Origin: Rugalucina vietnamica
Lineage: Eukaryota > Mollusca > Bivalvia > Lucinida > Lucinidae
Direction of reading: 5' to 3'
DNA length: 64,000 bases
NCBI GenBank assembly: GCA_964017185.1
Contig: OZ024876.1
Coordinates: forward strand, 35,441,278 to 35,505,277
The notes under the pieces: model-generated
What the model saw: the letters and a program-made list of their open reading frames with translations, nothing else
What the model was told of the DNA's origin: nothing
Databases searched by the model: none
Part shown: piece after piece, positions 1 through 64,000 of the stretch
How positions within the stretch are numbered: the stretch's first letter is position 1
How the letters are laid out: each line of letters opens with the position of its first letter
Program-made: the position numbers and the translations under genes

Positions 1-170
1 CCTCAGTGGTAGAGTACATGTATTTCACTCCTGATCCAGGGGTCGCAGATTTGAGACCTACTGCCGCCTTGTTGTGTCACTGAGCAAAGACATTTCTGCT
101 TCTCACAGTACTAGTTAAATACCCATGAAGTGGTGGCTCTGCCCTGGGTTTGCAGCCAGAGAAGACTCAG
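1..170 (+). repeat. tRNA-derived SINE, 5' end cut by window edge
   Basis: The sequence resembles the better copy at 15350-15552: a GTGGTAGAG A-box-like start, a degenerate B-box region, then the shared body with the words TTGTGTCACTGAGCAAAGAC and CAGTACTAGTTAAA. The 3' tail is missing. It lies in the first intron of the minus-strand NGLY1 gene. The family assignment rests on this internal comparison only. Confidence 0.55.
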
Positions 171-185
171 ATTAATCATGTGTTT

Positions 186-977
186 GATCTATAAATAGCG
201 TAAAGGGACCAGTGATCAATCAAAAATAGCAATGTTTGCAGACATGCATTGCAGAATGCATGTGTACATACCATATCGAAGCTTGAACCTTCGCCATGTT
301 TTTCAATATGTCAGTTTATGACGTCATCACGTCACGTTCTCAGCGACGTCATTTTAACACACCCACCATCATACAGCGTGAATCAGGGTCAGGTGGACCA
401 GTGATCGATCACCTCCTTATTCTCTCCAACACCGCGGCTAACTTGGAAGGTATGTACATTTTTAGAATGAATAATCATCGTTTACCGATAGCCACGAAAC
501 AAACTTTTGAAATTTTCATTGAGTTAAAAGAAATAAAGCAGCAAAATGAGGTGGTCGAAAAGCATAAATGCCCATTGAAACAATGGAAAACTGTTGAAAA
601 ACTAGCTCTAAAATCACAGAAATCGTCCATTAATCGCAATTTTGGAATGTGGATCAGATTTGTTTAGTATGCAGTAAAGTTAAAAAATTTAGCCAGTCGG
701 AACGAAAGCAGGTTGTTTCAGCTTGAAGGATTTATTGAACAATCATCGCTTTTAAGCAGTACAATTAAGACCCCCTCTTCGTAAAGTGCCAGAAAATTCA
801 AGATAGAAAAGCTTTCCAAATAAATTTAAATTAGTGTATGTAAGGTAATATAATGCGCTTTAAGTTGAGACTAGCATAAGATTTATTTCAGGTATCCTTT
901 GAGAATTAATAGCCGATAACCACTAGTTGATCGATCACTGGTCCCTGATCGATCACTGATCGCCTTACGCTATATAG
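186..977. mobile_element. Putative inverted-repeat element with GTGATCGATCAC palindromes
   Basis: The left end reads CTATAAATAGCGTAAAGGG followed by ACCAGTGATCAATCA. The right end, read in reverse complement, is CTATATAGCGTAAGGCGATC followed by AGTGATCGATCA. The 12-bp perfect palindrome GTGATCGATCAC recurs inside at about 399 and near the right end. No transposase is present, so this would be a non-autonomous DNA element sitting in NGLY1 intron 1. A 123-codon frame at 296-667 has no recognisable domain. No clear target duplication was found. Confidence 0.4.
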
Positions 978-1138
978 AATATTTTTCTATAAATTTACAG
1001 ATACTTTATAAATCAATGTATCTCCTCTGCCTGCTGAAACCCGTCTTAGTCCACCACTGAATTCTAAAACCCATGCTATACTGTATCCTGTACTGAACAC
1101 AGAAAAATACTGACCGAGTACCAACCGCCCAATATTAC

Positions 1139-1360
1139 CTCTTCAAACCCCATTTCAAAAAGACATTCCAAAGCTCCAGAAACAGGAAGTAACTTTGACT
1201 CGACAACAGCGTTACCAAGACGGATCTTTCGGTATTTCTGATCAGTTGGATTCTTTAAAACATTATTAGCAAACTTGACCAGAATGTCACTGGCTTTTAA
1301 GAAATCGTTCACTGAATTTTCATTGACAAGTTTTGTCACAGATGTTTTGACAGGTGCCAT
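1139..1360 (-). CDS. NGLY1: Peptide:N-glycanase (NGLY1), first coding exon, PUB domain
   Basis: NGLY1 is the cytosolic enzyme that strips N-glycans from misfolded glycoproteins exported from the ER; its N-terminal PUB domain binds the p97/VCP ATPase. This exon encodes 74 residues. The core NVLKNPTDQKYRKIRLGN followed by LLPVSGALECLFEMGFEE matches the PUB domain of animal NGLY1 closely. The exon ends in phase 0 at GAG|GTAATA, at the same point after GFEE where I recall the vertebrate protein having its first junction. I chose the ATG at 1360 (AACATGGC context); an upstream in-frame ATG at 1420 would add 20 residues lying partly in a repeat. The catalytic transglutaminase-like core and C-terminal domain must be left of the window. 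Confidence 0.9.
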
Positions 1361-1404
1361 GTTGACAGAATTTGTCACTATTGGTATAATCACCGTGTAT
1401 ATTT

Positions 1405-1456
1405 GATGTTTCCGGGTCATTTTGGCCCATGACCATTTCGGCCCATATCATTACGC
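1405..1456. repeat. GGGCCGAAATGACC-type repeat unit next to the NGLY1 start
   Basis: Two units, TCATTTTGGCCCATGACC and ATTTCGGCCCATATCATT, lie 45-95 bp upstream of the NGLY1 ATG. The same words make the foldback at 8306-8482. If the NGLY1 transcript starts nearby, the repeat is in its promoter or 5' leader. Regulatory function is inference only. Confidence 0.6.
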
Positions 1457-1489
1457 CATTGACATCAAACCTTTTCGATGATACAAACT

Positions 1490-1546
1490 TGGAGTGGTAT
1501 TGTGACTTTGTCAGTTTGACGTTTCACCAGTAAACTATTCTGATTC
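1490..1546 (+). mobile_element. LINE 3'-end fragment
   Basis: The stretch ending ACCAGTAAACTATTCTGATT is closely similar to the 3' end of the LINE copy finishing near 6530 (CACCAGTAAACCATTCAGAT). It is a leftover tail from an older insertion directly in front of the next LINE. Confidence 0.5.
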
Positions 1547-3520
1547 TGATTCCGGGACATTAGGTCAATAACAAAACAAATCATTAGCCGTCGAAATAGA
1601 GCTACAGAATATGATTTTCTTCTCGGCCTCAGAGATGCTGAAGCTAGACTATTCAAGTTACAGTCGAAAAAAGAGGACTGGAAGTGGAATTGCACAGTCC
1701 GAATTATAGAAGGCAGAAGAATCTGTGACAGCAAAAAGCTGTTCTCATTCCTAAAAAACTCACGCCGGGACCAACAGGGCACGCCACCTCTCAAACATGA
1801 TAATATACTCCATACAGATACTAAAACCAAAGCAAACCTTTTTAATAATCAGTTCAACTCAGTTTTTACCCCTAAAGAACCTCTGTCTCTGAAACGCTTG
1901 GCTAAAATGCGAGTGCAGGATCTGAAAACAGCAGGTGGCCTGCCTCTTGATACCGACACTGACACACTACCGGACGCGACAACATGTATGCCAGAGATTG
2001 ACATCTCAGAAAACGGACTACTTAAGTTACTTAAAAATCTTAAACCAGGCAAGGCAGCTGGACCGGATGGGCTGAAACCCCTTCTGCTGAGAGAGCTTCG
2101 GGAAGAAATTGCCCCCATCCTCAAAGTTATCTATGATAGATCTTTAGTAACAGGGAAGCTCCCAGCAGATTGGATGAAGGCCAATGTCATGCCTGTGTTT
2201 AAGAAAGGTGATAAGTCTCTGGCATCAAATTACAGACCCATTTCCCTTACATGCATTCTCTGCAAGTTACTCGAACATATAATAGCCTCAAACATAGCCA
2301 AGCACCTGGACAGGCAGGGTCTCATGTATGACCTCCAACATGGCTTTCGAGAGCGGAGGTCTTGTGAGACTCAACTAGCCATGCTCATAGAGGACCTGGC
2401 AAGGAATGCAAGTTTGGGAAAACAGACAGACATAATCTTACTTGATTTTTCTAAGGCATTCGACAAAGTTAATCACAGCAAACTACTTTGGAAATTACAT
2501 CAATATGGTATCCGAGGACATGTGCTGGGCTGGATCCGAGCTTTCCTTGGGAGTAGATCTCAGCAGGTAGTGATTGATGGGGAGGAGTCGGAATCAGTGC
2601 CAGTCACATCTGGTGTTCCCCAGGGCTCGGTGCTGGGGCCGATCCTCTTCCTCGTCTATATAAATGATCTGCCTGATGAGGTTCGCTCCCAGGTGCGACT
2701 ATTCGCTGACGATACTGCCCTGTACCTCACCATGGAAAGTGAGGACGACAGCTCAGCACTCCAAAACGACTTAGACATTCTGTCGGCATGGGAGTCCAGG
2801 TGGGATATGGAGTTCAACCCCTCCAAATGTCAGGTGGTACATGTGACTGGCTCTAAAGGACCAGTCAATAAGACTAACTATGTATTGCATGGACAGGTCT
2901 TGGAGTCAGTCACAAGTGCTAGATATCTCGGGGTTGATATCTCTAGTAATCTCTCCTGGAAAACTCATGTCGACCGTATAACCGGCAATGCAAATAGAAC
3001 TCTTGGCTTTATCAGACGAAACATAAAAACAAAAATGTCAAAGGTGCGTGAAAGAGCTTACAATTCCCTAGTTAGGCCACAGCTCGAATATGCATCAGCT
3101 GTGTGGGACCCCCATAATAAGAAATACATATCCCAAATTGAACAAATCCAGCGAAGAGCTGCTCGTTGGACGGTTGGAAACTTTGATAGACATGCTAGTG
3201 TAACCAGGATTGTTCAAGACCTAGGATGGCGATCATTGGATCAAAGACGAGCTGATGCCCGTCTTTGTTTATTCTTCAAGGTCATTCATGGACTAGTTGC
3301 TGTACCCCTCCCGGACTATGTGCAGTACTCAAATAGAATTTCCCGGTACTGCCACTCCATGACCTTTAGGCAGGTCTACACCTCTAGGGATTACTATAAA
3401 TATTCATTTTTCCCACTAGCTATAGTACAGTGGAATTCTCTCCCAGAGTCTGTTGCAAGCTTGCAGAATCTTGAGGCCTTTAAGGCCGCAGTCTGCAAGC
3501 TGCAGCATTCTCGCCCATAG
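1547..3520 (+). CDS. Non-LTR retrotransposon ORF2 fragment, reverse transcriptase (CR1/Jockey-like)
   Basis: An uninterrupted frame of about 657 codons runs from just after a TGA near 1543; the first internal ATG is at 1898. It encodes the linker before the RT and the whole RT: PGKAAGPDGLKP, NYRPISLTCILCKLLEHI, QHGFRERRSCETQL, the LLDFSKAFDKVNH catalytic block, TSGVPQGSVLGPILFLVYIN and the FADD box. It ends with the usual C-terminal region. The apurinic endonuclease domain expected upstream is absent, so the copy is 5'-truncated, as is normal for LINEs. The lack of stops and frameshifts suggests a fairly recent insertion. The clade is assigned by motif style, not by phylogeny. Confidence 0.85.
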
Positions 3521-3721
3521 ATCCCCTCATGCTTGTTTTTATCTGATTTTAACTATTCTTATCTATTTTAACCTATCACCTGTTTTTATTCTTCACTTTT
3601 ATGCTTTTAAACCTCTGTACTATAACTCTTCTTTTCCTGTCTGATACTAACAGACGATGCGCTACCCTGCCTAGAATGTCCGCGAGGGCGTATGGCAGTA
3701 TACAGAGATAGATAGATAGAA
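1547..3721 (+). mobile_element. 5'-truncated LINE with (GATA)n 3' tail
   Basis: The element comprises the RT frame above plus about 200 bp of 3' UTR ending in a short GATAGATAGATAGA tract at 3708-3721. A microsatellite 3' end rather than poly(A) is common in CR1-, RTE- and Jockey-type elements. The next LINE copy starts directly after this tail. Confidence 0.75.
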
Positions 3722-5445
3722 TCTAATGGTCAGTTTTCGAATGTTTTCACATAAAAGTGAATACAAACAGATCCCTCTTCTGGATAGATCTGCCCCATTC
3801 ATGCATGATATTGTGGTCACAAAGGAAGGGATGACCAAACTTCTCAGAGGTCTTAACCCGTCTAAAGCCTTAGGGCCTAATAAGCTTCATCCTAGAGTCC
3901 TAAAGGAACTAGCAATGGAATTAGGTCCGGTATTCGCCCAGCAGTCTCTTCCAGCAGTCAATTGATACAAGTGAAATTCCTAAAGAATGGTCTATTATTA
4001 ATATTTGCCCACTGTTTAAGAAGGGCGACAGGTCTCTTGTCCGTATATATATATAATTACCCCCTGTTTCGTTGACATGCATTCCTTGTAAGCTTCTTGA
4101 ACATATTGTGTGCTCAACTATTATGGCCCATCTTGATGAACATGAACTTGATGGACAGACAACACGCTTTTATAAAACGGCATAGCTGTGAAACTCAGTT
4201 GACTACGGTGATAAATGGTTCGGCAAAAATCTTAGACAAAAAGGGCCATGTTGACACTTTTATACTGGATTTTGAAAAGGCATTCGATACTCCTCCCCAT
4301 GAACTCCTTAAAAGCAAATTGTTTAGCTATGGATTAGGTGGAACAACACTGAATTGGATAAACACTTTCCTTTGTTTCAGACAACAACGGGTAGTGGTAA
4401 ATGGTATTAAATCGGAATGGGCTCCGGTTGTGTCGGGTGTCCCTCAGGGCACCGTTCTCGGTCCCTTGCTGTTTTCCTTGTATATTAATGACATCTAAAT
4501 TGACATTGAGTCTGAAATAAGACTCTTTGCTGATGATTGTGTTTGCTATCGTGAAATCAAGAATGAAGATGATGCATTGAAACTTCTGAGAGACATTGAT
4601 CGTTTAGGCAATTGGGCTAGAAAATGGGGAATGAGACTCCAACCCGTCAAATGCAACATGATGCAGCTGACAAATAAACGGTCTAGTAAGATACAGGCTA
4701 ACTACCCCCTTGAGGCCACTGTACTGGAAAACGTTGAAAGCATAAAATACCTGGGTGTAACTATCACAAACGATGCTTGTGTTTGCTATCGTGAAATCAA
4801 GAATGAAGATGCTGCATTGAAACTTCTGAGAGACATTGATCGTTTAGGCAATTGGGCTAGAAAATGGGGAATGAGATTATGAGACTCCAACCCGTCAAAT
4901 GCAACATGATGCAGCTGACAAATAAACGGTCTAGTAAGATACAGGCTAACTACCCCCTTGAGGGCACTGTACTGGAAAACGTTGAAAGCATAAACTACCT
5001 GAGTGTAACTATCACAAACGATTTGAAATGGAATATACTCATATTTCAATTGTTTGTACAAAGGCTAACGGAACTCTCGGATTCTTGAGGAGAAAGTATT
5101 CGTGTCCCCCAGGTGTGAAAGAAACAGCTTATAAAGGACTGATGCGGCCGGTCTTGGAATATGGAAGCTCAGTTTGGGACCATCACACCCATGGCCTCCA
5201 GAAAGAATTGGAAAAGGTCCAAAATCGTGCGGCAAGGTTTGTGACTGGAAACTATGTTTTTGAAACTGGCAGCATTACTGGCACTTTAGGTCAACTGAAA
5301 TGTGAATCTCTTAAGAAAAGGAGGAAGGATAGCAGACTTATATTGCTATGCAAAGGTCTAAAGGGTAAAGCCAGAATACCCACATATGACCTTATCCCGA
5401 AGAATATGCGTTGTAGAAATTAACACTCTTTGGCTTTTCAGATCA
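3722..5445 (+). pseudogene. Decayed LINE reverse transcriptase copy with internal tandem duplication
   Basis: A relative of the preceding LINE, broken by frameshifts and stops. Pieces include LLRGLNPSKALGPNKLHP near 3860, [14 protein letters not shown] near 4170, [17 protein letters not shown] near 4270, [20 protein letters not shown] near 4440, and the thumb and tail at 5060-5420. The FADD region and what follows is tandemly duplicated (about 4530-4774 and 4775-5020), so the piece around GNWARKWGMRLQPVKCN occurs twice. It cannot encode a functional enzyme. Confidence 0.8.
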
Positions 5446-5910
5446 GTCCACCAGTTCCGGAGAAGAAGATTTTTGAAGGGTTTGACCATATATGGGCATG
5501 GCCGCCATCTTGGTCATGTGACCTTGATTATTTATGTACCCCATCCTATAAATGCTTCACATTAAATTCGGCTTTGATTGGCCAAGTGGTTTCAGAGGAG
5601 AAGATGTTTGAATATTATGGAAATATACATGTATACTGCCCCTGGGTGGGGGCATATGAGCTCCTGGGGACCAATTTTTTTTTTTTTTTTCAGAATCATT
5701 AATATTCAGTCCTACTGCGCATTTCCTGAAAGACTTTCACTTTAAATGACATTTTAAAACTTTTGCCCATTCAAATGCATTGGCGACCTATGTTGACCTT
5801 GCCGTAAAATAGGTCAAGGTCATCGCAGGGTCATGATTTATACATACATTTTACTTGTAGTACTTGAGTCATCGATACTTCATGCCAAGTTTTGTTGAAA
5901 CCGGTCCAAC
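5446..5910 (-). repeat. AGCTCACCTGAG-family repeat fragment between two LINE copies
   Basis: On the minus strand this contains hallmark words of the family: CCATATATGGTCAAACCC, CATGACCAAGATGGCGGCC and TGACCTATTTTACGGCAAGG. It is flanked by near-identical LINE segments of about 400 bp (5047-5445 and 5911-6310). A poly-T run lies at 5677-5690. Confidence 0.75.
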
Positions 5911-6530
5911 ATTTCCAATGTTTGCACAAAGGCTAACAGAACTCTCGGATTCTTGAGGAGAAAGTATTCTTGTCCCCAATGTGTGAAAGAAGCTGCTTAT
6001 AAAGGACTGATGCGGCCGGTCTTGGAATATGGAAGCTTAGTTTGGGACCCTCACACTCTTGGCCTCCAGGAAGAATTGGAAAAGGTCCAAAATTGTGCGG
6101 CAAGGTTTGTGACTGGAAACTATGTTTTTGAAACTGGCAGCATTGCTGGCATTTTAGGTCAACTGAAATGTGAATCTCTTAAGAAAAGGAGGAAGGATAG
6201 TAGATTTATATTGCTATGCAAAGGTCTAAAGGGTAAAGCCAGAATACCCACAGATGACCTTATCCCGAAGAATATGCGTTGTAGAAATCAACACTCTTTG
6301 GCTTTTCAGATACCTTCAGCTAGCAAAGAAACGTACAAAAGTAGTTTCATTCCACAGAATATCAGGGACTGGAATGACATCCCTGATTCAACTCTGCTGA
6401 AATGTCTGATGACTGTGTGTCCAAGTTCGCATCTCTTGTGAGAGACAGAGACTAATTTCCCTCCTGCCGCACACCCCTGGTGAAGTATTGTCAATTTGGG
6501 GTATCACCAGTAAACCATTCAGATTCAGAT
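5911..6530 (+). pseudogene. LINE RT C-terminal fragment (second copy)
   Basis: An open frame at 5953-6441 encodes the RT tail (LMRPVLEYGSLVWDPHTLGL, RAARFVTGNY-like, SASKETYKSSFIPQNIRDWN). Its first 400 bp duplicate 5047-5445 at about 95 percent. Unlike that copy it continues to the element's 3' end near 6530. It is a fragment, not a functional gene. Confidence 0.8.
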
Positions 6531-6534
6531 GTAA

Positions 6535-7130
6535 GACTTCAGTATCTGTGTGGCTGGCATACTCAAGCACTTGCATACCCCAAACCAGGCAAAGCCATCG
6601 GCCCGTATAGACGCAAACCAATCCTACTTAGGCAATTGTGTGAAGAAATCGCACACATACTATAAATCATCTTTGAGCGCTCTTTCCAAAGTGACAAACT
6701 TCCGACAGGGTGGTTTCGTGCCCAGGTCAGCCTCAAAACAGGCGACAAATCTTCGGCTGCAAATTACAGACTGATTTCCCCTACAAACATACTTTGCAAG
6801 ATCCTTGAACATATCATGACATCCTATATGGAAATTAAAGCACCCCAACAAGCATGGCCTTCTATATGATCTGCAACATGAATTCAGAGAATAAGTCATG
6901 AGAAACCCAGCTTACCATGTTGTTCGAGGATCTTGTTAGGAATGCAAATGCCAACAAACTGATCTGATACTGTTGGACTTCTGAAGGGCATTTGATAAAG
7001 TTTGTCATTCAGAGCTCCCTTTGGAAGCTCCATCAGTATGGGATCAGAGGAAAATTAATACACTTTCTTGGATCCATACCTTCCTCTGTAACCGCTCACA
7101 GACTGTTGTTTTTGAGGGGGTGGATCACGG
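6535..7130 (+). pseudogene. Third LINE RT fragment, badly decayed
   Basis: Short pieces in different frames align with 2035-2580 of the first LINE: KPGKAIGPYRRKPILLRQLC near 6585, a CKIL-like piece near 6795, ALSKVTNFRQ, and a degenerate catalytic block near 6975. It ends near 7130. Multiple frameshifts rule out function. Confidence 0.65.
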
Positions 7131-7304
7131 TCGGTCCCCCTCAAAAATAACAGTTTTTAAATACCCGTCGATATATCGACTTTCGTGTTTTTTCTCTACA
7201 TTCAGATGGCACATCAGTATTTCGATTGCTTTGTATAGATTCGATACATTTTTTTCTAATTTTACAAGGTCACGACTATTGCAGAAAAACTATACATGTA
7301 ATTA

Positions 7305-7580
7305 TAAGTTTGAAAAAAGTACAAGTATAGGCTTTTGAAAACAATCTAGACAGTAACCCCAAGTATTTGTGATTTGTAACTGTTGACCTACAGATGCGGT
7401 CAATAATGACCATCAATGAGAACCCTTCTCCCAATCGAATCTATAATTATAAGTTTGAAAAAAAGTACAAGTATAGGCTTTTGAAAACAATCTAGACAGT
7501 AACCCCAAGTATTTGTGATTTGTAACTGTTGACCTACAGACGCGGTCAATAATGACCATCAATAAGAACCCTTCTCCCAA
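7305..7580. repeat. Tandem duplication, two units of about 136 bp
   Basis: The segment beginning AAGTTTGAAAAAAGTACAAG and ending near CCCAATCGAATCT occurs at about 7307-7441 and again at about 7446-7580, with only a few differences. It lies next to a reverse-oriented LINE end. The 170 bp before it (7131-7304) holds nothing recognisable. Confidence 0.75.
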
Positions 7581-7790
7581 TCGAATCTGAATCTGAATAG
7601 CCAAATGACATTATTTCACCAGGGGTTCGGATGAATGAAGCGAACTTGGACATACAATTATCTGACATTTCAGCAGTAGAAAACAGAGAGTCAGGGAGGT
7701 CATCCCAGTTCCTGATAGTCTGGGGAAAGAAACTACATTTATAGGCCTTTAAACTAGCAGATGGAAGCTGAAATGCCAACAATTTAATAT
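7581..7790 (-). pseudogene. LINE 3'-end fragment on the minus strand
   Basis: A minus-strand frame reads FQLPSASLKAYKCSFFPQTI, RNWDDLPDS, which is the standard C-terminal end of the same LINE clade (compare SASKETYKSSFIPQNIRDWN near 6320). It is the only LINE piece here in this orientation. Confidence 0.7.
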
Positions 7791-7850
7791 CGACATACCG
7801 ACAGTATATAATAAAAATTAAAATATATACTAAAAGATAAAACTTCAAAA

Positions 7851-8077
7851 ACCCATATTTGACGAATCGATTTTTCCATCATTATCATTTGGGTGACTCC
7901 ACTTTCATTTTTAGGGGCGTCAGGAGTGGTTTTTTAATTTTATTCAATTTTTCGATGAAAATTCTCTAAGCAAACAGAATAGCCACAGATGGGACGCCGC
8001 GTTCTGCGGCGTCACATCTGGGGCTATTCTGTTTGCATATGTCCCATAAAAGGGACGCCAGGCTTAAATGAGTTAAA
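7851..8077 (-). mobile_element. GGGACGCC hairpin MITE, copy 1
   Basis: The core is a near-perfect inverted repeat, ACAGAATAGCCACAGATGGG...GCGGCGT...TGGGGCTATTCTGT (about 7977-8035), with CATATTTGACGAAT at one end and GGCTTAAATGAGTTAAAC at the other. The same element occurs in the opposite orientation at 18252-18485 and, more decayed, at 21222-21450. No coding capacity. Confidence 0.75.
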
Positions 8078-8119
8078 CTCCAACAATACGACAGCAACTA
8101 TTAAAATGACCCGTTTATT

Positions 8120-8279
8120 TTGCAGGTTATAACTGTAAAAAACGAATTAACCCGTGTGCATTCATGGTTTTTGCTCATGCAAATAAGGAACTGGAAAAGT
8201 AGTCTTTCTGAAGGTCTGAAACAAAGGTCGGATACACAAAGCAAGTGTTAGGTACTTGGGGTTGACATAACAAGACGTT
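8120..8279 (+). pseudogene. LINE RT fragment, part 1 of a disrupted copy
   Basis: The sequence around 8246-8275 encodes a degenerate VRYLGVDI motif, the segment that precedes the thumb in the LINE at 1547-3520 (ARYLGVDISS). It stops at 8279 where the GGGCCGAAAT foldback begins and resumes at 8516. Only the last 40 bp are well supported. Confidence 0.55.
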
Positions 8280-8515
8280 TCGCCCCTCAAGACATGTCCC
8301 CCCCGGTTCCGGGTCATTTCGGCCCATAACCATTTCGGCCCATGGCCATTTCGGCCCATAACCATTTCGGCCCATACAAATAGAGGATAATAGTAGTATA
8401 CTTATGGGCCGAAATGGTTATGGGCCGAGATGGTCATGGGCCGACACTGTCATGGGCCGAATTGGTTATGGGCCGAAATGACCAGTTCCCACCCACCCCC
8501 ACCGCCCCCCCCCCC
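8280..8515. repeat. GGGCCGAAAT foldback inserted in a LINE
   Basis: At 8308-8374 there are four head-to-tail units of the type CCATTTCGGCCCATAA. After a 28-bp spacer, 8403-8482 carries five units in reverse complement (ATGGGCCGAAATGGTT). The two arms could fold into a hairpin about 70 bp long. A C-rich run follows at 8483-8519. It interrupts a LINE fragment. A smaller version lies upstream of the NGLY1 ATG. Confidence 0.8.
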
Positions 8516-8647
8516 CCCGTGGCCTATCCTGGAACTCCCACATAGACCGTATAATTGGAAATACCAATAAAACACTAGGTTACTTTCGGTGTAACATCAA
8601 GATAAAAACCCGAAGGTGAGAGAAACAGCCTTTAATATGCTTGTCCG
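8516..8647 (+). pseudogene. LINE RT fragment, part 2
   Basis: Continues the disrupted LINE. It encodes, with one frameshift, SHIDRIIGNTNKTLGYFR, NIKIK, KVRETAFNMLVR, matching the segment THVDRITGNANRTLGFIR ... KVRERAYNSLVR of the LINE at 1547. It is cut at 8647 by the LTR element and continues at 9063. Confidence 0.75.
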
Positions 8648-8796
8648 TGTCATAGGGTATAGGTATATAGCACACTTGTACTGCCTTGCGGTACAAGCTG
8701 GCTTATACAGCGACGTGGTAGAGTGTTCGCTTGGCACGCGGGAGAACCTGGTTCGATCCCCGTCAGGGAAGAAAGAATTTTTCTTCGCCTGTTACA
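8648..8796 (+). repeat. TRIM 5' LTR with A/B-box tRNA-like sequence
   Basis: Positions 8704-8764 resemble a tRNA without its acceptor stem: an A-box-like GACGTGGTAGAGTG, an anticodon-arm-like TTCGCTTGGCACGCGGG (loop TTGGCAC, nominal anticodon GGC as in tRNA-Ala), and a clean B box GGTTCGATCCC. Upstream is a small hairpin, CTTGTACTGCC / GCGGTACAAG. Such internal boxes normally recruit TFIIIC for RNA polymerase III, unlike ordinary polymerase II LTRs. Activity is not shown. Confidence 0.8.
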
Positions 8797-8811
8797 TTTG
8801 GCGCCCAACGT
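8797..8811 (+). promoter_or_regulatory. Primer-binding site for tRNA-Lys(CUU)
   Basis: TTTGGCGCCCAACGTG spans the LTR junction; TGGCGCCCAACGTG is complementary to the 14 nucleotides at the 3' end (including CCA) of metazoan tRNA-Lys(CUU). This would prime minus-strand DNA synthesis. Confidence 0.85.
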
Positions 8812-8899
8812 GAATTAATCCTATGACCCGTGCAGTAATTCCCCGAGTTTGTTTCCACGATAAACGCTATGGCCTGGGACTTCGGGGACGAAGCCCAAT

Positions 8900-8913
8900 T
8901 AGGTGGGGGAGAA
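8900..8913 (+). promoter_or_regulatory. Polypurine tract of the TRIM
   Basis: TAGGTGGGGGAGAA immediately precedes the TGTCA start of the second LTR, the position expected for the plus-strand primer. Confidence 0.8.
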
Positions 8914-9062
8914 TGTCACAGGTTATAGGTATATAGCACACTTGTACTGCCTTGCGGTACAAGCCGGCTTTTACAGCGACGTGGTAGAGTGTTCGCTTGG
9001 CACGCGGGAGAACCTGGTTCGATCCCCGTCAGGGAAGAAAGAATTTTTCTTCGACCGTTACA
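8914..9062 (+). repeat. TRIM 3' LTR with A/B-box tRNA-like sequence
   Basis: Second copy of the LTR, about 96 percent identical to the first. The tRNA-like segment (8970-9030) and its B box are unchanged. The six differences are all outside the A and B boxes. Confidence 0.85.
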
Positions 9063-9110
9063 TCCGCCTCAGCTGGAATATTCCTCCCCGAGTTGGGACC
9101 CCCATACTGA
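9063..9110 (+). pseudogene. LINE RT fragment, part 3
   Basis: The sequence CCTCAGCTGGAATATTCC and then GAGTTGGGACCCCCAT encodes PQLEYSS and SWDPH in one frame, directly continuing the LVR of part 2 and matching RPQLEYASAVWDPH of the LINE at 1547. The target duplication of the TRIM lies at its left edge. Confidence 0.75.
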
Positions 9111-9199
9111 TGATTAGCTCATGACCGAAACGACCCGGATATGGTGACTTCTCCACGAAATTCGTGTCAATAACATCTGGATACGGAAAAAGCGTCAAA

Positions 9200-9220
9200 A
9201 TGGCGACAAACACTTCTCAG
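9200..9220 (+). CDS. CCDC112: Candidate first coding exon of CCDC112 (weak)
   Basis: AAAATGGCGACAAACACT starts a frame in a good initiation context and could be spliced at CAG|GTTTTA after seven codons (MATNTSQ). This is phase 0, the only phase the exon at 14827 accepts. The donor is poor. Unspliced, and with the later transposon removed, the frame runs 44 codons to a TAG, so it might be nothing. I list it because no better start was found between NGLY1 and 14827. Confidence 0.2.
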
Positions 9221-9302
9221 GTTTTACTTCAAGACTTCCTTCAAATTTCTGATAATTTAAAGCTCTTTCAGCTTATATTTATCTACCGATCGGTTCTTCT
9301 TT

Positions 9303-9550
9303 GGAAGTGTCTCGGCGTCCGGTACCGGGCGAATTAGGCCAGAGTCTCCGCGTCCGGCAATGCCGGACACCGAGCCTATCCTCACTGGAATGGCTCCGTG
9401 TCCGGTACTACATTTTTCCTACCAGTTTCTTGGTTGTAAGTAACGTTGGTAAAAAGTACAAATAATTTGATTACTATCAATACAGTTTGAAGAATAAATA
9501 TTTTTCATTCGTGTTCCGCCATTTTGAAAAGGGGGTGTAACTCTTAATTT
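9303..9550 (+). repeat. Left terminal inverted repeat of the Mutator-like element
   Basis: The first 120 bp match the right end closely and contain three CCGG-centred palindromes. The match fades inward around 9545. Confidence 0.75.
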
Positions 9551-10424
9551 GTTTATGACTTGTGTAAAGATGAAACTGTAGCGAATTCAATATCATGTTG
9601 CATTTTGGTTGTTGAATAAAAATATATAATCTTGTTGTTGTTTTTTATCAAATATAATTATCTATCAAATAAGTTCTTTAAGCCCATGTATTTAACCTTG
9701 CGTTAAATGATGCCAATTAGCCTCTTTTCATCTTTAAGGTAGCTATAGCCAGCTAACCGCGAATTGCGCGCCTCTTTTGTTCCTTTTGAAATGATCTCCG
9801 ACAACAAACGACCATTCTCAAGTAAAACAAACAAACAATATAATTACGTATTAGAAAACAATCCATCCATTAAGATGTGCAATGCAAAAATAAATTATGT
9901 TTTTGACCAGATCAGACACAAACCGGTGATCATGCAGATGCAACTTATATGAACGTACGGCCTATGATTAAAACATGTACATGTATAATATTTAGTTATG
10001 GTCTATTTTCCACACAAGTATATAACTAACCTTGTTTTTTCATGTTGAACTTCGATCAGATAAGACACTAATCGGCTAGTATGCATAGACAACATAGAAG
10101 CATTCCATTTGCCGTTTATATGACCTATGTGATTAGAATGTACGATCTATGTCTAACACATGCATATAATGTTTAAATAACGTTGTTATCATAAAAATGT
10201 TTTATTTGATTTTCGACCAGATCAGACACAAACCGGCTAGTATGCATAGGCAAAATAGAAGCATTCCATTTGCCGGTTATAAGACCTACGTTAATAGAAC
10301 GTACGATCTATGTCTAACACATGTATATAATGTTTAAATAAAGGTCGCAATAACTCTCTTGCATTTGGCAAAAATTAATTACATGTAGCATGTACACGGG
10401 TATATAAGTTTCATTAATTTTGAT

Positions 10425-10615
10425 CCAAAACATAGATTATGGGTACTCATTAGAACCGCTTCGGCGAAGCGGTTCTGACGTGCACCCACAATCAATGTTT
10501 TCAGCTTTAATATTAAAAGATCAAAATTTTTCTTATGCATTTTCAAATTTTACGGCTGAACAAAAAATCTGTGTAGATTCTATATTACATGGGCGATGTG
10601 TAGTGACATGATAAA
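10425..10615 (+). mobile_element. CATCAGG/GGCGG hairpin MITE, partial, inside the Mutator-like element
   Basis: Contains the family hairpin AACATAGATTATGGGTAC...AACCGCTTCGGCGAAGCGGTT...CACCCACAATCAATGTT and the AT-rich right half. Its left half is missing. Better copies are at 21767-22043, 39454-39715 and 49097-49360. Confidence 0.7.
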
Positions 10616-10939
10616 GGCCTAGGTTTATGAAGTAATTCATGCAGTAGCGCATTTAGATGGACCTTTTATCATCATACTGAGATGACACATCTCACTAGCT
10701 TTTGACACTGAAAATAATTTTAACAAGTGAGTGGAAAATTGCTTAGCTAATTAGGATATTTAGACAGAAATCTAATTTTACATTATTACTGTCACGCTAA
10801 CTTTGATCAAATCCTGTATGAAAAATAACCTTTATGAGAATCACTTTTCATTTAATATAGTAATTATCATTAACAATTGTGAGTAAGTCGAATAACCAAT
10901 GTATCTTTTACTTTTTGCTGATTAAAAACGTTTTACCAG

Positions 10940-11404
10940 CCTATACGGCTCATTAAATGTGTAAAACAAAAACTACAAGATTTGTTCATAAATGAATGGT
11001 ATTCCAAAGTTGAGTCCAGTGATTCCTCTTCTAATTACAGAACATTCAAGACAAAATTCGAATTAGAGTATTACCTTAAAAAACTACCGCTTTAAATGAA
11101 GAAAAACCTCTGCCTATTTAGAACGCGCAATCATAGGTTACCTATCGAAATTGGGAAGTGGATGAAGTTAGATATCTCTTTATGTAAATGTCATCTCTGC
11201 TTTCAAGATGTTGGTGATGAATTTCACTTATTGCTTTGCTGTCAGGCGCTCGCGGAAGAGCGGCATAGGTACATTAAACGTTACTACTATACTAGACCAA
11301 ACACAATAAAATATAATGAACTCATTAATACTAGGAATATTAAAGAACTTAAAAACATGTGTAAACTTATCAAAATAATATTACAGTCCACAAATCGCAC
11401 GTAA
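10940..11404 (+). pseudogene. Captured LINE C-terminal region inside the Mutator-like element
   Basis: One frame, with a stop at about 11093, encodes a LINE tail: INEWYSKVESS, NYRTFKTKFELEYYLKKLP, then FRTRNHRLPIE, CHLCFQDVGDEFHLLLCC (a CCHC-like finger), ending near 11404. The motif pair RNHRLPIE and GDEFH with nearby cysteines is typical of the end of some LINE ORF2 proteins. The clade differs from the LINE at 1547. A 3' UTR ending in an AATAAAGG-plus-TATA tract runs to about 11785. Confidence 0.65.
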
Positions 11405-11849
11405 ATTGTTTATCTTTTCTACAGTAAACATGTATATACACGATAACATTTGCTAAGAAAATTTTATATGTATGCATGTATCTGTGTATGTTGTGTATAT
11501 TGATGTTATTCGTTTTGATAAACTGTTACCAAAGCCATATCGCTGAACTATTAGTCCCGGTTCTTACCACTTGAAGCACAAAAAATAAACTCCCCATCGC
11601 CCCTTTAGGAGTCAGTCCTCCTCCAACATACACGATATCAGCGATCTGATTTGGATTCAGTTAACATTTGAATTTCAATGTATGATTCTTCTTCCCTCGC
11701 GCATGCATTCATATGTTGTAATTACTTTGTACCTCTTATTCCATATGCTGTATGGATTGAGTGAAAATAAAGGTATATATATAAAAGCGAACAAATATCT
11801 CATATTTCTGTGTCACTAGCCCTTATATCAAACGGCATACTGCGATTGG

Positions 11850-12102
11850 ACAAATAGTCACTGTAAAAATCCAATATGGCGGCGTTCGATGTGAAAAATA
11901 TCTAGCGAATTCATTGTGTGACACATTAGCCAGTATTAATCTGATTAATGTTTCTTATGTTATCATTTACTACCAGGAAACTTGTGAGAAAAATGTAGTG
12001 CCGGACACGGAGCCATTCCAGTGAGGATAGGCTCGGTGTCCGGCATTGCCGGACGCGGAGATTCTAGCCTAATTCGTCCGGTACCGGACGCCGAGACACT
12101 TC
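11850..12102 (-). repeat. Right terminal inverted repeat of the Mutator-like element
   Basis: Reverse complement of the left end; the outermost 12 bp are GAAGTGTCTCGG in both. It is followed by the right copy of the 10-bp target duplication. Confidence 0.75.
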
Positions 12103-12112
12103 GTTCTTCTTT

Positions 12113-13026
12113 ACACGGTTTTCCGTTTACTGTAGTCCGGTTACTTAATTAATCAATAATGACTTCAATGTATTCAAGCACACAAACCCTTGAAATGAAA
12201 ATGTGTGATGACTGATGGAAGGTGTATATTTTCTTTTTTTTTTTTTTTGGGGGGGGGGGGGGGGGGTTGACATTGACATTCTACCTCTTGCAGAGACATA
12301 TACAGGTACAGAGACTTGAAACTGCTATTCAATATTGATATTTGCCTCCGCTGTGTCTGTTGCTTAGGTAGACAGGTAAATCGGCGAAAAAAATCAATAT
12401 TTTTATCGGCCGCTGAATGTGGTCCGAAATTTTGTATATTAGCAAATATAAAGTGTTTAAATTTTCTTCGCCATAATTCATATAATAGTAGAAGATTTTA
12501 TTTCTGTTAAATAGAGCTTCAAATTTCCAACAAATAGATACTAAACACGACTGGCATCTTTGTAAGAAAGAGAGACTAGTGAGAGAGAGTAGACTCTAAT
12601 TTCTTTAGTTGTTTTTATTAACATAATTATCATCAATTATCCTTCGATTTGCAAAAGCTGTTGTTCTTTTTTCTTGCGATTTACGCTTATAATTATGCTT
12701 ATTTTCTACGCCACTGGACACATAAAACGATTCTTTAGATTAAAGAAAACGCCGATTGATTTATCTCGCCGTATCACTAATCATGCTTAACACCGAAAAA
12801 AATAATGATAATTAGTGAACAAGGTGAAAGCTTCAATTCAAATTAAAGCATCTTTTTTAAGCTTTAAACCTTCAGGATTATGGATGACAACACCGATTTT
12901 TATGTGCCCCGACGTGAATGAGCGTAAGGAGATTGCCCTATATCAATTCTAGCCACAACCTGCAGTTCTTTGACGCATCAAGTCTATCTATCACCTTCAA
13001 TGAAGAATACCGCCAATGTCCAAATA
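12113..13026. other. No recognised feature
   Basis: AT-rich sequence with no coding signal I can support. It contains a mixed homopolymer run (T then G) at about 12233-12266. An ATGGATGACAACACC frame near 12879 is only 13 codons long. Confidence 0.5.
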
Positions 13027-13589
13027 TATAGAGGATATTTGCTTTTTTGAGGTGAATACCATATATATTTCATCGAGTGAGTTGAAAACATAATTTTCAC
13101 GAGTGCGCAGCACGAGTGAAAATTTTTATGTTTTCAACTCACTCGATAAAATATATTTGGTATTCACCGAAAAAAAGTGAATTTTCTTTTTATTTTATAC
13201 AATACACGGGCATTTCCAATTCAAAAGGCAGGCGGTGAAAATGCAAAAACCAAAAATTTTTGAAAGCACAAATAATTTTGGTACCACATTGTTCCTTACA
13301 TTCTAACTAAGAAAATGAATACCCACACTTTATGTTTTGGTTCATAAATAACGGAGGTATAGGCGTTTGAATTTCTGAAGTGAGACACATTTAATGACGT
13401 CAAGTAAATGGAAACGTCAGAAGTAATCCAAAATCTACAGTGAAGATATAGGCTGATATCAGTCACTAGTGACTTTTGATATCAGTGAGATTTGATATCA
13501 CTCATATCAGTGAAATTTCATATCAATGAAAATACCAATTTTATCAAGTTTTGATATACATTGGTTTTCACTGTAAAGTATAAAATAAA
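13027..13589 (+). mobile_element. 563-bp foldback element, copy 1
   Basis: One end carries a hairpin of about 60-bp arms (GAATACCATATATATTTCAT..GAGTTGAAAACAT and its complement, 13050-13165) closed by CACGAGTGCGCAGCACGAGTG. The other end has four TGATATCA-type palindromes and ends GTATAAAATAAA. The whole unit recurs on the opposite strand at 61237-61800 at almost the same length. No coding capacity. Confidence 0.8.
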
Positions 13590-14528
13590 AGATGCATATT
13601 TGCTTATTTTACGCATGCATGATTGGCAATTATAATAATGCTGCTAAATCGAAAATCTTGCATTCCATTTATGTGTGCATTCTCCAAGATACACAAACAT
13701 TACTGTTTCGCTTGAGTACTTTGTTTACATTGCAAATTGGTCACCATGTTTGCATGGTCAGAGAAGCGCTTGCATCGAATTTTGGGTGCCCTTGTTTTGT
13801 CCGGTTACAGGTGAGATCTGGACGTTTCGCTACCTACTCATGTCCACATTTCGGTTTTCCTCGCGTATGACCCCCGCATAGATAACAGTGAATCAATTAT
13901 ATCCCCTATCAAGAAATGAATTACTCAAATTATCAATGTTGTTCATAATCCAATTAGACATGTCATAATTTTTCATGCCTTTGGCAACTTACTGATCAAA
14001 CAATGTGCTTTCATCATAGCCTATTCACAACACATGTCTATGTGTAAATAAGTTATGGTTGATCGGTCAGCTATAATGCAACAATAATTATTTACAATAT
14101 GTACTTAGTACCACAAAAATTATAAACACCTGGACAAGAAAGAGGGGGAAAGCTACTGAGATTGACAGGTCCTTTGAATATACAACAAATTTCCCTTCAA
14201 ATGCACCAGTCAACCTGTTCTCTGACAAAAGTAACTGTAAGATTTTTGTTGCATAAAGTACATCAAAGAAATACTAAGGTCATTTTTACTACAGCGAGAA
14301 AAATTTGGTGTCCGAACAAGCTTCCCTTCATGTCATTTGCAGGGATCAGACATCAACACAGCGTGCTGTCTTTCAGATCGGGTCATTAACTCCCCCTGTG
14401 CAGGGACAGGCATCCATCCCCTGTGCAGGTAAAAGATCCCTATACAGGTTCTATCCTCATGCATGTAGGCTCATCCTGCTAAAACACTGGAGTGTACAAT
14501 GTACACCTCCTAAGAATAATCAGATATT
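13590..14528. other. No recognised feature
   Basis: AT-rich upstream flank or first intron of CCDC112. A short direct repeat of CCCTGTGCAGG lies at 14393-14430. I see no exon that could splice in phase 0 onto 14827 with confidence. Confidence 0.45.
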
Positions 14529-14764
14529 TGAGCCGCCTCAGGAAAAAACCAACAATCTGCACATGCGAAAACAAAGACGCAGATCAGCTTCGCGGTAAAC
14601 ACGAAGCTGATCAGCCTCTTTGTTTTCGCTACGCGGATAATACAATCCCTCTTTTTCTTAAATACAAAATTTCAAGCTTTGAGCCATCTTCTGTGCTTGT
14701 GCAGCTATGTTTGTGTCAGACCTGTTCGGAAACCACATTGTTGGTTTTCTCACGAGGCGGCTCA
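14529..14764. mobile_element. GAGCCGC hairpin MITE, copy 1
   Basis: Starts TGAGCCGCCTC and ends GAGGCGGCTCA. Inside is the family core: GCGAAAACAAAGACGCAGAT...GATCAGCCTCTTTGTTTTCGC around a GCTTCGCGG loop region. It ends 62 bp before a CCDC112 exon. There is no coding capacity. Confidence 0.85.
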
Positions 14765-14826
14765 TTTATTGATGAGAGTAACAAGAAAATAAAAAGTCAT
14801 TATTGCAGTAATTGTTCTTTTAACAG

Positions 14827-14924
14827 GACGCTGACAAGGAGAGAGCTGTAGCAGTGTGGAGACATAAAACAGAAGCTGCCAAAAAGGGGGAAATTCTGAG
14901 AGAAATACAAAAACTGAAAGTTCA
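14827..14924 (+). CDS. CCDC112: CCDC112 exon (first confident)
   Basis: Acceptor TTTTAACAG|GAC, donor GTTCA|GTAAGT. Only one frame is open; it enters in phase 0 and reads ERAVAVWRHKTEAAKKGEIL, the equivalent of the conserved N-terminal coiled-coil start. It leaves a split codon (CA). Confidence 0.85.
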
Positions 14925-17900
14925 GTAAGTTAAAGTTATTAGATATTAAATGAGCTGCCTCATGGGAAAACCAACAATCTGCATATGCGAAAACAAAGAC
15001 GCAGATCAGCGCCTTTGTTTTCGCTACTCGGATAGTACACTTCCTCTTAGAACTACTTAAATCCGAAATTTCAAGCTTCTAGCCTGCTTCTGTGCTTGTA
15101 CAGGCCGGTTTGTGTCAGACCTGTTCGCAAACCACATTGTTGGTTTTCCCACGAGGTGGATCATATTAAATGTAATCATAATTATCCGGAGGTGGGTGGC
15201 CTTGTCGTCCCAGAGATTGAGGTTTCAAAACCCACTTGTGCCAAGTTGTGTCCTTAAGCAAGACACATGGACTCCCTATAGATCCGGTTAATACATGGAA
15301 AGCGGTGACTGGAATAATTGTTGAATGAGATGTTAAGCTACAAATCAAGCCCGATGGTGTAGTGGTAGAGCATTGGACTCTGAATCGAGAGGTCCTGGGT
15401 TCAATCCCCACAGGCGTCGCCATGTTGTGTCTTTGAGCAAGACACATTAACTCCCTACAGTACTGGTTAAACCCAGGAAGGGTTGGCTCCATCCAGACAT
15501 GAATGAAAAGTTGTTGACTGGGACGTTAAGCCTCAACACAAACAAACAAATAATTATCCATTGTTACATGTAGCTCATCTGAGTCTTCAGGCTCTATGTG
15601 CTTTAACACATGTTTTATTGTTTTCAAATCCCCATTTCATGTGGAATCTCCCAAGAGAAAAATATTTTGCCAAGAAATAAGCTTATCAATTCATTATTAT
15701 GTGAGAAAATGGTAAAGCCATCCAACAGATAGCAGCTCAGACACACAGATATTAAGAATATCCCCAAACTTTCATTCAATACCCAATATCCAGGTTATTT
15801 GATATTTGAGCCGCCTTCTGGGAAAACCAACAATGTGGTTTCTGAACAGGCCCGACACAAATCAGGCTGCACAGTTACAGAAGCAGGCTAGAAGCTTGAA
15901 ATGGAGTTAAGTAAAAATGGAACTGTACTATCCGAGTAGCGTAAACAAAGGCGCTGATCAGTTTTGCGGCTACCGCGAAGCTGATCTGCGTCTTTGTTGT
16001 CGCCTATGCAGATTGTTGGTTTTACCATGTGGCAGCTCATTTCTTGTGGTGTAAAATAGAAGCCTTCTCGAGATTAATTTTTCAGTTCATAGTCAAATTT
16101 TTCCGTTTTCTCATCATGTATGCCACTTACATACTATGAAGATGACAGGCCAAATGCTTGACAAGGAGAATTTTTCTGCATTCCTTCAGGATTCAGGCTA
16201 TGGAGCGGGAGAAGTGTACCCACCTCTACAGTCGGAGAAGTGATTTCAGACACGACTTCAGTCAACTGGAGGACCTAGATAACAAGACAAACTCGGCAAG
16301 AAAAGCTGAACGTAGGTTTCATAAGTTGACAAGAACATTGAAATGACCTGGGCCCATAGTTACTCAGCTGAGCATGAAATTTCAACTGCTCATAAATTTT
16401 GAAATTGTCAAAATTAGTGGGGAATTCAGGTGCAAAACTCAAAAACTTTATCCTGCTCATAAATGTTAAAATGCCAACATTTATATACTTATAAGCAAAA
16501 GTTATATACAGTACCTTTTTCATGTTCAACATAGATGAGCGTAACATCCATAGTACAATATATACTTACAAATGAGCCACCGCATGGGAAAACCAACAAT
16601 CTGCATAGGCAAAAACAAAGGTGCAGATCAGCTTCGCAGAATTCATGAGAAAATAATATGAGCCGCTTCATGAGAAAACCAGTTTTTTGCCTATGCGAAA
16701 ACAAAAGGCGCAGATCAGCTTCGCAGTGACTGCGAAGCTTAAGCTGATCAGGGCCTTTGGGTTCACTACATGCATAGTACTGTTCCTCTTCTTCTTAAAT
16801 CAGAAATTTAAAGCTTCTAGCCGTCCTCTGTGGCTGCACAGACCGGTTTGTATCGGACCTGATCGGAAACCCCGAAGACCATTTTTCTCGCATCACGGCT
16901 CATATGTTACAATGTCGAAATGTTATATGTTACAATGACTGAATGAGAAACATAATAAAAGAACTTTTTCATAGTATGCATTATTGTGCATACCCAACTT
17001 TTAACCAACACTACAATACAAAAACTTGTCCAGAGATTTTTTGATCTTCAAAAATTGAAAATTTTCCACTGAAAAATTTTGATATTAATTTCTTATTATT
17101 TTTGCTCAAAACATAGATTGTGGGTACACGGTTCAAACGAGTACCCACAATCTATGTTTTGGAGCCAAAATAAGAAAAATAGGTATACCCCTGCATACCC
17201 CAGTGTTGCTATATAAAAGAGGGTATACATTACACGGACATGTTTTCGTGATGTAACGTGTTGTTTTCAGAGATCAAGTTAAAACAGCAGCTGGAGAAGA
17301 TCAATCACATGGTGAAAAGATTCCATAAAGAGTTGCGGGACATGAAGCCGACCCCAGAATGTAAGTCACAGTTTCTGTTACTAATAATTGCTTACGTTTT
17401 ACATTTGTTTGCTTTTGGTTGCCCTGTTAGTGCATGATGGAACTTGTAAGCAAACATCTCATCAGGAAAACATGTCCATGAAAAGTATACCTTCTTAAAC
17501 CCCCTTTTTTATAGTAAAACTGGGGTTTACAGGGGTAAACTTTTTATACCCCTGGCATATACGATGTATATAAGGGGTACATGTATATAGTTTTGTCTTT
17601 TCTGTAAAGGTGTTTGTGTGTGTGTGCAAACAATTTTTCTGTCAAATATTTCTCCGGAACTGCTTGACATAGGATGAACATTGTGTATGGTAAGTTGTAT
17701 TGTGTAAGAAAGAATCAGCCATCTCTTGCTTATCAGTCCCTTTCTTTCTCTCTGATTGAAATTTCTGTCTCAGATTTCTCAGCTCCTATTTATGCCAGCG
17801 TCTTCAAATTTTGTATACATCTAGACAGTGTCCAAAGAGAAGATCAGATGGCCAGTATTTGTTTTTCCATTTTTTTTCTGCAGTATTTGCACAGCTGATC

Positions 17901-20900
17901 TGCGCCTTTGTTTTGGCATAGGCAAAAACCTGGTTTTCTCATGACGCAGCTCATATGTATCAGTATTTCGTCTTAGCCATAGCATCTGATCAGCACCTTT
18001 GCTTTTACTATACACAAGTTTGAAAATTTTCATGTGGCATTTATTTCACAATTTTTTCTTTTTCATGATTTGGTGAGTAAGTACTTGTGCAGTCTATTCA
18101 ACTTACAAAATCACAAATATTAAGTTCTAGTCACATTGTGAACATTACAGAATTGACATTATATAGCACTATCCTGCCACTTCTTTAACCCAAAGTTTTA
18201 AACCTCTAGCTGCTGGGTTTGTTAAGGGACTGGGACTGAACACCACAAATTAGGCTTAACTCGTATATGCCTGACATCCTTTTTATGGGACATAGGCAAA
18301 CAGTATAGCCCTAGATGTGACCCCGCAAAACGTGGCGTCCCATCTGGGGCTATTCTGTTTGCGTAGAGAAATCTTATTGAAAAACGAGACAAAAATAAAT
18401 ATTACTCCTAACACCCTTAAATATGAAGGTTGACACACCCAACTGATAATGATGGGTGAATCCATTCGTCAAAAATGGGTTAATATTTCTTCTAAGATGT
18501 TCCATAATTATAGTTGTAGAGAAACTGAAGGTTATAATGGAGGAGATAGAAGGAACAATCAATGCTTTTAAAGAACAACAGAGAAAAACGTAAGTTATAT
18601 ACTCTTCTTCCTCTTCACATTAGAAAAATATACTCTTCTTCCTCTTCACATTAGAAAAATATACTCTTCTTCCTCTTCACATTAGAAAAATATACTCTTC
18701 TTCCTCTTCACATTAGAAAAATATACTCTTCATCCTCTTCACATTAGAAAAATATACTCTTCTTCCTCTTCACATTAGAAAAATATACTCTTCTTCCTCT
18801 TCACATTAGAAAAATATACTCTTCTTCCTCTTCACATTAGAAAAATATACTCTTCTTCCTCTTCACATTAGAAAAAAGATCTTCATGCAAAATACAGATA
18901 CTGACTTATAGCAGTAAAAATTGAAATTTTTCAGTTGATTTTTATTGCACCTGCTTATAGCAGGGTGTGATACAGGAATCCAAATTTCCATTCATCCCTC
19001 TGTATGTTACAATTGAGCCATCTCGTGGGAAAACCAACAATGTGGTTTCCGAACAGGTCTGACACAAATCAGGCTGTACAGTCACAGAAGATTGCTATAG
19101 GCTCGAAATTTCGGATTTGAAAGTAGAGAAATTGTACTATCCATGTAGCGAAAACAAAGGCGCTGATCAGCTTCGCGGTTACCGCGAATCTGATCTGTGT
19201 CTTTGTTTTCGCATATGCAGACTGTTGGTTTTCTCATGAGGCGGCTCAATTATGTCAAAGTTTGACTTCATAAATTTTTACGTCAAAGTTGGGATTTCTC
19301 TTCACATATGAGCCGCGACGCGAGAAAACCGGTCTTCGGGGTTTCCGACCAGGTCCGACACAAACCGGCTTGTACAAGCTCAGAAAAGAGCTAGAAGCTT
19401 GAAATTTCGGATTAAAGTAGAAGAGGAATTGTACTATCCGAGTATCGAAAACAAAGGCGCTGATCAGCTTCGCAGTTACTGCGAAGCTAATCTGCGCCTT
19501 TGTTTTCGCATAGGCAATAATCCCGTTTTCTCACGATGCGGCTCATATGTGAAACCCTGCACAGTGATTGTCCTTGACATGCCCTTCAAGCATGCATCTT
19601 GAGCTGGTTGCCTTGACCTATATTATGGTCCACTGACCTTAAATATTGACTCTTAAATTTTCAGAAAAATCTACTGATTTATGTAAATTTGATTACATTT
19701 GTCCACAAACTTCTAAACATCCCCTCATGTTTGTCTGTAAATTCATTATGATACATTTTGCAACACAAATTTACTGAACATATACATTGCACTTATGATG
19801 TAAAGACTGATCTATTGGCTATTTTCAGGACTGTAATGTATCTATATATGTGTATATGAAAATAATGTTTTTTGCCTTTGCCCACTAATTATTGAAGCAC
19901 CTGGGAAAATGAGCTCACCTCTCATATTTGAGTTGCAGCATAAGAAAACCAACAATCTGCATAAGAGAAACCAAAGGCACAGATCAGCTTCACGGTAACC
20001 ATGAAGCTCAGATCACGAAGCTGATCAGTGCCTTTGTTTTCGCTATAGGGATAGTACAATTCCTCTACTTCCTAAATCCAAAATTTCTAGTCTCTAGCCA
20101 TCTTCTGTGCTTGTACAGCTTGGTTTGTGTCGGACCTGGTCGGAAACCACATACATGTAGTTGGTTTTCTCATGTCATGGCTCATTTCAGGAATGATTTA
20201 CTCATGAAACACATAGCATTCATATGAGACGTGTCATGAGAAAACCAACAATGTGTGGTTTCCGAACAGGTCCAACACAGAGCTGTACAAGCACTGAAAA
20301 TGGTTAGAGGCTGGATTTCGAAAGTAGAGGAATTTTACTAGCCATGTAGCGAAAACAAAGGCACTGATCAGCTTCGCAAAACTGCAAAGCTGTTTTGCGA
20401 AGCTGATCTGCACCTTTGTTTTCGCAAATGCAAAATATTGGTTTTCTCATGACGCGGCTCATATAATACACTTCATCACATTTTCCAGTTTTGATGAAGT
20501 TATTGCAAATTATAATTTAATGTAAAAAATCACCCTTGTAGTTATGAAGAGATTTTATTGGAGGAAAGAACAACGTGGTTAGAGATTCAAGCACTAGAAA
20601 AGAAGTTTGATTCCTGGTCCCAGATTACTAGCGATACCTCGGCCACCAAACCAACAGCTCATAAACCACTGGCCAGTGCAAGGGACATAACTAAAGATTT
20701 ACCACCCGAGGTTGCGGCATTTGAGGTAGGTCCTGACATTTGAGCCGCGTCGTGGGAAAACCAACAATGTGGTGACCAGGTCCGACACAAACCGACCTGT
20801 ATAGTTACAGAAAAGAGCTAGAATCTTGAAATTTCAGATTTAAGTAGAAGAGGAACTGTACTATCCGAGTAGTGAAAACAAAGGCGCTGATCAGCTTCGC

Positions 20901-23900
20901 AGTTACTGCGAAGCTGATCTGCGCCTTTGTTTTTGGCTACACAAATAGTAGAATTTCTGTTCTACTTAAATCCGAAATTTCAAGCTTCTAGCTTTTTTCT
21001 GAGACTATAGAGGTCGATTTGTGACGGACCTTGCCGGACCCCAAAACATCGGTTTTCTGGTATCACTGCTCTCATTTGTCAGTATCCTTGGATGTGCATT
21101 GGCAATACAGGAACTAGTTTAGTCTCATTTTAATCTACCTCTTTCTCATTTCTTACAATTATTGTAACGATTTCTAATTTGTAAAAAGTGGACTTTCCTT
21201 ATTAATATGGACATGTCCTCTTCCATTTTTAGGCACACTATTTTTCACTGCTAGCACATATTTCAGTGAAATTTCTCTGAGCATACAGAAGTGCCCCAGC
21301 CCCTAGATAAGATGCTGCATTCTGTGGCGTCCCATCTGCAGAGTCTTATTTGCAGTTGTACAGCAGTTGAATGAAAATTAGGGTAGAACTTTGTAAATAG
21401 TGCTCATATAAAGACACCAAGTGTTCAGCCTTAGTACAAAAATGGTTAATCTTTCATAAATTAGAAATAAAATTACAAGCCATGAACCATGGTTTCTTGG
21501 AATCTTTGAAACTAGAATATCAGTGATTTTTTGTTAAAATATTGGGGTCCATATATTGTCAATTTATTTCGGAATATTGCAGGGGTATATTTATAACTGA
21601 AAGCAGCTGTACTGTTTGTCTATGTATGCCGGATTATGTGGATTTATGTGGATTGACTATTATTTTGACAGAAATTTATGGAACAGAACGGAGGTGTGAG
21701 AGGAGGATGGGATGAATACGATCATCAAACATTCCTCAAGTTTAGACACAGATATCAGGTATGAATCATCAGGAAAACATGTCCGTGCAATATATACCCC
21801 ATAATATACCCCATGTCTATATAGAAAAAACTGGGGTGTGCAGGGGTATACCTAATTTTATTATTTTTGCTCCAAAACAGAGATCGTGGGTACTCAGCGA
21901 GGCGGTTCTAACGTGAACCAACAATCAATGTTTTGAGCAAAAATATTGAAAAAAAATCAAAATTTTTCCGATGGAATGTTCAATTTTTATTGCTGAAAAA
22001 ATTCTCTGTATTTTGCATGGGCAAGTTATCGTAGTGATAAGAGTCTGTCATGAGTTTTTTGATAAGATAGACAATTCTGTCCCAAAGGCCACTCTTTAGC
22101 ATCATGAGGCTTTCCAAGTGATGCCAAATGGTGACCCGAGGGACAGCATTGTCTGCAAACGAATGTTAGATTCAGTTTCTTGCACAACTTAAGCTGACAA
22201 GCTTTACTTTCATCAACATTACCACCGTGATCAAACACAGCTGAACGTGGAAGATCTGTAGCTTGTCGGGCTATACACTAGCTTCCCGTTGCACTATGGA
22301 CGCCTCCAAGTTTCGCTAGATACTGTCACGGTGTGTTGCATTCAGTCCGTTTTATCATGGCCCATTACGTTTCTCATCTTCGCTGTGACTGCCCTGGCAG
22401 ATTTTTAAACTGTCAAAACATTTGCCACGGTGTCCACAGTTATCAAGGTCTACTAAGTTTGCCTATCCCGTTCCCCTGCGTTGCCTCACCTTTGATAATT
22501 GTTGTCTGAAACGTGACTGCCGTGACCGCCATGTGTAAACGCTACATTAGAAGAATTTTACTTTCCATGTAGCGAAAACAAAGATGCTGATCAGCTTAGC
22601 AATCTTCGCCTGTGTTTTAGCATATGCAGAATGTTGGTTTTCACATGATGCAGCTCATGTGGTCATGAAATACTTCCAATGTCATTCTTCCTCCTGAATC
22701 AAGACGAACAGTTTTCAGAGAATTGTAAAGTGAGCCATGTCATGAGAAAACCAACAATGTGGTTTCAAAACAGGTTCGACACAGACCGAGCTGTGCAGTG
22801 GCAGAAGCAGGATAGAGGCTGGAAATTTTGGATTTAGAAAGTAGAAGAGTTGTACTATCTGTTAGGCGAAAACAAAGGCGCTGATCAGCTTCGTAGTTAC
22901 TGCGAAGCTGATCTGCGCCTTTGTTTTTGCCCATGCAAAATGTTGGTTTTCTCATGATGTGGCTCAAGTAATGTTCAACAAGTACTAGTATACAGTTTCT
23001 TGGAGTTTTTCTGTGGTTAGGAATCTACCCCACTAACATAACTAATGCTGTTTAGTGGAGTAAGGTATAAAACAAAACAAATTGATTTGTTCTTCACTGT
23101 GGCTGATATTTTGAGCCACCGCATCAGAAAACTACCGGTAAAGATTGACTATTCGAAAACAAAGAAGCAGATCAGCTGTGGAGTAACTGCACAGCTGATC
23201 AGCGCCTTTGTTTTTGCTTAAATGATAGAACAAGTTCTCTTCTCTCTAAATCTGAAATTTCAAGGTTCTAACTATTTTCTGTGGCTACCCCACTAACATA
23301 ACTAATGCTGTTTAGTGGAGTAAGGTATAAAACAAAACAAATTGATTTGTTCTTCACTGTGGCTGATATTTTGAGCCACCGCATCAGAAAACTACCGGTA
23401 AACATTTGACTATTCGAAAACAAAGAAGCAGATCAGCTGTGGAGTAACTGCACAGCTGATCAGCGCCTTTGTTTTTGCTTAAAGGATAGAACAAGTTCTC
23501 TTCTCTCTAAATCTGAAATTTCAAGGTTCTAACTATTTTCTGTGGCTGTACAGCCTGGTTGTGTCAGACCTGGTCACAAACCCAGATTGTTGGTTTTCTC
23601 ATGCAGAGGCTCTTTTCCCCTGACAGGGTAAGCCGGTATTCCTGACCCATGTGCTGCCAGCCATACCAACTAGAACAGAAGAGGAGATTCGTGAACATGA
23701 GGACTGGTACCAAGAATACCTCTTCCTCAATGAAACCAAAAAAGATGCTATCAAGAAATGGAAAGAAAAGAGAGAGGTAATGATAATCTCAGTATAACTG
23801 TAAATTCGGAAATCTTCGCGTGCTTTGTATTACGCGAATTTTTAATTTCCAAAGGTTGAATTCTTGTACGAACGTTCGCGTGTCTTTTTGACTTATAGAG

Positions 23901-26900
23901 ATTCTTTGTTCACGAGAACCTTAAATTCACGGGCCTTCTAATTTGCTAATATTTGTAAAAATCAATTTCTCTCGCCAACATTTCCAAACTTGCAGTATTG
24001 AGGATGAATGCCCGTCTTATGTATATATGGTTCGTTAGAGAAAACAGGCATCGATTATTATTGAACATGCAACCTCTAACCCCAGAAGTAAACAGCTCTA
24101 TTAGATGAGCTTTGAGCTACTGCAAGATCCGTAAAGAGTTGGAGATGAGTAGTGGATAGGAGGATGTAGCCGTTAACTGAAGGATCAGTACTTATCTGCA
24201 CAAGATGCCTTGCATGGACTTAAGCAGTGTATTTCCTATTTCCTTGTATTTGGTAATTTGAAGGCTTTTTCTAAAGTACTGCAAATAATCTCTTTTGGGG
24301 TGTCCATTCACTTTTGGTAAGACATCAGAATGTCTTGTAAATATTGAAAATAGTGCAGTGGACCTTAGAACGTTATATGAAATTGTCTATAGCTCGGTTG
24401 GTATTGTATTCTGTGGGAACACCCAAGAATCTGTGACATTCTTAGGGGTTTTATGCCTCGTTTTCAAAATACCATAACAATGTCTCAAAGGTTCTGGTGG
24501 TGGTATTTCATGATTAGGGCAAAAGTCCAATGTATACTGAACCTATAACTATTAAAAGTTTTGACTATTTCCTCCATATAGTGTAAAAAGGGCGATTTTA
24601 GTGGGGGTGGGGTCAAAATTTCATATGTGAGAAAATTTTAATTTTTCGCTTTTCCTTGCTTGTAGTCCTTTAATTCCACTATTGTATCATATTTTGTGCA
24701 TGCAACACTGTGTAAAGTGCGATAAACATGCATAATGCCATTGAAATAAAATTGAAATATTACAATGTCAACATTTTGGGTACAAACCTTTAGCAGTTAC
24801 CTGTACAATATTATTGTCTAAGTACTACCAAACATTATACAATGGGCACTGTTAACTCATAAGAAAACCTGCCATCTGTTATATGCAAAACCTTATACCC
24901 AGATCAGCGATGACCAGCCAGCTACACAGAATTGTGTCATTAATTAACAAAACTTCAATCCATCTTTTATGTCTTGCACAGCTTGATTAGAGTTCGATTT
25001 TAACCAGAAACATTTTCTTCAGACACGGCCCATTGTGACAAAACTGAGCAACCTTGCATGAATATTTTATTTACCTGTATAAACCTGTTACAACACGGCC
25101 TTCAATATGTTTATTTTTCTGATTCACTTTAATGCCCCTTTCAAGATTATTTCAGCTCGTATGAAGATGACCAATCAGTAGGTGGACGAAAACATGAGAC
25201 CACAGAGAAAAAACTCCCGCAAACAGAACTTGGCTTGTCTTACACGTGTCTCGTTTCAGTATAATGGTTGTGCCGAAGTGATTATAATCATAAAAGTTAT
25301 TTTTGATTTGATTGGATTATGGCCGAGCATCCTTTAATATGAACAGTTTTTCAGTCATTTTGGGATTGAGCCACATATTACTTCTTGTACCCACTACTCC
25401 GGGGGTGGGGGGGGGTGGGAAGGGGGGAGGGTAGTGTGTCTTAGGCACAGCACGGCTCCCCACGATTTGATCAAACCCAGGGCCTCTATTTAGAATCACT
25501 TTCATTAAAGAACTGAAAGACTCGTTTTGATGCCTAACGAGATTTAATAAGCAAATAGTTTTATGAGAATGAATGGAAAATTGTGTAAACACCCTTAAAG
25601 TTGGTGATTTGAAACTTTACGTCGCTGTATTGTACCAATGACAAAGACATTTTAAGTTCCCATGGTACTGGCTAATCATACCGACCTGACTGAAAAGTTG
25701 TTGATTTGGAAGATAATACATTTAAAAAAAAAAAGATAGGAAAACAGTCCACCAATGTTACTGTTTGTGGTGCAAGAGGTTATTGGCCATGTAAACAAGT
25801 GGACAATATTAGTATAGAACGATTACAAAAGTTTGTTCCACAGAATATACAGTACCCTCATTTTCTGGGGAATGGAACATAAAAAGTGGTTATAAATCAA
25901 GCAGATTTGGGTTAATTCTGGAAACAAATGTATATATCTATTTTTTGTACTTTATATATGGCATACAACTTAACTGCTGTTTTGTTTTCTTTTTAATTAT
26001 AGCCCCGCTTTGAAAAAGTGGGGCTATACTGGATTCAGCCTGTCCTTCCGTTATTCCGTAATTCCGTAAATCCGTGATTCCGTGATTCCATCCTTCCGTG
26101 AACATTTCGTTTCCGTTCAATATCTTGAGAATGGCTTGACAGAATCTGACCAAATTTTGTATGCACATCAACATTGACAAGATCTAGCTTGGGATTGTTA
26201 CCCGTCATTTTTTGCAAAATTTTGACAGAGTTATGGCCCTTGATTGACGTCAGAATCTCGTTTCCGCTCAATATCTTGAGAACGAATTGACAGAATCCGA
26301 CCAAATTTTGAATGCACATAATCATTGACAAGATCTAGCTTGGGATTGTTACCCGTCATTTTTCGCAAAATTTTGACGGAGTTACGGCCCTTGATTGACG
26401 TCAGAATTTCGTTTCCGTTCAATATCTTGAGAACGAATTGACAGAATCCGACCAAATTTTGTATGCACATCAACATTGACAAGATCTAGCTTGGGATTGT
26501 TACCCATCATTTTTCGCAAAATTTTGACGGAGTTACGGCCCTTGATTGACGTCAGAATTTCGTTTCCGCTCAATATCTTGAGAACGAATTCACAGAATCA
26601 GACCAAATTTTGTATGCACATCAACATTGACAAGATCTAGCTTGGGATTGTTACCCGTCATTTTTCGCAAAATTTTGACGGAGTTACGGCCCTTGATTGG
26701 CGTCAGAATTTTGTTTCCGCTCAATATCTTGAGAACGAATTCACAGAATCCAACCAAATTTTGTATGCACATCAACATTGACAAGATCTAGCTTGGGATT
26801 GTTACCCATCATTTTTCGCAAAATTTTGTCGGAGTTATGGCCCTTGATTGACTTTAGAATTTCGTTTCCGCTCAATATCTTGAGAATGAATTGACAGAAT

Positions 26901-27337
26901 CAGTCCAAATTTTGTATGCACATCATCATTGACAAGATCTAGCTTGGGATTGTTACCCGTCATTTTTCGCAAAATTTTGACGGAGTTATGGCCCTTTATT
27001 GACGTCAGAATTTCGTTTCCGCTCAATATCTTGAGAACAAATTGACATAATCAGACCAAGTTTTGTATGCGCATCAATATTGATCTAGCTTGTGATAGTT
27101 ACCTGTCATTTTTTTTTTTCACCCTGCAAAAAAGCTGAGAAGCGGGGCTATAGTCAGATTCTCTGACAAATCTAGTTTTAAGTTAAAAACAATTTCACAT
27201 ACTTGGGCTCTTGTACTGAGATAACATTTGTGGCTTTAGGGTACTGTTCCCCTCCTCCCCCGAGTCCCAGAACGCCATTCACATATATTATGTATAATAT
27301 GACAATACATTCATATGCAAAGGGATTTCTTGGGACT

Positions 27338-27377
<40 letters not shown>

Positions 27378-30300
27378 GGAACAATGTTAAATAATAAATA
27401 CTTTTCTATTTTTCTATATGTTTAATACAAAATATGCCCATTTTAACCCAAAAATAAAGCAGTACTTCTTTTGAAACAAGAACCTCAATCCAATATTATA
27501 AACTATGGACTACCATTACCACCGTCAGAGGTCCTTTTCTTGATACAGCTCATATACAAGACCATCATGATATGAGCCACGTTAGGAGAAACATTTTGCA
27601 TATGCGAAAACAAAGGCGCAGATCAGCTTTGCAGTAACTGCAAAGCTGATCAGCGCCTTTGTTTTCGCTACTCGAATAGTACAATTCCTCCTCTTCCTAA
27701 ATCAGAAATTTCAAGCTTCTAGCCTGCTTCTGTGCTTGTACAGCTTGTATTGTGTCAGACCTGTCCAAAAGCCACATTGTTGGGTTTCTTATGAGGTGGC
27801 TCATATATCTGTATCTGTTATATTGCAGTTTGAGAAAGATGAACTACTGGCAAAGGCCTCAAAGGATAAGGAAGATGAAAAAGATGAAAAGAAGGAAAAA
27901 TTTAAGGAACAAATGGAACAGGAGAGACTCGAACGCAAAACTCATCTCAATGCCTGGAAGGTTTGTTGGCTTTTTTGTGTACTCATAAAATCTGAATTGT
28001 TATATCCATGAATATTCATTCAGTTGAGATAATCTGCCGTGGTTGGAAGGTCAGGTTGGCAGATCACATGATGCGTAGCTTCAGTTAATAGCACAGGTAT
28101 TCCATGAATGGTACAGTCTCTGATATACTGCGTCAGGGAGTCGACTGTTTGGCTCAGTGGTTAGAGCACAGGATTTCTATCCAGGGGGTCTTGGAATAGA
28201 ATCCTTTTAAAGACGCTTTTTTTTTTTCATACTCTGCATCAGCTCTTAGTTACGAATTTTCACATTCATAATAGAATCAACTGAATAATACTGCGTTTAC
28301 ACTATGTTCCCGGCGGCCCCGGCAGCCCCGTTTGCTAGAAACGTAGCGTGCCGTGGAGTTTTGGTAATATATTTCTCTGATTCTCAAGATCTATTACGTT
28401 TTGTTACGTTTCCTTACGTTGTATTACGATATCCGTAACAAGCCGTGGTAGTGATAAGCCGGTGTGTCACGGAGGCGCTAAGGTACGTTACGGTTATCCA
28501 CGATCTATCACGGTTATTAGCATGTTCTATTACGGCCGGTTACGTTCTGTTGCGGTCAGTTGCGTTTTGACCAAGGCGTAACACGTTTATTTCCGTCTGT
28601 CAAGGTCAGCTACGGTCAAAACGTAGACACCATACAATATAAAGAACATTTTTTTTTCCTTTTGTATACGAACAAGTCCTTTGAAATAATAACAGCCGCG
28701 CCCCTCAACAACCGACTGCAGAGTTGATTAAGAAAGTTCGGGATTGTCATTATTTTTCAATTGCATAGTGCAGCGTATGGTCTGTATTGTTCACTATAGT
28801 GACTGCTCCAATATGGAGGAACTTGTCCCCATGATATGCCATTATATGTCTATAAACTTTACGGGCCGTGATAACCGTAACAGAACGTGACATACGTAGT
28901 AGAACGGGGTGAACACCGTCAAAGACCGTAACGCACCGTAACTTAACGCAACAAAACGTGTTGACTATTCCGTAGGAAACGGGACGAGACGTGAGACGAC
29001 CGTGATCAAACGCAACAGAACGTGGAAGATCCGTAGCATGCCGTGCTATTCACTAGCTTCCCGTTGTACTACGGACCGCCTCCACGTTTCGCTACGTGCT
29101 GTTACGTTCTGTCACGGTGTGTTACGTTCAGCCCGTTTTATTATGGCCCATTACGTTTCGCATTTCCGCCGTGACTGCCATGGCAGATTTTTAAACTGTC
29201 AAAAAATCTGTCACGGTGTCCACGGTTATCCCGGCGTGTTACGTTTGCCTATCCCGTTCCCCTGCGTTGCCTCACGGTTATCCCGTTTTGCTCACGGTTG
29301 TCTGAAACGTGGCCGCCGTGATCGCCGGGAACATAGTGTAAACGCAGTATTAGTGTCCATATTTCTGGCAGTCTGTTAAGAGTTTAAATGAGTCAAATAT
29401 TGCAGTATATTCAGAAAAAAAATCTTTTTATCATGATTTACAAAATACAATGTATAGTTGGATTGTACCATAAAATCTGCTTGGGACAGTAGTTTGATCT
29501 GTAGTGTTCACGCCTTCTAATCTGTAGTAGAACACATCATAATAAAATACATAATACCATGTAAATACATTTTAACAGAAACAGAATGGCTTAAAGCTTC
29601 AACTGACTACTTATTTTTTGTGTGAAACTGATAAAATTCACATCAAAAGACATGAATATGGTATTTTTAGCTCACCTGAGCCGAAGGCTCACAGGTGAGC
29701 TTATAGGATAGACAGGCATCCGTCGTCCGTCGTCGTCCGTCCACAATTTCAAAGAAGAATATTTCTGAAGCTAGTAGGCCGATCTTGATCAAATTTAATG
29801 TGAACCATAATTGGGTTGGGGGATTGATGGCATTAGGTTTTGGAGCAGATTGTATCAAAATTGTGGTTTCCATGGCAACAGATAGGTCCCATAGACTTAC
29901 AATGGGAAAAACTAAAAAAATCTTCTTCTCTGAAACCACTAGGCCCACAGCTTTGATATTTGGTATGTAGCAATGGCTAATGGTCCTCTACATAAATTGT
30001 GCCATTCATGCCCCTGGGGTCAAATTTGGCCACACCCCGGGGGTCGATAGTCTCCATAGACTTACTATGGGAAAAAAATTCAAATATCTTCTTCTCTGAA
30101 ACCACAGGGCCCACAGCTTTGATATTTGGTATGTGGCAATGGCTAATGGTCCTCTACATAAATTGTGCCAGCCATGCCCCTGGGGTCAAATTTGGCCACG
30201 CCCCGGGGGTGGATAGTTTCCATAGACTTACAATTGGAAAAACTAAAAAATCTTCTTCTCTGAAACCACTAGGCCCACAGCTTTGATATTTGGTATGTAG

Positions 30301-33300
30301 CAATGGCTAATGGTCCTCTACATAAATTGTGCCATTCATGCCCCTGGGGTCAAATTTGGCCACGCCCCAGGGGTTGATAGTCTCCATAGACTATGGGAAA
30401 AAATTAAAAAATCTTCTTCTCTGAAACCACAGGGCCCACAGCTTTGATATTGTGTAGGTGGCAATGGTAAATGGTCCTCTACATAAATTGTGCCAATCAT
30501 GCCCCTGGGGTCAAATTTGGCCACGCCCCCGGGGTCGATAGTCTCCATAGACCTACAATAGGAAAAAAACGAAAAAAAATCTTCTTCTCTGAAACCACTA
30601 GGCCAACAGCTTTGATATTTGGTATGTAGCAATGGCTAATGGTCCTCTTCATAAATTGTGCCATTCATGCCCCTGGGGTCCAATTTGGCCACGCCCCGGG
30701 GGTTGATAGTCTCCATAGACTTACTATGGGAAAAAAATTAAAAAATCTTCTTCTCTGAAACCACAGGGCCCACAGCTTTGATATTTTGTATGTGGCAATG
30801 GCTAATGGTCCTCTACATAAATTGTGCCAATCATGTCCCCGGGGTCAAATTTGGCCACGCCCCGGGGGTCGATAGTCTCCATAGACCTACAATAGGAAAA
30901 ACTAAAAAAATCTTCTTCTCTGAAACCACTAGGCCCACAGCTTTGATATTTGATATGTAGCAATGGCTAATGGTCCTCTACATAAATTGTGCCATTCATG
31001 CCCCTGGGGTCAAATTTGGCCACGCCCCGGGGGTTGATAGTCTCGATAGACTTACTATAGGAGAAAAATTAAAAAAATCTTCTTCTCTGAAACCACTAGG
31101 CCCACAGCTTTGATATTTGGTATGTAGCAATGGCTAATGGTCCTCTACATAAATTGTGCCATTCATGCCCCTGGGGTCAAATTTGGCCAGGCCCCGGAGG
31201 TTGATAGTCTCAATAGACTTGCTATGGGAAAAAAATTCAAAAATCTTCTTCTCTGAAACCACAAGGCACACAGCTTTGATATTTTGTATGTGGCAATGGC
31301 TAATGGTCCTCTACATAAATTGAGCCAGCCATGCCCCTGGGGTCAAATTTGGCCACGCCCCGGGGGGTAGATAGTCTCCATAGACTTACAATGGGAAAAA
31401 CTAACAAAAATCTCCTTCTCTGAAACCAAAAGGCCCAGAGCTTCTATATTTTGTATGTAGCAATGTTTGGTAGTCCCCATTATAAATTGTGCCAGTCATG
31501 CCTCTGGGTCAAATTTGGCCATGCCCCGGGGGTCAATAGTGTCCATGCATAGACTTTCATTGGTCGATTCTCAATTAATTAAAATCTCATGAGCTTACAA
31601 TTCTCTCAGGTGAGCTACAGGACCAATGGTCCTCTAGTTAGCTCACCTGAGCCGAAGGCTCACAAGGTGAGTTTATAGGATGGCCATGATCCGGCGTCCG
31701 TCCGTCGTCTGTCCGTCCGTCGTCCACAATTTCAAAGATCTTCTTCTCTGAAACCGCTTGGCCGATCTAGTTAAAATTTTATGTGGAGCCTCCTTGGGTA
31801 GTGGCATTTCAAGTTGGATCACGAAATCCAGGTCACATGACAAAGATGGCCGCCACGCCCATATATGGTAAAAACCACTCAAAAATCTTCTTCTCCAGAA
31901 CCGGTAGGCCGATTTCCACGAAACTTGGTATGTAGCATCGGGGACTTCAGCCCATCATAGTTTGATAAAATGATGACCCTTGGATGACCTTGACCTATTT
32001 TACGGCAAGGTCAAATTTGGAAACATAGGCTTTTACATGGGAAAAAGTGAAAACTATTGATTTTTTGAAAACTATTGCAGCCTGAGGCCTAAAAAGTGGT
32101 AGATGCAAACAACTAATGAAGTAGATGAAGGTATGTGATCAATATAGGTCAAGGTCATCTCTTGACCTTGGCCAGTCTGTTGTCCATACACACTTTTCAA
32201 AGATCTTCTTCTCTGAAACTGCTTGGCCAATCAAAGTGAAATTTTATGTGGAGCATCCATGGGTAGTGGAGACGAAAGTTTGATCACGAAATCCAGGTCA
32301 CATGACCAAGATGGCCGCCACGCCCATATATGGTAAAAACCACTCAAAAATCTTCTTCTCCAGAACCGGTGGGCCGATTTCCACGAAACTTGGTATGTAG
32401 CATCAAGGACGTCAGCCCATCATAGTTTGATAAAATGATGACCCTTGGATGACCTTGACCTATTTTATGGCAAGGTCAAATTTGGAAACATAGGCTTTTA
32501 CATATGAAAAAGTGAAAATTATGGAATTTTTTGAAAAGTGTTGCAGCCTGAGGCCTGAAAAGTGGTAGATGCAAACAACTAATGGAGTAGATGAAGGTAT
32601 GTGATTAATATAGGTCAAGGTCGTCTTTTGACCTTGGCCAGTCTGTTGTCCATACACACTTTTCAAAGATCTTCTTCTCTGAAACTGCTTGGCCAATCAA
32701 AGTGAAATTTTATGTGGAGCATCCACGGGTAGGGGAGACGAAAGTTTGATCGCGAAATCCAGGTCACATGACCAAGATGGCCGCCATGCCCATATATGGT
32801 AAAAACCATTCAAAAATCTTCTTCTCCAGAACTGGCTGGCCGATTTCCACGAAACTTGGTATGTAGCATTGAGGACCTCAGCCCATCATAGTTTGATAAA
32901 ATGATTACCCTTGGATGACCTTGACCTATTTTACGGCAAGGTCAAATTTGGAAACATAGGCTTTTACATAGGAAAAGGCGAAAACAATGGATATTTTGGA
33001 AACTGTTGCAGCCTGAGGCCTGAAAAGTGGTAGATGCAAACAACTAATGGAGTAGATGAAGGTATGTGATTAATATAGGTCAAGGTCGTCTTTTGACCTT
33101 GGCCAGTCTGTTGTCCATACACACTTTTCAAAGATCTTCTTCTCTGAAACTGCTTGGCAAATCAAAGTGAAATTTTAAGTGGAGCATCCATGGGTAGTGG
33201 AGACAAAAGTTTGATCACGAAATCCAGGTCACATGACCAAGATGGCTGCCACGCCCATATATGGTAAAAACCTTTCAAAAATCTTCTTCTCCAGAACCGG

Positions 33301-36300
33301 CAGGCCAATTTTCATGAAACTTGGTATGTAGCATTTGGGACTCCAGCCCATCATAGTTTGTTGAAATGATGACCCTATGACGACCTTGACCTATTTTACG
33401 ACAAGGTCAATTTTGGAAACATAGGCTTTCACATGGGAAAAGGCGAAAATAAACTGTTGCAGCCTGAGACCTGAAAGTTGCTAGATGCAGACAACTAATG
33501 GAGTCATTGAAGGTAAGTAATTAATGAAGTCCAAGGTCATGTCTTGACCTTGGCCCAAGGTCATTTAAATATCAAAATTAAAATTATGGTTTTCTCAGAA
33601 ATCACTGGGTTTGGAAACTATTGCAGCCTGAGACCTGCAACTTTGCAGATGCAGACAACTTATGAAGACAATAAAGGTGTGTGAGTATTCAAGGTCAATG
33701 TCATTTCATTATGACTTAATACTCCAAGATCAGGCTTCAGGTGAGCGTTCTCAGGACCAATGGTCCTCTGGTTACACTATATGGAGGAAATAGTCAAAAC
33801 TTTTAATAGTTGTAGGTTCAGAATACATTGGGCTTTTGCCCTAATCATGAAATACCACCACCAGAACCTTTGATACATTGTTATGGTATTTTGAAAACGA
33901 GGCATAAAACCCCTAAGAATGTCACTGATTCTTGGAAAATGGACAGAATATTGAAGATTCTGAAAAAAGAAAATGGCCCAAGGGCTTCATCTGCCCCTGC
34001 ACTGGAGTTAAATACCATAATATTCAAACATGTTTATTGGTATATGCAGCAGATCTCAGGTGAGCGTTTACAGGACCATTGGTCCTCTGGTTGTAGGCTT
34101 AAGCTACCAAAGATCAAATTTTGTTGCACTGAAATAGTTGGGTTTGCAGGTGATCATCAACTCAGTAAATAATGATCATTTTTACATTTCACATTGAAAT
34201 TGAAAATTAAGAAAAGTAGTAACCGCGAAGCTGACCAGCGCCTTTGTTTTTGCCGCAGGGTTAGTACAATGTCTCAACTTTCTAAATCCAAAATTTGCAG
34301 CCTGTAGCCATCATCTGTGGCTGCACAGCCTGATTTATATCAGACCTGGTCGGCTCATTTGAGCCACCCCATGGGAAAACCAACAATCTGCATAGGCGAA
34401 AACAAAGGCGCAGATCAGCTTCGCGGTAACCGCGAAGCTGATCAGCGGCTTTGTTTTCGCTACTCAGATAGTACAATTCCTCCTCTACTTAACTCCAAAA
34501 TTTCAAGCTTCTAGCCTGCTTCTGTGCTTGTACAGGCCGGTTTGTGTCAGACCTGTTCGGAAACCACATTGTTGGTTTTCCCACGAGGCGGCGCATTTGT
34601 TTTCTCTTTTTTGTGTTTAACAGGTACAGAAAGAACTAGAGAAAGCCCAAAGAGAAGAGAGAAAACTGAGAGAAGAGTTAGACAAACGGAAGAAGCAGGA
34701 AGACTGGAAGAAAAAACAGGTACTGTAAACCGTTGCATATTGTGTTTTGTTTTGACTTCAAGTTTTAGCTTACCTGAGCAGAAGGCTCACAAGATGAGCT
34801 TATAGGATGGTACTCGAGCTTGCGCCTGTGCATCCTGTGCAGCCCACTGGGCTAATTGCAATTACAGGGCTTTTATGTTTTGTGTGTAGCAATGTATTAG
34901 TACATGTACTCCTCTTTATAAATTTTGCCAACTATGCTCCTGGAGACCATACAGGCCACGCCCCGGGGGGCATCATTATCTTCTCTGAAACCATTTGCCC
35001 TATCCTGGGGACCATAAGCTTCCATATTCTTACAATGGAATAATGGAATAAAACAATATTAAAATATTTTTCTCTAAAACCATGAGCCCTAGAGCTTTTA
35101 TGTTTGGTTGTAGCAATGCATAGTAATCCTCTGTATAAATCCTGTCAATCATGCCCCTGGGGTTCATATGTGCAGGCCTTCAGGGTGTGATCATCTGACC
35201 TTTAAACTTATTATGAGCAAATCTTTCAGGTGAGCTTCAGGACTTTGGTTCTCTTGTATTTATTAAACCTTACAATCTTTGTAGTCTGGACAAACTATCA
35301 ATCAGCAAAAATGTGCTTTGGAAGTTTCAATAAAGCACCTGATATTTACCAACTGCATGCATATGCTAAAATCAAATTTTGTTTGTTTATTTGTATTGAG
35401 GCTTAACATCCCAGTCAACAATTTTTCAGTCCTGGCGGGACGGAGCCAACTCTTCCTGGGTTTCTGAAGGGAATTAATGTGTCTTGCTCAAGGACACAAT
35501 ATGGTGACTCCTGTTGGGATTGAACCCAGGACCTCTCGATTCGGAGTCCTATGCTCTACCACTACGCCACCGCACTCCCTAAAAACAAAATCAAGGCATA
35601 GAGCATCTGCTTAGTAACTGAGGAGCTGATCAGCACTTTTTGTTATGCTACACAGCATAAATGCAGACAGTAATGCAGATGCATTAGTTGTGTGCATCCC
35701 CACTTTTCAGGTCTCAGGCTGCAATAGTTTTCATAGAACAATTATTTTATGATTATAAATGACCTTTGTTTTATTGTAGGAAGAAATGAAGGCCCAGGTG
35801 GAACAACATCGTCGACAGAAACAGGAAGAGGAAGAGTTCTTGAAGCAGCAAGAGGCATTGTGGGAAGAAGAGGAAAGAGAGAGGAAGAAACAGATGTCAG
35901 CAAGGGAAATAACCAAGTTTAGACAGAGAGTAAGTTAGCTCACTTGATGATCAGGGTATGGATCCTCTACGACTTGGGCTTCTACAGGTCCTTCGGATGA
36001 GACTTAAATCAAGGGCAGTCTCCTTTGTTGTTGAGGGGCAGGTTAAACACAGAATCCACGGAATGCAATTAACCAATCCTTTATAACAGATTAAACTTAA
36101 ATGTTAATGATGTTAGAGATTTTGAACATTGAACTGCAAACTTACAGTCACTCTATGCCTATGTTTATCTTCTCAGGAGGAGAAAACCAGATATTTGCAT
36201 ATGCAAAAACAAAGGCGCAGATCAGCTGTGCAGTAACTGCACAGCTGATCAGCGCCTTTGTTTTTGCTACACATGTAGTACAATTTCTCTTCTACTTTTA

Positions 36301-39300
36301 TCGAAATTAACAAGCTTCTAGCTTTTTTCTTAGACTGTACAGGTCGGTTTGTGTTGAACCTGGTCAGAAACTCCGAAGACCGTTTTTCTTGAGACTCTGC
36401 TCATTTATGTTCTCAGGATGAGAGAGTGTTACAGACCAAGCTGGCCAAAGATAGAGCTAAACAAGAGGAACAGAAGGAAAAAGAGAAAAGATTGGAAAGA
36501 TTAAAACAACAGGTAATAATGATAGTAACAATGAAAATACATGCAGTATGATGTTGCCAGCTTGATCCATCACCTTTTTATTCATGTTTTACCTTTATCT
36601 CTATATTTTGATAGTAACTGTAATGAAAATAATAATTATAATCTCGACAGGACAGTTACATAGAATAACATATTTAGCTTCAAAATGACATAGACTAAAG
36701 ATAAGAGAGTATCTGATGTGTATTTGGCAAATTCGAGGATTATTGTGTTCCTTGTTTTGAAGGGAAATTGACATTGAAAGGTGTGTGCCTCTTAACCAAT
36801 AGACCACTATAGGTACTAAGGTCAAAAATATTTCTAAAAAAAGAATTTGAATGGCACAGAACTGCAGTTTCTCACCTTTCCGAATTGTATAAAAACTGTC
36901 TAGGCTGCTGTCTACTCTCAGTCTCATAGCAAATCAAAGAGGTGTCAACCGGTTCCCAGACTGCTTGTTAAAAAGCGGAAAGCAGTGAAGAACCCAACAA
37001 AGCCGGCCCTTTCCTCCTTGTCAAATACTCTCAACCTTTAAAGATTGTTAAATGATGGGGAGCTGTGTCCCCCACACCCCTGCTCCCTGTTTGTCTTGGA
37101 CCTTTTATTGTTGTTTAGGACATTTGCATTGAACATTATTTTGGTGAAAGCTTTGTAGAAACTTCAGGAAAATTTGAGTAAATCAAAGACATGTGCAAGT
37201 TTACTTTTATACACTAGGGTAATTTTTCACTCTATTTCAAATTTTCGGCACTAAGCCTTCATCAGGAAAGTAACTTTAAACTTCTGCAATTACCTAGTGA
37301 AATAGAGTGAAAAATCTGTTCCCTCCGGAATATTTATTTGAAAATATCTTTATTTTTATATTCATCAATTTCAGTCATTTCTTGATTAATAAAGGAAAAT
37401 GATTTGTTTCATGGTTGCTTCTCAATACAAAGGTACTGTCGCATAGCCCAGGGTTAGAAATAAGCAGTTGCACCCTTGCCCGTCACGGGTTAAATTTATT
37501 GGGGGCAACCTGGCCCCCAGGACAACTTGATATTTTAGTTTTTGACCTTATAATTCTTAGTGGAGCTAAAGTACAAAACAACAATGAAAATTGTATCACA
37601 TCTTTGAAGTTAAATCGTAATAATACACATGTAGATATATACATTGCACTTTAAAACTTATCTTCTCTTCTTACATACCATTGTAAAGCAAAATTGTTTA
37701 GGAATAAATTCTTGTTGACCATAACTTTGGTTTTAAATTCTTTGCTGGTTGCTAGGCAATTTAAGAACATGACTGAAAAATGGATACCTGTCCAACTTAA
37801 ATGGTTGCCATGGTAACATACATGTTAACACCTGATCGATTTACTACTGAAAGTTAAGACTTTGTATTAAACTTTATTTAGAATTATGTTCGGACTTCAT
37901 GGAACCAGGCAAACAGAAACTGCAGCCTTTTAAACTTTAAGGTTGGTTTTTGACAAGCAAAAATCACAAAATTAACATGGGAGTCAATGGGAGTGTCAAT
38001 GTTCTCAAAATTTCTGCGGCAATTAAACTAGTGCCATTTTAAACTTTGTTATTTTAAAATCTCCAAGTGACTTTTACATAATAGCCTTATATCTTACCCT
38101 TCATCTCACAAAATATCAGGTGGTAATGTTCCCCACTGTTACCACAGCAACCACAAACAGCAGACTAATGCTCTATTTTGGGTAGTGTTCTAAAATTGCT
38201 TAACAACCAATTCCTTTTTCATCATAAATGCGACAAATATTTTAACTTTGTTTGGAAATGTTTCCCCTACATGTTGGCATGTAATACGATAATTTTTAAG
38301 TAATATGTACTATTTAATATTGTTTTGAAGACAAAAAATTGAGTAAAAAATCTTGCATTTTTCGACTTTGGGAACTCATTTATGGCCACTGAGTGTATAT
38401 ATAGTAAATGGCCACTGAGTGTATATATAGTAAAAACTACAAGACATTTGCTAGGGGCAAGTTCAAAACTTAGGGGGCAAGTTCAGTTTAATTTCAGATT
38501 GTCCGCTGGACCAATTGTTTCCTGGATCTTATTTCTAACACTGAATTAGCCTTTCTATTGGAAGTCAGTCATGGCCGACCGTGTTTACAGTTGCTGAACT
38601 ATGCAATCGCAAAGCCTCCAATAGAATAGAATGTGCCCTGTAAACCAGAGACTAGCCTATAATTTGTTGATACTGCTATATTTAGGTAGATGTTGCTATA
38701 TTGAAGGTGATATTGCTATATTGAAGTTGATATTGCTATATTTTATAATGTTATTAATCAAGTTATTTCGTATTGGACCAGTTACAGGTCTTAGGTTAGC
38801 TGTATTGGACGGAGGCCGAGGTCCTATACAGCTGACCGAGGACCTGTAACTGGTCCAATACGAAATAACTTGATTAATGAGATTTTTATTAATTAACTGT
38901 CAAAAGTTCATATCGGTCCATATCATCCTCCATCACATCAAACCTATCTTCGCCATTCTTAGCGCCAATGTCTGACATTCTTTTCAGAGATGTTGACATT
39001 TTTTTTGTTTGTTCACTATTACTGATCGGCTGAAACGCCGCCATTGCTTTTTCTCTCAACTCATTCAACGCGGCACTTGACCTTGCACGTGAATTTTGAC
39101 CAATCAGATGTAGGGATTTCCATATAGATAGCAGGTCAATCCGTATAGATACGAGGTCAACCGTATTAGTGCGAGGTCAGCTGTATTAGGTCGAGGTGAA
39201 ATCCAGTATATACTATACGAAAAAAGAAATGTCACCAGTATCACTCAGACCAAATTCTCCGTATAAGTACTATATACTAATAAGTTAATTAATAAAAGGT

Positions 39301-42300
39301 GATATTGCTATATTTAGGTTGATATAGAGGTAGAGAGGGACCCTAACAGATTGTTACAACCAACAGCAGGCTGGAGAAATCGTGCCAGAGATAAAACAAC
39401 CAGTGGTGGTCAGGTTCTGCACTTACCTCATAGGTAAAGGAAATGTCATGAAGCATCAGGAAAACATATCTGTGCAATGTTTACCCCCTTTAATCCCATT
39501 TTTATATAGTAAAACTAGGGTATGCAGGGGTATACCTATTGTTCTTATTTTTGCTACAAAACATAGATTTTGGGTACTCGTTAGAACTGCCTCAGTGAGG
39601 CGGTACTAACTTGTACCCACAATCAATGTTTTGAGCAAAAATAAGAAAAACATCAAAAATTTTCTGCTGAAAATTTCTCAATTTTTACAACTTCAGAAAA
39701 ATCTGTATATTTCATAATGGAATCTTTCTCTTGCTTTCTAACTAGTTGAAACATAAGCCAATCTGCTCAGCTTTTCAAGATAGTCTATAGCTCACCTGAG
39801 CTTAAGGACTTATAGCCGGTCACTGTATATACATAATTGAAGATTTACCTGTATAAAAAGCATTGTTTATTTTGTCAACATGCTACATTCTTTAGCATGC
39901 TTTATCATGGGACTATTGAATATGTTGCAAATACATGGATTTGTGTATACATGATTGTGGAATGAGTGGTCAGCTCAGAGCAAGTGAGTCATTTTTCAGT
40001 TACTTCCGGGTTGAAATCGTCGGACCCATTTTTCTTAGCTTTTTGAAAACAATAAGACAGATTTTTCGATGTAGTCATTGACTTCAATCATATAAGAACC
40101 TGAAACAAAAGGCATGTCATTTTTCAGCAAACAGTAAGCGCACACGATCCGCCCCAAGTTACCCACTTTCAGAATTTTCCAGAAAAACATGTTTACACTA
40201 ACTTTTCCCAGAGAAATCCATTTCCATGACCCCAAAATAACTTTTAATTTGTCAGATTATGTATTCTAGACATTTAGGCTTTGCCTAATTTTTATTCAAA
40301 TGCATTCCATTTTCCAGGAAATGGGTCCCACAAAAACCAGTTACATTTCCAATTTTACACCAAGCTATATAAAATTTTAAAATAATAACTATAGTGACTC
40401 ATTCCTAGTATCAGTGACGTCTATTAGCAATAAATACACATCATCATTTGATTAACAGATTCAAGAAAACAGTAGATTTCTGTTTTACATACCCCACCCA
40501 CTCATGTCAATATTGATAAATCCTTAAGGCTCATAGTTTAGCTTATAGGATTGGCAGGTACCCGGCATCCTTCCGTTGGTTGACTCTGGAACTGAGAAGA
40601 CAAATTGCTTTCATATTACGTATGTGGCATCTACAGGTGATTGTAATGAATAATTGGCCGCTAAGAGCGCTGTTTCTTAATTGGCCGAGGGGTTAAGAGC
40701 GCTGTTTCTTAATCACTCGATCATCTCACCGCTGTGTCTGATGCAGGTTCCAGCCCCGCACTGGCCACATGTGAGACAAGCCAAGTTCTGCTTGTGTGTG
40801 TGCCAGGTGTTTTTTCTCGGGGGTTCTCCCATTTTCGCCTACCTATTTTTCGCCCACCTACTGATTGGCCGGTCTCATATGAGCTGAAATAATCTTGAAA
40901 GGGAAAAAAAATGAATAATTGTGTGTGTTTTTTAGCTCACCTGAGCCGAAAGCTCACAGGTGAGCTTATAGTATACCCATGCTCCGTCGTCCGTCCATCC
41001 GTCGTCCGTCGTTCACAATTTCACAGATCTTCTCCTCTGAAACCGCTTGGCCAATCAAAGCCAAACTTGGTGTGGAGCATCCTTAGGAAGGGGGAACGAA
41101 AGTTAATATAAATGGTCTAGGTCACATGACCAAGATGGCCACCATGGCTATAAATAGCAAAAACCTTTAAAAATCTTCTTCTCCAGAACCAGTGGGCCGA
41201 TTTCCATGAAACTTGGTATGTAGCATTGGGGACGCGGGCCCATCATAGTTTATATAAATCATGACCCTAGGATGACCTTGACCTATTTAACGGCAAGGTC
41301 AACTTAGGTCTTCAATGCATTTGAATGGGAAAAAATGGTAAATTGCTATTTAATGGGTAAAACTTACTGGGAATAGGCAAATGGACATAGCTAGGCAGAT
41401 TAAGTCAATTTTCAATAAAAATCGTGCATTTAGTGAAACAAGCATGAAATTTGGCATGTAGGCTCAGAATGCCCAACTGTTTTGAAAAATATCGTTGTCC
41501 AGCCAAAAATTCAAAATGGCCGACAAAATGGCAGCCATTTTCAAAATGGCCGCCCTGAAATACTACAGATCATAGTTTGCTATCTAAAACTTCATTGCAT
41601 TGACTGATTTTCAGGTTTTTGGTGTCAATGACCATGTTTAAGAGCCCATTGAATCTAAATTTCCACTTAATATTCAAAATGGCGGACAAAATGGCGGAAA
41701 TTTTCAAAATGGCCGCCACTGAAGGCTTGAATTACAATTTTTTATCTTACATTTCACTGCATTGACCGATTTTGATGCTTTTGGTGTCTAAATGTATGTA
41801 AATGAACCAATAGAATATGAATATACACATAGTTTTCTTGGTTTTATCATTTGCCATGACATATTTGTCAAATGTAAAGCAAAAACCTCATCCTTTAATG
41901 AGCAAAATGCAGTTTATATGTAGCCGTCTGACAAAATATAATGATTTTAGTTGCCCTTTATTTTGTATGAAGTTGATATGAATATGTCAGGTGATAATAT
42001 TTAATGATTATCTCATTGCATTTTATGTGTTTAGCAATTTTCACCATTAAAATCAACTGACAATTCACCATTTTGATTGTAAAACGGGACCGTTGTATAA
42101 ATGAGATTGTTATTTTTGCGCCTTATCTTGTGTAACGAGAGTGAAATTCCTTTTTTTAAAAACTTCACTACATTGACTGATTTGTTACGTTTTCGGTGTC
42201 AATGTCCATGATTACGAACCCATTGAATCTAAATGTTTACTTAATATTGATGATTTCGGACAAAATGGCGACCATTTTCAAAATTGACGCCACTGAAGAC

Positions 42301-45300
42301 TTGAATGACAGTTTTGCATCTTACATTTCACTGTGTAAATGAACATATAGAATATAAATATTCACATAGTTTTCTTGTATTTATCATTGGTCATGGCATA
42401 CATGGCAATATAAAAACATCAGCCTTTAATGTGCAAAATGCACTTTATATGGAGCCGTCTGATGAACATAATGATTTTCGTTGCATTTATTTTTGTATGA
42501 ATTTGATATGAACATGTCAGGTGATTATATTTAATGACTATCTTTTTTTATTTTTTAGCAATTAACACTATTAAAAATCAAAATGGTGGCCATCTTTTAT
42601 CCATACAGGTACTTTCCCTAATAAATTGTAATTCACTGTTTTGATTGTAAAATGGGACCGTTGTATAAATGAGATTAATATTTTTTGCGCTAATCTTGTG
42701 AAAGGAGAGTGAAGTCAGTCCTTCTTTTAAAATAAATGCACCATAAATGTCTGTAATTTACAATTATTGTATGGATTTATGATCACTTGAAATGCTATCT
42801 GTAAGACAGGTGTAAGTATCAGTGCCATTTTTGTGGTAGTTGCGTGCATTGGATACACAATAAATGTAATGGAATGAAGGGGCTTCAAGGGCACAATGTG
42901 CCCTTGCCCTGATTTCAACTGTGCTTCATGCTTGGGCTTAGCTAGTCCTATGGATGTAACAGACAAAATGGAAGTGTAGTTTGGTGATGAAAAGAAACAG
43001 AGGGAGAAGACCCATCAAGAAGCATCTAAAGAAGTTATGACGACTTGGATGGCGTCGAGGACCAATATGTCTAATAATGTGGAACATGTCACATAATTTT
43101 GCTATTTAGGGGTTTGGTCTCTGGTGATGGCTGTGAACTACTTTAACCCGATAGCGGGTATAGTCAACCTGCGTGAGAAGTGTCGTATTTCATGCTTCAG
43201 ACACTTGGACAATGCCTGTGACTACTCTGAACCATATTCAATGCCATGGCAAGCAATGGTCCATTTGATTTGTAATGCTTAACAAAATGATGAAGCTAGC
43301 TCTTTCTCTCAAAGCTTTCAACTCTCGTACTTTGCACACTAACAGAATGAGATGATTTGTGTATGTCGTGTGTAGCGATGGAAAGATTGCCCAAGTACGC
43401 AAACTGCACAGAAGAGACAATGCAGGCAGGCCAAAGAAAACACTTGGGATGAATTATTTCGAGATGGCAGAAAGAAACTTGGAATTGATTTAACCACCCT
43501 GAAAACTGGTCTGAACAGACGAGGGCATTTGCAGGGAAGACTTGTCAACCCTCAGATGAGGAAAATGGACTATAAACTGGATATAATGATAGTATGATGA
43601 TAAAATTAGACTCATGTTTTCAGACCTTTTCTAACCATATTCATGTTAGATGTATCAAATTTCTGTCATATCTAACAGTGATGTCACCACTGTGCCCTGC
43701 TTGTGTATAGACAGACATTCTTTTTCTCTACACCTACAGAATGTAATGGCAGAAAGTTGATACATCTAACCTGAATATGATTAGAAAGGCCTGAAAACCA
43801 CAGTCAAATTCATCATCATAACATCATTAAATCCAGTTTATAGTCCATTTTCCTCTACTGAGGGTTGAACTTTTTTGCCAAGTCTTCCTCGCAAATGCCG
43901 TTCAGACCGGTTTTGAGGGTAGCTAAATCCATTCCAAGTTTCTTTCTGCTATCTTGCAATACTTCATCCCAAGTTTTCTTTGGGGTGCATTATCTCTTTA
44001 GTGCAATTTGCGTACTTAAGCAATCTTTCCATCGCAACAACCGTGCAAAGTGCAGCATCCAAAGTTTGGATGTCAAGCTTTTAGAGAAAAAGCTAGCTTT
44101 ATCATTTTCTTTGACATTACAAATCAAATGGACCACTGCCCTGCCATAACACCGGAGATGGTTTAGCGTAGTAACAGGCATGGCACAAGTCTCTGCAGCA
44201 TAAAACAACACTTCTCATACAGGTTGATTACACCTGCTATCGGGTCAGATGCGACAGTTTACAAGGGGATGCAGTTGGCGGGACTTTCCTTAAACTGATT
44301 TCCAGCGTGTAACAGCAGCCAGTTCACAGCCACCACAAGAGACCATATCCCTAAATAGCAAAACTATGTGACCCGTTCCACCATATTGGACATACTGGTC
44401 CTCGACGTCAACTTAGTCTGCAGGACTTCAATAGACGCTTCTTGATGGGTGTTCTCCCTCTGTTTCTTTTCATCACCAAACTCCACCTCCATTTTGCCTG
44501 TTCCATCCATCAGACTAGCTAAGCCCAAGCATGAAGCACAGTTGAAATCAGAGCAAGGACACACTGTGCCCTTCATGTCATTACATTTATTGTGTATCCA
44601 ATACACGCATCTACCACAAAAATGGAACTGATACCTATACCTGTATTACAGACACCATTTCAAGTGACCATAAATCCATATATTCCATACAATAAATGTC
44701 AAGTACAAAGGGTGGCATGGGCATTTATGGTGCATTAATTTAAAACGAAGGAATTATTCCACTCGTGTTACACAAGATAAGGTGCAAAAATAACAATCCC
44801 ATTGATACAATGGTCCCATTTTACAATCAAAATGGTGAATTGCCAGTTTTAAAGGAAAGTACCTGTATGGACAAAACATGGCAACCATTTTGATTTTAAT
44901 GGTGTAAATTGCTAAACACATTAAATGCAAAGAGATAATAATTAAATGTAATCACCTGACATATTCATATCCACTTTATACAAAAATAAAGGCAAATATA
45001 ATCATTATATTTTATCAGATGGCTGCATACAAAATGCAATTTGCACATTAAATGCTGACGTTTTTGCTTTACATTTGACAAATATGTCATGGCAAATAAT
45101 AAATACAAGAAAACCATGTGTATATTCATAATCTATAGGTTCATTTACATACATTTAGACACCAAAAGCTTCAAAATCGGTCAATGCAGTGAAATGTAAG
45201 ATGAAAAACTGTAATCCAAGCCTTCAACGGTGGCCATTTTGAAAATGGCCGCCATTTTGTCGGCCCTTATGAATATTAAGTAGAAATTTAGATTCAATGG

Positions 45301-47918
45301 GTTCGTAAACACGGACACTGCCACAAAAACCTAAAAATCAGTCAATGCAGTGAAGTTTTAGATAGCAAACTATGATCTGTAGTCTTTCAGGGCAGCCATT
45401 TTGAAAATGGCGGCCATTTTGTCCGCCATTTTGAATTTTCGGCTGGACAACGGTATTTTTCAAAATAGTAGGGCATTCTGAGCCTACATGCCAAATTCCA
45501 TGCTTGTTTCACCAAATGCACGATTGTTTCACTAATCTGCCTAGCTAACAGAAGATTAATGTTAATGGAAAATTTAAGCCCCTGGGGGGTTGTCTGCCCC
45601 TGCCCCGGGGCTATATACATGTACATGTATATTTCCATAATAATAAAACATCTTCTCCCTTGAAACCACTTGGCCAATCAAAGCCAAACTTCATATGGAG
45701 CATCCTTGGGAAGGGGGAAAGATAGTTTATATAAATGGTCAAGGTCACATGACCAAGGTGGCTGCCATGGCTATTAATAGAAAAAAACCTTTAAAAATCT
45801 TCTTCTCCAGAACCAAAAGGCTAATGATTTTGAAACTTGGTGTGAAGCATCAGTGACTGGAGCTCTACAAAGTTTATATAAATCATGACCCTGGGATGAC
45901 CTTGACCTGTTTTACGGCAAGGTCAACATAGGCCACTCATGCATTTGAATGGGGAAAAGTGTTAAAATGTCATTTGTAGGGAAAAACTTGCAGGAAATGG
46001 GCAAATGGACTTAAGATTGATGATTCTGAAAAAAATTGGACCCCAAGGGTCTGTCTGCCCCCACCCCGGGGCAATATACATGTATATTACAGTGATATTC
46101 AAAGATCTTCTTCTCTGAAACCGCTTCGCCAATCAAAGCCAAACTTTATGTGGAGCATTCTTAGGAAGAGTGAATGAAAGTTTGTATAACTGGTCAAGGT
46201 CACATGACCAAGATGGCCACCATGGCTATAAATAGCAAAAACCTTTAAAAATCTTCTCCAGAACCAGAAGGCCTATGATTTTGAAACTTGGCATGAAGCA
46301 TCAAGCAATGGAGCTCTACAAAGTTTGTATAAATCATGACCCTGGGATGACCTCTTTTTGACGGCAATGTCAACTTAGGTTGCCCACACATTTGAATGGG
46401 GAAAATTGTTACAATGTCATTTGAAGGGCAAAACTTGCAGTAAATTGGCAAATCGACTGAATCTTTATGATTTAAAAAAGAAATTGACTCAAGAGTTTGC
46501 ACTGAACCTGCCCTGGGGTTATATACATGTATATTACCATTCTAGTCAAACAAGTTTATTGGTATATATCTCAGGTCTCAGGTGAGCATTTACAGGACCA
46601 TTGGTCATCTGGTTTTTGTTCAGATGGGATAAGAACTCTGGTTGCTATGGCAACTTAAGCTTCTCATGAATTTATAAGGGGAAAATGTGAAAATTTCTTT
46701 TACGTGACTTTTTTGCTGTTTCAGTGAAGATATTTGAATTTTGTTTAACAGAAATGCCTATTTATTAGTTCTCTGTGTTTCGTATGATTTTTGTCATGTA
46801 CACTTATTTTGATTGGCTTCTGGGGCCCTCTAAAGGGTAAATATTCAAAGATCTTCTATGAAACTGCTTGGCCAATCAAAGCCAAATTTTATAGGAAGCA
46901 TCTATGAGAAAGGGGAACCAGTGTATTAATAAATAATCCAGGTCACATGACCAAGATGGCTGCCATGCCAATATATGGTAAAAACCCTTTAAAAATCTTC
47001 TCCTGAACCACTGGACCGATTTCAATGAAACTTGGCATGTTTCATCAGGTACTGGAGTTCTACAATGTGTATATAAATCATCAACAAAATATAGTTGACC
47101 CTTATTTTTTTCTTGTCCGAGCTATGCTCCTTTGAAATGAGCCACCTCGTGGGAAACCCAACAATGTGGTTTCCGAACAGGTCTGACACAAACCGGCCAG
47201 TACAAGCACAGAAGATGGTTAGAGACTTGAAATTTTGGATCTAGAAAGTAGAGGAATTGTACTATCAGTGTAGCGAAAACAAAGAGGCGCTGATCAGCTT
47301 CGCGGTTACCGCGAAGCTGATCTGCGTCTTTGTTTTCGCATATTCAGGTTGTTGGTTTTATCATGAGGCGGCTCAAATGTTTTAGGGGAAAAACTTTGAA
47401 CAGTAAATGCTAGGGTTTAGAAATGTCACATATTCCTCATGAGAAAATAGTTGAGCTATATTTTTTCATGTCCAAGTGATGGCCCTGAACTATGTCCCTT
47501 TTAAAATGAAACATGTAAGTCTTGTGTGCAAGATATCTCAAAACATATTTGAGCTAAAGCCTTTATTGCTAAATGGTGCTGAGTAGATCACCTTATTATC
47601 TTCTGAGAAGTTTTTGTCAAAATTTGAAAGAATTTAAGAGTTTTCAAATTTTTGATAGATTTCACCACTTCAAATTGGCATTGATAAACCATGCCACTTT
47701 ATGGGCAAACCATTATATTGGTGGAAGGCACTCATTCAAACACTCATTTCGAGTTTACAATTAATTTTAAGAGTTTCACAGCTTTTCTGGCACAGTTTTT
47801 ACAAAATTATCTTTTTCAAATGCAGCAAGCTAAATATTTACACTATCAGGAACATGTCATAATTACATTTTTGTTTGTGAATTTCAGAGCAATCCCATCT
47901 TGGCGACAAGGTCCTTGA
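14827..47918 (+). CDS. CCDC112: CCDC112, coiled-coil domain protein, 13 exons (gene span)
   Basis: Orthologue of animal CCDC112, a coiled-coil protein reported at centrosomes/centriolar satellites and linked to cilia. Thirteen exons with GT..AG borders and consistent phases give 471 codons and a stop, close to the vertebrate length once its variable N-terminus is discounted. Diagnostic blocks in order are HLYSRRSDFRHDFSQLEDL, ELRDMKPTPEFVEKLKVIME, FMEQNGGVRGGWDEYDHQTF, HEDWYQEYLFLNETKK, a long charged coiled coil (AQREERKLREELDKRKKQED), ERDPNRLLQPTAGWRNRARD and the terminal PHRAIPSWRQGP. The first coding exon upstream of 14827 is unassigned. Introns are almost wholly repeats. Exon coordinates are given separately. 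Confidence 0.93.
14951..15163. mobile_element. GAGCCGC hairpin MITE, copy 2
   Basis: TGAGCTGCCTCATGGGAAAA at the left and CACGAGGTGGATCA at the right. The hairpin is shortened: one side of the central stem is deleted. It begins 27 bp after a splice donor. Confidence 0.8.
15178..15345 (+). repeat. Degenerate SINE copy, head-to-tail with the next
   Basis: Shares GTGTCCTTAAGCAAGACACA, CTCCCTA and GAATGAGATGTTAAGC words with the intact SINE that follows. The tRNA-like head is badly decayed. Confidence 0.55.
15350..15552 (+). repeat. tRNA-derived SINE
   Basis: The head is tRNA-like with an A box (TGGTGTAGTGGTAGAGCATT) and a B box (GGGTTCAATCCCC). A conserved body follows (TTTGAGCAAGACACATTAAC, GTTGTTGACTGGGACGTTAA), then a CAAACAAACAAA tail. 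Other copies are at 1-170 and, on the minus strand, 35378-35580. Confidence 0.85.
15807..16039. mobile_element. GAGCCGC hairpin MITE, copy 3
   Basis: Both ends present (TGAGCCGCCTTCTGGGAAAA / CATGTGGCAGCTCA). The central stem surrounds TACCGCGAAGCTGATC. Orientation of the AGGCCCGAC-type arm is opposite to copies 1 and 2. Confidence 0.85.
16190..16311 (+). CDS. CCDC112: CCDC112 exon 2 of the confident set
   Basis: Acceptor TTCCTTCAG|GATT, donor GAAC|GTAGGT. Reads QAMEREKCTHLYSRRSDFRH and LEDLDNKTNSARKAE, strongly conserved with vertebrate CCDC112. Confidence 0.93.
16573..16645. mobile_element. GAGCCGC MITE, left-end fragment
   Basis: TGAGCCACCGCATGGGAAAA followed by one side of the hairpin, truncated at about 16645. 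Confidence 0.7.
16659..16912. mobile_element. GAGCCGC hairpin MITE, copy 4
   Basis: Ends TGAGCCGCTTCATGAGAAAA and CGCATCACGGCTCA. The stem is GCAGATCAGCTTCGCAGTGA and complement. Lies directly beside the preceding fragment. Confidence 0.85.
17043..17254 (-). mobile_element. CATCAGG/GGCGG hairpin MITE (reverse copy)
   Basis: Contains the hairpin AACATAGATTGTGGGTACAC...GAGTACCCACAATCTATGTT and the flanking TACCCCTGCATACCCC and ACACGGACATGTTTTC words of the family in reverse complement. The GGCGG loop is lost. It ends 16 bp before a CCDC112 acceptor. Confidence 0.8.
17271..17360 (+). CDS. CCDC112: CCDC112 exon 3
   Basis: Acceptor GTTTTCAG|AGATC, donor GAAT|GTAAGT. Reads KQQLEKINHMVKRFHKELRD then MKPTPE. 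Confidence 0.93.
17458..17580 (+). mobile_element. CATCAGG MITE, left-half fragment
   Basis: CATCAGGAAAACATGTCCAT, then CCCCTTTTTTATAGTAAAAC and CAGGGGTAAAC; the hairpin and right half are absent. Confidence 0.7.
17880..18012. mobile_element. GAGCCGC MITE fragments
   Basis: A right end (ACAGCTGATCTGCGCCTTTG to GACGCAGCTCA at 17953), followed by a scrap with TCTGATCAGCACCTTTG. Confidence 0.65.
18252..18485 (+). mobile_element. GGGACGCC hairpin MITE, copy 2
   Basis: TAGGCTTAACTCGTATATGC at the left; the hairpin CAAACAGTATAGCCCTAGAT...CATCTGGGGCTATTCTGTTT in the middle; TTCGTCAAAAATGGGTTAAT at the right. It is the reverse orientation of 7851-8077. It ends about 29 bp before a CCDC112 acceptor. 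Confidence 0.8.
18514..18589 (+). CDS. CCDC112: CCDC112 exon 4
   Basis: Acceptor AATTATAG|TTGTAG, donor AAAAC|GTAAGT. Reads FVEKLKVIMEEIEGTINAFK EQQRK in two blocks; the phase joins both neighbours. Confidence 0.93.
18597..18875. repeat. Minisatellite, nine 31-bp units
   Basis: Nine copies of a 31-bp unit beginning TATACTCTTCTTCCTCTTCA, eight identical and one with a single change (CATCC for CTTCC). It starts only seven bases after a CCDC112 splice donor. The pyrimidine-rich unit is itself polypyrimidine-tract-like. Confidence 0.95.
19014..19248. mobile_element. GAGCCGC hairpin MITE, copy 5
   Basis: Ends TGAGCCATCTCGTGGGAAAA and CATGAGGCGGCTCA. Core GCGAAAACAAAGGCGCTGAT and complement around GGTTACC. 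Confidence 0.85.
19309..19545. mobile_element. GAGCCGC hairpin MITE, copy 6
   Basis: Ends TGAGCCGCGACGCGAGAAAA and CACGATGCGGCTCA. Nearly the same subfamily as 58191-58427 (GGTCTTCGGGGTTTCCGACC in both). Confidence 0.85.
19546..19928. other. No recognised feature
   Basis: Intronic AT-rich sequence of CCDC112 with nothing I can name. Confidence 0.5.
19929..20184. mobile_element. GAGCCGC hairpin MITE, copy 7
   Basis: Ends TGAGTTGCAGCATAAGAAAA and CATGTCATGGCTCA, both diverged. The stem arm is partly duplicated (GAAGCTCAGATCACGAAGCT). Confidence 0.8.
20225..20461. mobile_element. GAGCCGC hairpin MITE, copy 8
   Basis: Left end TGAGACGTGTCATGAGAAAA, right end CATGACGCGGCTCA; the stem surrounds AAAACTGCAAAGCTGTTTTG. 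Confidence 0.8.
20542..20725 (+). CDS. CCDC112: CCDC112 exon 5
   Basis: Acceptor CCCTTGTAG|TTATG, donor TTTGAG|GTAGGT. Encodes YEEILLEERTTWLEIQALEK KFDSW..., ending DLPPEVAAFE. Phase in 2, out 0. Confidence 0.92.
20741..21074. mobile_element. GAGCCGC hairpin MITE, copy 9 (long form)
   Basis: Left end TGAGCCGCGTCGTGGGAAAA starts 15 bp after a splice donor. The central stem is long and nearly perfect. The right side carries a second AATTTCAAGCTTCTAGC arm mirroring GCTAGAATCTTGAAATT, giving a larger overall palindrome than most copies. Confidence 0.85.
21222..21450 (-). mobile_element. GGGACGCC hairpin MITE, copy 3 (decayed)
   Basis: Retains AAATTTCTCTGAGCATACAG, a degenerate stem with TGCTGCATTCTGTGGCGTCC, and the TTAGTACAAAAATGGTTAA end. 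Confidence 0.55.
21672..21758 (+). CDS. CCDC112: CCDC112 exon 6
   Basis: Twenty-nine codons, phase 0 to 0. Reads KFMEQNGGVRGGWDEYDHQT then FLKFRHRYQ, one of the best conserved segments of the family. Confidence 0.95.
21767..22043 (+). mobile_element. CATCAGG/GGCGG hairpin MITE
   Basis: Starts CATCAGGAAAACATGTCCGT nine bases after a splice donor. The hairpin is GAGATCGTGGGTACTCAGCG AGGCGGTTCT...CAACAATCAATGTTTTGAGC. It ends ...GCATGGGCAAGTTATCGTAG. Confidence 0.8.
22232..22550 (+). mobile_element. Right-half copy of the CGTTACG inverted-repeat element
   Basis: About 80 percent identical to 29018-29348: CTAGCTTCCCGTTGCACTA, TTTTATCATGGCCCATTACG, GTCTGAAACGTGACTGCCGT, ending GTGTAAACGCTA. The left half is absent. 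Confidence 0.75.
22553..22653. mobile_element. GAGCCGC MITE, right-half fragment
   Basis: GCGAAAACAAAGATGCTGAT to CACATGATGCAGCTCA; abuts the preceding element. Confidence 0.7.
22731..22966. mobile_element. GAGCCGC hairpin MITE, copy 10
   Basis: Ends TGAGCCATGTCATGAGAAAA and CATGATGTGGCTCA; intact stem around AGTTACTGCG. Confidence 0.85.
23025..23544. repeat. 260-bp tandem duplication containing a MITE left half
   Basis: Two units (23025-23284, 23285-23544) each begin CTACCCCACTAACATAAC and contain TGAGCCACCGCATCAGAAAA plus the hairpin GCAGATCAGCTGTGGAGTAA. They differ at only a few positions, so the duplication is recent. The second unit keeps the element's true right end. Confidence 0.9.
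23372..23612. mobile_element. GAGCCGC hairpin MITE, copy 11
   Basis: Complete copy overlapping the second duplication unit, ending CATGCAGAGGCTC 14 bp before a CCDC112 acceptor. Between the element and the exon there is only TTTTCCCCTGACAG. Confidence 0.8.
23627..23776 (+). CDS. CCDC112: CCDC112 exon 7
   Basis: Fifty codons, phase 0 to 0. Reads GKPVFLTHVLPAIPTRTEEE, HEDWYQEYLFLNETKKDAIK and KWKEKRE. Confidence 0.95.
23777..24404. other. No recognised feature
   Basis: Intron sequence. A short CGCG-rich patch at 23813-23930 (ATTCGGAAATCTTCGCGTG) looks like a decayed repeat but has no second copy here. Confidence 0.45.
24405..24587 (-). repeat. Inverted partner of 33774-33935
   Basis: About 162 bp match the reverse complement of 33774-33935 at roughly 96 percent, e.g. 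GGTATTTCATGATTAGGGCA here and TGCCCTAATCATGAAATACC there. The pair flanks one CCDC112 exon (27829-27960). Confidence 0.85.
24588..25384. other. No recognised feature
   Basis: Intron sequence. A very decayed GAGCCGC-type scrap may lie at 24855-24925 (TAAGAAAACCTGCCATCTG). Nothing else recognised. Confidence 0.4.
25627..25738 (+). repeat. SINE 3'-end fragment with A-rich tail
   Basis: Contains TTCCCATGGTACTGGCTAAT and GAAAAGTTGTTGATTTGGAA followed by a run of A. It resembles the body and end of the SINE at 15350. Confidence 0.5.
25998..27153 (+). repeat. TATAGCCCCGC element with seven 151-bp tandem units
   Basis: Begins TATAGCCCCGCTTTG and ends GAAGCGGGGCTATA, an inverted repeat. The interior is about seven units of about 151 bp (GACAAGATCTAGCTTGGGAT recurs near 26177, 26327, 26478, 26628, 26779, 26931). 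Near the start is CCTTCCGTTATTCCGTAATT. The even unit length leaves long spurious frames on the minus strand, which I do not consider genes. Confidence 0.85.
27154..27571. other. No gene; homopolymer G run
   Basis: A G-run of about 33 bases at 27341-27373, preceded by GGGACTCGG and mirrored by CCGAGTCCC at 27259, so the region could form a hairpin (27250-27345). Otherwise nothing recognised. Confidence 0.5.
27572..27803. mobile_element. GAGCCGC hairpin MITE, copy 12
   Basis: Ends TGAGCCACGTTAGGAGAAAC and TATGAGGTGGCTCA; strong stem around GTAACTGC. Ends 25 bp before a CCDC112 acceptor. Confidence 0.85.
27829..27960 (+). CDS. CCDC112: CCDC112 exon 8
   Basis: Forty-four codons, phase 0 to 0. 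Lysine/glutamate-rich coiled coil: FEKDELLAKASKDKEDEKDE ... QMEQERLERKTHLNAWK, matching the segment before the LNAWK-type motif in vertebrates. Confidence 0.92.
28141..28230 (+). repeat. tRNA-like SINE head
   Basis: TTTGGCTCAGTGGTTAGAGC is a good A box, and GGAATAGAATCC a decayed B box, about 35 bp apart; a T-run follows. The acceptor ends do not pair, so it is not a tRNA gene. Confidence 0.5.
28287..29352. mobile_element. CGTTACG-rich element with 28-bp inverted ends
   Basis: Left end TAATACTGCGTTTACACTAT plus GTTCCCGGCGG; right end is its reverse complement. The interior is dense in short TTACG/CGTAA words (over thirty), alternating strands in the two halves, and has no convincing gene. 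It resembles a non-autonomous DNA transposon. A half copy is at 22232-22550. The end word TTTACACTATGTTCCCGGC is unusual for the region in GC content. Confidence 0.75.
29353..29668. other. No recognised feature
   Basis: Intron sequence, nothing recognised. Confidence 0.5.
29669..31634 (+). repeat. AGCTCACCTGAG repeat, about ten 165-bp internal units
   Basis: Starts AGCTCACCTGAGCCGAAGGC, a hairpin with TCACAGGTGAGCT, then CGTCGTCCGT runs. The interior is about ten units of about 165 bp (GCCCACAGCTTTGATATTT recurs near 29949, 30113, 30277, 30436, 30603, 30769, 30934, 31099, 31267). It ends CAGGTGAGCTACAGGACCAA TGGTCCTCTAG. Confidence 0.88.
31635..33773 (+). repeat. AGCTCACCTGAG repeat, four 465-bp internal units
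   Basis: A second full copy head-to-tail with the first, but with a different internal unit: about 465 bp, marked by CAAAGATCTTCTTCTCTGAA near 31732, 32197, 32663 and 33129. Each unit includes CATGACCAAGATGGCCGCC and ACCTTGACCTATTTTACGGC. Ends TTCAGGTGAGCGTTCTCAGG ACCAATGGTCCTCTGG. Confidence 0.88.
33774..33935 (+). repeat. Inverted partner of 24405-24587
   Basis: ACTATATGGAGGAAATAGTC to AACCCCTAAGAATGTCAC; see the partner. It sits exactly at the end of the preceding repeat copy, splitting it from the fragment that follows. Confidence 0.85.
33936..34095 (+). repeat. AGCTCACCTGAG repeat, 3' fragment
   Basis: AATGGCCCAAGGGCTTCATC, ATGTTTATTGGTATATGCAG and the end CTCAGGTGAGCGTTTACAGG ACCATTGGTCCTCTGG. 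Nearly the same as 62880-63000. Confidence 0.8.
34215..34358. mobile_element. GAGCCGC MITE, right-half fragment
   Basis: From GTAACCGCGAAGCTGACCAG to CAGACCTGGTCGGCTCA; left half missing; abuts the next full copy. Confidence 0.7.
34360..34594. mobile_element. GAGCCGC hairpin MITE, copy 13
   Basis: Ends TGAGCCACCCCATGGGAAAA and CACGAGGCGGCGCA. The stem GCGAAAACAAAGGCGCAGAT is perfect apart from one base. It ends 29 bp before a CCDC112 acceptor. Confidence 0.88.
34624..34719 (+). CDS. CCDC112: CCDC112 exon 9
   Basis: Thirty-two codons, phase 0 to 0: VQKELEKAQREERKLREELD KRKKQEDWKKKQ. Coiled coil. Confidence 0.92.
34763..35256 (+). repeat. AGCTCACCTGAG repeat, short divergent copy
   Basis: AGCTTACCTGAGCAGAAGGC at the left; two internal units with GGCCACGCCCCGGGG and CATGCCCCTGGGG; ends TTTCAGGTGAGCTTCAGGAC. 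Confidence 0.75.
35378..35580 (-). repeat. tRNA-derived SINE (minus strand)
   Basis: Reverse complement carries GGCGTAGTGGTAGAGCATAG (A box), GGGTTCAATCCCAACAGG (B box), the body TGTGTCCTTGAGCAAGACAC and a CAAACAAA tail. Closest relative here is 15350-15552. Confidence 0.85.
35780..35929 (+). CDS. CCDC112: CCDC112 exon 10
   Basis: Fifty codons, phase 0 to 0: EEMKAQVEQHRRQKQEEEEF LKQQEALWEEEERERKKQMS then AREITKFRQR. The EITKFRQR motif is the family's EISRFQER. Confidence 0.94.
36180..36404. mobile_element. GAGCCGC hairpin MITE, copy 14
   Basis: Left end diverged (AGGAGAAAACCAGATATTTG). Perfect stem GCAAAAACAAAGGCGCAGAT...AGCGCCTTTGTTTTTGC. It ends GAGACTCTGCTCA, 12 bp before a CCDC112 acceptor. 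Confidence 0.82.
36417..36512 (+). CDS. CCDC112: CCDC112 exon 11
   Basis: Thirty-two codons, phase 0 to 0: DERVLQTKLAKDRAKQEEQK EKEKRLERLKQQ. Confidence 0.93.
36513..37447. other. Intron, no gene; small hairpin
   Basis: Only a short inverted repeat stands out: TTTTTCACTCTATTTCA at 37211 and TGAAATAGAGTGAAAAAT at 37297. Confidence 0.45.
37448..38543. mobile_element. GGTTAGAAATAAG-ended element
   Basis: The ends are inverted: AGGGTTAGAAATAAGCAG at the left and CTTATTTCTAACACTG at the right. The left interior has TTGCCCGTCACGGGTTAAAT and GGCCCCCAGG; the right has GGGGGCAAGTTCAGTTT. No transposase. A 24-bp direct repeat (GGCCACTGAGTGTATATATAG) lies at 38382-38430. No clear target duplication. 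Confidence 0.5.
38669..38748 (+). repeat. GATATTGCTATATT tandem repeat, left block
   Basis: Four to five units of about 20 bp of the type TTGCTATATTGAAGTTGATA. One more unit lies at 39300-39325, directly before a CCDC112 exon, on the other side of the hairpin element. Confidence 0.8.
38749..39298. mobile_element. Hairpin element inserted in the GATATTGC array
   Basis: At 38751-38879 two 58-bp arms (ATTAATCAAGTTATTTCGTA ... and complement) flank GGACGGAGGCCGAGG. The rest includes four GAGGTCAGCTGTATTAGG-type words and ends TAAGTTAATTAATAAAAG. The AT-rich borders and split tandem array suggest an inserted DNA element. Confidence 0.6.
39330..39433 (+). CDS. CCDC112: CCDC112 exon 12
   Basis: Acceptor TTGATATAGAG|GTAGAG, donor CATAG|GTAAAG. 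Reads VERDPNRLLQPTAGWRNRAR then DKTTSGGQVLHLPH, the counterpart of the conserved RDPSRLYKPTKGW region. The acceptor lies in a unit of the GATATTGC tandem repeat and has almost no pyrimidine tract. Confidence 0.92.
39454..39715 (+). mobile_element. CATCAGG/GGCGG hairpin MITE
   Basis: Begins 21 bp after a splice donor with CATCAGGAAAACATATCTGT. The hairpin is AACATAGATTTTGGGTACTC...AACTGCCTCAGTGAGGCGGT...ACCCACAATCAATGTT. Confidence 0.85.
39716..40678. other. No gene; one repeat scrap
   Basis: A scrap of the AGCTCACCTGAG family at 39789-39825 (TAGCTCACCTGAGCTTAAGG). The rest is AT-rich and unrecognised. Confidence 0.45.
40679..40870 (+). repeat. tRNA-like SINE head
   Basis: TTGGCCGAGGGGTTAAGAGC resembles the A box of a Ser/Leu-type tRNA, and GGTTCCAGCCCCGC a B box. 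The first 30 bp are preceded by a partial duplicate (GCCGCTAAGAGCGCTGTTTC). No proper acceptor stem. Confidence 0.55.
40933..41387 (+). repeat. AGCTCACCTGAG repeat, part left of the giant foldback
   Basis: Intact start AGCTCACCTGAGCCGAAAGC, TCCGTCGTCC runs and one internal unit. It is cut at 41387 (GGACA) by the foldback and continues at 45548 (ACAGAAG). Confidence 0.85.
42880..43560 (+). pseudogene. LINE ORF2 C-terminal remnant, left foldback arm
   Basis: Broken frames encode AQCALALIST-type and GDEKKQREKTHQEAS pieces, then GRPKKT near 43425, the motif that ends many LINE ORF2 proteins. It contains stops and frameshifts. Confidence 0.6.
43855..44606 (-). pseudogene. LINE ORF2 C-terminal remnant, right foldback arm
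   Basis: On the minus strand: CPCSDFNCASCLGLASLMDG, FGDEKKQRENTHQEASIEVL, then YAAETCAMPVTTLNHLRCYG, VHLICNVKENDK, and PKKTWDEVLQDSRKKLGMDL. These are typical of the region after the RT in several LINE clades. This arm keeps the frame better than the left arm. The two LINE ends face each other. Confidence 0.7.
45548..46620 (+). repeat. AGCTCACCTGAG repeat, part right of the giant foldback
   Basis: Continues the unit cut at 41387, with two further internal units (CTTCTCTGAAACCGCTTCG near 46107; GGTCACATGACCAAG near 45743 and 46197) and the usual end TCTCAGGTGAGCATTTACAG GACCATTGGTC. Confidence 0.85.
46800..47110 (+). repeat. AGCTCACCTGAG repeat, internal fragment
   Basis: ACTGCTTGGCCAATCAAAGC, GGTCACATGACCAAGATGGC and CTGGACCGATTTCAATGAAA; no end present. 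Confidence 0.7.
47138..47375. mobile_element. GAGCCGC hairpin MITE, copy 15
   Basis: Ends TGAGCCACCTCGTGGGAAAC and CATGAGGCGGCTCA; stem around TTCGCGGTTACCGCGAA. Confidence 0.88.
47376..47887. other. CCDC112 last intron, no other feature
   Basis: AT-rich, nothing recognised; ends GTGAATTTCAG at the last acceptor. Confidence 0.5.
47888..47918 (+). CDS. CCDC112: CCDC112 last exon
   Basis: Acceptor GAATTTCAG|AGCA. The split codon and ten more give RAIPSWRQGP and TGA, matching the conserved HRAIPTWRQG end of the family. Confidence 0.92.
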
Positions 47919-48245
47919 TGTTCGTGCTTGATCTTTTTCCTGGGTCAGAAAAATATACTTTTGGCAAGGACAACATTGAAAATGTCTGCAATGTAATGAC
48001 AGACAAGTTTGTGACAATCCAGAGAACAAGATCTAAATCAGAAGGGTGCAAATTTCTCGAATGAATGCAGAGAGGAGCAAATGAAAACAGTCTTGACTGA
48101 GGATGTCAATGAATATTCAGATGATCAACAACTTGCATTTCATACAAATATTTTAATGCATTTCATGGATTTGAAATTTACATTATTTTCTTACCTGCAA
48201 TATTTTAAATTGTATTCTTGCATAGATATCTATGTGCATAGCTGT
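47919..48245 (+). other. Probable CCDC112 3' UTR
   Basis: Follows the stop codon and is free of recognised repeats. I see no canonical AATAAA here, so the transcript end is not defined. Confidence 0.4.
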
Positions 48246-48640
48246 TTGAAGCCGTTTTTGATTGGTCGAAAGCCGTGTTCAAACCGCAAAACCCATGTTC
48301 AAATTATGAAATTCACGGGCTGTTTGAACATGGGTTTTTGCCGACGTCATTGGGCAAAGTGACGTGACGTCATGTATTTTGTAGAAACAAAATGGCCGAC
48401 GTTGAAGAAGCTCTGCGGTTTTTGGTGCGTTTTTACGTTGTTAATGTTATTTTAAAGGGATTAGAGTAAAATGCAAGAATAGCGATCAACCATGGTTTGT
48501 TTCAGTGTTCAAAATTCGCTGGATCACTCTGAAAGAGTTTGAACACGCGGCCTGCAGCCTTGTGTTCAAACACCTTCCTCGTGATCCATCAAATGTTTGA
48601 ACACTGAAAACCATGGTTGATCCCTATATTTGACATGGGG
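48246..48640. mobile_element. Foldback repeat with GTTCAAAC and TGACGTCA-like palindromes
   Basis: Contains inverted words CCATGTTCAAA / TTTGAACATGG at 48289 and 48322, TGACGTGACGTCAT at 48360, and a larger inverted pair GATCAACCATGGTTTGTTTC (48486) / GAAAACCATGGTTGATC (48605). An ATG at 48392 opens a 25-codon frame (MADVEEALRFLVRFYV). I read the whole as a DNA-type repeat, not a gene. Confidence 0.6.
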
Positions 48641-48700
48641 AAGACTTCGAAGACCAGCATTGAAAAGTACATGTAATGTTGCTCTGAGATGTGTAAGAAA

Positions 48701-48932
48701 TGAGCCTTCCCATGAGAAAACCAACAATCTGAGTTTCTGCCCATGTCTGACACAAACCGGGCTGTGCAGCAATAGAAGATGGCTGGAGGCTGCATTTTTG
48801 ATTTACAATGTAGATGAATTGTACATTTCCTATAGTGAAAACACAGGCGCTGATCAGCTTCGTAGTTACGAAGCTGGTCTGCACCTTTGTTTTCACAAAT
48901 GCAGATTGTTGGTTTTCTGATGTGGCAGCTCA
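48701..48932. mobile_element. GAGCCGC hairpin MITE, copy 16
   Basis: Ends TGAGCCTTCCCATGAGAAAA and TGATGTGGCAGCTCA; stem shortened around CGTAGTTACG. Confidence 0.82.
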
Positions 48933-49096
48933 AATATTGGTCAATTGCAAATTGCAATTACATTTAACAGTTTGATACTTTGTTGATACATGCTGGTAAG
49001 GTTATTAAGTCATGAAAATTTTTTCATTTGATCTGTGCCTTGAGAAAAATTTAAAAGTTGTTGGGGTAAAATGATAACTCAGTCCTACGGTACAGC

Positions 49097-49360
49097 CATC
49101 AGGAAAACATGTCCGTGTAATGTATACCCCCTTATAGTGACCCCACTTTCATATAGTAAAACTGGGATATGCAAGGGTATACCTGTTTTTCTTATTTTTG
49201 CTCCAAAACATAGATTGTGGCGGTTCTAACTTGTACCCACAATCTATGTTTTGAGCAATAATAAGAAAACATATCAACAATTTTCAGCTGAAAATTTTCA
49301 ATTTTTTAAGCTAAAAAAATATCTGTTTATTGCATGGGCAAGGTTTCGTAATGACAGTCA
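49097..49360 (+). mobile_element. CATCAGG/GGCGG hairpin MITE
   Basis: CATCAGGAAAACATGTCCGT, TATAGTAAAACTGGGATATG, hairpin AACATAGATTGTGG CGGTTCT ... ACCCACAATCTATGTT, end GCATGGGCAAGGTTTCGTAA. One stem arm is shortened. Confidence 0.85.
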
Positions 49361-49429
49361 AAACAGCCAGATTACTGTGCAGTCACATGATGACTTAAGG
49401 CCTAAGAACTCTTTATGGCAGATGAAAAT

Positions 49430-50445
49430 GACATGCATACCCAATTCAGATAGATGCCAAATGAAAAGTCTAAATCCAGTTCAGCTAGGTACAAATGAAA
49501 AGTATATACATGTACATGATTCATCTAGGTACAATTGAAAAGTCTGTACCCAATTCAGACAGGGTCAAATGAAAAGTTTGTTCTCAATTCAGACTGGTGC
49601 AAATGAAAAGTCTGTACCTAATTCAGAGGGTCAGACGAAAAGTTTGTACCCAATTCAGACAGGTGCAAATGAAGTCTGTACACATTGCAGACAGGGTCAA
49701 ATGAAAGATAGTCTGTACCTAATTCTGACAGGTCAAATTGAAAAGTCTATAAGTAATTCAGACAGGGTCAAATGAAAAGTCTATAGCCAATACAGACAGG
49801 TGCAAATGATACATCTGTACCCAATTCAGATAAGAAGAAATGAAAAGTCTATACCCAATTCAGGTAGGTACAACTGAAAAGTCTATACCAAATTCAGATA
49901 GGTACAAATGAAAAGTCTAAAACCAATTAAGCTAGGTACAAATGAAATGGCTTTACCTGATTCATCTAGGTGCAAATGAAAAGTTTTTACCCAATTTAGA
50001 CATGTGTATATGAAAAGTCTATACCCAATTCAGACAGGGTAAAGTGAAAAGTCTGAACCCAATTCAGAAGGTGCAAATGAAAATGTTGTACCCAATTCAG
50101 ATAGGTGCAATGAAATGTCTGTACCCAATTCAGACAGGTACAAATGAAATGTCTGTACCCAACTGAGACAGGTGCAAATGGAAGTCTGTACCTAATTCAG
50201 AGGGGTCAAATGAAAAGTCTGTACCTACCATAATCCAGACACTGTCAAATGAAAAGTTAACCCGATTCAGTAAGGTTCAAATGAAAAATCTGTGCCCACT
50301 TCAGAAGAGAGTACCCAATTCAGACAGATGAAATGAAACATCTATAAACAATTCAAACCAGTGCAAAGTAAAAGTCTGTACCTATTCAGATGGGTACAAA
50401 TGGAATGTCTGTACATGATTCAGCTAGGTACAAATATAACTCTGT
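49430..50445 (+). repeat. Minisatellite of about 33-bp units, roughly 30 copies
   Basis: Diverged units of the form CAATTCAGACAGGTACAAAT GAAAAGTCTGTACC. Variation between units is high, so the array is old. Confidence 0.9.
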
Positions 50446-50649
50446 CCTTTTATGAAGATTTTTTGTCAGTTGTGGCATGTTGCTGAACAGCACCATTTCA
50501 CAATAATAAAATTTAAAATTATAAATGGACAGCCATAAGATGTATAATGTGTTTCAGTATGGAAACTAGGTTTGAAGTTGAACAATGATGGATTCATAAT
50601 TTGATACCTCATTTCTTGATCTTAAACTGAGTGGATCATCTTTATCATG

Positions 50650-51825
50650 ACTTTGTATGGTAGTCGAGCCGTCGTCCATGTGTCCGTCCATCCGTGCATT
50701 CACATTTTCAAACTTAAGTATCTCTAAGACAACAAGGCCAATCGTGATCAAATTTTATCTAAAGCATCATTGATGAGGGGGAAAGGTTGCATTTGGGTTT
50801 GGGCCAGGTCAGATCAGAACTCTGGTTTCCATGGCAACAGATAGCTCCCATTTAGTTATAATTGGGAAAATGTTGTGGCCACTCTAGCAACTTCATTTTT
50901 GATTGGATCTTTTTTATTCTTGGGAATAACAAGGACAACCATAACATCTTGGATGAGTTTGAATTTCGGCTAGGTTCGACAGATTGCGGAGCTAGCTGCC
51001 ATTGAGCATCTGGAAAAATCCCCATAGACTTATAATGGGAAAAATGTAGTGGCCACTCTAGCACCATTATTTTTCAGTGGATCTTCTTCATTCTTGCAGG
51101 TAACAAGGACAACCATAATATCTCGCATGGGTTCGAATTTCCGACCTCTGACTGGAGTTAGCTACCCTTGAGTGTTCGAAAAATCAGTATTTTGTGCTGT
51201 GGTCACTCTAGGGCCTTCAATTTTGATCGGGTCTTCTTCATACTTGGAAGTAACAGGGATAACCATAACATCTCGGATGAGTTCGAATTTCAGCCAGATT
51301 CGACCCTTTACTGCGGAGTTATCTGCCCTTGACTGTGTGAAAAATCAATATTTAGTGTTGTGTCCACTCCAGCGCCCTCATTTTTATTCGGATTTTCTTT
51401 ATTCTTGGAAGTAGCAAGGACATCCGTCGAATTTCGACCAGATCCGACCTCTGATGGCGGAGGTATCTGCCCTTGAGTGTTTGAAAAAAATCAAGATTTA
51501 GTGTTGTGGCCACGCTAGCGCCTTCATTTTATTCGGTTCTTCTTTATTCTTGGAAGTAACAAGGACATTTATAACATCTCGGATGAGTTCGAATTTCAGC
51601 CAGATCCGATCCATGACTGCGGAGTTAGCTGCCCTTGAGTGTCTGAAAAATCAATATTTAGTTTTGTGAAAAGTGACAACTTGGTCTCAGGTAAGTGTTT
51701 ACAGAACCAATGATCCTATGAAAACTATTGCAGCCATAGACCTGAAACCGTTATACCCATATATGGTAAAAAAAAAATGTCCAGTGACTCTCAGGTGAGC
51801 GATCGTTGCCCTTGGGCTACTTGTT
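50650..51825 (+). repeat. AGCTCACCTGAG-related repeat, five 155-bp units
   Basis: Begins with GTCGTCCATGTGTCCGTCCA. The interior has about five units of about 155 bp marked by TGTGGCCACTCTAGC and AGTAACAAGGACAACCATAA near 50930, 51095, 51250, 51412, 51560. Ends TCTCAGGTAAGTGTTTACAG. Confidence 0.75.
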
Positions 51826-51989
51826 AGTTAAGTTTAGGTAACGAGTGGCCACCTATTGGGAAACTAGCTGCTCATTCGGCTTACGATTTGTTTTCATGGT
51901 ATCATTACCTGATTTTTTATTTAGTTTTTTCCCACCTCAGTTATCTTTCTGATTGCGCCTTTTCCTGATCTTTGCCTACTTTACCTTTT

Positions 51990-52085
51990 TCAAAATCATA
52001 GGCCTTCTGGTTCTGGAGAAGATTTTTAAAGGTTTTTGCTATTTATAACTATGGCGGCCATTTTGGTTATGTGACTTGGTTCACG
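51990..52085 (-). repeat. AGCTCACCTGAG repeat fragment
   Basis: Minus strand: AATCTTCTCCAGAACCAGAA and a GGCCGCCAT-type word. Confidence 0.6.
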
Positions 52086-52380
52086 CGAGCTTAAGGTAAT
52101 AATGGCAGTGAAGCTTCCCGGGTTGTACTTTGAGGAAATTGTTACATTAAGTTCCTACTGAGTTGTCTCAAGTCCGAGTTGATCCGGATTTATGCACGAA
52201 GATCATGACAATAGCTCTACAGTTTTTGCTGGATTCCGACTCAGTATGCGATGCATGTGCACCTTAAGACCTAGCTGAATCCAGCACAAAAAACTATCGT
52301 AATAAGCCTGACGAATAACTGTATGTCGGTACATGTACATTTTGTTAATTCGAATGCATTCTAATGTAAAATAGATATCC

Positions 52381-52700
52381 CGTGCTGTTTCCGATTAAAC
52401 ATTTGACACCCCTACACCGCCGCTACGTCAAACGAGGCTGGATGCCAATCATTTCCGAGTCGCCTGTTTTTCATTGCATTAAATATTTCACTCGTTCGTT
52501 AACGTCATAAGTACGTCAAACCAAGGTGGATGCCAATCGCACCCATACTGTTCTTTCAGTAGAACATTTCAAATTCCACCACAGAAACGTCAAACGAGAC
52601 TGGATGCCAATCATCTCAATGTTCCCTGCTCTTCTTTTGATTACTTTTATACACAAACACCATCATGAAACACGTCAAACGCGACTGGGTGCTTTTAAAT
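52381..52700 (+). repeat. Satellite-like array, four 80-bp units
   Basis: The words ACGTCAAACGAGGCTGGATG, GTCAAACCAAGGTGGATGC, GTCAAACGAGACTGGATGC and GTCAAACGCGACTGGGTGC recur at about 52433, 52514, 52587 and 52673. Less conserved spacers contain AACATTTCA. Confidence 0.75.
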
Positions 52701-52712
52701 AGCACGCATGAG

Positions 52713-53687
52713 ACAAGGCTCATAGATGAGCTTATAGAATATGCATTCTCTGGTCGTCGTCGTCGATCCTAATGTACAAACATCATCTCCTCTGAAACCG
52801 CTGGCACAATCAAAGTTAGTGAAACGAAAGTTTGTATAAACGGTCTAGGCCACATAACCAAGACGGCCGCCATGCCTATGAAAAGCAAAAACCTTAAGAG
52901 TTTAAATTCGTATTCCCAAGAACCAGAAGCCCTATGATTTTGAAACTTGGCAAGAAATATCCAGGAATGGAGCTCTACGTTTGTATAAATCATGACCCTG
53001 GGATGTCTTATATTTTATGGCAGGGTCAGCTAAGGTCACTTATGTATTTGAATGGGGAAAATTGGTAAATTGTCATTAAATAGGTAAAACTTGTTGTGTT
53101 TTGAATAAGCAAATGGACAGAACATGTATGTTTAAGAAATTATTTTGGTCCCAGATGACTGTCTGCCATAGCCCTAGTGTTATATACATGTACATGTTTA
53201 TTTCCGTAACATTCAAACATTTTCTTCACTAAAACTGCTTTGTCAATCAAAGTCAAATTTCGTATTTAGCCTCCTTGCGATGTGAGTATGAATGCCTTGT
53301 ATACATCACCCAAGTGGTCGGCGTGACTATGCATAGCAAAAACATTTAATATCTTGTCCAGAATCAGAAGGTATATTATTTTAAAACTCGGCATAAAACA
53401 TTGAGGAATAAAGCTCTGCAAAGTATGCATAAATCATGCCTTTGGATGACCTTGATCTATTTTGCAATTAGCTCACCTATGCGTTTGAACAGGGTAAATT
53501 TGTGAAATGTCATTTAATGGAGAAAACTTACAAAATGACAGAAGATGTATGCTGATAAATGAAACAAATGACACAAGAGGGATTGTATGTCCCTGCTCCG
53601 GGGCTAACCACATGGATATTTATATGGAACTATTGGGTATTTGCTAGAACTCAGGTGAGCGTTTACAGGACCATTAGTTCTCTGCGT
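52713..53687 (+). repeat. AGCTCACCTGAG repeat copy (left of the young LINE)
   Basis: GGCTCATAGATGAGCTTATA at the left, GTCGTCGTCG, two internal units, end CTCAGGTGAGCGTTTACAGG ACCATTAGTTC. The LINE inserted right at its end; TAGTTCTCTGCGT is duplicated (53675-53687 and 57886-57898). Confidence 0.85.
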
Positions 53688-53722
53688 GATAGTTCGTCTC
53701 TCACTAATGAGAAAGACCATCA

Positions 53723-56700
53723 TTATTTCTTGAATAGTGCTGATGTGTGTTGGTGAGTTCTTTGATGGCTGACTAGGCCAATTCTGGCTCTAAACTGTCG
53801 GTTGCAAGTAGAGCAAGTCAATGTCATAGAGTCTGCTGGTGGCACATTTGTTTTGGCTTTGCGCTCTCTTCGCTTTCTTTCAGCTTCACAGATTCTCTTC
53901 TTTTCATAGAGAGCTGCTCCTTTGTTGATGAGACCTCGCCACTTTGATCGCTCCTGTGCAGTCTGTTCCCAGGACCCCATTGGTATTTCGAAATCCTTCA
54001 GAGAGGCTTTGAGGGTGTCTTTGTAGCGTTTCTTCTGGCCGCCTTGAGAGCGCTTTCCCTCCTGTAGTTCTCCATAGAAAACTTTCTTTGGAAGTCGCGC
54101 ATCAGGCATTCTTATAACATGGCCAGTCCATCTTAGCTGTGCTAGCTTTAAGACTGTATGCATGCTTTGCATCCCTGCTTTCCTCAGGACCTCTGTGTCT
54201 GGAATCTTGTCCTGCCACTTGATTTTTAACAACTTTCTCAAACAGCTTAAGTGGAAATGGTTAAGTCTGTTTGCATGGCGTTGGTATACTGTCCAGGTCT
54301 CACATGCATACAAGAGGGTTGGCAGTACCACAGCCTTGTAGACTTTCAGCTTGGTGTCAAGCTTGATTCCATTTCGCTCCCAGACATTTGCACGGAGTCT
54401 TCCGAATGCCACACTAGCTTTTGCAATTCTGGCAGTGATCTCATCATCAATATGCACTGCTCTGGAGAGAGTGCTTCCCAGGTAGGTGAACTTGTCAACA
54501 ACTTTCAGTTTTTGCCCATTCACAGTGATGGTTGGTTCATTATATGGTTTTCCGGGGGCTGGTTGGTGTACAACCTCTGTCTTTTTTGTGCTGATTGTGA
54601 GATCATAGTTATCACATGACTGTGAGACTTGATCCATGGCTCTTTGCATTTTTGCCTCTGTGTTGGCATTCTTATCCATATCATCTGCATAGAGGAGCTC
54701 ATCTAGCACATCAGTCTGGACCTTAGTTTTGGCTTGCAACCTTCTGAGGTTGAATATGTTGCCATCAAAACGGTACCTGATTGGAAAACCAGTGTCACTG
54801 TCCTGAAAAGCATCCATAAGCATGGCAGAAAACATCATACTGAACAGTGTTGGTGCCAGAACACAGCCTTGTTTGACCCCATTTGTTACTTCAAATGGTT
54901 CAGAGAACTCTCCATCATTTTGCACACGTGCCTGCATGCCATCATGAAACTGCCGCACCATAGCTATGAATCTTGGTGGACAGCCAAACTTGGCCATGAT
55001 TTTCCAGAGTCCATCACGACTAACAGTGTCAAAAGCTTTGGTGAGGTCAACAAACGTCATGTATAGATCTACATTCTGTTCTTGGCATTTCTCCTGAAGC
55101 TGTCTTGCTGTGAAGATCATGTCTATTGTCCCTCTGTCTTTTCTGAATCCACATTGACTTTCTGGGATAAGTCCCGTCTGATCAAGATGAGCATTCAGAC
55201 GATTCAACAGAATTTTTGCAAGTATCTTCCCAGCAATTGATAGGAGGGAGATGCCTCTGTGATTGTCACAGACTTGATGATTTCCTTTCCGCTTGTATAG
55301 GTGGATTATGGATGCATCCTTAAATTCTTGTGGGATAGCCTCCTTCCTCCACATACAGTGAAACAACTCTGTCAGTTTCTCTGCCATGGGTAGCCCCCCA
55401 GCCTTGTAAACTTCGGCAGGAATTGCATCTGCACCTGGGGCTTTGCCAGATGATAGTTGTTGAACTGCTTTTCTTGTTTCCGTAACGGTAGGAAATTCAT
55501 CTAACAGGACACAGCACTCTATCTGTGGAAGTCTGTCGATTGCATCCTGATTGATGCTTGATGGTCGATTAAGCACACTATTGAAGTGTTCTGCCCACCT
55601 TTCCAAGATAGCTTCTTTATCTGTGAGAAGAGTGTTTCCATCTTCACTGAGCAATGTGGTGGCTCCAGAACTCTTTGGACCATAAATGGTTTTCAGTGCA
55701 TCATGAAATTTCTTCATGTCCTTTCTATCCGCAAAAGACTGAATTTCTTCTGTTTTCTTCCTCAGCCAGGAATCTTGCATGTCCCTAAGCTGGGTCTGGA
55801 CTGTCTTACAAATGTTGCTGTAGGCTGCTTTCTTTGATGCTGAGCTAGTATCATCTTGATGTGCCTTGAGCAAACGGTGCTTTTCTTCAAGAAGCCTCTG
55901 AATTTCATCATCATTCTCATCAAACCAGTCTTGATGTTTGCGAGATGGATGGCCTAAGGTGCTTGCAGCTGAAGAAAGAATTGTTTTATGGAAAACTGTC
56001 CAGTTTTCTTCGGGGTCCTCTGAACTGAGATTCATTGCATTCAGTTGGTTGCAAATGTCTGTTAAGAAATCTTGTCTCATGCTGTCTTTATTCAGCTTTG
56101 AGACATCCAGTCTCTTAGGAGCTTTCTTGCCTTGAGGGCGCCTCTCAGGCTGTATTCTTAGGTTGAGTTTGCTGACAACCAGTCTATGATCTGTCCAGCA
56201 GTCTGCACCACACATAGTCTTTGTCACTTTAACATCCTGCCTGTCTGTTCTCCGCACTATGACATAGTCTATGAGATGCCAGTGTTTGGAACGGGGATGC
56301 ATCCAGGATGTTTTGTTCCTATTAGGTAGACGGAAGACTGTGTTGGTGATTAGAAGATCATGTTCAGCACACTTCCTGAGAAGCAAGAGACCATTGCTGT
56401 TGCACTTTCCAACCCCTTCTGGACCTATATCTCCTTCCCAGGTCTGGTGGTCTGTACCCACTCTGGCATTAAAGTCGCCAAGAAGGATAAGCTTGTCTGT
56501 GCGGGGTGTTGCAGAAATAACATTGTCTAGGTCATCATAGAACTTGTCCTTGACCTCATCTGGATTGGTCATTGTGGGTGCATAAGCACTGACAATAGTT
56601 GCATGTTTATTGCCTGACATAGGAAGTCTCAATGTCATTAGACGGTCATTTATGCCTTTTGGCAATCCTGACAGCTTACCAACAAGTTCTGTTTTGATGG

Positions 56701-57000
56701 CAAAGCCAACTCCTGCTTCACGCCTTTCTTCACTTTTGCGTCCACTCCAGAAGAAGGTGTATCCAGCACCAACTTCTTTGATCTCCCCAACATCTGCGAA
56801 CCGAGTCTCACTCAATGCAGCTATCTGTATATCATACCTCCCAAGTTCTCTGCCCACAAGGGCCGTTCTACGCTGTGGTCTATCTGACCCAGCACTATCC
56901 ATTAAAGTGCGCACATTCCATGCGCCAATCCGTAAGGGGATTACTCTAGCTTTTTTCTTTGTATTTCGACCGCTTAAGGGGATCCCCGCTGATCGCGGTT
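53723..57000 (-). CDS. LINE ORF2: apurinic endonuclease, reverse transcriptase, C2H2 finger
   Basis: A single open frame of about 1,090 codons. From the ATG at 56914 (1,063 residues): APE-type endonuclease (LSETRF at 34, LLGDFNARVG at 144, WTDHRLVVS at 240), RT (KAPGADAIPAEVYK at 491, GFRKDRGTIDMI at 589, FVDLTKAFDTVSRDGLW at 621, VKQGCVLAPTLFSMMFSAML at 680, YADD at 742) and a terminal C2H2 finger (Cys1034, Cys1037, His1050, His1054). The ATG falls inside the first endonuclease strand; the frame continues upstream through RIGAWNVRTL to a TAA near 57002 with no ATG, so the true start is unclear (non-AUG or a lost start). Animal databases often mislabel such ORFs as craniofacial development protein 2-like. 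Confidence 0.88.
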
Positions 57001-57376
57001 AACCAGCCAGGGGGTTTGAAGCAGGCAATTGTTTAGGGCACCTTTTCTAGCCCCTTCCCCATGCTACGGGGGTGAGCAGTGCGGTCCTAAATAGGTCTGC
57101 TCAGTCACTCAGCCGACTGCCGAATTCTGCTTACTGCTTCTCCTCACAGAAAACGACCATTAGAACTGAGCCGCCTGTGTGCAGGTCTGCAACTACAGCT
57201 CCCAGTGTGTCCTACACCTGCTGCTTCGCCACTCGCCCATCGCCACAGGACTTTGTAGGTATGTGGGTGCAAGTGTGATGAAATTGTTGTGTATGCAAGT
57301 GCTTGTGTGTTGAGAAATAAGATGACATGCGCTATGAAATTCGATTATAGTGAGGAAGAGGTGCGCAACGTCAACC

Positions 57377-57559
57377 TCACTCTCTAGTCCTCGCCCAGCT
57401 GCGCCCAGAGGCAAGACACAGGTCAAGACGTCTGGAGTTGGGTTTGGATGCAGTGGATGACCGTAACATCTTTAGTGCCTTGTCACGCTCTGCATGTTCC
57501 ACAACATGTTGCTGTATCGCTTTCTGAACCGTTGAATCAGATGATTTCTTCCGCTCCAT
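57377..57559 (-). CDS. Small upstream frame in the LINE 5' UTR (uncertain)
   Basis: Sixty codons, MERKKSSDSTVQKAIQQHVV then EHAERDKALKMLRSST, charged and helical-looking. It could be a remnant ORF1 or a leader peptide. No domain recognised. Confidence 0.25.
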   Translation of the reverse strand: MERKKSSDSTVQKAIQQHVVEHAERDKALKMLRSSTASKPNSRRLDLCLASGRSWARTRE

Positions 57560-58010
57560 CTACCGAAACAGTCTTTGCATATCTGGACTAGGCATATCCA
57601 GACACACAGGTTTGATTTTGGAGTTTCCTTCTCCTAGATGAATTGCTGGCCACAGCTGAAGAGCTCCATCTACCCTTTCTTAGGTTTTGTTTAGAGACCT
57701 GTAAACTCCTAGGAGGGCTGTCAACCAAGACTAATGAGTTCCCCCTGCCCAGCTAGATTTTTGTGTAGAGAACTAGCTTAACTCCTAGATGAGTTGCCTT
57801 CCAAGGCTAACGAGCCCCCATCTGCACCGCATGACAACAGGTAGTACTGATTACATGTTACAGTAGCAGTTAAACTGACCTGACCTAGTTCTCTGCGTAA
57901 TATCAATTTCTCCGATGATACGTCCACTCTGTTCTCAAAAGATGCAGACATCACGTAAAAGTAAGCAATGATAAGGAACCGTTAGGGACTTCTGGATTTT
58001 TCTATACAGC

Positions 58011-58870
58011 CAAAGGACCAATGGTCCTGTTTACGCTCGCCTGAGATCTTCTTTATCCTCAAATTTATATCCTTGTGCATAAATCTTCAGCCGATTTGTC
58101 CGTTTTCTGCAATGAGTTCCCATTAAATGACATTTTACCAATTTTCCCCGTTCAAATGCACAGGCGACTTAAGTTGACACTGACATAAAATGAGCCGCGA
58201 CGCGAGAAAACCGGTCTTCGGGGTTTCCGACCAGGTCCGACACAAACCGGCCTGTACAAGCTCAGAAAAGAGCTAGAAGCTTGAAATTTTGGATTTAAGT
58301 AGAGGAGGAATTGCACTATCCGAGTAGCGAAAACAAAGGCGCTGATCAGCTTCGCGGTTACCGCGAAGCTGATCTGCGCCTTTGTTTTCGCCTAGGCAAA
58401 AATCCGGTTTTCTCACGATGCGGCTCAAATAGGTCAAAACATCCCGATTTCATTATTTATATAAACGTTGTAGGGCTCTATTTCTCAATTTATTATGGTT
58501 TTGAAATTCATAGGCATCCTGATTTTGAGAAGATGATGATTAAAAGATTTTTTTTATTTATAGCCCTGACAGCTATTTTTGTCATGTGACCTGGATCATT
58601 TATACAAACATTCATCCTCCTTTAGCAAGGAGTCTATATATGAAACTTGGCTTTGATTGGCCAAGCGATGTCAAAGAAGAATATGTTAAAACACTACAGA
58701 GATATACATGTATATATAGCCTAGGAGCAGGAGCAGACAAACCCAAGGGGCCAAAATGGTTTTAAAATAAACATTATTTTTCTGTCCAATTTCAAGCAAG
58801 TTTACCCTTTAAATGGCATTTTACCCATTACCCCATTAAAATACATAGTCAGTTTTTCATAAATGTGTTA
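58011..58870 (-). repeat. AGCTCACCTGAG repeat (minus), split by a MITE
   Basis: Begins GGACCAATGGTCCTGTTTAC GCTCGCCTGAGA, the complement of the family end. It continues on both sides of the MITE at 58191-58427 with words such as GTCATGTGACCTGGATCATT. Confidence 0.78.
58191..58427. mobile_element. GAGCCGC hairpin MITE, copy 17
   Basis: Ends TGAGCCGCGACGCGAGAAAA and CACGATGCGGCTCA; near-perfect stem around TTCGCGGTTACCGCGAA. It lies inside the preceding repeat, so it is the younger of the two. Confidence 0.9.
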
Positions 58871-59028
58871 AAATTTTGCTAGACAGGACAAACAGACTGA
58901 ATCATTTAGATTAATCACAACAGAACCGTCTTGAAATGGCGAGTAAAGCAAAATAGTGCAGATTGCAGAGCACGAATCGCTTTTGAGGGGCCCCCATCTT
59001 CGCCCTGCTGAGACTATACTTCCTTATT

Positions 59029-59270
59029 TGAGCCACCACATGGGAAAACCAAGGCGCAGCCACCACATAGGCGAAAACAAAGGCGCAGATCAGCTTCGCA
59101 GTAACTGCGAAGCTGATCAGCGCCTTTGTTTTCGCTACTCGGATAGTACAATTCTTCTTCTACTTAAATCCGAAATTTCAAGCTTCTAGCTCTTTTCTGT
59201 GCTTGTACAGGTCGATTTGTGTCGGACCTGTTCGGAAATTACATTGTTGGTTTTCCCACGAGGCGGCTCA
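59029..59270. mobile_element. GAGCCGC hairpin MITE, copy 18
   Basis: Ends TGAGCCACCACATGGGAAAA and CACGAGGCGGCTCA. A small duplication at the left repeats AAGGCGCAGCCACCACAT. Confidence 0.88.
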
Positions 59271-59439
59271 TTTCTTGGTGCACATGTGTGCTTCGATTTT
59301 TAAAGCGTCTTTGATTTCCGGATTTTCAATGTGCCAAAATGTAATGTCGGATATGGACTACTGATAAAAGCTTTGACACAGATTCTAACCTTGAAGCGTC
59401 AGTCGTGTCATTAGGGCTTCTGTCCATTTTCGACTGAAT

Positions 59440-59572
59440 CAGCACAGAAGATGGCTAGTGGCTTGAAATTCGGATTCAGAATCAATTTATAAAATAATAT
59501 AGAATGAAACTAAAACAAAGGCGCTTTATATAGCTGATCTGAGCCTATGTGTCTGCATATCAAAAGGGTCGT
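59440..59572. mobile_element. Decayed GAGCCGC MITE in the 5' flank of the carbohydrate-binding gene
   Basis: Keeps CACAGAAGATGGCTAGTGGC, TTGAAATTCGGATT, ACAAAGGCGCTTTATATAGC and TGATCTGAGCCTATGTGTCT in family order; ends lost. It lies 43-175 bp upstream of the ATG at 59615. Confidence 0.55.
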
Positions 59573-59614
59573 TTTTGCTTGATCCGATACATGTTATATC
59601 AGACTTCCTGCAAC

Positions 59615-59817
59615 ATGGCGGCTACTGGTTTGACCGTTCTTTTTGTCGCCACAATATTGGTTAGATGTAGGGGACAGAAACTCGGTCCGGAGCTATTCAA
59701 GAACCCAGGCATGGAAGATGCGGATATAATCGGGGCTTATGGCCCGGCCTGGGGCTACACGGTAGAGTGGACACGGGACAGCCATTCAGGGTCATATGCT
59801 GTCAAAATTTCCAACAG
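59615..59817 (+). CDS. Secreted CBM4/9-like protein (GH10 xylanase-like), first coding exon
   Basis: Encodes a signal peptide (MAATGLTVLFVATILVRCRG) and then LGPELFKNPGMEDADIIGAY, GYTVEWTRDSHSGSYAVKIS. This is the start of a CBM4/9-type carbohydrate-binding beta-sandwich, which in molluscs often precedes a GH10 endo-xylanase domain. I chose the ATG at 59615 (AACATGGCGG context) because the signal peptide starts there; an in-frame ATG at 59549 adds 22 residues lying partly in a decayed repeat. Donor CAACAG|GTACTT; the split codon joins exactly to 63615. The enzyme domain is outside the window, so the xylanase assignment is inference. Confidence 0.75.
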
Positions 59818-59844
59818 GTACTTATTATTTATTATAAAAACATT

Positions 59845-61236
59845 TAGCTCAACTGAACCGAAGGCTCACAGGTGAGCTTATAGGATAGGCACCCGGATAG
59901 GCACCCGGCGTCCGTCCGTCGTCGTCGTCCGTCCGTCCGTCCGTCCGTCGTCCACCATTTTCAAAAATCTCTGAAATCGCTTGGCCAATCAAATCCAAAT
60001 TATATATGAAGCATCTATAGGAAGGGGGAACCAATGTGTATATAAGAAATCCAGGTCACATGACCAAGATGGCCGCCATGCCCATATATGGTAAAAACCC
60101 TTCAAAAATCTCCAGAATCGGTGGACCGATTTCAACGAAACTTAGCATAAAACATCGATGACTCAAGCACTACAATGTATATTTAAATCATGACCCTGTG
60201 ATGACCTTGACCTATTTTACGGCAAGGTCAACATAGGTCGCCCATGCATTTGAATGGGTGAACTTTAAAAATGTCATTTAATTTAAAAGTGAAAGTCTTG
60301 CAGGAAATGGACAGTAGGACTGAATATTAATGATTCTGAAAAAAATTGGACCCAGTGGCTCATATTCCCCCACCCGGGGCAATATACATGAATATCTCCA
60401 TAATATTCAAACATCTTCTCCTCTGAAACCGCTTGGTCAATCAAGGCCAAATTTTATGTGAAGCATCTATAGGAAGGGGTAACCAATGTGTATATAAATA
60501 ATCCAGGTCACTTGACCAAGATGGCCGCCATGCCCATTTATGGTAAAAACCTTTCAAAAGTCTTCTTCTCCGGAACCAGTGAACCGATTTCAACGAAACT
60601 TGGCCTGAAGTATGGATGACTCAAGAACTACAATATGTATACGGTGGCATGAAGCATCGATGGCTCAAGCACTACAATGTGTATATAAATCATGACCATG
60701 TGATGACCTTGACCTATTTTACGGCAAGGTCAACATTGGTCGCAAAAAGCATCGATGACTCAAGCACTACAATGTATATATAAATCATGACCATGTGATG
60801 ACCTTGACCTATTTTACGGCAAGGTCAACATTGGTCGCAAAAAGCATCGATGACTCAAACACTACAATGTATATATAAATCATGACCATGTGATGACCTT
60901 GAGTTATTTTTACGGCAAGGTCAACATAGATCGCCCATGCATTTGAAAGGGGAAAACTTTTAAAATGTCATTTAAAGTGAAAATCTTGCAGGAAATGGGC
61001 AGTAGGACCGAATATTAATGATACTGAAAAAATAGCACCCCAGGGGCTCATATGCCCCCACCCCGGTGCAATATACATGTATATCTCCATAATATTCAAA
61101 CATCTTCTCCTCTGAAACCGCTTGGCCAAATCAAGTCCAAATTTTATGTGAAGCATCTATAGGAAGGGGTAAACAATGTGTATATAAATAAGCCAACGAA
61201 ACTTGGCCTGAAGTATGGATGACTCAAGTACTACAA
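59845..61236 (+). repeat. AGCTCACCTGAG repeat in intron 1, left part
   Basis: TTAGCTCAACTGAACCGAAG GCTCACAGGTGAGCTTATAG, then a CGTCCGTCCGTCCG run at 59908-59952, then repeated units including three copies of a 100-bp subunit (AAGCATCGATGACTCAAGCA near 60140, 60748, 60842). Interrupted at 61236 by a foldback element. Confidence 0.85.
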
Positions 61237-61800
61237 TTTATTTTATACTTGACAGTGAAAACCAATGTATATCAAAACTTGATAAAATTGATATTTTCAT
61301 TGATATGAAATTTCACTGATATCAAATCTCACTGATATCAAAAGTCACTAGTGATTGATATCAGCCTATATCTTCACTGTAATGACGTCAGATATTTTGG
61401 ATTACTTCTGACGTTTCCATTTACTTGACGTCATTAGATAAGTCTCACTTCAGAAATTCAAACGCCTATAACTTCGTTATTTATGAACGAAAACATAAAG
61501 TGTGGGTATTCATTTTCTTAGTTAGAACGTAAGGAACAATGTGGTACCAAAATTATGTTTTCAAAAAATTTTGTTTTTGCATTTTCACCGCCTGCCTTGT
61601 GAATTGGAAAATGCCTGTGTATTGTATAAAATAAAAAGAAAATTTGCTTTTTTTCGGTGAATACCAAATATATTTCATCTCGTGAGTTGAAAACATAAAA
61701 ATTTTCACTCGTGCTGCGCACTCGTGAAAATTCTGATGTTTTCAACTCACTCGATGAAATATATTTGGTATTCACCTAAAAAAAGCAAATATCCTCTATA
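61237..61800 (-). mobile_element. 563-bp foldback element, copy 2
   Basis: Reverse complement of 13027-13589 throughout, including the TGATATCA palindromes and the 60-bp-arm hairpin with ACTCGTGCTGCGCACTCGTG. It sits cleanly inside the surrounding repeat (ATGACTCAAGTACTACAA before, GGCTCAAGTACTACAATG after). Confidence 0.88.
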
Positions 61801-63000
61801 TGTATACGGTGGCATGAAGCATCGATGGCTCAAGTACTACAATGTATATACAAATCGTGACCATATGATGACCTTGACCTATTTTACGGCGAAGTCAACT
61901 TAGGTCGCCCATGCATTTGAATGGGGAAAACGTTTAAAATGTCATTTAAAGTAAAAGCTTTGCAGGGGCAGTAGGACTAAATATTAATGATTCTGAAAAC
62001 AATTGGGCCCCAGGGGCTCAGCTGCCCCCACCCCGGGGCATTATACATGTATATTACCACAATATTCAAACATCTTCTCCCCTGAAACCACTTGGCCAAT
62101 CAGAGCCAAATTTTATGTGAAGCATCTAATCTAGGTCACATTACCAAGATGGCCGCCATGCCCATGTATCGTAAAAACCGTTCAAAAATCTTCTTCTCCG
62201 GAACCGGTGGACTGATTTCATAGAAACTTGGCATGAAGCATTGATGGCTAAAGTACTACAATGTGTGTTTAAATCATGACCCTGTGGTGACATTGACCTA
62301 TTTTACGACAATGTCAACATAGGTCGCCAATGCATTTGAATGGGGAAAACTTTTAAAAAGTCATTTGAGGTGAAAGTCTTGCAGGAAATGGGTAGTAGGA
62401 CTGAATATCAATGATTCTGGAAAAAAATGGACACACGGGCTCAACTGCGCCCACCCTGGGGCATATACATGTATATTACCATAATATTCAAACATCTTCT
62501 CCTCTGAAACCACTCGGCCAATTAAAGCCAATTTTTATGTGAAGCGTCTATAGGATGGGGGAACCAATGTATATATTAATAATCTAGGTCACATGACCAA
62601 GATAGCCGCCATGCCCATGTATGGCAAAAACCCTTCAAAATTTTTTTTCTCTAAAACAAATTGACTGATTTCAATGAAACTTGGCGTGAAGCATCGATGG
62701 CTAAAGTACTACAATGTGTATATAAACCATGACCCTGTGATAACCTTGGCCCAGTTTATGGCAAGGTCAACATGGGTTGCCTGTGCATTTGAATGGGGAA
62801 ACTGTTAAAATGTCATTTGAAGGGGAAACCTGCAGGAAATTGGCAAACAGACGGAATATTGATTATTATGAAAAAAGGAAAATGGCCCAAGGGCTTCATC
62901 TGCCCCTGCACTGGGGTTAAATACCATAAGATTCAAACATGTTTATTGGTATATGCAGCAGATCTCAGGTGAGCGCTTACAGGACTATTGGTCCTCTGGT
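61801..63000 (+). repeat. AGCTCACCTGAG repeat in intron 1, right part
   Basis: Continues with units at 61806, 62085 and 62500 (CTTCTCCTCTGAAACC, CATGACCAAGATAGCCGCC) and ends TCTCAGGTGAGCGCTTACAG GACTATTGGTCCTCTGG. Confidence 0.85.
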
Positions 63001-63051
63001 TTAAAAATTGTTATTGCTATAAAATTGACTTTTTTTTTCTTTTGAATTTTT

Positions 63052-63205
63052 TTTTACTATATTTGCTCAAAACAGATTGACAAACGAGTACCGATAATCT
63101 ACATTTTGGAACAAAAAATGCATTCTATGTAAACCCCCGTTTTTATGTAAAAACGAGATTTAAGGCGGAATACTTGTACATGGGCATGTTTTCCTGATGT
63201 TTTCT
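63052..63205 (-). mobile_element. CATCAGG/GGCGG MITE, decayed reverse copy
   Basis: GCTCAAAACAGATTGACAAA CGAGTACC ... CTACATTTTGGAACAAAAA, CCCCCGTTTTTATG and CATGGGCATGTTTTCCTGAT. Stem mostly lost. Confidence 0.65.
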
Positions 63206-63214
63206 TTCTCATAC

Positions 63215-63398
63215 GAGGGGCCGCAGTGAATTTTGGCAATGCACAGGATTCCAGAGCTTGAGGCCCTGGTTTCGATATACACCTCCGTATACGTAGTGTC
63301 CTTGGTCGGACACGTAAAGTACCCAAAAGTTCATTTGATACCAATGAAGCTTTGGCTGGGACGTTAAGGCATAACCATACAAATACAAATAAAAACCA
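63215..63398 (+). repeat. SINE-like fragment
   Basis: CAGAGCTTGAGGCCCTGGTT TCGATA (B-box-like), then the body ATACCAATGAAGCTTTGGCT GGGACGTTAAGGCATAACCA and an ACAAATACAAATAAA tail. Confidence 0.6.
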
Positions 63399-63614
63399 AA
63401 CCATAATCGTTCTTACAACTTTGCAATGTATCAGCCGTTTTCAACGCCGCAATAAAACGTAAAACATAAAGTTTTCCTATCTTTACGCCTTTATATAAAA
63501 CATGTTCACGGGAATTAAATGAGGAAACCCGCGTTGCATGAAGAAACGAAGAAATTATCCCGTGTCATTAAGTGTATATTGTCATCATCTGGCCCTTTCG
63601 TGTGTAAATTGCAG

Positions 63615-63766
63615 GACCGCGTACTGGATGGGTATTGGCCAAGACATCCAGCTGAAACCGGGGGCAAGGTATTCTATACACGCCTATATCAAACAACTGA
63701 ACAGTGCCACGAAACTATGGCAGCATTTTAGTTTCACCGCCTCTTACCACTGGTCAAAGACGGACG
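63615..63766 (+). CDS. Secreted CBM4/9-like protein, second coding exon
   Basis: Acceptor AATTGCAG|GACC, donor GGACG|GTAAAA. Joined to the first exon it reads NRTAYWMGIGQDIQLKPGAR YSIHAYIKQLN ... LWQHFSFTASYHWSKTD, the second half of the carbohydrate-binding module. The NR.AYW.G..QDI...PG..Y pattern and YIK strand are typical of CBM4/9. The protein continues beyond the window. Confidence 0.8.
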
Positions 63767-63888
63767 GTAAAATAATTGAATATTGTCAAAAATATACATG
63801 AGAATCTTTCACGAGTGGTCATTCCATATCACTTCTATGCCTGAGATGCAAAAAGTCCCAAAAAGCCTGTAATCGAAGTGTCAATTTT

Positions 63889-64000
63889 TAGCTCACCTGA
63901 GCCGTTAAGCTCACAAGGTGAGCTTTTAGGATGACCATGAACCTGCGTCCGTCCGTCCGTCCACAACTTCAACGATCTCTGAAACCGCTTGGCCAATCAA
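63889..64000 (+). repeat. AGCTCACCTGAG repeat, cut by window edge
   Basis: TTAGCTCACCTGAGCCGTTA AGCTCACAAGGTGAGC, CGTCCGTCCGTCC, ACCGCTTGGCCAATCAA. Lies in the second intron of the carbohydrate-binding gene. Confidence 0.85.

Follow-up and report, generated by a model that had tools for sequence, protein, structure and literature searches.

The 415-bp element at positions 8648-9062 of the window, by which we mean the whole 64-kb stretch analyzed (C8:35441278-35505277 of the 1.09-Gb Rugalucina vietnamica assembly), is most probably (about 0.85) a TRIM of the Helenus type, with a tRNA-derived, pol III-type promoter in its long terminal repeat (LTR) and copied by a Gypsy particle. Judged from sequence, the element spread as a 149-117-149 unit with 4-bp duplications, and it is found joined, inside units bounded by such duplications, to a Gypsy LTR and reverse transcriptase (RT) on contig C5 and to another LTR at locus L011. 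Its primer site and the imprints left in recombinants point to tRNA-Lys(CTT).

Structure of the element

A complete miniature LTR retrotransposon without genes occupies window positions 8648-9062. Direct reading and self-comparison divide its 415 bp into an LTR of 149 bp, an internal part of 117 bp and a second LTR of 149 bp, with the following features.

8644-8647, no strand: target site duplication (TSD) TCCG, left copy, read in the sequence
8648-8796, + strand: 5' LTR, 149 bp, TGT..ACA, the same length in most dispersed copies
8664-8669 (LTR 17-22), + strand: TATATA, possible TATA box (pol II or pol III), putative function
8675-8697 (LTR 28-50), + strand: 7-bp inverted repeat CTTGTAC..GTACAAG, upstream of the tRNA-like part
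8708-8718 (LTR 61-71), second copy 8974-8984, + strand: A-box-like CAGCGACGTGG, 2 mismatches to consensus
8716-8760 (LTR 69-113), second copy 8982-9026, + strand: tRNA-Ala-like segment, D arm to B box, by shuffle test
8750-8760 (LTR 103-113), second copy 9016-9026, + strand: B box GGTTCGATCCC, perfect, by motif match
8768-8786, + strand: inverted repeat GAAGAAA..TTTCTTC enclosing the T5 run
8778-8782 (LTR 131-135), second copy 9044-9048, + strand: T5 run, candidate pol III terminator
8797-8913, + strand: internal part, 117 bp, no gene
8799-8812, + strand: primer binding site (PBS) TGGCGCCCAACGTG, complementary to 14 nt of tRNA-Lys(CTT)
8905-8913, + strand: polypurine tract GGGGGAGAA, abutting the start of the 3' LTR
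8914-9062, + strand: 3' LTR, 149 bp
9063-9066, no strand: target site duplication TCCG, right copy, read in the sequence

The flanks read ..GTCCG, element, TCCGCC.., and the primer site TGGCGCCCAACGTG starts two bases past the end of the 5' LTR. All of the LTR landmarks named by the initial annotation (149-bp LTRs of the TG..CA type, tRNA-Lys primer site, polypurine tract, duplication) are present in the window as read, and the coding part is indeed gone, the 117-bp internal part containing no gene. The two LTRs of the window copy differ at LTR positions 6, 10, 52, 58, 141 and 143. Neither AATAAA nor ATTAAA occurs in the 415 bp of the element. No further copy of the LTR or of the internal part was found in the 64-kb window, where only short chance matches turned up, and the element sequence had no match in a plasmid search or in two viral-contig searches.

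Just upstream, at window positions 8312-8483, lies a long inverted repeat of ATGGGCCGAAATGGTT-type units, with related pieces at 1410-1447; it scores under the cut-off against several miRNA families, probably as a consequence of being a hairpin mobile element. The window also encodes, on the minus strand at 53726-56998, an uninterrupted LINE protein of 1091 aa with endonuclease and RT. The closest protein in the database shares 98% identity with it and represents 2422 member sequences, so this LINE looks young and abundant.

The tRNA-like part of the LTR

Mismatches in the A and B boxes were counted against consensus motifs. The B box is exact in both LTRs, as the initial annotation had it; shuffling the LTR by dinucleotides 5000 times produced a perfect B box twice, and no third one exists on either strand of the window. 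The A box described with it is a candidate, neither exact nor unique. Apart from its two mismatches, other stretches of the LTR (LTR 42-54, for example) fit the consensus as well as LTR 61-71 does, so its placement rests on the tRNA alignment. A combination of A and B boxes of equal quality arises in 12 of 5000 dinucleotide shuffles.

The likeness of the LTR to tRNA-Ala, also part of the original description, is beyond chance. Against E. coli tRNA-Ala(GGC), which serves as an external yardstick and is not a host tRNA (loci L001 and L002 are E. coli tRNA genes, and L003-L097 were fetched from the host genome), the LTR scores 38, a value that 0 of 2000 shuffles reach. Its score against two tRNA-Val genes is 26 (reached by 18 of 2000 shuffles) and against two tRNA-Lys genes 20 (reached by 558 of 2000). 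The LTR thus reads as tRNA-like, yet it is no recognized tRNA: ARAGORN at its default settings and Rfam at E 10 return no tRNA or other match in the element. With a lowered threshold, ARAGORN names tRNA-Ala (ggc) in both LTRs; with introns allowed in addition, it makes further, unconvincing calls as well. LTR position 86, a G in the 5' LTR of the window copy, is an A in most copies, making the anticodon-like triplet AGC.

That the six differences between the two LTRs spare both boxes is true but weak, the probability that six randomly placed differences would all miss the boxes being 0.38; the probability of a difference-free stretch of at least 82 nt is 0.05. Stronger conservation of the boxes than of the rest of the LTR had been anticipated and was not seen. 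Among 47 LTR copies, which are the nearest relatives of the queries and not a random sample, the boxes hold 5 minority letters in 22 columns, a count no higher than this being found for 32% of random 11-mer pairs; the T5 run is invariant in the same 47. At this depth, box conservation neither backs nor counters promoter function.

Two copies of a tRNA-derived SINE, 85% alike, lie on the minus strand of the window at 15352-15553 and 35379-35572, and they carry A and B boxes and a TTGAGCAAGACACAT core. They align weakly to the LTR, with local scores of 23 and 19, and are not closely related to it.

A dispersed family

An LTR query of the genome listed 42 matches, the best 40 of 740 first-look candidates having been scored, and a query with the internal part listed 40, with 40 of 119 candidates scored. 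Among the places read (L003-L073), 28 internal parts are flanked by two near-complete LTRs; two of the 28 are halves of the tandem L069, which leaves 27 distinct insertions. Complete copies with varied duplications, as predicted by the initial annotation, are the rule: a perfect 4-bp TSD of varied sequence accompanies 23 of the 27 insertions, compared with a mean of 1.5 matching 4-bp duplications when flanks are shuffled among insertions. In 22 insertions the perfect 4-bp duplication is direct, and none extends to 5 bp; the tandem L069 has TGTG (actually TGTGTG) at its outer ends. Duplications at L063 and L071 are off by one letter, and none was found at L045 and L051 among the 27 insertions checked. 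One single LTR, L021, is flanked by TAGA on both sides, while another, L036, has no duplication at its flanks. Half of the gap-free LTR pairs (10 of 20) are identical, so the family moved recently. The window copy, with its six LTR differences, is the second most divergent of those 20 pairs.

The tRNA-like part does not lie at random positions relative to the LTR ends, an outcome the initial annotation had allowed for; its place is fixed, across copies, within LTRs of 149 bp or nearly so. The same annotation had considered a tandem SINE. A SINE or tRNA pseudogene duplicated in tandem, with no retrotransposon involved, would place a tRNA-like segment in both repeats, as observed, but this explanation is exceedingly improbable in the face of a 149-117-149 layout that recurs with varied 4-bp TSDs in 23 of 27 insertions, a primer site and a purine tract, a solo LTR with the TSD TAGA, tRNA-copied primer sites in recombinants (see below) and window SINEs that align as weakly as 23 and 19. 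The tandem SINE is rejected by the genome copies, and chance similarity to tRNA is rejected by the shuffles.

Locus L069:1353-2035 is an LTR-internal-LTR-internal-LTR array inside one TGTG duplication. A 1.3-kb stretch on contigs C4 and C7 (L035:807-2108 and L041:1832-3131), 99.4% identical between the two, includes a Helenus copy whose 5' LTR is interrupted by an insert; the stretch may be a recent duplication or a larger mobile unit.

A sister family and the choice of polymerase

A second LTR type adjoins the copy at L051 and precedes another internal part at L058. This sister LTR, 115 bp in L051, is tRNA-Thr(GGT)-like and is accepted by both ARAGORN and Rfam, with Rfam scores of 58.5, 52.7 and 46.8 bits against a cut-off of 29. 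It has a T4-T5 run in the same place as the Ala-type family and a CTGTGACA end. In both families a similar TTCGGGGACGAA palindrome closes the internal part, with a purine tract after it. Bivalve Helenus families able to encode tRNA-Thr are on record (Kojima 2024, PMC10886601). A complete sister Helenus of 352 bp with 115-bp LTRs lies at L051:1772-2123; it has no matching duplication, and an Ala-type copy is located 5 bp away. LTRs that resemble tRNA-Thr so closely probably raise the number of tRNA genes counted in this genome.

Pol III probably transcribes the element, using the A and B boxes, the grounds being the B box, the T5 run and the lack of a polyadenylation signal. The sister family, with its tRNA-Thr at 46.8-58.5 bits and T4-T5 at the same place, is a point in favor, and the upstream TATATA, which would suit pol II as well, is a point against. 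The same TRIM might instead be transcribed by pol II from the TATATA-bearing LTR, with the tRNA-like part a SINE leftover or a sequence with some other role, such as RNA packaging. We consider this unlikely. TATATA at LTR 17-22, an A box that is imperfect and not unique, and boxes without excess conservation all agree with it, but the element has no AATAAA or ATTAAA, unlike both of the foreign LTRs that recombined with it, and it combines a perfect B box with an invariant T5. Moreover, the sister family, with a far better tRNA, has the same layout, and fungi, fish and wasps also have TRIMs with tRNA-like LTRs (PMC10886601).

The primer site and imprints of tRNA-Lys

The host genome holds 25 exact matches of the tRNA-Lys 3' end that fits the primer site, and ARAGORN reports tRNA-Lys (ctt) for both of the loci fetched from among them. 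The tRNA-Lys primer site read at the outset is therefore matched by a host tRNA, TGGCGCCCAACGTG being complementary to 14 nt of host tRNA-Lys(CTT). The 18 terminal nt of that tRNA, CCA included, are complementary to TGGCGCCCAACGTGGGGC, which the accessible part of PMC1084362 lists for Lys1,2. The element itself has the first 14 nt of the tRNA-Lys complement and then AATT.

When plus-strand strong-stop DNA is made, copying runs into the primer tRNA as far as a modified base, usually for 18 nt. Of 37 distinct PBS starts, 2 have the 18-nt form with GGGC. They are exactly those of the C5 and L011 units, and each follows a foreign LTR; given the usual span of strong-stop copying, we read the GGGC as a copy of the tRNA itself. 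An LTR of a foreign family stands ahead of the PBS in 4 of the 37 starts (L075, L011, L057 and L058), a set that is not random, L075 having been reached via the foreign LTR and L011 via the LTR query; among 30 loci drawn by the internal part, the number is 2. L057 and L058 have the foreign LTR in front and keep the native AATT, and no duplication is definable at these two loci.

The head-to-head LTR junctions in L010 and L029/L040 hold the same 18 nt. Two palindromes of this kind, L040:2191-2450 (C8, ~54.149 Mb) and L010:1460-1649, in which LTRs are joined head to head via the 18-nt tRNA-Lys copy, are likely fossil strong-stop DNA ends. The L040 palindrome resembles miRNA hairpins in Rfam, under the cut-offs.

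Mosaics with Gypsy and a candidate partner

At L010 the Helenus LTR stands head to head with a 460-bp LTR that starts with TGTCACAG and ends in CGTTACA. Elsewhere in the genome, 62 matches to the 460-bp LTR were listed, with 40 of 47 candidates scored. A unit at C5:55975661-55982813, with CATA on both sides, starts with this 460-bp Gypsy LTR, a spacer T, the 18-nt tRNA copy, one T beyond expectation after that imprint, and the Helenus internal part; it continues through the Helenus purine tract and the Helenus LTR as far as the T5 run and CTTCG, passes into Gypsy RT, and closes with a Gypsy-like purine tract and a second 460-bp LTR. The unit was read at its ends, the middle 5.3 kb lying outside the stretches read. 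Its RT domain matches Pfam RVT_1 with 37.0 bits in 70 aa; a copy with the same LTR type at C11:48539304-48551658 has an RT with 101.7 bits to RVT_1 and the natural upstream sequence. CTTCG at the C5 junction is common to both parents, as is GGAAGAAAGA nearby, so the switch followed short similarity. With CTTCG common to both parents, the position of this junction at T5 is no proof of a pol III 3' end. The unit shows that the internal part and the 3' LTR as far as T5 once lay on a single RNA or cDNA, whose start and end it does not mark.

The second unit, at L011, has CCTT on both sides and consists of a foreign 746-bp LTR, the 18-nt tRNA copy, the Helenus internal part and the Helenus 3' LTR. 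This 746-bp LTR is not assigned to any family; its first ~185 bases precede the Helenus PBS in L057, behind a purine tract. AATAAA is present in both the 460-bp and the 746-bp LTR.

Copies of the 460-bp type share several features with Helenus. In all three of those read, the primer site shares TGGCGCCC, 8 letters of the PBS, and the internal start differs; at the 3' end, the same purine tract GGGGGAGAA precedes TGTCACAG. The initial annotation had suggested that a Gypsy element sharing the primer site and the internal ends might exist, and this is borne out for the LTR tips, the first 8 nt of the PBS and the end of the purine tract, and not for the internal start. A copy at C11:15170436-15181396 has the duplication TGTA, and a single LTR of this type on C6 has CAGT. 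Two copies show a PNMA Gag-like stretch with 19.4 bits, under the cut-off of 25, and a protease-like stretch with 21.9 bits, under the cut-off of 24.3; the RT of the 460-LTR Gypsy was not met in five of six stretches read at guessed places. Four open-frame stretches of Gypsy copies were compared with Pfam in unaltered form.

One TSD-bounded unit and one head-to-head junction with the same 460-bp LTR constitute the evidence for mobilization by Gypsy, and from these we infer mobilization itself. Since Gypsy LTR and RT are joined to the element in the duplication-bounded C5 unit, the original proposal that Gypsy-type machinery copies it is directly supported, and we regard a Gypsy partnership of this element as highly probable. 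The mosaics could alternatively be nested insertions or products of later genomic recombination, with Gypsy a bystander and not a helper. Nested and rearranged neighbors do occur at L039, L042, L057 and L058, and the internal start of the Gypsy copies differs from that of the element. After a nested insertion, however, the element would be intact and flanked by a duplication of its own, and what is seen is two units with matching outer 4-bp duplications in which the LTR switch falls exactly at the PBS and brings the 18-nt copy; the bystander explanation is accordingly quite improbable.

Two further loci show Helenus sequence next to Gypsy-like sequence. At L039:1276-3087, with ATGA on both sides, an LTR, an internal part and the first 42 bp of an LTR are followed by 1355 bp of other sequence, which contains a Gypsy-like piece running from purine tract to LTR, and then by a complete LTR; this is a possible third mosaic. 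At L042:324-9707, a Gypsy copy with identical 332-bp LTRs abuts a Helenus LTR and PBS. It has two long open frames and a small one, the largest taking up nearly half of the element, and by Pfam its unaltered frames include a PNMA-like Gag frame and RT, RNase H and integrase. We dropped it as a candidate partner: it lies directly against the PBS, its flanks show no matching duplication, and its repeat lacks the ACA end.

A proposed replication cycle

In the cycle that we propose, pol III would start a little before the A box, around LTR 50-55. A stop at the T5 run of the 5' LTR would yield a dead-end RNA of ~80 nt, and read-through to the T5 run of the 3' LTR a template RNA of ~350 nt, in which R would be the tRNA-like part and U5 would measure ~14 nt. 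The difficulty is that the T5 run of the 5' LTR must be read through for a pol III transcript to include the primer site. A Gypsy particle would package the element RNA and prime it with tRNA-Lys, and Gypsy integrase would insert the product. Plus-strand strong-stop DNA of the helper would transfer in trans onto the Helenus minus strand, a step that would explain why L011 has a foreign 5' LTR and the GGGC imprint and keeps its Helenus 3' LTR. Under this model, the C5 and L011 mosaics are the trace to be expected of reverse transcription in a shared particle.

Relation to known elements

TRIMs with tRNA-like LTRs were named Helenus by Kojima (2024, PMC10886601), who proposed the term TRIMp3 and described 51 families in bivalves of five pteriomorph orders; animal Helenus have 4-bp duplications and Gypsy-like primer sites. 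A meeting report also mentions that work. The element was first interpreted as an animal analogue of the plant TRIM Cassandra. That reading fits, but it is not new, such elements having been published as Helenus in 2024 (PMC10886601). Like nearly all Helenus, which are under 1000 bp, the element is a TRIM without genes, 415 bp long; it has a tRNA-like sequence with A and B boxes in the LTR, a PBS for a tRNA 3' end (tRNA-Lys occurs among the bivalve families), a purine tract, a Gypsy-like PBS region and, as in animal Helenus, a 4-bp TSD, perfect in 23 of 27 insertions. Most Helenus have box B GGTTC and box A TRGCY plus YGG (PMC10886601); the element matches in box B and in the TGG of box A, whereas its A box starts with CAGCG and not TRGCY. 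It differs in that its LTR is tRNA-Ala-like and not recognized as tRNA. For animal Helenus, PMC10886601 deduces the Gypsy partner from PBS similarity; here one unit enclosed by a duplication contains both a Gypsy element and this element, joined together. The published description places the element family in Helenus, and it is possibly in Repbase already.

According to the accessible parts of PMC7215508, Cassandra likewise has a pol III promoter in its LTRs and forms tandem LTR-internal-LTR arrays, here represented by L069, but it belongs to plants and its promoter is that of 5S rRNA; Rfam finds no match at E 10 in the element that would indicate an LTR derived from 5S rRNA. No autonomous partner is known for Cassandra, per Kojima (PMC10886601). 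The bivalve biv-TRIM (PMC6934838, in the portions available) is an animal TRIM with short repeats and the purine tract GGGGAGA in most copies, and tandem arrays like L069 are described for it as for Cassandra. It differs in having repeats of 202-218 bp and an internal part of 77-80 bp, against 149 and 117 bp in the element, and those portions report no clear PBS and no tRNA-like promoter. In cestodes, ta-TRIM and its candidate helper lennie have a common tRNA primer site at the same distance and mostly 4-bp TSDs, as given in the accessible text of PMC4558846, a paper whose main text does not contain the term polymerase III. A tRNA-derived SINE has a single tRNA head and neither LTR, PBS nor fixed 4-bp TSD, and the element does not match that description.

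The kind of element is known, then, and the evidence for its partner is new here; in the accessible parts of the open-licence literature searched, we found no report of units that identify a Helenus partner in this way. Helenus was described from consensus sequences of repeats, and the mosaics are natural records of both templates being copied together. They point to a concrete partner and suggest that LTR similarity beyond the tips is unnecessary. The 18-nt tRNA imprint beside a foreign LTR is a searchable footprint that can be counted in any genome.

More tentatively, and with the odds somewhat against it, pol III-made RNA may be a regular passenger of Gypsy particles, probably those of more than one family, with the LTR swapped at the primer site and an 18-nt imprint left behind. 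If this is true, mini-elements of the pol III type and Gypsy elements of the pol II type would exchange promoters and internal parts, and new TRIM families would arise through LTR exchange as well, and not solely through insertion of a SINE into an LTR.
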